Shown here: piece by piece, positions 1-37,199 of the stretch
Position numbering within the stretch: position 1 is the first letter of the stretch
Layout of the letters: every line of letters starts with the position of its first letter
The notes under the pieces: generated by a model
Database searches by the model: none
What the model was told of the DNA's origin: nothing
The model's input: only the letters and a program-made list of their open reading frames with translations
Made by a program: the position numbers and the translations under genes
Source: Candidatus Cloacimonadota bacterium
Lineage (GTDB): Bacteria > Cloacimonadota > Cloacimonadia > Cloacimonadales > Cloacimonadaceae
Reading direction: 5' to 3'
NCBI GenBank assembly: GCA_022711455.1
Contig: JAKLEY010000003.1
Location: 1-37,199, forward strand
Length of the DNA: 37,199 bases

Positions 1-1
1 G

Positions 2-958
2 CCCACTCTGGTTCATTTGGATCACAATGATATCTTCCTGTCCATTCTTCCTCTGTTCCATATCTTTGGTCTCACTTGCGATTTCTGGCTACCTGCAATC
101 TTGGGAGCGTCAATGGTCACCTATCCCAATCCACTGGAATATAAAACTGTCAGTGACTACGCCAGGGAATACAAGATCACTTTCATCGCCGCCACACCTT
201 CATTTTTCTATGGCTATCTGAACAAGTCCCTGCCCGGTGATTTCAGCCATGTCAAGATTGCCGTTGCCGGAGCCGATAAACTTCCCGAGAAAGTGCACGA
301 AGGTTTCCTCAAGAAACATGGGATCACTATCCTTGAGGGATATGGAGCCACCGAGACCAGCCCTCTGATCTCCGTCACCTATCCGGGGCATTTCAAGGTC
401 GGTTCTGTGGGTCCTCCGGTTCAGGGAGTTCAGGTGAGGATAGTGGATATCAACACGGATAAGATCCTGGGACCCAATCAGGAAGGAAAGATATTGGTCA
501 AAGGTGACAATGTGATGCCGGGTTATCTGGGCGATCTGGAAGAGACTTCCTTGCGCATCCGCAACGGATGGTATGACACCGGAGATATCGGAATTATCGA
601 TGAAGACGGCTTCCTTTGGCACAAGGGCCGTCTCAAACGCTTTGTGAAGGTTGGCGGAGAAATGGTCTCCCTGGTTAAGGTCGAAGCTTTGCTTTCCGAA
701 TTGCTGCCGGAAAACGTGATCTGCTGCGTGGTGGACGTGCCCAATCCCACCAAAGGCGCGGACGTCGTGGCTGCTGTTGCCAACGGTGATTTTGACCAAC
801 ATAAGGTCCTGAAAGCACTGAAGAAAGTCTTGCCCTCAATCGCTGTTCCGCGCCAATTCTATGTGATCGAAGATATCCCGATGATGGCATCCGGTAAAGT
901 GAATTTCCGGGAAGTGGAAAAGATCTGCCGGGAGAAAAATGCCCGCAATGAAAGCTGA
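2..958 (+). CDS. Acyl-activating enzyme, Aas-like acyl-ACP/acyl-CoA synthetase, 3' part (5' end outside window)
   Basis: The reading frame is open from the first bases of the window, so the gene begins upstream; about 318 residues remain. This is the C-terminal part of an AMP-binding (ANL superfamily) enzyme, which activates a fatty acid as acyl-adenylate and passes it to a thiol. Visible signatures are GYGATETSP (adenylate-binding core), WYDTGDIG (the conserved Asp that binds the ribose) and GRLKRFVKVGGEMVSL, the hinge region. That last wording resembles the synthetase domain of Aas (2-acylglycerophosphoethanolamine acyltransferase/acyl-ACP synthetase) more than FadD. The C-terminal catalytic lysine motif ASGKVNF is present, so this end is intact. 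Whether an acyltransferase domain lies upstream cannot be seen. The family is sure; the exact acceptor (ACP, CoA or lysophospholipid) is inferred. Confidence 0.85.
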   Translation, partial: PTLVHLDHNDIFLSILPLFHIFGLTCDFWLPAILGASMVTYPNPLEYKTVSDYAREYKITFIAATPSFFYGYLNKSLPGDFSHVKIAVAGADKLPEKVHEGFLKKHGITILEGYGATETSPLISVTYPGHFKVGSVGPPVQGVQVRIVDINTDKILGPNQEGKILVKGDNVMPGYLGDLEETSLRIRNGWYDTGDIGIIDEDGFLWHKGRLKRFVKVGGEMVSLVKVEALLSELLPENVICCVVDVPNPTKGADVVAAVANGDFDQHKVLKALKKVLPSIAVPRQFYVIEDIPMMASGKVNFREVEKICREKNARNES

Positions 959-1079
959 AGATCAGAGCTTGCTGCCGGGATGCAGGCACGCTTCAGGCAC
1001 GCCTCAGGCACGCTCCGGGCACAACCGTGCCTGAAGCATGCCTGCAGCTTGCCGGGAGGGTGCCTGATGGACATCAGGC
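959..1079. repeat. Degenerate 11-bp tandem array with internal strand switch
   Basis: From the stop codon of the upstream gene the sequence can be cut into successive 11-mers without a gap. Three units contain CAGGCACGC (981-991, 992-1002, 1003-1013), a fourth contains GGGCAC, and the next ones contain the reverse complement GTGCCTG or a close variant (1025-1035, 1036-1046, 1058-1068). Units 970-980 and 1047-1057 share TGCCGGGA. One result is a 20-bp inverted repeat, 982-1001 against 1026-1045, with a single mismatch. The same 11-bp phasing with different words recurs at 8811-8917 and 31861-32003. The function is unknown; the hairpin could end transcription of the upstream gene, although no T-run follows. 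Confidence 0.75.
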
Positions 1080-1143
1080 AGGGGAACGTGAACTTTACGT
1101 AACAGCCTCTGCGCCAAGCGGAAAACACTAAAGTGGAGTAAGA

Positions 1144-1830
1144 ATGGAAGTCATTTTCAAGCAGCTGCGTGATGTTTTTGATGAGGAACTGGCACAAATA
1201 TCCGAGATCTCAGGCAGAATCTGGCAGAGGGGCTGGGCTGAGGCCAATGCCGGAAATATCTCGCTCCGAATCACTGAAACGTTAAAAATGCACAGACTTA
1301 TCGACAGCTATGAGGATTGTGAATTCTATCTTGCTTCCCGCTCCGGTTCTCGTTATCGCCAGATGGAAAAAGATCCTCTGGCACAGATGCAATTGATCAG
1401 AACATGGGGAAAAACTGAGGAGCAGTATCCCGCTCAAAGCCAGGTTACGTCTGAATGGCAGACGCATCTGATGCTCCAGGATAAATTCCGCAGGATAAGA
1501 TCCGGCTCCAGATTCATCCTGCATTCCCATCCCCTGGAAGTGATCGCGCTCAGCCAGCTGCTGACCGGAAGGTCGTTCAGTTCCGAACTCACCCGAGTTT
1601 TACCTGAGCTCAGGCTCTATTTACCGGAAGGGATTGCCTTTTGCACTGCTGCAGCCCCCGGATCGGAAAAACTGGCAGAACTGAGCTGCGCGGCGCTGGA
1701 TCAGGAAAAAGCCTTGGTTTGGCAGGGACATGGCTTGCTCTGTTTCGGTGCAAATCCGGATGAGGCATTCGACTATATGGAGATCGTTTGCAAGGCTGCC
1801 GCGCTCTATTTGCTGATGAATAGATCATAA
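1144..1830 (+). CDS. Class II aldolase, rhamnulose-1-phosphate aldolase-like
   Basis: A 228-residue zinc-dependent class II aldolase/adducin-family protein. The best resemblance is to RhaD, which splits L-rhamnulose 1-phosphate into dihydroxyacetone phosphate and L-lactaldehyde. Visible features are an N-terminal WAEANAGNISLRI (compare the GW-x-N-GGN-x-S/T-x-R motif of RhaD), TSE with a probable catalytic Glu104, the zinc pair in HSHP (His127, His129) and a third histidine in WQGHG (His196). The length is below the roughly 270 residues of E. coli RhaD. The ATG at 1144 follows GGAGTAAGA. No rhamnose isomerase or kinase lies in the window, so the true substrate may be another ketose or sugar-acid phosphate. 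The family is well supported, the substrate only moderately. Confidence 0.8.
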   Translation: MEVIFKQLRDVFDEELAQISEISGRIWQRGWAEANAGNISLRITETLKMHRLIDSYEDCEFYLASRSGSRYRQMEKDPLAQMQLIRTWGKTEEQYPAQSQVTSEWQTHLMLQDKFRRIRSGSRFILHSHPLEVIALSQLLTGRSFSSELTRVLPELRLYLPEGIAFCTAAAPGSEKLAELSCAALDQEKALVWQGHGLLCFGANPDEAFDYMEIVCKAAALYLLMNRS

Positions 1831-1837
1831 ATATCCT

Positions 1838-1899
1838 GTAGGTTTGGATGCCAATCCGAACTGATAGTCTTCTTATGTCGGATTGGTATCCGACACTAC
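1838..1899. repeat. Pair of inverted REP-like hairpins (GTAG foot, GGAT/ATCC stem)
   Basis: Two short hairpins face each other 8 bases after the aldolase stop. The left one is GTAG followed by GTTTGGAT-GCCA-ATCCGAAC; the right one is GTCGGAT-TGGT-ATCCGAC followed by ACTAC, so GTAG-type feet lie at both outer ends. This is the layout of a bacterial interspersed mosaic element made from two REPs. A closely related, perfectly symmetric unit lies at 32271-32300. A RAYT transposase of the kind that mobilises GTAG-footed REPs is encoded at 9820-10488. Confidence 0.7.
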
Positions 1900-1902
1900 A
1901 AT

Positions 1903-1926
1903 AAAAAAAGGGGGCTGGGAGCCCCC
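1903..1926 (-). terminator. Rho-independent terminator of the minus-strand Cys-rich gene
   Basis: GGGGGCT-GGG-AGCCCCC is a perfect 7-bp stem with a 3-base loop. Read on the minus strand it is followed by seven T residues (complement of 1903-1909). It lies 33 bases beyond the stop codon of the minus-strand gene at 1959-2294. On the plus strand the hairpin lacks a T-run, so it should act only for the minus-strand gene. Confidence 0.85.
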
Positions 1927-1958
1927 GTGTGTGTGTTGAGGTATGTGTCGAAAATTTT

Positions 1959-2294
1959 CTATAGGTATTCTTCGCAGTGCCAGACCCCGCCCCGAATGTA
2001 CTTCAGGGGACAAAGATCACGAATCTGGCAGCTCGCGCAGAGCCCGCTGAGAGCTTCGTCATCTTCAGGGCTGGGATCGATCCCGATCGTGGAAAAGACT
2101 AAGGGCTGAACCTCATCATCTGCCGCGCGGTAATCATCACAATCGTAGATCAGACCTTCTTCCGCGCTGAGCACACAGCTGTAGCGACCACCGCAATAGG
2201 CGCATAGACCGTTTTGGTTAAAGGTCTTATCCAGCCGCTCTAATGGAATAAAGCTCTGAATATCGACTTTCTTCAGGACTGTGCGAGTCGCCAT
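1959..2294 (-). CDS. Small protein with two identical-spacing four-cysteine motifs (putative zinc-binding)
   Basis: A 111-residue protein with two copies of C-x2-C-x5-C-x11-C, at Cys31/34/40/52 and Cys86/89/95/107. Each is preceded by GLCA and followed by two acidic residues and Tyr (DDY, EEY). The identical spacing shows an internal duplication; the two copies are joined by an acidic linker. The pattern suggests two structural zinc (or Fe-S) sites. I recall single-motif relatives ending in WHCEEY as hypothetical proteins in anaerobes, but I know of no assigned function and propose none. It is the only minus-strand gene in the window, stands alone, and has its own terminator. The ATG at 2294 is the first in the frame and opens the continuous protein. 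Confidence 0.75.
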   Translation of the reverse strand: MATRTVLKKVDIQSFIPLERLDKTFNQNGLCAYCGGRYSCVLSAEEGLIYDCDDYRAADDEVQPLVFSTIGIDPSPEDDEALSGLCASCQIRDLCPLKYIRGGVWHCEEYL

Positions 2295-2354
2295 TTAGAT
2301 TCATCCTTAATTTATTAATCACTTGCCATTACCTAAATGCATCTTCTGTGCCAA

Positions 2355-2384
2355 TTGACATCGATTCAAGAATACTCCTATATC
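2355..2384 (+). promoter_or_regulatory. Candidate sigma70-type promoter in the region before glnS
   Basis: A consensus -35 TTGACA (2355-2360) is followed after 18 bases by TATATC (2379-2384). If it drives glnS (start at 2658), the transcript has a leader of about 265 bases. The gene-free stretch 2295-2657 otherwise holds an inverted repeat, GTGGGGA (2451-2457) against TCCCCAC (2481-2487), whose stem may extend by an ATTATT/AGTAAT pairing with a bulge. No T-box signature was recognised. I see no other feature in this stretch. Confidence 0.4.
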
Positions 2385-2657
2385 TTATTGTTTTTCATAG
2401 AGATACGAGCCTTGAACAAGCTTTCATAAGCAAAGAATTTCTCTCCAAAAGTGGGGATTATTCTCTCTGTGAGTAATATTTCCCCACATCTTGGAAGAGT
2501 AATGCCAGAATATAACGACCAAGCTGATTAGGGCAATCTGATACACAGCGCGTGTTGGATTTCAAACAACATAAATATTGTTTTGTGAGTGATTATTCTT
2601 GACGAATATCTGTAAAGCTATGGACTGGCTCGCAAATAGACTAATCCGAGGCTCAAT

Positions 2658-4379
2658 ATGAATCATAAAAATGAGGAATCAGACACTTTAACAGAAGCTA
2701 AAACTCCTGTTTCAAACTTCATCCGCACCATAATAGATAACGATCTGCAGACGGGAAAACACAGCAAGATCGTTACCCGCTTCCCCCCCGAACCCAATGG
2801 CTATCTGCATGTGGGTCACACGAAATCCATCTGCCTGAATTTCGGTTTGGCCAGAGATTACCAAGGGGTCTGCCACCTCCGTTTTGACGACACCAATCCT
2901 GAAGCAGAGGATGTGGAATATGTGGATTCCATCATGGAGGATATCCGCTGGTTGGGTTGGGACTGGAAAGACAAGCTGTTTTACGCCTCCGATTATTACG
3001 AAAAACTCTACGATTATGCCGAGATCCTGATCAACGACGGCAAAGCCTTTGTCTGCGAGCTCTCCGCGGAAGAGATGAATAAAAACCGGGGAACTCTCAC
3101 TCAGCCGGGCATAGACAGTCCCTGGAGGGATCGTCCTGCAGCCGAGAACCTTGATCTGTTTCGCAGAATGCGAGCCGGTGAATTCGCCGACGGACAGATG
3201 ACCCTGAGAGCAAAGATCGATATGAGATCAGGCAACATCAACATGCGTGACCCCGTGATCTACAGGATCAAACGAGCTTCCCACCACCGCACCGGTGACA
3301 AGTGGTGCATCTATCCCATGTATGACTACACTCATCCCATCTCAGACGCTTTGGAAGGAATCACGCACAGTATCTGCACGCTGGAGTTCGAAGACCACCG
3401 TCCGCTATACGACTGGATCCTGGATCAGCTCCCCGTCCCCTGTCATCCCCGTCAGATCGAATTTGCCCGGCTAAACCTGAGCTATACCGTGATGAGCAAA
3501 CGCCTGCTTCTGACCCTGGTCAAAGAAGGCTATGTGAACGGTTGGGACGATCCGCGCATGCCAACGGTTGCCGGAATGAGACGCAGAGGCTTCACAGCCG
3601 CGGCTCTAAGAGAGCTGGCAGACCGGATAGGGGTCGCAAAGGCCTCTTCCACCGTGGATTTTGAACTCCTGCAATATTGCGTTCGCGAAGATCTGAATAA
3701 ACATGCCAAACGCGTGATGGCAGTTCTCGATCCGCTCAAGGTTATCATCGAAAACTATCCTGAAGATACTACCGAGATGCTGGAAGCGATCAACAATCCC
3801 GAGGATGAGACTGCCGGAACCCGGATGATCCCGTTCTCACGTGAGCTTTATATCGAGCGTGAAGACTTTTTGACCGATCCTCCCAAAGGCTGGTTCAGGC
3901 TTGCTCCGGGAGCCGAGATCAGGCTCAAACACGCTTATTACATCACTTGTAAGGAAGTGGTCCTCGACGCGGATGGAAAGATAGACAAGCTGATCTGCAG
4001 CTATGACCCTGCCTCAGGGGGTGGCTGGACTGAGGACGCGCGCAAAGTTAAAGGAACTCTGCATTGGATCGATGCTTCAAATTGCATTCCGGTAGAAGCC
4101 AGAATCTATGATCAGCTCTTCACTGTGTCTGATCCGATGTCTGCTGAGGAAGGTAAGACCTTCCTCGATTACCTGAATCCCGATTCTCTGAAGGTTATCA
4201 AAGCTCTGGCTGAACCCTCTCTGGCAGAGGCTAAACCCGGGGAGAGCTTTCAGTTTTTACGGCTGGGTTATTTCTGCGCCGATTACGACAGTAAACCCTC
4301 CGCTCCTGTATTTAACAGGGTTGTAACCCTTAAAGACAGCTGGCAAAAGAAAGGGGTAGTGTCTCAAAGGTTGGTGTAA
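2658..4379 (+). CDS. glnS: Glutaminyl-tRNA synthetase
   Basis: A class I aminoacyl-tRNA synthetase that charges tRNA-Gln with glutamine in the cytoplasm. The 573 residues compare with 554 in E. coli. The HIGH-type motif PPEPNGYLHVGH is at about 43-54, LRFDDTNPEAE follows, and the KMSKS equivalent is VMSKRLL near residue 279. The C-terminal anticodon-binding beta-barrel runs through the usual end, VFNRVVTLKDSW. The last few residues and the stop codon are not native: they are translated from the left terminal inverted repeat of the IS256-type element that begins near 4359. Little or nothing of the domain is lost, so the enzyme is probably active. The start ATG at 2658 lies about 12 residues before the conserved region; no strong Shine-Dalgarno is visible. 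Confidence 0.95.
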   Translation: MNHKNEESDTLTEAKTPVSNFIRTIIDNDLQTGKHSKIVTRFPPEPNGYLHVGHTKSICLNFGLARDYQGVCHLRFDDTNPEAEDVEYVDSIMEDIRWLGWDWKDKLFYASDYYEKLYDYAEILINDGKAFVCELSAEEMNKNRGTLTQPGIDSPWRDRPAAENLDLFRRMRAGEFADGQMTLRAKIDMRSGNINMRDPVIYRIKRASHHRTGDKWCIYPMYDYTHPISDALEGITHSICTLEFEDHRPLYDWILDQLPVPCHPRQIEFARLNLSYTVMSKRLLLTLVKEGYVNGWDDPRMPTVAGMRRRGFTAAALRELADRIGVAKASSTVDFELLQYCVREDLNKHAKRVMAVLDPLKVIIENYPEDTTEMLEAINNPEDETAGTRMIPFSRELYIEREDFLTDPPKGWFRLAPGAEIRLKHAYYITCKEVVLDADGKIDKLICSYDPASGGGWTEDARKVKGTLHWIDASNCIPVEARIYDQLFTVSDPMSAEEGKTFLDYLNPDSLKVIKALAEPSLAEAKPGESFQFLRLGYFCADYDSKPSAPVFNRVVTLKDSWQKKGVVSQRLV

Positions 4380-4382
4380 ATT
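4359..4382 (+). repeat. Left terminal inverted repeat of the IS256-type element
   Basis: This matches the reverse complement of 5893-5916 at 21 of 24 positions. It contains the TAA at 4377-4379 that ends glnS, so the insertion sequence provides the stop codon of the host gene. Confidence 0.8.
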
Positions 4383-4470
4383 GGGTAACGCCCGATGAAG
4401 AAAAAGGTTGAGCCGGATCCCGCTCTTTGTTTTGATGGTTTTGACAAAACTAAAGAACAAGGAGAAGATC

Positions 4471-5760
4471 ATGACTCAACCGAAGAGAAAGAAAGATGAA
4501 AGAGCGGAATTGGTCAAGTTATTTCGCACGATGGTACCAGGAGACTTTGTAAAAGTGCTTGAAAACAGCATCCAGAGGTTTATTGACGCAGAGCTTAACT
4601 CCGTCCTGGGAGCAGAGCCTTATCAGCGTGTGGAAAGCAGAACTAACTACCGTAATGGTTACCGTGAGCGTAAAGAGCCCCTGAGTACCGGATTGGGGCC
4701 TATAAACGTTAGCATCCCGAAGCTCCGCAGCGGCAGTTTCTATCCCTCGATCCTTGAACAATACCAACGGGTGGACAGGGCCTTGATCAGCATCATCAGT
4801 GAAGCCTACTTTGCCGGTGTTTCTACTCGCAAGATGAACAAGTTGTTTATTGATTTAGGCTTGGAAAACATAGATCGCAGTTTTGTCAGCCGTTGCGCTG
4901 CTCAGATCGATGAAGAAGTGGAGATCTGGAAGAACAGGCCACTTGAAAGGCGTTATGCCTATATCTGGCTGGATGCGATCTACACCAAGATCAGAACCGA
5001 GGGCAGGGTTAATTCAACTGCTGTGCTAATAGCGATTGGCCTTAGAGAGGATGGGCACCGCGATGTCCTTGGTCTTCACTTGGGGAATCGTGAAAGCTAC
5101 TACAACTGGAAAGATTTTCTGCAGAGCTTAAAGGCTCGTGGTCTTGAGAGGTCGGAACTTTGGATCAGCGATGAACATGATGGCCTGATCAAGTCAATAG
5201 AGGAGTGTTTCCCGGGACAGCTAAGACAACGCTGTATTGTCCACTGGATGCGAAATGCTCAGAGCAAAGTTTCCAAGATTGATCTGCTGTGGCTGCTGCC
5301 ACTGATAAAAGATATTGTAGGCTCCAGGACCAGGGAATCGTTTGAACTGGCCTGGAAAGAGCTTAATAGAGTGGCCCAGTCCAAGGGTAAGGACAATCTA
5401 TTGGATTGGCTGGATAACACTTACCATGATATATCGGTCTATCTTGACTTCCCAGCGGCACATTGGAGTAGAATAAAGTGTACCAACTCACTGGAGCGTT
5501 TAAACGAAGAGCTCAGACGCAGAGAGAAATGCATCCGGATATTCCCTGATGAAAAGAGCTGTTTGCGTCTGTTGGGTGCGATCCTGCAAGGCTATTCCGA
5601 AGACTGGATAAGCGGAAAACTATATCTATCAGAACCAATGGAAAGGATCAAGGAAACCCTGAAAAAGCCCATACCCTTTGAGGCAACGCGCGACGGGCTG
5701 GAGCCCTGCTCCGTCGGCTACACCTCCTCCGCAGGGCTCCAGCCCGTCGCATCAAGGTAG
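4471..5760 (+). CDS. IS256-family transposase (Mutator type, DDE)
   Basis: A 429-residue transposase that cuts and joins the ends of its own element. The DDE triad can be placed at Asp168 (IWLDAIY), Asp234 (ISDEHDG) and Glu342 (TNSLERLNEELRRR); the C-x2-H pair in RCIVHWM is also typical. An in-frame ATG exists at 4408, but the ATG at 4471 has AAGGAG six bases upstream and starts the family-like sequence, so I chose it. Family members usually have about 400 residues. The last 24 or so codons here are translated from a palindromic insert (arms 5690-5709 and 5731-5750), so the native C-terminus has been replaced. The catalytic core is intact, and activity is possible but unproven. Confidence 0.93.
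   Translation: MTQPKRKKDERAELVKLFRTMVPGDFVKVLENSIQRFIDAELNSVLGAEPYQRVESRTNYRNGYRERKEPLSTGLGPINVSIPKLRSGSFYPSILEQYQRVDRALISIISEAYFAGVSTRKMNKLFIDLGLENIDRSFVSRCAAQIDEEVEIWKNRPLERRYAYIWLDAIYTKIRTEGRVNSTAVLIAIGLREDGHRDVLGLHLGNRESYYNWKDFLQSLKARGLERSELWISDEHDGLIKSIEECFPGQLRQRCIVHWMRNAQSKVSKIDLLWLLPLIKDIVGSRTRESFELAWKELNRVAQSKGKDNLLDWLDNTYHDISVYLDFPAAHWSRIKCTNSLERLNEELRRREKCIRIFPDEKSCLRLLGAILQGYSEDWISGKLYLSEPMERIKETLKKPIPFEATRDGLEPCSVGYTSSAGLQPVASR
5690..5750. repeat. Palindromic REP/MITE-like insert inside the transposase gene
   Basis: A perfect 20-bp inverted repeat, 5690-5709 against 5731-5750, with a 21-base loop. Each arm also contains its own smaller palindrome (GGGCT-GG-AGCCC and GGGCT-CC-AGCCC), so the element looks like two inverted REP-like hairpins. 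It is read through in frame as the last codons of the transposase, ending at TAG 5758-5760. Composition is G+C-rich compared with the A+T-rich IS sequence that follows. I infer it was inserted after the IS arrived, or travelled with it. Confidence 0.7.
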
Positions 5761-5779
5761 ATTATTTATGAAAAAGAAC

Positions 5780-5808
5780 TTGACTTGGATCAACGAGATG
5801 AAAATAAT
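5780..5808 (+). promoter_or_regulatory. Outward-reading sigma70-type promoter at the right end of the IS
   Basis: TTGACT (5780-5785), a 17-base spacer and AATAAT (5803-5808) match the bacterial consensus at five of six positions in each box. It lies between the transposase stop and the right inverted repeat and points out of the element. The next gene, hflX, starts 133 bases downstream, with no terminator seen between. It is the same box pairing (TTGNCN-N17-AATAAT) as the candidate promoter of corA at 25756-25784. Confidence 0.55.
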
Positions 5809-5892
5809 GCATTTGGTCGTTAGGCCTTACATAGATAGTGAGAAACGAGGACGATAAGATGTCTTCAAATAACCAGAGAAACAAGGAGTTGG

Positions 5893-5916
5893 AATTTACA
5901 CCAACATTTGGGACTC
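5893..5916 (-). repeat. Right terminal inverted repeat of the IS256-type element
   Basis: The reverse complement of this stretch matches 4359-4382 at 21 of 24 positions. The element ends 24 bases before the hflX ATG at 5941. Confidence 0.8.
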
Positions 5917-5940
5917 AACATGCTAAATTAGGATTTGATT

Positions 5941-7266
5941 ATGTCATACGATGAATTTGACTATTTAGAAGAGCTGGAGCTCGAAGAAGAGCCTTGGGAA
6001 GAGCTGGAAAAGACAGAACAGACTGCCTTTCTGGCGCATTTGGTACGCCAGGGAGAAACAGATAAGGAGAGCCAAGCCACTCTGGATGAGCTGGAGAGGC
6101 TGGCAGATACAGCCGGGATCCAGGTTCTGGGAAGCTATACTCAGAAGCGGAATTACCCTGAACGCGGCTCCTTCTTTGGCAAAGGATTTTTGGAAGAAAC
6201 AGCCACCCGTATGCTGCAAGCCCAGGCAGATCTGCTGATCGTGAATGAAGAGCTCTCTCCCATTCAGGCACGCAATATCCAGAGAGATTACGGGATCTCA
6301 GTGATCGACCGCACCGAGGTCATCCTCTCCATTTTTCATGAGCATGCCAAGACCCGGGAAGCCATGCTGCAAGTGCGTCTGGCGGAGCTGGAATACCAAT
6401 ATCCCAGGCTGCGTAAGCTCTGGGGGCATTTTGATGCCCAACGTGGTTCTGCGCGCAGTGCCGGGGGTAGTGCCAGCCGGGGTATGGGTGAAAAGCAGAT
6501 CGAAGTGGACCGCCGTTTGATCCGGCTCAAGATCAGAAGGATCAAAAGCCAATTGGCTCAGATCATCACTCAAAAAGAGACTCAGCGCAAACAGCGGGAC
6601 AACGTTCGCAAGATCTGTATCGTGGGTTATACCAATGCCGGGAAATCCACTCTGTTCAATGCCCTCACCCAAGCCGGGGTGCTGGTGCAGGACAAGCTTT
6701 TTGCCACTCTGGATTCCACTTCACGTCAGCTCAAGCTGGCAACCGGATCACCGATCGTGATCTCGGATACCGTGGGTTTCATCTCCAAGCTGCCCCATCA
6801 TCTGGTGGCTTCTTTCAAGGCTACTCTGATGGAGGTTCAGAATGCCGATCTGCTGCTGCACCTTGTGGATAGCGCGGATGACAGGCTGGAATATTATATC
6901 GCTCAGGTAAACGATGTGCTCACGCAGTTGGGAGCTGATGCCATCCCCCAGCTCCTGGTCCTGAACAAATCCGACACCCTGGATCCCATTTATGGCAGCT
7001 TTTTGGCTCGCCGTTATCCTGATGCCATCAGCATCTCTGCCCTCACCGGACAGAATGTCGGGCTTCTCCTGGAGAAATCTGAGCAGGCACTGTTTCAGAC
7101 CATGCGCTTCAAACTCCGCGTTCCTTATGATCAGACAGCTTTGGTTGCAAAATTGCATGAGCTGGGGCAGGTCTTTTCCGAGGAATACCGGGACGATGCA
7201 GCCTATCTGGAGGTTTCGCTTACCGAGGCCGATAAACATTTGATCACTGATTATATAGATAAATAA
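5941..7266 (+). CDS. hflX: Ribosome-associated GTPase HflX
   Basis: A 441-residue TRAFAC-class GTPase that binds and splits or rescues 70S/50S ribosomes under stress. After a very acidic start comes the HflX N-terminal domain, with the conserved GMGEKQIEVDRRLI linker (usual form GPGETQ-x-E-x-DRR). The G domain follows: G1 GYTNAGKST (about 228-236), G3 DTVGFI with the LPHHLVASFKATL switch region, and G4 NKSD. The C-terminal extra domain is present. The ATG at 5941 is preceded by AGGA at a 7-base gap; a TTG two codons earlier is possible. Its natural upstream region has been replaced by the IS element ending at 5916, so expression probably depends on the IS (candidate promoter 5780-5808). Confidence 0.93.
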   Translation: MSYDEFDYLEELELEEEPWEELEKTEQTAFLAHLVRQGETDKESQATLDELERLADTAGIQVLGSYTQKRNYPERGSFFGKGFLEETATRMLQAQADLLIVNEELSPIQARNIQRDYGISVIDRTEVILSIFHEHAKTREAMLQVRLAELEYQYPRLRKLWGHFDAQRGSARSAGGSASRGMGEKQIEVDRRLIRLKIRRIKSQLAQIITQKETQRKQRDNVRKICIVGYTNAGKSTLFNALTQAGVLVQDKLFATLDSTSRQLKLATGSPIVISDTVGFISKLPHHLVASFKATLMEVQNADLLLHLVDSADDRLEYYIAQVNDVLTQLGADAIPQLLVLNKSDTLDPIYGSFLARRYPDAISISALTGQNVGLLLEKSEQALFQTMRFKLRVPYDQTALVAKLHELGQVFSEEYRDDAAYLEVSLTEADKHLITDYIDK

Positions 7267-7275
7267 GGAGTTAGA

Positions 7276-7935
7276 ATGGCAAAGACAATTTCTGCCGCGG
7301 AAGCGGTTCAGTTCATTCAGGAAGGAAGCCGGGTTCTCATCGGTGGATTCCTGGCAGTCGGCGCACCTGAAAACCTGATCGATGCCCTCGTGGAAGCAGG
7401 CACCAAAGACCTGCATATGGTGGTGATAGCCTCGGATTATGAGAACCGGGGGATCGGAAAACTGGTGGTCAATCACCAGATCAAGACTGCTCAGGTCTCG
7501 CATCTGGGCACCAACAAAGAGATCCAGGCCCAGATGAACAGCGGGGCGATGCAGATCGAACTGGTGCCCCAGGGAACTCTGATGGAAAGAGTGCGTGCCC
7601 ACGGAGCCGGATTGGGAGGCGTTTTGACCCCCACCGGACTCGGAACCGTGATCGCGGAAGGCAAACAAGTGCTTTCTGTGGAAGGCAAAGATTTCCTGCT
7701 GGAAACCGCCATCGGGGGAGACGTGGCTATCATCAGAGCTTACAAAGCTGACAAAATGGGCAATCTGGTCTATCGCAAGACCGCCCGTAATTCCAATCCC
7801 ATCATGGCAATGGCTGCTCCCATCACCATCGCGGAAGTGGATGAGATCCTCGAGATCGGGCAGATCGATCCGGAAGACGTGATCACTCCCGGGGTCTTCG
7901 TGAACTATCTGGTGCTGCACCAGGAGGAGAAATAA
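7276..7935 (+). CDS. atoD: Acetate/acetoacetate-type CoA-transferase, alpha subunit
   Basis: The 219-residue alpha subunit of a family I CoA-transferase (AtoD/ScoA/CtfA type), which with the beta subunit at 7937 moves CoA between carboxylic acids such as acetoacetate, butyrate and acetate in the cytoplasm. The N-terminal region has [16 protein letters not shown], where the family has a glycine-rich CoA-binding loop (GGF-x2-GTP); NRGIGKLV and [10 protein letters not shown] are further family segments. It has its own AAGGAG at 7266-7271. The start follows hflX by 9 bases, so read-through from that gene is possible. The beta gene begins one base after its stop. The exact acid pair cannot be told from sequence; in an amino-acid or sugar fermenter it would recover CoA in acid production or breakdown. 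Confidence 0.88.
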
Positions 7936-7936
7936 A

Positions 7937-8593
7937 ATGGATAAACGCGAATTGATCGGAACCCGGATCGCCCTTGAACTGCACGACGGAGACTATGTCA
8001 ACCTCGGCATCGGTCTTCCCACCGAAGTTGCCAACCACATTCCCCCCGGAATCCACGTCGTTTTCCAATCCGAAAACGGCATGCTGGGCGTGGGACCCTC
8101 TCCCGAAAGCGGCTGCGAAGATGCTGACATGATCAATGCCGGAGGCGGTTTGATCACTTGCACTCCCGGTGCCGCGTTCTTCGATTCTGCCACCTCTTTT
8201 GCCATCATCAGAGGCGGACACATCGATATGACGGTGCTGGGCGCGCTCCAGGTCGATGCCCATGGAAACCTTGCCAATTGGATGATTCCGGGTAAATTGG
8301 TTCCCGGGATGGGGGGAGCCATGGATCTTGTGACCGGTGCTAAAAAAGTGATCGTGGCCATGGAACACACAGATAAATACGGCAATCCCAAGATCTTGAA
8401 GGAATGCACTTTGCCTCTCACCGCCAAAGCCAAGGTCAACCTGATCGTCACCGATCTTGCCGTGATCGAAGTTTGCCCCGAAGGCCTGATCCTCAAGGAA
8501 ATTGCAGAAGGCAGCACCATCGAAGACGTGATCAAAGCCACCGAAGCCGAGCTGATCATTCCGGAGCTCGTGCCTTATATGAGGCTTGGATAA
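7937..8593 (+). CDS. atoA: Acetate/acetoacetate-type CoA-transferase, beta subunit
   Basis: The 218-residue beta subunit partner of the gene just upstream. It carries the catalytic glutamate that forms the glutamyl-CoA thioester, Glu46 in the family motif [22 protein letters not shown] and the oxyanion-hole region around INAGGG are also seen. The ribosome-binding site AGGAGG lies inside the last codons of the alpha gene, a sign of coupled translation and equal amounts of the two subunits. The length is normal for the family (about 215). The name follows the acetoacetate enzyme; a butyrate or acetate enzyme would look the same here. Confidence 0.88.
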
Positions 8594-8607
8594 AAGCATA
8601 GACAAGG

Positions 8608-8640
8608 GATGATCAGGATGAAAGGGATCATCGGGATTTA
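8608..8640 (+). terminator. Possible weak terminator after the CoA-transferase genes
   Basis: GATGATC (8608-8614) pairs with GATCATC (8626-8632) over an 11-base loop and is followed by a T-rich stretch (ATTTATTTT). The stem has only two G-C pairs, so this is a weak call. The MITE-like inverted repeat just downstream, with its own following T-run near 8738-8745, may end transcription instead. Confidence 0.3.
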
Positions 8641-8647
8641 TTTTGAG

Positions 8648-8730
8648 ACCACGAATTTACACGAATTGACACGAATAATAAGTAGCGATTCATCTGGACT
8701 ATTTCGTGAAAGTTCGTGAAGATTCGTGGT
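8648..8730. repeat. Inverted-repeat element built from CACGAA words
   Basis: The left arm (8648-8676) contains ACCACGAAT, CACGAAT and CACGAAT spaced about 10-11 bases apart. The right arm (8702-8730) contains TTCGTG, TTCGTG and ATTCGTGGT in mirror order, matching the left arm at about 22 of 29 positions. I recall the general pattern ACCACGAATT...AATTCGTGGT as a widespread intergenic repeat in many environmental bacteria. A run of seven T residues follows at about 8739-8745. Confidence 0.65.
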
Positions 8731-8744
8731 ATTCTCCCTTTTTT

Positions 8745-8768
8745 TAATCCTAAAATCCTCTAATCCTT
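8745..8768. repeat. Three imperfect 8-bp units (TAATCCTN)
   Basis: Units TAATCCTA, AAATCCTC and TAATCCTT follow each other directly. It is a small simple-sequence array in the gap between the inverted-repeat element and the 11-bp array. No function is suggested. Confidence 0.5.
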
Positions 8769-8810
8769 GGGGAAAAGAAACTTGAGGTCTTGCCTGTGAT
8801 CATAGCCCTG

Positions 8811-8917
8811 TCTAACCGCTATCTAACCGCTTGCTGACCGCTTGCAAACCGCTTCGGCAACCGAGCTGACAGGGAGATGACAAGGAGATGAGAGCGGCAA
8901 GCAAGCAAGGAGTTCAC
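8811..8917. repeat. Degenerate 11-bp tandem array running into the kinase start
   Basis: Successive 11-mers from 8811 share ACCGCT at the same phase in four units (8811-8821, 8822-8832, 8833-8843, 8844-8854). Units built on ACCGAG, ACAGGGAG, ACAAGGAG and AGAGCGG follow, so the C-rich half turns into a G-rich half. The phase continues through the Shine-Dalgarno AAGGAG (8907-8912) up to the GTG start of the kinase at 8918. The ribosome-binding site of that gene is therefore made from array sequence. The layout is the same as the arrays at 959-1079 and 31861-32003. Confidence 0.7.
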
Positions 8918-9760
8918 GTGCAAGCAGCTTCCAAACGCGTTCTGGCGATCCACGACCTCTCGGGTTGGGGCCACACCTCGCTCCTGGCAGCCATTCCCAT
9001 TTTCTATCACTACGGGATTCAGGTGGCTGCCTTGCCGACCGCGATCCTCTCCACCAATACGGACTACCCGGGCTATGTTTTGGACGATCAGACTGCGCAG
9101 ATGCGCGCCACGATCAGTCACTGGAAGAGCCTTGGAATACGCTTTGATGCCATTTACAGCGGTTTTATCGGCAGTCCGGGACAGGCAGAATTGATCGCGG
9201 AAGCGATTGCAAGTTTCGCCCGGGAAGACAGTTTTATTCTGATCGATCCCGTGCTGGGAGATGCCGGAGAACTCTATGGCTGCTACGATTCCGGCATGAT
9301 CGACGCCATGCGGGCCCTGCTTCCGCTGGCCGATCTGATCACTCCGAACTACACAGAAGCCGCTCTGCTGCTGGGCAAAGCCTGGGATCCCCATGCCGAT
9401 GCAAGTGTGATTGAACAGAACTGCCGTCTGCTGCAAAACACCGGAGCCAAAAATATCGTGCTCACCTCAGCCCCGCATCCCGAACCGGAACGCACTGCGG
9501 TGGCGATTCTTACGCAAGCACAGGATTTTCAGCTGCTGGATTGTAAATACCTCCCGGCGGTCTATCCCGGAGCAGGAGACGTCTTTGCCTCGGTTCTGCT
9601 GGCAGAGATCCTCTCCGGAACCCCGCTCCCCTCTGCCGCTCTGGCAGCTATAGCCTTCGTCTTCAAAGGCATCCAAACCAGCATGCGAACAGGGCAGGAC
9701 AGGCGAGACGGGATCTGTTTGGAAAAAGTTCTCCGTAGAGCAGCATGCCGATGCTGCTGA
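8918..9760 (+). CDS. Pyridoxal/pyridoxine kinase (PdxK/PdxY type)
   Basis: A 280-residue ribokinase-fold enzyme that phosphorylates vitamin B6 vitamers to pyridoxal 5'-phosphate. The N-terminal AIHDLSGWGHTSL and LPTAILSTNTDYPGY are diagnostic of bacterial B6 kinases; DPVLGD, TPNYTEAALL and the catalytic PGAGDVF motif follow. I chose the GTG at 8918 because AAGGAG lies five bases before it; the ATG at 8888 has its purine-rich stretch only one base away. The last eight or so codons, including the TGA, are read from a REP hairpin that begins at 9735, so the native C-terminus has been replaced. The fold core is complete, and activity is likely retained. Confidence 0.88.
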   Translation: MQAASKRVLAIHDLSGWGHTSLLAAIPIFYHYGIQVAALPTAILSTNTDYPGYVLDDQTAQMRATISHWKSLGIRFDAIYSGFIGSPGQAELIAEAIASFAREDSFILIDPVLGDAGELYGCYDSGMIDAMRALLPLADLITPNYTEAALLLGKAWDPHADASVIEQNCRLLQNTGAKNIVLTSAPHPEPERTAVAILTQAQDFQLLDCKYLPAVYPGAGDVFASVLLAEILSGTPLPSAALAAIAFVFKGIQTSMRTGQDRRDGICLEKVLRRAACRCC

Positions 9761-9806
9761 ACTGTATAGCCCGATTCATATCAGCAGGATCGGCATCCTG
9801 CTCTAC
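9735..9806. repeat. Inverted pair of REP hairpins upstream of the RAYT gene
   Basis: The left unit is GTAGA followed by GCAGCAT-GCCG-ATGCTGC. The right unit is GCAGGAT-CGGC-ATCCTGC followed by TCTAC, so GTAG feet lie at both ends (9735 and 9806). A GTAG foot on a short imperfect palindrome is the published hallmark of REPs linked to RAYT proteins. The left unit supplies the stop codon of the kinase upstream. Three bases after the right unit comes the Shine-Dalgarno of the RAYT gene. Confidence 0.85.
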
Positions 9807-9819
9807 ATAAGGAGTAGTT

Positions 9820-10488
9820 ATGACTGGAAGAAATACGATAAATCCGGGTGAGCCAAGGTATTCATACATTTCTCGTAATCTCCCGCATAAGTTCTCCCCG
9901 GACAGAGCCGTTTTTATCACCTACCGGGTGAAATTCACACTTCCAGCCATAGTAGTGACAGAGTTAAACCAAAGAAAAACCGAATGGTATCAAAAGCTAC
10001 AAACAATCGCAGAGAGCGAAAAAGCGGAATATCTCCGAACAAAAGACGCAAGAGTCTTTCTTTGGTTTGATGAGCTTATCAGCAAGGCAGACGGTGTTCC
10101 TAAAACACTTCAGAGAAAAGACATTACAGATATCATTGCAGATTCCTTCAGACATTTTGATGGTTTGCGTTATCATCTTCTGGCATATTGCATTATGCCA
10201 AATCACGTTCATGTATTGATTGATCCTGCAATCCATGAGGATGGTGATATATACCCGATCTCACACGTGACCTATACCTGGAAGAGGTTCACTGCCACAG
10301 CAATAAACAGGGTACTCACAAAAAGTGGTAGTTTTTGGCAGCAGGAATCTTATGATCATTTGATCAGGGATGCTGACGAATTTGACCGGGTGCTGGGATA
10401 TCTGATCGATAACCCTGTTAAAGCAGGACTGGTGAATGATTGGACAGAATGGTCCGGAACGTGGGTGAGAGCTGATCTGTCAAGGTAG
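9820..10488 (+). CDS. REP-associated tyrosine transposase (RAYT, Y1/TnpA-REP family)
   Basis: A 222-residue single-strand DNA endonuclease of the HUH class. The metal-binding HUH motif is MPNHVHVLI (His129, His131), and the probable catalytic tyrosine is Tyr194 in GYLIDNPVKAGLV, both standard for the family. AAGGAG precedes the ATG at 9820. The gene is flanked by GTAG-footed REP hairpins, an inverted pair at 9735-9806 and an array at 10485-10741, which are the expected substrates. Its stop codon TAG (10486-10488) is itself the last three bases of a GTAG foot. By analogy with E. coli TnpA-REP it would cut and rejoin REP DNA, and so could spread the related hairpin at 32247-32270. Confidence 0.92.
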   Translation: MTGRNTINPGEPRYSYISRNLPHKFSPDRAVFITYRVKFTLPAIVVTELNQRKTEWYQKLQTIAESEKAEYLRTKDARVFLWFDELISKADGVPKTLQRKDITDIIADSFRHFDGLRYHLLAYCIMPNHVHVLIDPAIHEDGDIYPISHVTYTWKRFTATAINRVLTKSGSFWQQESYDHLIRDADEFDRVLGYLIDNPVKAGLVNDWTEWSGTWVRADLSR

Positions 10489-10741
10489 AGCAGCATGCCA
10501 ATGCTGCTGAACTGTATAGCCCAGCAGGATCGGCATCCTGCTCTACCCAATGCTGCTGAACTGTATAGCTTAGCAGGATCGGCATCCTGCTCTACCCAAT
10601 GCTGCTGAACTATGTAGCCCAGCAGGATCGGCATCCTGCTCTACCCAATGCTGCTGAACTGTGTTGTAGAGCAGCATACCGATGCTGCTGAACTGAGATG
10701 CATAGCAGGATCGGCATCCTGCTCTACCCAATGCTGCTGTT
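10485..10741. repeat. REP array downstream of RAYT (49-bp units)
   Basis: It begins with GTAGAGCAGCATG at 10485, followed by three almost identical 49-bp units (10498-10546, 10547-10595, 10596-10644). A longer fourth unit (10645-10727) contains an extra GTAG-footed hairpin, and a partial fifth unit ends near 10741. Each unit holds a half-palindrome AATGCTGCTGAACT and a full hairpin GCAGGAT-CGGC-ATCCTGC ending in TCTAC. The units abut without unique spacers. The short units look as if they arose by loss of the left foot at each junction (CTAC directly joined to CCAATGCTGC), through either slippage or RAYT cutting. Confidence 0.85.
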
Positions 10742-10914
10742 AAATCCGCAGGTAAAACAGGAGCTCCGGGTGTTTTCAGTTTTGGCTTGACCAAAGAACC
10801 TGTAGCAATACGGAACGAAAATTGCATAAGTAGAAAGCATCTCAACAAAAAGCTGAGAGGAAAACAGACCTTGTGCCTTTAGTTTAGCTCGGGGCCGAGG
10901 CCGGGAGATGGTTA

Positions 10915-13035
10915 ATGAAGCATTCGCGCAAACCGTGCCTGTTGCTGGCAATGTGTTTCCTGACAGGATTAATGTGGGCAAATTACAGTCTGCTCAACCT
11001 GAATTTACCGGGAGTCTATGCCGGTCCTACTCAATTCGCGGATTACGATTCCGATGGAGATCTGGATTTCATCCTCACCGGTTCGACCCTTGAATCCGGC
11101 TATGGCATAGCCAGGCTTTACACCAATAACGGCAATGGCCAGTTCACCCTGAATCCCCAACCCTTTACAGGAGTCTTCAGAGGCTCTGTGGACTGGGGTG
11201 ACTACAACAACGACAGCTATCCCGATTTGGTGATCTCGGGCTGGGCAACTGGAGGGGTAAACGTCACCAAGCTCTACCGCAATCTGGGGAATGGCAATTT
11301 TGAGCTGATCAATGCCGGATTTATCGGAGTGAACTATTCTTCTGTGGAATGGGCTGATTACAATCTGGACGGCTGGCTGGATCTTCTGGTTGCAGGAGCC
11401 AATGACGCGGGAATCTTCAGCAAGATCTATCGCAACAACCAAAACGGCACCTTTACTGATATCAACGCAAATCTCCGTCCGATCAGCTATGGCACAGCTT
11501 CCTGGGGTGATTTTGATAACGACGGAGATCCTGATATTGTCTTCCTGGGCAGCAATCACACAGAGGTCTATGAAAATCTGGGAGACGATGTGTTTGTCGA
11601 CATCGAAGCAGGTTTGCTGCCTCTCTATTACGGGGCTGCGGCTTGGGGCGATTATGATAATGACGGCTATCTGGATCTGGTTTGTCAGGGCATGAATGAA
11701 GACGGATATTTTACCAAACTCTATCGCAACAACCGGGCGGGAGGCTTTGAAGACGTTCCGCACCGCATGCAGAGTGTGTTTGGAGGATCCGTGGCCTGGG
11801 GTGATTACAACTCTGACGGCAAACCTGATATCCTGCTGACCGGATACTTCAACGGAAACAGGATCACAAAGATCTACCGCAACGATAATTGGGGAATTTT
11901 TGTGGATACCGGAGATGTCTTTCCTGCTCTGAGCAGTTCCTGGGGCAGCTGGGCAGATTATGACAATGATGGAAAGCTGGATATTCTGCTCACCGGTTTC
12001 GATGGTTCCGACGGAGTCGGATACCACAGCAAACTTTACAAAAACAACTATTCTTTTGTGAACACAAATCCCGGCCCCCCTGTGCTGGTCTATGATCAAG
12101 CCTCTGCTTCCTTCCAGTTTTCGGGGGCAAGTGATCTCAGCACACCCTATGCGGGCTTGACCTATGATCTCAGGATCGGAACCAGCCCGGGAGCCTGTGA
12201 TATCAGCTCACCCCTTGCCCATCCGGATGGCAGAAGGAAGACGGAGAGCAGGGGCAGGAAAGCGATCGCCTTCGATCCTCAGCCGGGAGTGCTCTATTAT
12301 GCTGCAGCTCAAACGGTTGACCAGGGTTTTGCCCGATCCGTGTTCTCCCCGGAGATCAGCTTCGGCACTGGGGGAACTCCCCTGATCTCAGTGATCGGCA
12401 GCATGGATTTTGGCTCGGTCTATCTGGAGCATCACACGCATCAGGACCTGATCCTGGCAAATCCGGGGACGGGTACTCTGAGCATTGAATCCGTTGCTTT
12501 GAGCTCCGGGCTCAGTTTTCAGATCGAAGCTCAGACCTATCCCCAGCATTTAAACGGAGGAGCCACCTGGAGCCTGAGGGTCACTTTCAGCCCCTTGGCA
12601 AACGGCTTGGTGGCAGATACACTCGTGATCCAGAGTAACGCTCAGAACAGTCCTGTCCTGCGAGTTCCGGTTGGCGGAAGAGGGGTTTCAGCTCCTCCTT
12701 CCCAGGTGCAAAACCTGAATGTGCTTCATCAGGGCAATGATGCCCTGCTCAGCTGGGATCCTGTGACCACCACAACAGCCGGGGACCCCATCACCCCCAG
12801 CCTCTATCTGGTGCTGATCAACGAAATTCCCAATGATTTGGAGCATTTCTGGTTCCTGGCAGCCACTCCGAACACCTCCCATCTGCATCCTTCCGTATTC
12901 CAGTTTAGCCCCAATATGTTCTATCAGGTGAGAGCCGTGGTGCTCTACGACGATGAACAGCAGAGTATGCTAAAGAACCTGGAGCAGAGTGGAGTACGCC
13001 TGGATTGGGCAAGCCTGAAAGAGATGATGGAATAA
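10915..13035 (+). CDS. Secreted VCBS/FG-GAP repeat protein with choice-of-anchor-D and fibronectin-like domains
   Basis: A 706-residue exported protein. A signal peptide covers about residues 1-23 (basic MKHSRK, then hydrophobic). Residues from about 40 to 380 hold seven VCBS/FG-GAP-type repeats of the form [AG]D-[YF]-[DN]-x-D-G-x-x-D-[IL], putative calcium-binding blades of a beta-propeller. After a linker comes a region containing NPGTGTLSIESV (choice-of-anchor-D/HYDIN-like Ig fold), then a fibronectin type III-like module starting near PSQVQNLNV. No C-terminal sorting tail or membrane anchor is seen; the end, LKEMME, is plain. The role is unknown; surface adhesion or glycan binding is typical of the domains. 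The chosen ATG (10915) is the one that opens the signal peptide. Confidence 0.8.
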   Translation: MKHSRKPCLLLAMCFLTGLMWANYSLLNLNLPGVYAGPTQFADYDSDGDLDFILTGSTLESGYGIARLYTNNGNGQFTLNPQPFTGVFRGSVDWGDYNNDSYPDLVISGWATGGVNVTKLYRNLGNGNFELINAGFIGVNYSSVEWADYNLDGWLDLLVAGANDAGIFSKIYRNNQNGTFTDINANLRPISYGTASWGDFDNDGDPDIVFLGSNHTEVYENLGDDVFVDIEAGLLPLYYGAAAWGDYDNDGYLDLVCQGMNEDGYFTKLYRNNRAGGFEDVPHRMQSVFGGSVAWGDYNSDGKPDILLTGYFNGNRITKIYRNDNWGIFVDTGDVFPALSSSWGSWADYDNDGKLDILLTGFDGSDGVGYHSKLYKNNYSFVNTNPGPPVLVYDQASASFQFSGASDLSTPYAGLTYDLRIGTSPGACDISSPLAHPDGRRKTESRGRKAIAFDPQPGVLYYAAAQTVDQGFARSVFSPEISFGTGGTPLISVIGSMDFGSVYLEHHTHQDLILANPGTGTLSIESVALSSGLSFQIEAQTYPQHLNGGATWSLRVTFSPLANGLVADTLVIQSNAQNSPVLRVPVGGRGVSAPPSQVQNLNVLHQGNDALLSWDPVTTTTAGDPITPSLYLVLINEIPNDLEHFWFLAATPNTSHLHPSVFQFSPNMFYQVRAVVLYDDEQQSMLKNLEQSGVRLDWASLKEMME

Positions 13036-13076
13036 TTTAAGAATTAATATTTAAGATTTAAGATTTAAGAATTAAG
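13035..13076. repeat. 7-bp tandem array at the stop codon of the VCBS gene
   Basis: Six heptamers of the form A(A/T)TTAA(G/T) follow each other without gaps, starting on the last base of the TAA stop. The array is followed by CAGCG, exactly as at 31774-31813. The 7-bp period places TAA in all three frames, and because TTAA is palindromic the same holds on the other strand. Confidence 0.75.
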
Positions 13077-13084
13077 CAGCGGTA

Positions 13085-13195
13085 TCGCTGGAGTTGTGGC
13101 CGCCTTACTATTTTTGTAAAAGCTCCGTAGTCTACCTCCTATAAATACAACTCGTGAATCCAACGAATCTTTGAGGGCGGCCTCGACTTCGGCCC
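13085..13195 (+). repeat. MITE-like element, copy 1 (diverged)
   Basis: Shares TCGCTGGAGTTGTGG at its left end and CCTCGACTTC-GGCCC at its right end with the copies at 13265-13379 (reverse) and 32042-32154. The internal landmarks TTGTAAA, GTCTACCT and ATACAACTCGTGAAT line up with CTTGTAA, TCTATCTG and ACTTGTAAT of copy 3. No protein is encoded. Copies 1 and 2 are tail to tail, sharing an A+T-rich centre at about 13205-13250. Confidence 0.65.
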
Positions 13196-13264
13196 TTAGG
13201 GGGGTTGCAGTAATTTTATAGAAGATAATGCTTTAGCTATCTATTCGTTGGTGATGTGACGCGT

Positions 13265-13379
13265 GTGGGCTGGAGTCGAGGACACGGTTGAAGCCTGCAG
13301 CGTGATTACAGGTATACATTTCACAGATAGACTTCAAATCGATTACAAGTCCGGTTAACGCGTCCACAAACCAGCGAGA
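13265..13379 (-). repeat. MITE-like element, copy 2 (reverse orientation)
   Basis: Its reverse complement closely follows the copy at 32042-32154: a start with TCGCTGG, then GTGGACGCGTTAAC, GACTTGTAA, GTCTATCTG, CTGTAATC, TTCAACCGTGTCCTCGACT and CAGCCCAC. The ends of one copy are imperfect inverted repeats of each other, about 20 bp, which is why I call it MITE-like. A conserved tail, GATAGCTAA followed by TATCTTCT, extends the similarity beyond CAGCCCAC to about 13213. Confidence 0.7.
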
Positions 13380-13384
13380 CCAAT

Positions 13385-13463
13385 GTACAGGCGGTCGCCG
13401 TACCGCCTATGTCAATAATTTTCAGCGTACTCATGAGACCGGCGCTACGGCGAGCGCCGGTAC
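13385..13463. repeat. Inverted pair of GTAC-footed REP-like hairpins
   Basis: GTAC followed by AGGCGGT-loop-ACCGCCT (13385-13408) and ACCGGCGCT-loop-AGCGCCGGT followed by AC, giving a GTAC foot (13438-13463), face each other. A third member, CAGGCGCT-GCTGCG-AGCGCCTG followed by TAC, lies at 32306-32330. The loop CGCCGT/ACGGCG is conserved between the two here. This is a second hairpin family, different from the GTAG-footed one next to the RAYT gene. Confidence 0.7.
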
Positions 13464-13490
13464 ACTCCACAACTCCGCGATACCAAGCCC

Positions 13491-13520
13491 ACTCTTCACT
13501 CATCACTCATAACTCATCAC
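13491..13520. repeat. 7-bp tandem array ACTCATC
   Basis: Four heptamers, ACTCTTC, ACTCATC, ACTCATA and ACTCATC, are followed by ACTTTTTT. With the 7-bp array at 13035-13076 it brackets the repeat-rich intergenic block between the VCBS gene and the YfhO-like gene. The remainder, 13521-13596, holds only the ribosome-binding site region of the next gene. Confidence 0.6.
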
Positions 13521-13596
13521 TTTTTTGAAGAGAATTTCCTTGACCGATAGCGCCGTTTCAAACTACTTGAAAAAAACGGATCGATAAGGATACATC

Positions 13597-16113
13597 ATGG
13601 CCAAAAAGATCGTCAAAGCAGAACGCAAACAAGCCGCAGCCCAGCCTTACAAAGCGGCTCAGCAAACAAAACCTCTGATTGACAGCAGATACAGTTCCTA
13701 CATTCTGGTGGGGCTCCTCCTGCTGATAGTCAGTCTGATCTATTTTCCGGTGGCGTTTCAAAATAAAGCCCCCATTGCCGGTGACATCACGCAGTGGAGA
13801 GGAGCCGCAAACTCGATCATCGAATATAATCAGACGCACAAAGACATCGCGCTCTGGACCAATAACATGTTTTCCGGGATGCCTGCCTATCTGATCTCCT
13901 TTCCAAACCGTTATCCGTTTTTAGAGAGTGTCACCAAGCTTACTGATAAAGTGATCAACTGGCGTATCTTCCTGCTCTTTGTGGGTGGGCTTGGCATCTT
14001 TATCCTCCTGCGCCACTTGAAGCTGAGCCCCTGGATCGCTTTTTTCGGAGCTGTCGCCTTTATCTTCAGCTGTCACTGGGTCGGCCTGATCGAGATCGGA
14101 CACAACACCAAATTCCGGGCTGTGATGTATATACCCTGGGTGGTCTGGTCTGTGCTCAGATTGAGAGAAAAACCGGGACTGCTCAATCTGGGGATAGCTG
14201 CTACTTTTTTGATCACGCAATTGCGTGAAAATCATCCTCAGATCAGCTACTATCTCTATCTGTTTATTGGGATGTATTGGGTCTATGCCCTGATCGAAAG
14301 CATCCGGGAGAAGGATACAAAGCGTTTTGCAACTTTCACGAGTTTGTTGATCCTGGCTTTTGGGCTTACGTTTCTGGCTGTGATGAACCCATATATGTCT
14401 ACCATGGAATACAGCCACTACACCATGCGTGGAGGGGCGTCGGGACTTGATAAAGCCTATGCTCAGGGCTGGAGCTTCCATCCTCTGGAGATCATCGGTT
14501 TCATCATCCCCGATTTCTTTGGGGGGATCAATCAGGGTTATTGGGGCTATATGCCTTTCACCCAGATCTATAACTACTTTGGGATCGTCGTTTTGGTCTT
14601 CGGATTTTTGGCTCTGACCGGAAAACACAAGCGCTTTGCTTGTTTCCTCTGGATCGCCTCTACCATTTTTACGATCATGTCTTTTGGCGAATTTGCGCCC
14701 TTTATCTCCGATCTGCTGCTCAAATACCTGCCCTATTTCAACAAATTCCGGGTGCCTTCCATGATTCTGGTGATGACTCAGATCATTGGGGTGCTGCTGG
14801 CAGCACTGGGAGTGGATACTGTCGTCAGCAAAGCCGAAGAGGATAAAGGCACCTATGCCAAACTCCTGCTCCGGGTTTTCTGGATCATGGGAGTGATCTT
14901 CATGCTCTGGCTGATCGGAGCCAAATCGATCTTCAAAGGGCTGCCTTTCGTGAATGAAGCCACTCTGCAACAGCTGCAGCAGCAGGAACAGATGTCCTAT
15001 CTTCCGCAATTGCAGGCAGAACGCCTGGCTCTGCTTTATAAGAGCGGGATCACCAGTCTGCTCTTTGCCACCATAGCTCTCGGCCTGGCTTATCTGCATG
15101 TGGTGAAAAAGCTCAAGGCTTCGCTCTTCGTCCTCCTGATCACGATCCTGGCCTTTATCGATCTCTGGATCTACACCGGCAAACATCTGAAGAATATCGA
15201 GCCGGTGGCTGTGCATCAGGAACGCTTTGCCAAGACGGATTATGACGAATTTCTGCTGGCTGACAAAGACAATTTCCGTATCTATCCCTTCAATATGACG
15301 CAGGTGCGTCCGGAAGGGGAATGGGCTTATTATCATCAGAGCGTGGTGGGTTACTCTGCTGCCAAGCTGAAACGTTATGACGACATTCTGCGCCTGATCA
15401 ACGGAGACCCCAAGCTCAAACGGGACGGCGAATTCATCCGCTATCTGAAAGGTGTCTTTGAGGAGGGCGGAAAGGAGAAATCCACTCCCGTGATGGATAT
15501 GCTGGCCACCAAATATGTGATTTTGGCAGATTCCCTGCCCTACGCTCAATACTTGAATAAATACCGTCCTGCCTTTGCGAGCCAGGATGGGGTCCATGTC
15601 TATGAAAACAGTTCAGCCCTGCCCAAAGCCTGGTTCGTTGGTTCCCAAAAGCTTTTTGCGAACGCGGATTCGGTTTATGCCGAGCTGGCAAAAGGGCAGT
15701 TTGAACCCCGCCGGGAAGCCTTGATCGAAGATAAAGCAGCTCTGATCCCGGGTTCGGGAGACAGCCTGGGTGTGAATAAAGTGGAGCTGAAACGCTATGA
15801 ACTGCAAGCTGCCGAGTATGCCCTCTCCACAGACCGGGAAGCCTTTCTGGTGCTCTCCGAGACTTACTATCCGGCAGGCTGGAAAGCATTGCTGGACGGC
15901 AAAGAGATTCCCATCTATGCCGCAAACTACATCCTGCGCGGCTTAAAGATCCCCTCCGGAAACCATAAACTTGAGCTGGTTTTCGCGCCTGATTCATACA
16001 AACAAAGCCTCACTCTCAGTCTGGCTGGTCTTCTGATCACGCTGGCAGCACTGCTTGGGGGCTGGTTTACTCACTACAAAACCAAAGTAAAGACTGATTC
16101 CCAAGGCTCTTAG
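13597..16113 (+). CDS. YfhO-family multi-spanning membrane protein (putative GT-C glycosyltransferase)
   Basis: An 838-residue inner-membrane protein with a basic cytoplasmic start and roughly a dozen hydrophobic segments. The early GDITQWRG and LWTNNMFSGMPAY are typical of the YfhO-like family found in FCB-group bacteria (Asp in GD, candidate catalytic region of the first periplasmic loop). The C-terminal domain has the recognisable LVLSETYYPAGWKALLDGKEI and GNHKLELVF, followed by a last membrane segment. YfhO homologues are thought to add sugars to lipid-linked polymers; the substrate is unknown here. AAGGA precedes the ATG at 13597. It stands alone between intergenic repeat regions. Confidence 0.85.
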   Translation: MAKKIVKAERKQAAAQPYKAAQQTKPLIDSRYSSYILVGLLLLIVSLIYFPVAFQNKAPIAGDITQWRGAANSIIEYNQTHKDIALWTNNMFSGMPAYLISFPNRYPFLESVTKLTDKVINWRIFLLFVGGLGIFILLRHLKLSPWIAFFGAVAFIFSCHWVGLIEIGHNTKFRAVMYIPWVVWSVLRLREKPGLLNLGIAATFLITQLRENHPQISYYLYLFIGMYWVYALIESIREKDTKRFATFTSLLILAFGLTFLAVMNPYMSTMEYSHYTMRGGASGLDKAYAQGWSFHPLEIIGFIIPDFFGGINQGYWGYMPFTQIYNYFGIVVLVFGFLALTGKHKRFACFLWIASTIFTIMSFGEFAPFISDLLLKYLPYFNKFRVPSMILVMTQIIGVLLAALGVDTVVSKAEEDKGTYAKLLLRVFWIMGVIFMLWLIGAKSIFKGLPFVNEATLQQLQQQEQMSYLPQLQAERLALLYKSGITSLLFATIALGLAYLHVVKKLKASLFVLLITILAFIDLWIYTGKHLKNIEPVAVHQERFAKTDYDEFLLADKDNFRIYPFNMTQVRPEGEWAYYHQSVVGYSAAKLKRYDDILRLINGDPKLKRDGEFIRYLKGVFEEGGKEKSTPVMDMLATKYVILADSLPYAQYLNKYRPAFASQDGVHVYENSSALPKAWFVGSQKLFANADSVYAELAKGQFEPRREALIEDKAALIPGSGDSLGVNKVELKRYELQAAEYALSTDREAFLVLSETYYPAGWKALLDGKEIPIYAANYILRGLKIPSGNHKLELVFAPDSYKQSLTLSLAGLLITLAALLGGWFTHYKTKVKTDSQGS

Positions 16114-16264
16114 AACTCAAAAACGCTTGTCAGATACAGGTCAGAGCTTCGATGTGTCTCCCTCGGGGGAGAGGTGGGGGAAAGTGCGAAAAAAATCGAT
16201 TGACAAATAAGCGGGAGGCTCAGATCTTGGGAGTATGGGTGTGGTCCACCCGGTTGAGAGGATT

Positions 16265-17380
16265 ATGGAAGATATGATGAACAACCCCGATAGCGGTCTA
16301 TTTTACGGTTTGAGCCCTGAGACGGTGGATGGTTTTCTGGCAGGTTTACAAAGGCTTCCAATTGCCAAAGGGGAGCCAATCATCACTGAGAACACTCCCG
16401 GAGGCAACCTCTATTACCTTGTTTCCGGCAAGGTTGAGATCAATAAAGGGCTGAACAATCTGGAAACGCCCTTTGCCCAGCTTTCTGTTCTGACAGCGGG
16501 AGATTGCTTCGGCGAAATGTCCATTATCAACGACGCTCCCCGTTCTGCCACTGTGGTGGCCCTTGAAGACAGCGAACTGATCATCATTCCCAAAGAAGTC
16601 TTTCTGAGCATCACTTTCTCGCATCCGATCGTGATGTATAATCTCATCCGCATGATCTCGGGCAGGCTGCGCAACACCAACGACAAATTTGTAGAACTGA
16701 TGAATCAGATGATCAGTAAAAACAGGTTGGAAGCGATCGGGATGGCAGCCAGCAAAATTATTCATGACCTTAAGACCCCGCTCACCGTGATCGTGCTCAC
16801 GGCTCAACTGATGGAATCCACCAATCCCGGTAGCGCTGAACTGAGCGAGACCATTATCAATCAAACCAAACAGATCGACCAATTGGTGCGTGAGATCCTC
16901 GATTTTGCCAAGGGAACCGAAAGCGCACCTCTGGTGCAAAAGATAGATCTGGACGCCTTCTTCCAGGAGATCAAGAATTCCTACGGCACTTCACTGCAGG
17001 GCAGACAGATCAAATTCAGCGTTGAAAACAACGTGCACGACTATGTCCATTTTGATGAGACCAAGATCCGCAGAGTTTTGCTCAATCTATTGCGCAATTC
17101 TTCAGAAGCCATCGGGGAGACCGGTGAAATCAAGATCGTGACCAACTACTCTTCAAACTGGCTTCAGATCAGCATTATCGATGATGGACCCGGGGTTTCA
17201 GAGAAGATCAAAGACGAGCTTTTCAAGCCCTTCATCACGGAAGGAAAAGAGCACGGAACTGGGTTGGGACTGGCGATATGCAAAAAACTGGTGCAGGAGC
17301 ATCGGGGACGCATGGAATACATCCCGGTCAAGCCTCACGGTGCCAGATTTGACATCAGGATCCCCCAGACCGCCAAATAA
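16265..17380 (+). CDS. Histidine kinase with N-terminal cyclic-nucleotide-binding-type domain
   Basis: About 371 residues, with no membrane segment. A cNMP-binding/Crp-like sensor domain is at about 15-130 (GDCFGEMS-x8-RSATVVA, the phosphate-binding cassette). A HisKA helix with His167 in IHDLKTPL follows, then an HATPase_c domain with N box [11 protein letters not shown]1 DDGPGVS, F box LFKPF and G2 GTGLGLAI. It would phosphorylate itself in response to a cytoplasmic ligand or partner. No response regulator is adjacent, so the partner is elsewhere. The start is uncertain: ATG codons at 16235, 16265 and 16274 are all in frame, and GAGAGG at 16256-16261 fits 16265 or 16274 better than 16235. 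Confidence 0.85.
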
Positions 17381-17445
17381 TCCTTGTCAAAAATCCTGCC
17401 TCCATTTTTATGGTTCTTCTAAATGAATTTATGGATGGTGAAACC

Positions 17446-17640
17446 ATGTCAAGAATATGTGATATATGCGGAAAAGGTGCCCAGGTGGGCAACAATCGCA
17501 GCCACGCGCTAAACGCTACCAAGCGTCGCTTTTATCCCAATCTGCATGAAGTCCGTGCCAATATGGGCGGTGTCATACAGAGAGTCAAGCTGTGTTCCGG
17601 TTGTCTCAAGGCCAATAAAGTCCGCAAAGCCATAGGATGA
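17446..17640 (+). CDS. rpmB: 50S ribosomal protein L28
   Basis: A 64-residue protein of the large ribosomal subunit. It begins [11 protein letters not shown] and keeps the L28 core [15 protein letters not shown] and the basic end. It has the zinc-binding (C+) form, with cysteine pairs CDIC near the start and CSGC near the end. The frame is open to an upstream ATG at 17410, but the family start is the ATG at 17446. Its own terminator follows directly. Confidence 0.95.
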
Positions 17641-17645
17641 TCTCT

Positions 17646-17667
17646 CTGCCCCTCTGCGGCAGTTTTT
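17646..17667 (+). terminator. Rho-independent terminator after rpmB
   Basis: CTGCC (17646-17650) pairs with GGCAG (17658-17662) over a 7-base loop and is followed by five T residues (17663-17667). It starts six bases after the rpmB stop. Confidence 0.65.
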
Positions 17668-17740
17668 AAACGCATTGATGATATTACTTTAACCGGATCT
17701 TAAGATGTACATGCCGGCCAGTCCTGCATGAGACGTTTAT

Positions 17741-17782
17741 CGGGAACAGCAGCATATAGCAGCTCTGTTCCCGGTTTTCTTT
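17741..17782 (+). terminator. Strong terminator-like hairpin just before the bat operon (terminator or attenuator)
   Basis: CGGGAACAG (17741-17749) and CTGTTCCCG (17765-17773) form a perfect 9-bp stem, followed by GTTTTCTTT. It lies only 31 bases before the moxR start codon, and a separate terminator already serves rpmB at 17646-17667. The gap is too short for a complete promoter after the hairpin, so either the promoter overlaps the stem or the hairpin sits in the bat leader and attenuates it. The 75 bases between the two terminators could also encode a small RNA ending at this hairpin. Confidence 0.65.
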
Positions 17783-17804
17783 AGTGACCCAAAAAAGAGG
17801 TTCT

Positions 17805-18794
17805 ATGCCGCAAATTGAAGAAATACACAGAAACGTGCTGGAAAGCTCTGCGATCCTGGACGAGGTTCGCGCCTCCATTGCCCGGGTAGTGGTTGGTCAG
17901 GACAGCATTATCACCAGGCTCCTGATCGGCGTCCTCACCGGAGGCCATGTTCTGATCGAAGGAGTTCCCGGCCTGGCCAAAACCCTGATCATCAGCACTC
18001 TCTCGCAAGTAATGGATACCAGTTTCCGCAGGATCCAGTTCACCCCGGATCTGCTGCCGGCAGATATCACGGGAACCCTCATCTACAGCCAGAAAACAGG
18101 TGAATTCTCTGCCAAACAAGGCCCTATCTTTGCCAATTTCATTCTGGCAGACGAGATCAACCGGGCTCCCTCCAAAGTTCAATCCGCTCTTCTGGAAGCG
18201 ATGCAGGAACATCAGGTTACCATCGGAGACACCAGCTATCCGCTGCCCGAACCCTTCTTTGTGATGGCAACTCAGAATCCCATCGAACAGGAAGGCACCT
18301 ATCCGCTCCCGGAAGCACAGGTGGACCGGTTCATGCTCAAACTGCGCATCAAATACCCTTCGATGGAAGAAGAACGTGTGATCCTGAACCGCATGGTGGT
18401 GGATCGTCCGGTCAAACTGCAAGCCATCCTCAAGCCAGCCGCCATTGCAGAAATGCGGTCGGTGATAGACACCATTCACATGGAAGAACGGCTGGGAGAT
18501 TATATCCTGCATCTGGTTCAGGCCACCCGGCATCCGGAGCGCTATGCGCGACTGAGCAAATTGCACGGTCTGATCAGCTACGGCGCCTCTCCCCGGGCTG
18601 TGATCTATATGGCCCGAGCTGCCAAGGCACATGCCTTTATCGAACACCGGGGATATGTTATTCCTGACGACATCAAGGCCATCGGGAAAGATATCCTGCG
18701 CCACCGGGTGATCCTGTCCTACGAGGCAGAGGCTGAGCAGTTGGATTCCGAAGAGATAGTAGGCCGCATCTTCGACGAGATCGAAGTTCCCTAA
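17805..18794 (+). CDS. moxR: MoxR-family AAA+ ATPase
   Basis: A 329-residue AAA+ ATPase, the first gene of the Bat operon. Walker A GVPGLAKT is at 53-60, Walker B in [11 protein letters not shown] near 113-120, and sensor 1 in [22 protein letters not shown]. MoxR proteins act as chaperones that insert metal or remodel VWA-domain partners, here presumably the products of the next genes. The ATG at 17805 has AAAGAGG four bases before it; an in-frame GTG at 17784 lies in the tail of the hairpin and is less likely. Three bases separate its stop from the next start. Confidence 0.93.
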   Translation: [329 protein letters not shown]

Positions 18795-18797
18795 ACT

Positions 18798-19697
18798 ATG
18801 CTCACTCAAAGCCCCGCGGAAATAATCAAACGCATCCGCAAGCTGGAGATCCTCACCAAGATCATTGTGAGTGAACAGCTCAGCGGAAACTACCATTCCA
18901 GTTTTCGGGGGCAGGGGCTGGAGTTTGCGGAAGTGCGGGAATACCAGGCGGGAGACAGCTTTCGTTCCATTGACTGGAACGTCTCAGCACGCTATGGCGC
19001 GCCATATATCAAAAAATTCCGGGAAACACGTGAACTGAACGTCTTTTTAATCGTCGACGTGAGTGCTTCCATGGATTTTGCCACCCTGAACGCCTACAAA
19101 CGCGAACGCATGGCAGAGATTGCTGCCGTACTCTCTTTTTCCGCTCTTTCCAATCACGATAAGGTGGGGATGCTGATGTATTCCTCAGCCCTGGAAAAGT
19201 ATCTGCCGCCCCGTCAGGGGAAAAAGAGCGCTCTGCAGATCCTGCGGGAGATCCTTTATTACGAACCTAAAGCTCGGGGCAGTTCATTGGCAGGGGCTTT
19301 TGAGTCGACTCTCAGGTTGCTGAAGAAACGTTCGGTCGTGTTTATCCTCTCCGATTTTCTGGATAAAGGTTTCAGCAGACCCCTGGAGATTCTGGCGCGT
19401 AAACACGATGTGATCGCCCTGCAGATCCTGGATGATGCCGAGCTTGTCCTTCCCAAAGCGGGTTTGGTGAGACTGCACGATCCGGAAACAGGACTCCGGA
19501 CTGTGATCGACAGCTCTCATCCGGAACTGCGTAAAGTATTTGAAAAAGCGGTCAATAAAGAGCAAGCTGCTCTGGAAGCAGGGTTGAAACGCATGCAGGT
19601 GGAGCACGTTCTGATCAAAAACAGCGATTCTTATGGCAATGCGCTGCGCCTCTTCTTCGAGCGAAGAGCTCAGCGGCTCAGGAGACGGAGAAGATGA
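18798..19697 (+). CDS. DUF58 protein of the Bat operon
   Basis: A 299-residue soluble protein. The DUF58 signature is seen in GDSFRSIDWNVSARYG, followed by a VWA-like fold starting LIVDVSASM (metal-site DxSxS). DUF58 proteins are constant partners of MoxR ATPases and are thought to be their VWA-type clients. It ends in a strongly basic tail (RRAQRLRRRRR). The next gene overlaps it by four bases (ATGA). Confidence 0.9.
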   Translation: MLTQSPAEIIKRIRKLEILTKIIVSEQLSGNYHSSFRGQGLEFAEVREYQAGDSFRSIDWNVSARYGAPYIKKFRETRELNVFLIVDVSASMDFATLNAYKRERMAEIAAVLSFSALSNHDKVGMLMYSSALEKYLPPRQGKKSALQILREILYYEPKARGSSLAGAFESTLRLLKKRSVVFILSDFLDKGFSRPLEILARKHDVIALQILDDAELVLPKAGLVRLHDPETGLRTVIDSSHPELRKVFEKAVNKEQAALEAGLKRMQVEHVLIKNSDSYGNALRLFFERRAQRLRRRRR

Positions 19698-20590
19698 GGC
19701 GGCTTGTTCTTCTTCTGCTGCTGTGCTGGACGGCCGGGCTGTGCGCACAGATCGACCAAAGCCTGGTGGACGCTGACACGCTGACCGTGGGATCACGCTT
19801 CACTCTGATCCTGAAGGCAGATTTTCCTCTGGAATCAGTCTCTGTTCCGGACAGTCTGGAAGATTTTGCGGTTCTTGCCAAAGACCGGATCAGTGCCAAA
19901 GGTACTGCTCCGTATTTTAAAATCACGCTCAGTCCGCTTAAAACGGGAGCACTCAGCTTTCCCGGGCTCAGGATCAAAGCAGCAGGAGCTGCCGGAGATT
20001 ATTTCAGCAACGGATTCAGGATCAATGTCCTGGCCGTGAGAGCAGAGCAGGACAGCGTCTTGCGTGATCTCAAACCCTTGCGCGTATACCCGCTGCAAAG
20101 ACCGCTGTGGCTTTATTTCATTCTCCCGCTGTTGCTGCTGGCCTTTCTGATCTGGATCCTGAGCACAAGAAAGAAGCCAGCTCCCGAACCTGAGAAAACC
20201 ACTCTGCCGGAAGCAAGTCCACCTCTTCTGCCCCCCTGGGAGATCGCTCTGAAGGCTCTGAGTGCTCTGGAAGCTGAGGATTTGTTGCAAACGGGGGATT
20301 ACAGAGCTTTTCATTACCAATTGTCCATGATCCTGCGGTCGTTTCTTGAGGCTCATTATCGGTTTTCCGCTCAGGAGATGACCAGCTTTGAGATCCGCAA
20401 CAGCCTCACCGGCCTCAGGCTGGACTCCTCTTCACAGATCTTTCATTTTCTCATCTTTTGCGATCGGGTCAAGTTTGCCAAAGTCATGCCCCAGCCATCA
20501 GAGATATCTGTTCAGTTGCAGTGGTTGAGGCAATATCTGGAGTCGTTCCGGCAGCAAACTCAGGAGGTCTCGCTTGTTCCGCTTGGCTGA
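19694..20590 (+). CDS. Bat-operon membrane protein with signal peptide (DUF4381-like)
   Basis: A 298-residue protein. A signal peptide (MRRLVLLLLLCWTAGLCAQ) is followed by a small beta domain whose wording (VGSRFTLIL, KTGALSFPGLRIKA) resembles the repeated domain of BatD. A membrane segment lies at about 136-155, and a cytoplasmic helical part has YRAFHYQLSMILRSFLEAHY and ends near 298. The position between DUF58 and BatA and the topology match the short BatD-like/DUF4381-like protein often found there. I assign the role, a membrane link between VWA proteins, only by context. It overlaps both neighbours. Confidence 0.75.
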   Translation: MRRLVLLLLLCWTAGLCAQIDQSLVDADTLTVGSRFTLILKADFPLESVSVPDSLEDFAVLAKDRISAKGTAPYFKITLSPLKTGALSFPGLRIKAAGAAGDYFSNGFRINVLAVRAEQDSVLRDLKPLRVYPLQRPLWLYFILPLLLLAFLIWILSTRKKPAPEPEKTTLPEASPPLLPPWEIALKALSALEAEDLLQTGDYRAFHYQLSMILRSFLEAHYRFSAQEMTSFEIRNSLTGLRLDSSSQIFHFLIFCDRVKFAKVMPQPSEISVQLQWLRQYLESFRQQTQEVSLVPLG

Positions 20591-21569
20591 ACCTCTGTAT
20601 CTGCTCCTGCTCCTGATGATCCCGCTCTATCTTTGGCTGGAACTCGTCCACAGGAGGAAACGCCGGATCAGTCTGCCGTTCACGCGCCTGGCAACGCTCG
20701 TCCGAGTCTCACCCCGGAGCCACGTCCTGCGTCATTTGTACCCAATCCTGAGCTCACTTTTGCTGGTGCTGATTGTGATCGCTTTGGCTCAGCCTCAGTG
20801 GGGAAGGGACAGCAGGGACTACCGTCAGAAGGGTGTTGATATTGTCCTGGCAGTGGATTGCAGCGGCTCGATGCTGGCGATGGATTTCGCCCCGGATAAC
20901 CGTCTGAGAGCTGCCGTCAACGTTGCCCGTGAGTTCATCCAGAGCCGGCCCAACGATCGCTTTGCCCTGGTGGCTTTTTCTGAATACGCGATCACCCAGA
21001 GTCCGCTCACTTTCGACCACGTCGCCATGCAAAACCAGCTGGAAAAGCTGGAAGTGAACATCCAGGCTTCCGGAACAGCGATCGGTATGGGCCTGGCAAA
21101 AGCTGTGGCAAGGCTGAAGACGTCGACGGCCAAAAGCAAGCTGATCATCCTGATCACAGACGGAGTGAACAACTCCGGGGAGATCGATCCGATTCATGCC
21201 GCAGAGATCGCCAAGTCATATGGCATCAGGGTCTATCCCGTCGGAGTCGGCACCGGAGGCTATGTTGATTTCCCTGTGCAGCATCCCTTTTTCGGTCTGC
21301 AATACCAGAAAGTGCTGATCGAATTGGATATGGAAACCCTGAATCGCATTGCCGTGATCACAGGCACCAGGCAAGCCGCGTCTGCCGGGAACAGCGCCCA
21401 GTTCGCTGAAGTGATGCGTCAGATCGACAACCTTGAAAAGACCGAGTTTCAGGCCAAAATCAATTATAACTGGAAACCGCGCTTTGCGATCTTCATCTGG
21501 GCTGCTGTTGTGCTCCTGATGCTGATCCTGATTCTGCGTTTGTTTGTGTTGCCAATTTTACCGGATTGA
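20574..21569 (+). CDS. batA: Aerotolerance protein BatA (VWA domain, membrane-anchored)
   Basis: A 331-residue protein. Two N-terminal membrane helices (about 7-24 and 54-74) are followed by a von Willebrand factor A domain with a complete metal site, DCSGS (Asp95, Ser97, Ser99), the Thr in ASGTAI and the Asp in ITDGVN, then a C-terminal membrane helix (about 305-328). The start is a TTG at 20574, with an excellent AGGAGG six bases upstream, giving a 17-base overlap with the previous gene. BatA is part of the Bacteroides aerotolerance complex; the exact activity is not established. Confidence 0.92.
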   Translation: MFRLAEPLYLLLLLMIPLYLWLELVHRRKRRISLPFTRLATLVRVSPRSHVLRHLYPILSSLLLVLIVIALAQPQWGRDSRDYRQKGVDIVLAVDCSGSMLAMDFAPDNRLRAAVNVAREFIQSRPNDRFALVAFSEYAITQSPLTFDHVAMQNQLEKLEVNIQASGTAIGMGLAKAVARLKTSTAKSKLIILITDGVNNSGEIDPIHAAEIAKSYGIRVYPVGVGTGGYVDFPVQHPFFGLQYQKVLIELDMETLNRIAVITGTRQAASAGNSAQFAEVMRQIDNLEKTEFQAKINYNWKPRFAIFIWAAVVLLMLILILRLFVLPILPD

Positions 21570-21571
21570 TC

Positions 21572-22546
21572 ATGCGATTTGGACATCCCTATCTTCTTCT
21601 TTTTCTGCTGATGCTCATCCCGCTTATCTGGGGCCTGAGCAGACTGTCAAGTCAGAGGCGGAAGCGTTTTGGCAGCTTCGCTGAGCTACAATTCTACCCC
21701 CATTATCTGAGAGTTCTCTCCCCTTTTTATTCCGGTCTCAGGATTGCGCTGCTGATCGCAGGCTTTGCGTTTCTGGTGATCGCTTTGGCACGTCCGCAAT
21801 GGGACTACAGTCCACAGACCCTGGAAAGCAGCGGGATCGATCTGATCTGCTGCATCGACGTCTCCCAAAGCATGGAAGCCACGGATATGCTCCCCAGCCG
21901 GCTCAACCGGGCTCAATTGCAGATCTCAGCCTTTACCAGCGAACTCCGGGGCGATAGAGTCGGGATCATTGCTTTTGCCGGACAGCCCAGCCTTGTGTGT
22001 CCGCTCACCGATGACTATGACGCAATCCAGATGGTGATCGGAAGCCTCTCCACCCAGACGATCGGAATGCCCGGAACCGATCTGGGAGCAGCACTGGAAC
22101 TGGCTGCCAGAGCCTTTGACACCGGAGCGGGTAAGAAAGTCCTGGTCGTTGTCTCAGATGGGGAAGATCTGGAAGCAAAAGCTATCAAACGGGCTTCCAG
22201 CCTCAAAGATATGGGAATCAGCATCTACACGATGGGGGTCGGAAGTGAAAAAGGGGCTGTGATCAGGAATCCGGAGACCGGTGAACAAGTGCTGTCCAAA
22301 CTCGACGCGAAGACCCTTTCTGCCATTGCTAAAGCAGGCGGTGGGAAGTATTACAACGTGACCCCCTCCCAAACTGAGCTCAGGATATTGCTGGATCAGA
22401 TCTTTGGTCTGGAGCGTTCCAAGCAGCGGGATCAGAGTATCAACGCCATGAAAGACCAGTTCATGATCTTTTTGCTGCTTGCTTTTGTTCTGATCAGTAC
22501 TGCCCTTATTATCAACCCCAGCCGCAAGGGAGAGGAGCGTTCATGA
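21572..22546 (+). CDS. batB: Aerotolerance protein BatB (VWA domain, membrane-anchored)
   Basis: A 324-residue paralogue of the gene before it: the same two N-terminal helices, the same LARPQWDYSP linker (compare LAQPQWGRDS in BatA), a VWA metal site DVSQS (Asp96, Ser98, Ser100), VVSDGED, and a C-terminal helix. The ATG at 21572 is two bases after the BatA stop; a TTG two codons earlier is also in frame. BatA and BatB side by side are diagnostic of the operon. Confidence 0.92.
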   Translation: MRFGHPYLLLFLLMLIPLIWGLSRLSSQRRKRFGSFAELQFYPHYLRVLSPFYSGLRIALLIAGFAFLVIALARPQWDYSPQTLESSGIDLICCIDVSQSMEATDMLPSRLNRAQLQISAFTSELRGDRVGIIAFAGQPSLVCPLTDDYDAIQMVIGSLSTQTIGMPGTDLGAALELAARAFDTGAGKKVLVVVSDGEDLEAKAIKRASSLKDMGISIYTMGVGSEKGAVIRNPETGEQVLSKLDAKTLSAIAKAGGGKYYNVTPSQTELRILLDQIFGLERSKQRDQSINAMKDQFMIFLLLAFVLISTALIINPSRKGEERS

Positions 22547-23157
22547 GCTCATATACATCACGCCTCCGCCTGATCCTCGCGATCATATTGCTGCTTCTGG
22601 TTTTGGCATCTCTGCTGGAATTCATCTTTGCCCCGGAGTTGTTGCGGAGCAGTGTTGCCGCAATGCATTACAAAGCAGGGAGATTTAACCGGTCCACCGG
22701 GATCTATCAACGCCTGCGGGAGCAGAATGCAAAAGACCGGATCGCAGCCCATAACGAAGCAAAATCTCTGTATAAGGAAGGCAAGTTTCCCGAAGCAAAC
22801 TCCGCGCTGCAAAGCATTGAGCCTGATCGCAAGGGAGATCATGGATTAAACTATGATCTGGGCAACACCAGCTTTAAACAGAATGACTTCAAGACAGCCT
22901 TGAAGCACTTTAAACAGGCGATCCTGCAGAATCCTGAGGATTATGATGCCAAGGCAAATTATGAGCTGACCTTGAGAAAACTCAAGGAAGAACAGCCAAA
23001 ACCTCAGCCTCAGCCCCAGCCGCAGGATCAACCCGAACAAAAGAAAGACGACAAAGCCGATTATAACAATATTCTGGGAGCCCTCGACCAGCGTGAGACA
23101 CTGGATCGTCAGCAGGATCGAGCTCCCCGTCAACGTAAACCAAGGAATTGGTGGTAG
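22543..23157 (+). CDS. batC: Aerotolerance protein BatC (TPR)
   Basis: A 204-residue protein with an N-terminal membrane helix (about 10-28), then two to three tetratricopeptide repeats (for example DLGNTSFKQNDFKTALKHFKQAI), then a low-complexity PQPQPQ stretch and a basic tail ending in RNWW. TPRs mediate protein contacts; BatC probably scaffolds the VWA proteins. The start overlaps the batB stop by four bases (ATGA). Confidence 0.85.
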   Translation: MSSYTSRLRLILAIILLLLVLASLLEFIFAPELLRSSVAAMHYKAGRFNRSTGIYQRLREQNAKDRIAAHNEAKSLYKEGKFPEANSALQSIEPDRKGDHGLNYDLGNTSFKQNDFKTALKHFKQAILQNPEDYDAKANYELTLRKLKEEQPKPQPQPQPQDQPEQKKDDKADYNNILGALDQRETLDRQQDRAPRQRKPRNWW

Positions 23158-23160
23158 ACC

Positions 23161-24942
23161 ATGAAGCGCTCGTTTCTTTGCATGTTCTTCGGTCTTTTCC
23201 TGATCTCAGTTTCCGCGGCAAGCTGGAAAGTGAACGCTTCCGTGAACAAAATGAAGCTCACCATGCATGAAGAACTGCAATACACGATCAAAGTTTCTTC
23301 CGATGCCCCGATCCGTCTGGACGATCCTGATCCCCCTGTGGCCAAGGGTCTGATCTTTAGAAACATGATGACCAGAAGTTCTTCCGGAGTCAGCCTGTCC
23401 GGATTGCAACGCACAGCACAATACAGCCGTGAGTTCATTTACGTCTATATCCCTTCCAAACCCGGGATCTTCACGATTCCGGTGCAATCGGTAAGCATTG
23501 GTTCCAAAATTCACAAAACCCCTGCTTTCAACATCGAAGTGATCGATGCTCCTCCCGGAACCACAGCTCCGGGACCATCAGCACCTCCGGCCCCTGTGGA
23601 TCCGCTCCGGTGGGTTCCGGATCCCACCGAGGCTTATCGTCCTTTGGGAGAGGTGATGCTGCTCAGCGTTCCGGATCGGTCCTCGGTCTATCTGGGTGAG
23701 CCGGTGATAGTTTCCTACTATCTGTACAGCACTCAGAGCCTGGGTTCTTTTCAGCTGGAGGATGAAGAAGATTTTAGCGGCTACGGGAAGTCCGTCTATC
23801 ATCAGCCCTCACAGTTGGACTATAGCCGCGCAACCTACAATGGCAGGTCTTATCTGCGAGCCTTGATCAAACAACTATCGGTGGTGCCAAACAGCGTGGG
23901 CAGGATCCAGGTTCCCGGATTGACCGGCTCTGCCAGAGTCTACGATTATGGTTATCAAAGCCGGTCGCTGCGTTCCTCCGATAGCTTCATTCAAGTGCTT
24001 GCTTTGCCCCAGTCAGGAGCACCTCCTTCCTTCACGGGAGCGGTGGGGAGATTTTCCGTAACTCAGCAGGTCAGCCCCAAAACTCTCAGTTTGGGAGACG
24101 CGGTAAGCTATAAACTGATAGTTCAGGGCAGGGGGAATTTCCATCAGTTTACGGCCCTTTCCATGCCTGAGAACCAGGATTTCAGAGCTTCCAAGCCCGT
24201 GATCACGGATGCCGTGAACGGAGGAGTGGACGGCACCCGGACCATTGTGTACACGCTCTTGCCTCAGCGCTCAGGAGAGCTGCGCCTTCCAGAGTTCAGA
24301 TTCAGCTGGTTTGACAGCAGCAGCGGTGTCTATCGCAGCTTCGAGGCTCCCAAAACCACCATCACCGTGAAGCCTGCCAACGTGCTTTCCTATTTTTCTG
24401 ATCTCCTGTCCAGAGAGGATCCTCAGGAACTGAGGGCGCTGCGGCCACTCAAGGTCTACCGGAACTACCATTTATATCTTTTCAGCCTGTGGTTTTGGCT
24501 GCTTATTTCTCTCATTCTTGCCGCGGTGGGATTTTCAGCCTTCCTTGCATGGGAAAACAGCCTGCGCTTCAAGGATCCGGTGCGGTTCTCACGCATCAGG
24601 GCCGAGCGGGTGCTAAACCGCTATTTCAAAGAAGCCAGGCAGGCTGCCGAGAGTCTTTTACCGGAGTTTTACGTGCTTGCAGAACAGGGTCTGATGGCAT
24701 ACATGGCAGAGAAATTCAAGCTTTCAAACCGGCTCTCAACCCCTGAGAAGCTGGAGCAGCTTGCAAATTTTGAGATCCCGGCCGAGGAGATCGGCAGACT
24801 AAGTGAATTCATCACACGCTGCGGTCAAGCCAGATTCATGCCCGGAGGAGCAGATGCTTCCGCTCTCAGCCAGGATCTGCAGACTCTGCAGGAGATCGTC
24901 CGTGCCTTCAATAGCCTGGAACGCGGAGCTAAAAAATCATGA
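23161..24942 (+). CDS. batD: Aerotolerance protein BatD
   Basis: A 593-residue protein. A signal peptide (1-19) is followed by a large periplasmic region of repeated beta domains with the BatD-like wording HEELQYTIKVSS, YIPSKPGIFTIPV and LPQRSGELRLPEF, a membrane helix at about 440-465, and a cytoplasmic tail. Oxygen-tolerance family BatD proteins have this layout. It starts three bases after batC and overlaps batE by four bases, so it is co-translated with it. Confidence 0.9.
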   Translation: MKRSFLCMFFGLFLISVSAASWKVNASVNKMKLTMHEELQYTIKVSSDAPIRLDDPDPPVAKGLIFRNMMTRSSSGVSLSGLQRTAQYSREFIYVYIPSKPGIFTIPVQSVSIGSKIHKTPAFNIEVIDAPPGTTAPGPSAPPAPVDPLRWVPDPTEAYRPLGEVMLLSVPDRSSVYLGEPVIVSYYLYSTQSLGSFQLEDEEDFSGYGKSVYHQPSQLDYSRATYNGRSYLRALIKQLSVVPNSVGRIQVPGLTGSARVYDYGYQSRSLRSSDSFIQVLALPQSGAPPSFTGAVGRFSVTQQVSPKTLSLGDAVSYKLIVQGRGNFHQFTALSMPENQDFRASKPVITDAVNGGVDGTRTIVYTLLPQRSGELRLPEFRFSWFDSSSGVYRSFEAPKTTITVKPANVLSYFSDLLSREDPQELRALRPLKVYRNYHLYLFSLWFWLLISLILAAVGFSAFLAWENSLRFKDPVRFSRIRAERVLNRYFKEARQAAESLLPEFYVLAEQGLMAYMAEKFKLSNRLSTPEKLEQLANFEIPAEEIGRLSEFITRCGQARFMPGGADASALSQDLQTLQEIVRAFNSLERGAKKS

Positions 24943-25667
24943 AGATCCATATCATCTTCTCTTGCATCCTCATCCTCGCCTGCAGCTTGATCCGGGCGGA
25001 AGTGAGCGTCACTGACTACCGGAAAACTTTGGAAGACTTAAGCAAACAGGAGCAAGCAGGGATCAAGGCTCCGGATCTGTATTACAACCTGGGGGTTTGC
25101 CACGCCCGTCTGGGTGACGAAAGCAAAGCTGTTCTATATTTCCTGAGGGCTTTGAATCTGAACTCTGCTCATCGTGACGCCAGACATAATCTGGAATATC
25201 TGATCAGCCTGTCCCCGGACCGGGAGCTCTATCCCAGGCGCCAATTTGTGGGCAATCTGCTCTTGAGCGTGTATCACTGGTTCAACCTCAACCGCCTCGC
25301 TTTGGCTCTGCTTCTGATGCTTCTGTTGACCGCGGTTTCAACCCATTGGTTGCTGCACTACCCGCGAGATCGTGAACGCGGTCTGCCGGTCTTGCTGACC
25401 ACGATAACTCTGATCCTGCTGTGCGGAGTGATTATTGCTTTGGGTGGCAAGACCTATCGTCTGCAATACAATCACAAGGCGGTAGTGCAGGCATCCGCGG
25501 CGCCTTTATATCCCGAGCCTGATGCAAGCCTGAACAGCACCCGGATTCTGCACCAAAGCCTGATCGTGGAGATAGCTGAAACCAAGGGAGACTGGTGCCG
25601 GGTCAATCTTCCGGGCGGGATCAGCGGTTGGATCAAGAGCCGGGAATTATTGCGGGTGCTGCCATAA
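24939..25667 (+). CDS. batE: Aerotolerance protein BatE (TPR plus SH3-like domain)
   Basis: A 242-residue protein. A signal peptide (1-20) is followed by a TPR pair (LYYNLGVCHARLGDESKAVLYFLRAL), two membrane helices (about 113-133 and 148-168) and a C-terminal bacterial SH3-like domain ending GDWCRVNLPGGISGWIKS. SH3-like domains of this kind often bind peptidoglycan. It closes the operon. No clear terminator follows; the 154-base gap holds a short A+T-rich palindrome (TGATTATAAATCA) and the promoter of the next operon. Confidence 0.88.
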   Translation: MKIHIIFSCILILACSLIRAEVSVTDYRKTLEDLSKQEQAGIKAPDLYYNLGVCHARLGDESKAVLYFLRALNLNSAHRDARHNLEYLISLSPDRELYPRRQFVGNLLLSVYHWFNLNRLALALLLMLLLTAVSTHWLLHYPRDRERGLPVLLTTITLILLCGVIIALGGKTYRLQYNHKAVVQASAAPLYPEPDASLNSTRILHQSLIVEIAETKGDWCRVNLPGGISGWIKSRELLRVLP

Positions 25668-25755
25668 CTCACTGATTATAAATCAGATGCCTGTCATGTA
25701 CGGGTTCTGAGCTGATCAGGCAAAATGCAGGTTTCTGCCAAGTCTCACTTTTTCA

Positions 25756-25784
25756 TTGCCACAATTTTAGGGTGGTAAAATAAT
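25756..25784 (+). promoter_or_regulatory. Sigma70-type promoter of the corA-queD-engB-mnmG-kdsB operon
   Basis: TTGCCA (25756-25761), a 17-base spacer and AATAAT (25779-25784) match the consensus at five of six positions each. The start site would be near 25791, with GGGAG just before the ATG at 25822. Confidence 0.55.
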
Positions 25785-25821
25785 GACGCCAAACTAAAAA
25801 TAATCTATAAGGGAGCTCACT

Positions 25822-26754
25822 ATGATACAGCTATACAGCGTCTCAAACCAGCGCTTCGTGCCGTCACTGTCCATGGATGAAGCTTTTTGGATACATCTCC
25901 AGAACCCCACGGATGAAGAAGTGGCGGAGATGGTCAAGCGTTACGAACTCCCTGCGGATTTTATTGAAGATCTGGAAGATACAGACGAAAATGCCCGGAT
26001 GGAAACCGAGGACGGAGCGGTGCTGATCATCCTGCGGGTGCCGATGTATTACAAGCACAGAACTGCCACGGTTCCTTTCGCAACTTCGCCTCTTGGCATC
26101 ATAGCCATCCCCGATAAGATCATCACCATCTCGTTTTATGAAAACGAGGTGCTCACCCTGTATCTGGATTGCAAACACCGCCCTTTCAATATCACTCAGC
26201 AGAGCTTCATCCTGCATATCAACCTGCGCAATGCCACCTACTACCTCAAATTCCTCAAGGAGATCAACCGCCGCACCACCAGAATCGAGAACGAATTGCA
26301 TCAGGCGATGCGGAATAAGGAACTGATCCGGCTCCTGCGTCTGGAAAAATCCCTGGTCTATTTCAACACTTCGCTCAAGACCAACGAGATCATTCTGGAA
26401 CGGATGCAACGTTCCCGCTGGTTGCAAAACGATCCTGACGCAGAGGACATGATCGAGGACGCGATCATTGAAAATAAGCAGGCCATCGAAATGGCCAATA
26501 TCTACAGCAGCATCCTCAGCGGAATGATGGATGCCTTTGCCTCGATCATCTCAAACAATCTGAATGTAGTGATGAAATTTCTCACCTCGATCACGATCAT
26601 TATCTCGCTGCCCACTCTGATCGCCAGCATCTATGGCATGAACGTCCATCTTCCCTTTCAGGAGCGTCCCTGGGCTTTTGCCATGGTGATCGGTTTTGCG
26701 GCTCTGATGTCGCTCATGATCGTCTTTATCTTCATTCGCAAAAAATACTTCTAA
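25822..26754 (+). CDS. corA: CorA-like magnesium/cobalt transporter
   Basis: A 310-residue CorA-family channel of the inner membrane. It has an N-terminal cytoplasmic domain, a long helical stalk (about 150-240), then two C-terminal membrane helices. The signature loop is YGMN (GMN at 272-274), the Mg2+ selectivity motif. The loop MNVHLPF differs slightly from the usual MNFxxMPE. The length is near the usual 316. It is the first gene of the operon, with queD 10 bases downstream. Confidence 0.92.
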   Translation: MIQLYSVSNQRFVPSLSMDEAFWIHLQNPTDEEVAEMVKRYELPADFIEDLEDTDENARMETEDGAVLIILRVPMYYKHRTATVPFATSPLGIIAIPDKIITISFYENEVLTLYLDCKHRPFNITQQSFILHINLRNATYYLKFLKEINRRTTRIENELHQAMRNKELIRLLRLEKSLVYFNTSLKTNEIILERMQRSRWLQNDPDAEDMIEDAIIENKQAIEMANIYSSILSGMMDAFASIISNNLNVVMKFLTSITIIISLPTLIASIYGMNVHLPFQERPWAFAMVIGFAALMSLMIVFIFIRKKYF

Positions 26755-26764
26755 GGAATCGATC

Positions 26765-27136
26765 ATGTATAAACTGAACGTAACGGACAGCTTCTCTGCC
26801 GCGCACCGTCTGCTTGGCTATGACGGAGCATGTCAGAACCTGCACGGGCATAACTATAAGATCCGGATCTCGATAAACTGCCGTGAACTCGATGAGATCG
26901 GGCTGGCGTTGGATTACAAGGTGATCAAGACCGCTCTGGCAGGAGTCCTGGACGAGCTGGATCACGCCTATTTGAACGATGTCCCTGCTCTGGCCGGGAT
27001 CAATCCGACTTCCGAAAACCTGGCACGCTACATATTTGAACAAATGAGCAGGGCGATCAGCAAGCCCGGCGCTTCCGTGAATGAGGTGGAGATCTATGAA
27101 TCAGAAAAGTCGTCCGTCATCTACACCCGTGATTAG
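26765..27136 (+). CDS. queD: 6-carboxytetrahydropterin synthase QueD
   Basis: A 123-residue member of the PTPS/QueD family, making 6-carboxy-5,6,7,8-tetrahydropterin from dihydroneopterin triphosphate for queuosine (7-deazaguanine) synthesis. Zinc ligands are His14, His27 and His29, and the catalytic cysteine is Cys23 in CQNLHGHNY, the C-x3-HGH form typical of QueD. Later motifs are LDHAYLN, PTSENLA and EIYES. Neither queC nor queE is in the window. The engB gene starts inside its 3' end. Confidence 0.92.
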   Translation: MYKLNVTDSFSAAHRLLGYDGACQNLHGHNYKIRISINCRELDEIGLALDYKVIKTALAGVLDELDHAYLNDVPALAGINPTSENLARYIFEQMSRAISKPGASVNEVEIYESEKSSVIYTRD

Positions 27137-27743
27137 GCTGGTCGAATCCTTCTATGTGAAGAGTGCGGTCGAGCCCGCGGATTATCCTGCTTCGGCCTAT
27201 CCCGAGTTCGCCTTTGCCGGCAAATCCAACGTCGGAAAATCCACTCTGATCAATCTGCTCACCAATCACCACGGTCTGGCAAAGACTTCTTCAACCCCCG
27301 GCAAGACCAGATTGCTCAATTTCTTTTTGGTGCGCTATAAGGTAGATGAGCAGGAGACTCAGGGCTTTATGCAATTCACTGACCTCCCCGGCTACGGTTT
27401 TGCGGAAGTGAGCCTCTCGGAACAGGAAAAGTGGCGCAAGATGGTCACCAAATATCTGGAACAGCGGTCTCAACTGCGCAGCATGATCCTGCTTGCCGAT
27501 ATCCGTCATCCCGCGGACAAGAAAGACCTTTTGATGCTGGAAATGCTGCGTCTGCGCAAAATTGATCACTGTATTGTTGCCACGAAAAGTGATAAGATCC
27601 CCAAGACCAAGATCCAGAAAACAGCTCAGGTCCTGGCCAAAGACCTGGGTCTGGGCTCCGTTCCTATTTTCCCGGTTTCCGCCCTCAACAACACCGGGTT
27701 TGAACCTCTTTTGGAATGGATGTATCAGCGCTGCCAAGCCTAA
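27096..27743 (+). CDS. engB: Ribosome biogenesis GTPase EngB (YsxC/YihA)
   Basis: A 215-residue essential GTPase for 50S subunit assembly. The G1 motif is GKSNVGKS (42-49), with TSSTPGKTRLLNFF as switch region, G3 DLPGYG, G4 TKSD and G5 VSAL. I chose the ATG at 27096, which has GGAG four bases upstream. An ATG at 27081 and a GTG at 27129 are alternatives; the family core starts near IRLVESFYVKSA. The start overlaps queD by 41 bases. mnmG begins two bases after its stop. Confidence 0.93.
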   Translation: MNQKSRPSSTPVIRLVESFYVKSAVEPADYPASAYPEFAFAGKSNVGKSTLINLLTNHHGLAKTSSTPGKTRLLNFFLVRYKVDEQETQGFMQFTDLPGYGFAEVSLSEQEKWRKMVTKYLEQRSQLRSMILLADIRHPADKKDLLMLEMLRLRKIDHCIVATKSDKIPKTKIQKTAQVLAKDLGLGSVPIFPVSALNNTGFEPLLEWMYQRCQA

Positions 27744-27745
27744 AC

Positions 27746-29572
27746 ATGCATTTTGATCTGATCGTGATCGGAGCGGGTCATGCCGGCTGTGAAGCAGCCA
27801 TGGCTGCAGCCAATCTGGGGGCCCGGGTTTTGATCTTTACGATCAAGCTGGAAGCCATCGGCCGCATGAGCTGCAATCCCTCGATCGGAGGCCCTGCCAA
27901 AGGCCATTTGGCAAGAGAGATCGATGCCTTGGGTGGGCAAATGGGCTGGGTGGCTGATCTTTCCGGAATTCATTACCGCATGCTGAACCGTGCTAAAGGA
28001 CCCGCGGTCTGGGCTCCCCGGGCTCAAAACGACCGCGCGCTTTACAGCCGGATCATGCGCTCGCATCTGGAAGAAACCCCAAATCTCAGGATCATCGAAG
28101 CCAATATCTCTGCCCTGATAGTGCAGGATAATACCGTGAGGGGAGTGCGCAGTCAGCTTGGACGAGAATACCACGCTCCGCGTGTGATCATAGCTTCGGG
28201 AACATTTCTGAACGGAATCATCCATGTGGGTAATGTCCACTATAGCGGAGGACGCAGCGGAGAACCTTCTTCCGATGAGCTTTCCGGTTCCTTAAAAGAC
28301 TATGGATTCAGGCTGGGCAGATTTAAGACCGGAACTCCTCCCAGAGTGGACCTGCGTTCTTTGGATTTCCGGCAACTCGAGGAACAAGCCGGAGATGCCG
28401 ATCCCGAAGGCTTTTCTTACTATAGAGACATCAGCTTACAAAACAAGGTCTCTTGCTATATTACCCACACCGGACCCGTCACTCACGAGATCATCGGCCG
28501 CAATCTGGGGCTCTCAGCTCTCTATTCAGGCATGATCGAAGGGATCGGACCCCGATATTGCCCCTCCATAGAAGATAAGATCGTCAAATTTCCCAGCCGG
28601 GAAAGCCACCAGGTCTTCATTGAACCCGAAGGCTGCGACACCCATGAAGCCTACGTTAACGGAGTCTCCACCAGTCTTCCGGCCAGGGTGCAGGAAGAAA
28701 TCATGCACAGCATTCCGGGGCTGCAAAATGCCAGTGTGATGCGTTATGCTTATGCCATTGAATACGATTATATCTCTCCGGAAGAGATCCTGCCCACCCT
28801 GGAGACTAAAAAGATCAAGGGGCTCTTCCTGGCAGGGCAGATCAACGGCTCTTCCGGATATGAGGAAGCTGCCGCCCAGGGTCTGCTGGCAGGGATCAAT
28901 GCGGTGCTCTCTTTAGATGGAAACAGCCTCGTGCTCTCCCGCAGCGAAGCTTACGCCGGAGTCCTGATCGACGACCTCGTAACCTGCGGCACCAATGAAC
29001 CTTATCGCATGTTTACCTCCCGCGCGGAACACCGTTTGCTGTTGCGTCAGGATAACGCTGACGAACGCTTGCTGCCTCTCGGATACAAGCTGGGATTGGT
29101 CTCAGAGCAGCGCTGGCAACGCTTTTCAAAGATGCTGGAGATCAAGCAGCGGGAACTGCAAAGCTTACAGACTGAAAAGTGCAGGGTGCATCCCGGGCTG
29201 AAAGAACCTGTCAAATATGCCAGTCTGCTCAAACGCCCTGAGATCAGCTTTCAAAACCTGGAACAGTATGGCTATCAGCGTCCCTCAGACCTGAATGATG
29301 ACATCGCCCGGCGTCTGGAACTGGAAATAAAATACGAGGGTTATCTCAAACGTGCCTCCGAAGAACTGGAAAGGCATAAAAGCCAGGAAGACATGATCCT
29401 GCCCCCTGATCTGGATTACCTGAAAATCGAGACCATTGCCTGGGAAGCACGCGAAAAACTGGCAAAAATCCAACCCTCCACCATTGCCCAGGCCATGCGC
29501 ATCCCGGGGGTGAATTACACGGACACCACAGCCCTGCTGATCTGGTTGCGCAAACAAGGAGTTCACAAATGA
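27746..29572 (+). CDS. mnmG: tRNA uridine 5-carboxymethylaminomethyl modification enzyme MnmG (GidA)
   Basis: A 608-residue FAD enzyme that with MnmE modifies the wobble uridine (U34) of several tRNAs. The Rossmann motif GAGHAG is at 9-14, followed by MSCNPSIGGPAKGHL and, later, FKTGTPPR. The C-terminal helical domain ends normally (IPGVNYTDTTALLIWL). The ATG at 27746 opens the conserved sequence; the frame is open to an ATG at 27716 inside engB, but the extra ten residues are not family-like. It overlaps kdsB by four bases. MnmE is not in the window. Confidence 0.96.
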   Translation: MHFDLIVIGAGHAGCEAAMAAANLGARVLIFTIKLEAIGRMSCNPSIGGPAKGHLAREIDALGGQMGWVADLSGIHYRMLNRAKGPAVWAPRAQNDRALYSRIMRSHLEETPNLRIIEANISALIVQDNTVRGVRSQLGREYHAPRVIIASGTFLNGIIHVGNVHYSGGRSGEPSSDELSGSLKDYGFRLGRFKTGTPPRVDLRSLDFRQLEEQAGDADPEGFSYYRDISLQNKVSCYITHTGPVTHEIIGRNLGLSALYSGMIEGIGPRYCPSIEDKIVKFPSRESHQVFIEPEGCDTHEAYVNGVSTSLPARVQEEIMHSIPGLQNASVMRYAYAIEYDYISPEEILPTLETKKIKGLFLAGQINGSSGYEEAAAQGLLAGINAVLSLDGNSLVLSRSEAYAGVLIDDLVTCGTNEPYRMFTSRAEHRLLLRQDNADERLLPLGYKLGLVSEQRWQRFSKMLEIKQRELQSLQTEKCRVHPGLKEPVKYASLLKRPEISFQNLEQYGYQRPSDLNDDIARRLELEIKYEGYLKRASEELERHKSQEDMILPPDLDYLKIETIAWEAREKLAKIQPSTIAQAMRIPGVNYTDTTALLIWLRKQGVHK

Positions 29573-30291
29573 TCGCCATTATTCCTGCCCGTTTTGCCTC
29601 CACCCGTTTCCCCGGAAAACCCCTGGCTCTGCTGCATGGGAAACCCGTCATTCAGCACGTCTGTGAACGCTGTCTGGAATCCAGACTTTTATCCGCGGTC
29701 TACGTTGCCACAGACGACAAACGTATCATGAAGGCTGTGGAATGCTTTGGCGGAAAGGCAATTATGACCTCGAAACGCCACCAGAGCGGCACCGATCGGA
29801 TCGCTGAAGCTCTGGCAAAACTGGGTCAGACTTTCGCCCCTGAGACCCTCATCCTCAACGTGCAGGGGGATGAACCTCTGATCGACAGCAAAACTATCTC
29901 CGCTCTGCTCAAACAAATGCAGAAATCGAACGCGGCAATGGGATCCCTGATGACTGTCATCACCGATCCGGAGATGCTTGACGATCCCAACACCGTCAAG
30001 GTGATAACCGGAAAAGACGGATATGCCATCTACTTCTCCCGCTCGGGCATTCCCTTCAATCGGGATAAGCTGCCCGGAGTCACATACTACCGTCACATTG
30101 GTGTTTATGCCTATCGCCTGGATACTCTGCAGCAATTTGTGCGCATCCCGGTCTCCAGGCTCGAAAAGATCGAGAAGCTGGAGCAGCTGCGGGCTTTGGA
30201 GAATGGCATTCCCATTTTAATGGTTCAAACCACTTATCAGGGCTTGGGGATCGATACTCCCTCTGACCTTGCACGTATTGAGGCTTTATGA
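29569..30291 (+). CDS. kdsB: 3-deoxy-manno-octulosonate cytidylyltransferase (CMP-Kdo synthetase)
   Basis: The 240-residue enzyme activates Kdo as CMP-Kdo for lipid A-core assembly. Motifs include IPARFASTRFPGKPLA, ATDD, SGTDR and NVQGDEPL. It is direct evidence for an LPS-type outer membrane. AAGGAG precedes the ATG, which overlaps the mnmG stop (ATGA). The downstream nucleotidase overlaps in the same way. Confidence 0.96.
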   Translation: MIAIIPARFASTRFPGKPLALLHGKPVIQHVCERCLESRLLSAVYVATDDKRIMKAVECFGGKAIMTSKRHQSGTDRIAEALAKLGQTFAPETLILNVQGDEPLIDSKTISALLKQMQKSNAAMGSLMTVITDPEMLDDPNTVKVITGKDGYAIYFSRSGIPFNRDKLPGVTYYRHIGVYAYRLDTLQQFVRIPVSRLEKIEKLEQLRALENGIPILMVQTTYQGLGIDTPSDLARIEAL

Positions 30292-31793
30292 AGAAATTTG
30301 CTTTCCTGTTGTTTGCGTCGCTGGCTCTGCTCAGCCTTTCCGCGATCCCGCTCCGGATCCACTATACAAATGACACTCACGGTGCTTCCCTGCCCCTGAA
30401 ATATGACAGCGAACAGGGTCCTGTCCTCCTGGGAGGATATCCTGCTCTGGAATACCACCTGAATCAAAGCCGCAAGCAAGCGCGACGCAGCCTCTATCTG
30501 GACGCCGGGGATCAGCAGACCGGAACTGCTTTTGCCGCAGAAGTTTATAAGGGCGCGACCGGGGGAGCTGTGATCGAGGTCTTTAACAAACTGAAGCTCG
30601 ATGCATCCACCTTTGGCAACCACGAATTTGACCAGAAACCCGCCAATCTCAAGCGATTGATGAAACGCGCCAAATACCCCTTTATCTCCACAAACCTGTT
30701 GGATAAAAAGACCGGTAAAAGCTTTGGAGACAAGCCTTACCAGATCATCAAACTGGATTCCTTAAAGGTCGGGATCCTGGGGCTCACCCTCACCGAACTG
30801 CCTGAAAAAGTGTCCATCTCAAACGTGGCAGGACTGGATATTCTCGATTACAAAACAGCTCTGGAAGCCCATTTGGACAAGCTGGACGGTGCCACAGACC
30901 TGATCGTCATCCTCTCCCATCTGGGCAGGGAGGCAGACAGCCTGCTTGCCACTCAGCTGGATAGCAGAGTCGATCTCATAATCGGGGGACACTCCCACGA
31001 TTGGCTGCCCCAACCTCTTTTGGTGAACGGCATCTATATCTGTCAGGCTGCTTCCCGTCTGGCTCTGCTGGGTTCCCTTGATCTGGAAGTGGAAAACGAC
31101 CGCATCAGCAGAGCGCAAAACCGACTGATCCAGCTGACTTCTGCACCGGAGGGATATTCCAGTAAGCTAGCGAGTTTTGTGGAATCTCAGGAAAAAGGGA
31201 TCACAGCCCGTCTGGACACAGTGATAGCCAAAATTCCCGAGGACTGGATGCCCGATAAATTCACCGAAACTCCCCTCTCGATCTGGATGGCGAGAGCTTT
31301 AAAAGCGGAATATCAGGCAAAATACAAACCCGATCTGGCCATTGTCAACAACGGCGGCTTCCGCAAAAACCTCAAAGCCGGGGAGATCAGCCTGCGTGAC
31401 ATGCAGGAGATGCTGCCCTTCAACAACAACGTGGTGATCTTCACAGCCAGCGGAGAGGATATTATCAGATTCTTTGAGCTCAACGAAGAGCACCGCGTCA
31501 CCAAACCCTACGACATCTGCACCACCAGTGCCGCGGGCTGGATCCATCATTATTGCAAGGCCATGGATCACGAAGGGCATCATCACCGTGATTCCGAGCT
31601 CGATCTGGGCCACGTCATCATGGATCCCAAACAGGACTATCGCGTTGTCTCGCATGATTATATCAGCGGGCAATGGCAAAAATACCTCGGCTTTGAACCC
31701 CGGAACCTGATCCAAACCAATGAACTCATCCTCGATGCCATGATCAGGCAGGTGACTAAACAATACCCTGTTGAATTAATAATTAATAATTAA
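30288..31793 (+). CDS. Exported 5'-nucleotidase/UshA-family metallophosphoesterase
   Basis: A 501-residue protein with a signal peptide (1-19), so probably periplasmic. The metallophosphoesterase domain has NDTHG (28-32), DAGDQQTG, GNHEFD, LSHLG and GGHSHD. The 5'-nucleotidase C-terminal domain has NNGGFR and MLPFNNNVV. It would remove phosphate from nucleotides or sugar nucleotides. A histidine-rich stretch, HEGHHHRDSE, lies in the C-terminal domain. The last residues (LIINN) and the stop are read from a 7-bp tandem array. It is the last gene of the operon. Confidence 0.88.
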   Translation: MKKFAFLLFASLALLSLSAIPLRIHYTNDTHGASLPLKYDSEQGPVLLGGYPALEYHLNQSRKQARRSLYLDAGDQQTGTAFAAEVYKGATGGAVIEVFNKLKLDASTFGNHEFDQKPANLKRLMKRAKYPFISTNLLDKKTGKSFGDKPYQIIKLDSLKVGILGLTLTELPEKVSISNVAGLDILDYKTALEAHLDKLDGATDLIVILSHLGREADSLLATQLDSRVDLIIGGHSHDWLPQPLLVNGIYICQAASRLALLGSLDLEVENDRISRAQNRLIQLTSAPEGYSSKLASFVESQEKGITARLDTVIAKIPEDWMPDKFTETPLSIWMARALKAEYQAKYKPDLAIVNNGGFRKNLKAGEISLRDMQEMLPFNNNVVIFTASGEDIIRFFELNEEHRVTKPYDICTTSAAGWIHHYCKAMDHEGHHHRDSELDLGHVIMDPKQDYRVVSHDYISGQWQKYLGFEPRNLIQTNELILDAMIRQVTKQYPVELIINN

Positions 31794-31808
31794 TAATTAA
31801 GAATTAAG
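31774..31808. repeat. 7-bp tandem array at the 3' end of the nucleotidase gene
   Basis: Five heptamers, AATTAAT three times and AATTAAG twice, are followed by CAGCG. The TAA stop of the nucleotidase (31791-31793) lies in the third unit. The end AATTAAGCAGCG is identical to that of the array at 13035-13081. Confidence 0.75.
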
Positions 31809-31860
31809 CAGCGTTTCCGCGTACTCCACTGCGGGCAGGACTCATGCACTATCTAACTCT

Positions 31861-32003
31861 CTACTGCCCCTCTGCTGACCACTGCTCTGAACACCAGCTG
31901 TCACTCCCCTGCCTTCTCCCTGTCATCCCCCTTGCTGAAGCGGTTTGAAAGCGGTTAGCAAGCGGTATGATACCGATATGACAGCGATATGATCAGCAGA
32001 GGC
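31861..32003. repeat. Degenerate 11-bp tandem array
   Basis: Thirteen consecutive 11-mers can be cut from 31861. The second half is plainest: AAGCGGTTTGA, AAGCGGTTAGC, AAGCGGTATGA, TACCGATATGA, CAGCGATATGA. The first half is C-rich (for example CTGCTGACCAC, CTCCCTGTCAT) and the second G-rich on the same strand. It resembles the arrays at 959-1079 and 8811-8917 in period and in the change of strand bias, though the words differ. The gene-free gap 31794-32412 also holds the hairpins and MITE-like copy listed next. Confidence 0.7.
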
Positions 32004-32034
32004 GTAGTGCCGCATGCTGATGCGACGGCTACGC
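32002..32034. repeat. Imperfect hairpin with GTAG/CTAC feet
   Basis: GCGTAG...GCCGCAT, GCTG, ATGCGACGGCTACGC fold into one stem with small bulges: GCGTA with TACGC outside and GCAT with ATGC at the loop. It looks like a further REP-type unit between the 11-bp array and the MITE-like copy. Confidence 0.5.
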
Positions 32035-32041
32035 ATTGGGG

Positions 32042-32154
32042 TCGCTGGAGTTGTGGACGCGTTAACAAGACTTGTAAGACGCTGGAATCTATCTGCTGTA
32101 TTTAAACTTGTAATCGCACTGAAGATTTGAACCGCGTCCTCGACTTCAGCCCAC
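32042..32154 (+). repeat. MITE-like element, copy 3
   Basis: The best-formed copy. Its left end GCTGGAGTTGTGGACGCGTT and right end ACCGCGTCCTCGACTTCAGC are imperfect inverted repeats, about 16 matches. ACTTGTAA occurs twice inside. Similarity to copy 2 (13265-13379, reversed) continues beyond CAGCCCAC into GATAGCTAA and TATTTTCT to about 32197. There is no coding potential of note. Confidence 0.7.
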
Positions 32155-32246
32155 GCAAAGCTAATCAACCTTGAGAAGATAGCTAAGATATTTTCTCCAC
32201 TCGGTTTATACCGCAATTCGATGGCTGAGCTGATGGTATTGATCTC

Positions 32247-32330
32247 AGCAGCATCGGCATGCTGCTCTACGGTAGGTTCGGATCGGCATCCGAACCTACC
32301 TGAAACAGGCGCTGCTGCGAGCGCCTGTAC
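32247..32330. repeat. Stack of three different REP-like hairpins before the hydrogenase gene
   Basis: First, AGCAGCAT-CGGC-ATGCTGCT with CTAC foot (32247-32270), the same family as the hairpins around the RAYT gene. Second, GGTAGGTTCGGAT-CGGC-ATCCGAACCTACC (32271-32300), a perfect 13-bp stem related to 1838-1899. Third, CAGGCGCT-GCTGCG-AGCGCCTG with GTAC foot (32306-32330), related to 13385-13463. The first two abut directly; the third follows after six bases. Confidence 0.8.
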
Positions 32331-32412
32331 AACCGTTCAAGCAAATATCTTGACATCATATCCATATTATAAAATCCTTGCAATTCTCATAAATACGCCC
32401 AAGGAGACGTAC

Positions 32413-34167
32413 ATGATCACAGTTTATGTAAACGGTAAGGCGACTGTAGTTGCCAAGGATACCAAGGTCTTGCATGCCTGCGCCAAAGCCGGATATCACG
32501 TTCCCCATCTTTGTTATCACGAGGATCTTCCTGCCTTTGGTAATTGCGGGGTTTGCGTGGTCGAGATCAACGGCCGCATCATCCGCTCCTGCACCACCCC
32601 CTGTGAGGAAGGTATGCAGATCAAAACCAAAAGCAAACAGCTGCTTGATATGCGCCGTGCAGCCACGGAGATCATCCTTTCCACCCACCCCAACAACTGT
32701 CCGGAGTGTATCAAAAACGGTCGTTGTGAGCTTCAGGATCTGGCCAAGGAACTGGCGATCCGGCATTTCGGACTGAAGAAACTTCGTAAGAAATATAAAC
32801 CCAGAGACGAATCTTCCCCCTCCATCACTCTGGATCAAAGCTATTGCATCAATTGCGGACGCTGCACCTACGTGTGCAACGAGATCCAGGACGTGCACGC
32901 GCTGGAGAATTCCAACCGTGGGTTCGACACCTATGTGGGTCCGACCTTTGAGCGTCCGCTGGAGACCTCCGAATGCGTCAAATGCGGTCAGTGCTCTTCC
33001 TATTGCCCGGTTGCGGCGATCTATGAAAATGACGACAGCGATGCGGTTTGGGAAGCTCTGGACGATCCGGATCTGGTGCTGGTGGCTCAGGAAGCCCCTG
33101 CGGTGCGGGTGGCTTTGGGAGAGGAGTTTGGGCTCAAACCGGGCACCAACGTAAGCGGAAAGATGTATACGGCCCTGCGTGAACTGGGCTTCAAATATGT
33201 GTTCGACACCAATTTCGGAGCCGATCTCACTATCATGGCAGAAGCCTCGGAATTTGTCAAACGCTTTACTTCCGAACCGGAGAAATTCCCGCTGATCACC
33301 ACCTGCTGTCCTTCCTGGGTGGATTTTCTGGAGAAATTCCATTCCGATCTGATCCCCTTCTTCTCGAGTGCCAAATCTCCGCACCAAATGGTGGGAACCA
33401 TGGTTAAAACCTTCTGGGCAGAGAAGATGAAGCTCGATCCGGACAATATCTTTTTGGTCAGCGTGATGCCCTGCACTGCCAAGAAATACGAGATCGAGCG
33501 TATGAAAGACATGTATGCCTCCGGAAAACAGGACGTGAACGTCACTATCACCACCCGGGAACTGGCTCGCATGCTCAAGACCAGAGGCATCGATCTGGCT
33601 CATCTGGAAGAATCCGGTGCCGATAATCCGCTGGGCGAATACTCCGGAGCAGGCACCATCTTCGGAGCAACCGGGGGTGTGATGGAAGCAGCTCTGCGCA
33701 CTGCTTACTTCCTTGTGACCGGCAAAGAACTGCCCAATCCCAGGATCGACTTTGTGCGCGGTTACCGTGGCATCAAAACAGGCTCCATCAATATTGAAGG
33801 ACATGAGATCAGGATTGCCGTGGCCTCCGGACTGGGCAACGTGGTCAAGGTCATGAACCAGGTCCGCAAAGCCAGGGAAGCCGGAGCCGAACCACCCTAT
33901 CACTTCATCGAAGTGATGGCATGCCGGGGTGGCTGCGTGGGAGGAGGAGGCCAGCCCTACCGTTCCACAAACAGGATCAGACTGGCACGCGCCAAGGGTC
34001 TTTATAAGGAAGATGAAGGCATGCAGCACCGTGAATCGCACAACAACCCTTCGATTCAGAAGTTATATAAGGAATATCTGGATAAACCCCTTTCAGCCAA
34101 GGCACACAAATTGCTGCATACCAGCTATATTGCCAGGCCGATGGAGATCATCCGGAAACACGATTAG
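32413..34167 (+). CDS. [FeFe] hydrogenase, catalytic subunit (HydA/HndD-like)
   Basis: A 584-residue enzyme that reduces protons or oxidises H2. The N-terminal [2Fe-2S] domain has Cys34, 45, 48 and 60. A His-ligated [4Fe-4S] site has His92, Cys96, 99 and 105. Two ferredoxin-type clusters follow (Cys145/148/151/155 and Cys188/191/194/198). The H-cluster domain has L1 TTCCPSW (Cys298), L2 MPCTAKKYE, and L3 MACRGGCVGGGGQP near the C-terminal end. L1 has Thr where Ser is usual (TSCCP). AAGGAG lies six bases before the ATG at 32413; the frame is open further upstream but runs through REP hairpins. No HydB/HydC-type partner or maturase is adjacent, so it may work alone with ferredoxin or join subunits encoded elsewhere. 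Confidence 0.93.
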   Translation: MITVYVNGKATVVAKDTKVLHACAKAGYHVPHLCYHEDLPAFGNCGVCVVEINGRIIRSCTTPCEEGMQIKTKSKQLLDMRRAATEIILSTHPNNCPECIKNGRCELQDLAKELAIRHFGLKKLRKKYKPRDESSPSITLDQSYCINCGRCTYVCNEIQDVHALENSNRGFDTYVGPTFERPLETSECVKCGQCSSYCPVAAIYENDDSDAVWEALDDPDLVLVAQEAPAVRVALGEEFGLKPGTNVSGKMYTALRELGFKYVFDTNFGADLTIMAEASEFVKRFTSEPEKFPLITTCCPSWVDFLEKFHSDLIPFFSSAKSPHQMVGTMVKTFWAEKMKLDPDNIFLVSVMPCTAKKYEIERMKDMYASGKQDVNVTITTRELARMLKTRGIDLAHLEESGADNPLGEYSGAGTIFGATGGVMEAALRTAYFLVTGKELPNPRIDFVRGYRGIKTGSINIEGHEIRIAVASGLGNVVKVMNQVRKAREAGAEPPYHFIEVMACRGGCVGGGGQPYRSTNRIRLARAKGLYKEDEGMQHRESHNNPSIQKLYKEYLDKPLSAKAHKLLHTSYIARPMEIIRKHD

Positions 34168-34171
34168 GGGA

Positions 34172-34206
34172 ATTTGGGATCAGCGCGGCTTTCCCAAATA
34201 AATTTT
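34172..34206 (+). terminator. Probable terminator after the hydrogenase gene
   Basis: ATTTGGGA (34172-34179) pairs with TCCCAAAT (34192-34199) over a 12-base loop, followed by AAATTTTG. The stem is convincing; the T-run is short. Confidence 0.5.
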
Positions 34207-34242
34207 GAATGTCGCAAAGTTCGTTTATTTCAACGTTTATAA

Positions 34243-34289
34243 GCGTGCCAAAGAGCCTTGTGGAGATATTCTCCCCAGCTTTGGCACGC
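34243..34289. promoter_or_regulatory. 11-bp inverted repeat overlapping the pilin promoter
   Basis: GCGTGCCAAAG (34243-34253) is an exact inverted copy of CTTTGGCACGC (34279-34289), which contains the sigma54 -24 box. The arms could form a hairpin or a binding site for a dimeric regulator. The left arm has no matching -12 box on the minus strand, so it is not a second promoter. Confidence 0.55.
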
Positions 34290-34297
34290 ATCGTGCA
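34281..34297 (+). promoter_or_regulatory. Sigma54 (RpoN) promoter of the pilin operon
   Basis: TTGGCACG-N4-GTGCA: the GG and GC pairs are separated by exactly ten bases, and only the first base of the -12 box differs from the TTGCA consensus. It lies 45 bases before the pilin start codon, leaving a short leader with AGGAGG. RpoN control of the major pilin gene is well known in other bacteria (PilS/PilR). The activator is not in the window. Confidence 0.75.
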
Positions 34298-34341
34298 TTA
34301 TACAAAGCTAACTAAAAAAACACTTCCCCAGGAGGAAAAAA

Positions 34342-34779
34342 ATGCTCAGTAAACTGAAGAACCAAAAGGGATTTACCCTTATCGAAATATTGGTGGTGGT
34401 GATCATCGTTGCCATTCTGGCAGCTTTGGCCGTGCCTCGCTATCTTCGTTATGTCGAAAAATCCCGTTCCACTGAAGCGCAAACCGCTATCAGCACCATT
34501 CGTAAAGCCTATGACGTCTATTTGCAGACCAATGGTTCCACCGACGGTTACAGCCTTGACCTGGCTCAAAAAGATGCCAAGTTGGGTGAAAGCACCACCA
34601 AAAACTGGAAATTCGAAGTTGTCGGCAACCCCCCGAAAAAGATCATAGCCACTTCCACCCAGGATTTCGCCGGCGGCGAAGGCAAGCAGGTGTGGTATGA
34701 CATCACAGAAGCTAAATTCCATGGCTATGGCGTCGACCAATGGACAGACCCCGAGAGCGGAGGCGTCGAGACCGACTAA
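34342..34779 (+). CDS. Type IV pilin / GspG-like major pilin
   Basis: A 145-residue prepilin. A short basic leader ends in KG, with cleavage between Gly10 and Phe11; the mature protein starts FTLIE, with the essential Glu at +5 (Glu15), then the hydrophobic N-terminal helix ILVVVIIVAILAALAVPRY. The soluble part is small, with no cysteine pair, and the end is acidic. AGGAGG precedes the ATG. It is likely the main pilus subunit, since it has the strong sigma54 promoter and stands first in the operon; a type II secretion pseudopilin is the alternative. Confidence 0.9.
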   Translation: MLSKLKNQKGFTLIEILVVVIIVAILAALAVPRYLRYVEKSRSTEAQTAISTIRKAYDVYLQTNGSTDGYSLDLAQKDAKLGESTTKNWKFEVVGNPPKKIIATSTQDFAGGEGKQVWYDITEAKFHGYGVDQWTDPESGGVETD

Positions 34780-34794
34780 CCGGAGGACGGAAAA

Positions 34795-35850
34795 TTGACT
34801 ATTCATGAATTACTCCGCTTCACAGCTGAAGCGGGTGCATCAGACTTGCACATAGCTGCTGGCTCGCACCCCATGGTGCGAGTCAACGGCAAAATGAAAC
34901 GCCTGAATCTTCCCATCCTCTCCATCGAAGAGATCGAATCTCTGGTTTATGGAGTGATGAATGAAGTGCAACAGGAAATGTTCAAAAAGAATCTCGAGAT
35001 CGACTTCTCGACCAAGCTCAGCAATGACGTCCGTTTCCGTGTGAACGCGTTTCATCAGATCAATGGTATCTCCGCGGCTTTCCGTGTGATCCCCAACGAG
35101 ATCAAGACCTATGATGAACTGAAGTTGCCGGAAATTCTCAAACGGCTCACCACCAAAGAGAAAGGGCTCATTCTGGTCACCGGTCCCACCGGTAGTGGTA
35201 AATCCACCACTTTGGCCACTATGATCGATAGTATCAACGACAACCGCTTCTGTCACATCATCACGGTTGAAGACCCCATCGAATTTGTCCACCGCAGTAA
35301 GAACAGCCTCATCAACCAGCGCGAGCTGGGGCATGACACCTGGAGCTTTACTGCCGCTCTGCGCAGCGCGCTGCGTGAAGATCCGGACGTCATTCTGGTG
35401 GGTGAAATGCGTGATCTGGAGACGGTGTCACTGGCGTTGACAGCTGCCGAGACCGGTCACCTGGTCTTTGCCACGCTGCACACCGGAAGCTGTACCAAAT
35501 CCATCGATCGTATCATTGATATGTTCCCCAAGGAACAGCAACAGCAGGTTCGTTCCATGCTGTCTGAATCCCTGGAAGCCGTGATCTCACAAACATTGCT
35601 GCCCACCAAAGACGGCAAGGGCCGGGTTCCGGCTGTTGAGATCATGATCGCCAATGCTGCGGTCCGCAACCTCATCCGTGAGGAAAAGACCTATCAGCTG
35701 CCCTCGATCATCCAGGCCAGCACCAAGGAAGGCATGCAGACCAGAGACCAATCGCTGTACAACCTTGTGATGAACAACCATGTGGAACGCACCATAGCCG
35801 AAGAAGTCGCCGAGAATCCTAAAATGTTCGCTTCAGGAGCTGGATTTTAG
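34795..35850 (+). CDS. pilT: Type IV pilus retraction ATPase PilT
   Basis: A 351-residue hexameric motor that disassembles the pilus. The N-terminal GASDLHIAAGSHPMVRVNG is typical. Walker A is GPTGSGKST (130-138), followed by VEDPIEFVH (Asp box), Walker B DPDVILVGEMRD and the His box GHLVFATLHT. The start is a TTG at 34795 with GGAGG upstream; it gives the expected N-terminus. It is encoded 15 bases after the pilin, with no PilB assembly motor in the window. Confidence 0.95.
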   Translation: MTIHELLRFTAEAGASDLHIAAGSHPMVRVNGKMKRLNLPILSIEEIESLVYGVMNEVQQEMFKKNLEIDFSTKLSNDVRFRVNAFHQINGISAAFRVIPNEIKTYDELKLPEILKRLTTKEKGLILVTGPTGSGKSTTLATMIDSINDNRFCHIITVEDPIEFVHRSKNSLINQRELGHDTWSFTAALRSALREDPDVILVGEMRDLETVSLALTAAETGHLVFATLHTGSCTKSIDRIIDMFPKEQQQQVRSMLSESLEAVISQTLLPTKDGKGRVPAVEIMIANAAVRNLIREEKTYQLPSIIQASTKEGMQTRDQSLYNLVMNNHVERTIAEEVAENPKMFASGAGF

Positions 35851-35852
35851 GC

Positions 35853-36326
35853 ATGGATAAATCCATCGAAATAAGGCACTTTTCTGCATCTTCCGGAAGC
35901 CAATTGAGTGGCATCGTCAGATCCCAAAAGGGTTTTACGCTGATCGAAGCATTGCTGACGACCCTCGTGATCGTCGGCATCATTGTTACCATTTATACTG
36001 GTATCATGTACGCTGAAAATCAGGTCACGCAAAACTACAGAGGTCGCGTGGCAACTTTACTGGCTTCCGGGGAGCTGGAAATGCAGCATTTTTATTACGT
36101 CCAGACCAAGAACTTTCGCCCTTTCAGCGGTAAGGACGTAGTGATTGATTATCTGGGTAAGGGAAAAGCCCTGCCCGGCAGGATGACCATGGATATCAGC
36201 CGTGGTTCCGAGCTTGCCGGAGGACGTTTGTTGAATTTCAACTACCTTGTGGTTACAGTCAGCTGGGTGGATCCCCAATCCAAAAAAGTGCGCTCGATCT
36301 CAGTGCGGGAAGATTATTACAAATGA
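35853..36326 (+). CDS. Minor pilin/pseudopilin (PilV-like)
   Basis: A 157-residue protein with a prepilin site QKG/FTLIEALL (cleavage after Gly27, Glu32 at +5) and a hydrophobic helix to about 50. The leader of 27 residues is long for a class III signal. The mature part has no recognised domain. It starts two bases after pilT and overlaps the next gene (ATGA). The role is probably in priming or modifying the pilus. Confidence 0.82.
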   Translation: MDKSIEIRHFSASSGSQLSGIVRSQKGFTLIEALLTTLVIVGIIVTIYTGIMYAENQVTQNYRGRVATLLASGELEMQHFYYVQTKNFRPFSGKDVVIDYLGKGKALPGRMTMDISRGSELAGGRLLNFNYLVVTVSWVDPQSKKVRSISVREDYYK

Positions 36327-36937
36327 AGAAGATGAATTGCCTCAAACGGACCCTGTCCAACCAATCCGGAGTAACACTGATCGAATTGATCACGGTCCTG
36401 AGTATCTCAGGATTGCTGATCCTGGTCTCTGCCGTAGGGCTCAGCGTCTTCTTTAGCAAATATCGCTCGCTAAACACCTGGGTGGAACTGCAGGCTGATG
36501 CGCTGAACTGCATCAATACCATTAAAATGGGTGTTCCTGTTGGCACCAACCAGGACGTTCAATACTACGGCGTTGCCAATGCCAAAAAGCTCAAACTCAT
36601 GGGCGCGATCTTCGGCAGCCTTTCCGGAAGCGGAATCGAATGTACGCCCCCGATCATAACTTCCGCCCAATCGATTGACAAAGCCCAATATTATTATGAT
36701 GGCAGGGCAGTGCGTGTAAACTATGTTTACAAGGGTGTGCAGGTTGCCTCTCCGCTCTATCTCTTCCCCAAACAAGAGAAGCTGGATCAGATCCAGATCA
36801 CGAATTTCAGGATCTACAAAGAGAATACCGGCGACGAATTGTATGCGGTTAGAGTCGAACTATCAGCCCGCATCAAGGTCACCAACGACAAGTATAAATC
36901 TGTGAGTTTTAAGACGCAGATCGCGAGGAACTTATGA
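36323..36937 (+). CDS. Minor pilin/pseudopilin (PilW-like position)
   Basis: A 204-residue protein with prepilin site QSG/VTLIELITVL (cleavage after Gly16, Glu21 at +5), then the usual hydrophobic helix. Val replaces the more common Phe at +1. The rest is beta-rich with no recognised domain. It overlaps the genes before and after by four bases each. Confidence 0.82.
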   Translation: MKKMNCLKRTLSNQSGVTLIELITVLSISGLLILVSAVGLSVFFSKYRSLNTWVELQADALNCINTIKMGVPVGTNQDVQYYGVANAKKLKLMGAIFGSLSGSGIECTPPIITSAQSIDKAQYYYDGRAVRVNYVYKGVQVASPLYLFPKQEKLDQIQITNFRIYKENTGDELYAVRVELSARIKVTNDKYKSVSFKTQIARNL

Positions 36938-37199
36938 GTAAATCACCTGCAAGGGGAGGATCAGTGTTTCACTTGTTGACATCTCAACGGGGTAATATCT
37001 CGGTCGCTCTGCTACTGGCTGTTATCGGGATCATGAGTGGTCTTACCATGACCAGTATGGCTATGCGTGATGTGGTCACCTTCAATTTTGACTATGAGGA
37101 TGTGGCAGCGCTCCATTTTCTGCGCAGCGAAGCCACTCGCGGACAGCGCATCCTGGAAATGCAGGGCTATGTGGAGGGTGAATTGTTCACTCCTCAACG
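36934..37199 (+). CDS. PilX-like minor pilus protein, 5' part (cut by window end)
   Basis: The frame is open from the ATG at 36934 (overlapping the previous stop) to the last base, 88 complete codons. After a basic leader, SQRG is followed by NISVALLLAVIGIMSGLTM, a hydrophobic helix in the pilin position, then an acidic region with HFLRSEATRGQRI. It resembles PilX-type proteins, but the usual Glu at +5 is missing (Ala25 if cut after Gly20), so prepilin processing is uncertain. Confidence 0.7.
   Translation, partial: MSKSPARGGSVFHLLTSQRGNISVALLLAVIGIMSGLTMTSMAMRDVVTFNFDYEDVAALHFLRSEATRGQRILEMQGYVEGELFTPQ

Follow-up and report, generated by a model that had tools for sequence, protein, structure and literature searches.

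The window analysed here, a 37,199-nt stretch of a fragmented 2.24-Mb assembly (the own genome, G000), carries at its start two co-directional plus-strand genes. They encode an AMP-binding enzyme (2-958, partial at the window edge; PF00501, PF13193) and a class II aldolase/adducin-domain protein (1144-1830; PF00596). The 185-bp intergenic gap that separates them holds an array of 11-bp units with degenerate ends, delimited at 959-1079 in an earlier, sequence-only reading and called F1 below. Its left arm (983-1022, plus strand) consists of the four units CAGGCACGCTT, CAGGCACGCCT, CAGGCACGCTC and CGGGCAC, with CAGGCAC starting at 983, 994 and 1005 and CGGGCAC at 1016. A centre of symmetry, AACC (1023-1026), which is kept in most of 30 copies of the element, is followed by the right arm (1027-1066, minus strand), where inverted units succeed one another in 11-bp steps as GTGCCTG (1027), ATGCCTG (1038), TTGCCGG (1049) and GTGCCTG (1060). 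The 30 copies, centred on the symmetry point, give the consensus (CAGGCAYGCnn)n-CAGGCAC-AACC-GTGCCTG-(nAGCRTGCCTG)n. The best 55-bp stretch of the gap contains 40 matches at lag 11, whereas 5,000 dinucleotide shuffles of the gap averaged 19.0 and reached at most 30; at the other lags from 7 to 15 the gap gave no more than 25 matches per 55 bp.

The sequence-only reading had placed a word in each of eleven successive 11-mers. This is true of eight of them and fails for the first, the second and the last, the second (970-980) carrying merely the related CTGCCGG. The words of both strands do occupy one position within the 11-mer, as had been claimed, with the same offset in all eight word-bearing units. 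The further claim that such an in-phase switch of strand goes beyond an ordinary inverted repeat or hairpin is not supported: the array is an inverted repeat and is also able to fold. Its centre AACC has the same length, 4 bp, as the spacer within each 7+4 unit, so that the arms fall into the same phase and the switch of strand simply follows from the inverted symmetry about that centre. The centre differs in other families and leaves their arms out of step (about half a unit in family B of G002, a genome of the same genus), so that the common offset is not a general property; what is general across families is the 11-bp step. The description of a presumed binder as indifferent to orientation was likewise too loose, for within each arm the units share one direction.

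The AMP-binding and aldolase genes adjoin one another in seven related genomes (G001, G002, G003, G004, G006, G008 and G010), where they overlap or are up to ~150 bp apart, and no 11-bp element lies between them. It is thus likely that the window's own lineage acquired this copy, at a junction too diverged from the seven element-free pairs to define an insertion site or a target-site duplication. Such a gain speaks for the main alternative to the reading preferred below, in which these are MITE-like non-autonomous elements, with terminal inverted repeats as ends and transposase-binding sites as words, target immunity producing their spacing and local hopping their regional distribution. We consider this origin possible but doubtful. 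Between G000 and G002, which share little synteny, 23 gaps were comparable for element position. One convergent gene pair has an F1 element in G000 (L007 1059-1280) and a C-like together with a D-like element in G002 (L162 3409-3775), which may mean that the site was kept while its words changed.

When the gap was searched by blastn in the own 2.24-Mb assembly, the F1 element, ~100 bp long, was located at about 30 loci. Two further 11-bp-period loci noticed earlier in the window are real, and both belong to one second family, F2, in opposite orientations (8790-8909, plus strand; 31894-32000, minus strand). The first of them reads CCCTGTC(TAACCGCTATC)(TAACCGCTTGC)(TGACCGCTTGC)AAACCGCTTC...GAGATGACA. 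F2 occurs in G000 at no fewer than 40 loci among the matches listed and at 43 or more with profile matches added. Directly beside the F2 element at 8790-8909 lie CACGAATTGA units with a 10-bp period and, after them, TTCGTGAAAA units in inverted orientation (8650-8728). The window also has 7-bp repeats of AATTAAG/AATTAAT near gene ends (13035-13076 and 31774-31807), which are found beside elements at L006 and L011 as well.

The periodicity extends far outside the window. In the genome-wide lag-11 test proposed in the sequence-only reading, applied to 420 kb of G000, 27 intergenic stretches reached 33 matches in 55 at lag 11 and shuffled sequence gave none; at this threshold other lags produced at most 7 stretches, and coding DNA one at lag 11. 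The same excess, carried by unrelated words, was obtained in G002, with 26 strong lag-11 stretches in 400 kb against 0 in shuffles. In 1.2 Mb of this genome 116 elements were detected. When defined by lag alone, they form the large families C (49), A (36) and B (20) besides small ones; some counts for family A take both strands of one palindrome, its independent copies numbering ~37. Genes were called by a simple ORF rule and families were defined from our own seeds. An element comprises some 8-10 words in inverted arms, with a fixed 11-bp step and a fixed length of ~110 bp. Family A elements are palindromes, whereas those of family C are non-palindromic and gapless, ~113 bp long and with a fixed number of units. 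At composite sites of G002 (L079 13560-13800; L081 5905-6115; L088 6260-6490; L087 285-515) a family C element stands ~110-130 bp from a smaller element of GGGAGAATCG or GGATTCACAGG words.

Similar arrays with further words are present in samples of G001, G003, G006, G009, G010 and G011. Those of G003 include near-perfect palindromes of ACCTTAGTATA units with CCTCC...GGAGG ends (L099 6314-6457 and 15104-15243; L135 3056-3203), unlike the imperfect arms of F1. No such arrays were seen in samples of G004, G005, G007 and G012 or in those of most of the order's other families, where absence weighs little because each sample covered 7-60 kb. That small samples from several genera of the same taxonomic family showed none tells somewhat against the region-marking reading preferred below. 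The F1 words were not found in 20 relatives, and the exact core pattern had two matches among ~85,000 genomes, about the number expected by chance, in a search that possibly omitted the closest records to the own genome. The open-access literature searched yielded no account of elements of this kind. Judged by membership tests and that literature only, the ~110-bp intergenic 11-bp-phased elements are a previously unnamed class.

The copies of these elements are on average 63-77% alike and almost free of indels: under an identical seed-and-iterate procedure we counted 0.004 indels per substitution in C, 0.001 in B and 0 in both A and F1, whereas three dispersed repeats of G000 that served as controls gave 0.07, 0.30 and 0.15. 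The value of 0.05 first obtained for F2 was mostly due to paired 1-nt artefacts of opposite-strand alignments, and the sole longer insertion in this family is exactly 11 bp, that is, one unit. The window also contains a dispersed repeat of ~114 bp (CTGGAGTTGTGGACGCGTT...; 13080-13480 and 32035-32160) that diverges in the ordinary, indel-rich manner and corresponds to control R1.

The exact 11-bp insertion and the presence of arms made of near-identical units would be compatible with a functionless by-product of mutation, in which 11-bp tandem duplication is combined with palindrome correction. Against it stand the fixed unit number of each family, words that are common to tens of distant loci, and the patterned regions and spacing described below, which together leave this explanation the most improbable of those weighed here. 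A tandem repeat of the slippage type was rejected on similar grounds, namely the fixed unit number and the words shared by separate loci.

A different possibility is that the elements act as hairpins, either in RNA or as cruciforms, in the manner of terminators, stabilisers or REP-like stems. The window copy can fold strongly and the G003 elements are almost perfect palindromes. However, the F1 arms showed no covariation among 30 copies, in family A three of four units match less well between the two arms of one copy than between different copies, and family C has no consensus fold; a hairpin or RNA identity was rejected for these reasons. Rfam gave no match. Some copies adjoin a terminator, but few by a strict scan (4 of 47), and several elements lie beyond a separate one. 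Pairing at the RNA or cruciform level is very unlikely to be what is maintained. Because indels are nearly absent, the arms do not covary and family C does not fold, the constraint appears to act on DNA with a rigid phase. This points to the phase itself and would suit a protein whose protomers bind cooperatively at every turn of the helix. Same-face cooperative binding at the DNA level, put forward in the sequence-only reading, thus remains the best fit: the words are kept while the spacers between them vary, there are hardly any indels, covariation between arms is lacking, and the lag-11 signal is strong genome-wide.

The degree of likeness among copies bears on the MITE-like origin as well. 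Nearest-neighbour identity in C, A, F1 and F2 slightly exceeds an independent-column null, and near-identical pairs are absent from these four families; the best copy pair is 83-92% alike in C, A and B. Two of the control repeats, R2 and R3, have median nearest-neighbour identities of 0.96 and 0.91. Most families thus bear no sign of recent copying. Family B has some relatives closer than its null, and G011 has copies with identical 22-mers, compatible with recent spread; both observations weigh against the reading preferred below, and the second favours mobility, as do the dispersed, intergenic and high-copy occurrence of the elements and an end motif of about CTTCCYnnTTGAT, which by eye is common to the consensus sequences of five families (F1, F2, A, B and C) in two species. 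These shared ends look like terminal inverted repeats, or else like outer units of the array. Mobility is harder to reconcile with the fact that no two copies within C, A, F1 or F2 are nearly identical, and with the scarcity of truncated copies and of indels even at about 65% likeness, unlike other repeats of the genome. Profile searches in G002 returned nearly all matches at full length, half-elements flanking a gene were absent from 1.2 Mb of this genome, and no target-site duplication was visible by eye in the family C alignment.

The families are unevenly distributed over the chromosome. In G002, family B fills contigs C1, C11, C13 and C14, and when no mismatch is allowed it has a single copy on C2 and is missing from C8; on C1 it has about 22 sites over 249 kb among the matches listed, one-mismatch sites included. 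Family A occupies contigs C2, C5, C6 and C9, and family C contigs C3, C8, C10 and part of C2. Counting exact pattern matches only, family depends on contig (chi-square 148, 26 d.f., p = 4e-19, with many small cells), and 78 of 132 neighbours belong to the same family, compared with 43.9 +- 5.4 under label shuffling and a maximum of 67 in 20,000 shuffles. The corresponding figure in the fragmented G000 assembly is 10 of 12 (P = 0.02), and only two of its contigs, the window's included, hold both families. The domains are not sharp, because families A and C interleave on contig C2 over ~250 kb. In G011, which belongs to another genus, the single family mapped is genome-wide.

Family B may be origin-proximal, since a DnaA-box cluster lies on contig C1 and parB on C14, both filled by this family. 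The cluster (L071 8029-8157) comprises six TTATCCACA boxes within ~130 bp, partly spaced by 11 bp and with no dnaA gene beside them, and is a candidate replication origin on its sequence. Neither a dif site nor a parS consensus was found in the stretches examined, and no orientation of elements relative to GC skew was seen.

The elements also keep their distance from one another. On four G002 contigs only 3 neighbour distances are below 4 kb, compared with ~24.7 (2.4 + 11.9 + 6.2 + 4.2) expected from random placement in intergenic gaps, between-family distances being included. The exceptions are composite pairs of different families, 0.1 kb apart on contig C2 and 0.3 kb apart on C8, and one C-A pair 3.6 kb apart on C2. 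The smallest distance between elements in G000 is 7.8 kb. In G011, a single-contig chromosome with another word, none of the distances among 44 sites is below 10 kb, where a uniform, not gap-based, null predicts 7.7 (P = 5e-5). That exclusion also holds between families would suit a MITE-like origin, and regional clustering is not peculiar to sites that mark regions, for REPs can likewise cluster regionally around their transposase gene (PMC2817692).

Operator arrays of ordinary regulators, for example of the OmpR/PhoB or BldC/Xis type bound head-to-tail at about one turn, are another alternative. Their case is helped by the F2 words (CTGTCAT + 4), which recall pho boxes. Proteins that bind one-turn tandem repeats cooperatively are known (Apl and other RDFs, PMC7498355; BldC, PMC5859096). 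However, elements occupy 98 of the 225 G002 gaps of at least 150 bp and have no consistent orientation to genes, family A is found between convergent genes more often than the gap background, and neither regional partition nor spacing is expected of a regulon. We therefore regard ordinary operators as a very unlikely explanation.

The reading we prefer, with a rough probability of one half, is that the elements are region-marking protein-binding arrays that work like matS-type sites, and they may be landmarks by which a DNA-binding protein organises the chromosome. To the observed phase rigidity, word families, regional partition and spacing, this model adds a putative binding protein, its paralogues and a chromosomal function. 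A DNA-binding protein, or a few paralogues of differing specificity, would bind cooperatively along the whole array, with each helical turn taking up one protomer on a single face of the DNA, and would proceed outward both ways from the centre. Occupied sites would mark or anchor a region, serving loop anchoring, domain identity or segregation, and each region would keep its own word family at roughly one site per ~8-15 kb. Selection would act on helical phase and on the words, and not on RNA or hairpin pairing. More tentatively, the region-assigned and mutually spaced word families of phase-locked ~110-bp arrays might amount to a positional code, read by fast-diverging DNA-binding proteins that organise or segregate the chromosome. 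If the elements were mobile in origin and later domesticated, their similar ends and the gain in the window would accord with the constraint. Gene counts gave no lead to the binder: MatP (PF06303) occurs in none of 21 genomes, the control finding it in E. coli only; ParB is single-copy in G000 and its family; and HTH_17 has one copy in G000 and two in G002, the strongest carriers, versus four in G004 and three in G012, in which no elements were detected.

To our knowledge, bacterial region-marking systems are few and use one motif per region. If the region-marking model is true, the identity of chromosome domains could be read straight from sequence, the words would provide ready bait for finding the binding protein, and the rule of 11-bp phase, fixed length and spacing could be searched for in other phyla. 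Even if mobile, short elements that combine strict helical phase with near-zero indels, that exclude one another and whose families are regional would be out of the ordinary.

By the tests made, the elements belong neither to the matS and maoS systems nor to the arrays of recombination directionality factors or BldC. They resemble REP/BIME sequences in being abundant, intergenic, palindromic and species-specific. REPs are defined by a GT(A/G)G head beside a short imperfect palindrome (PMC2817692), a head that the consensus sequences of F1, F2, A, B and C all lack; the elements differ further in their ~110-bp length, their 11-bp phase and the lack of arm covariation. The window does contain what looks like a REP/RAYT pair (9820-10723), made up of an ORF whose similarity to Y1 transposases (IS200/RAYT-like) is weak and stays just under the Pfam cut-off (9820-10488) and, after it, a 49-bp-period array of GTAGAGCAG...CTGCTCTAC palindromes (10498-10723). 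A RAYT-like region of G002 (L160 15600-17400) has GTAGGTCCGTC/GTGGGTCCGTC repeats on either side and constitutes a separate REP system. Assignment of the elements to REP/RAYT was rejected, as the G002 RAYT and the RAYT-like gene of the window are flanked by GTAG-type or other repeats and not by 11-bp elements; in other genera, an 11-bp element does occur close to some of the RAYT loci.

MITE and ERIC-type elements are comparable in size (~100-130 bp), intergenic position and similar inverted ends, but the elements described here have scarcely any indels or truncations and few close copies, and they show regional families and mutual spacing. No autonomous partner was found in 1.2 Mb, the half of G002 that was read. 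The closest parallels for the proposed role are MatP/matS and the Ori macrodomain system MaoP/maoS, in which non-coding sites mark a defined region. There are 23 matS sites over the Ter macrodomain of E. coli (PMC5441646), so that matS too has several spaced sites per region, and maoS is a single site (PMC5023128). The G002 families share the regional concentration of matS. The elements differ in that each is a ~110-bp array built from 11-bp words and in that several families jointly cover much of the chromosome, and they are known from sequence alone in genomes that lack MatP. Direct repeats one helical turn apart are shared with recombination directionality factors such as Apl, which bind 10-11 bp repeats cooperatively and head-to-tail (PMC7498355), and with BldC, which binds 9 bp direct repeats in the same manner (PMC5859096). 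Those proteins act at few att or promoter sites, whereas the elements described here number in the hundreds, have inverted arms and carry words that differ by region.
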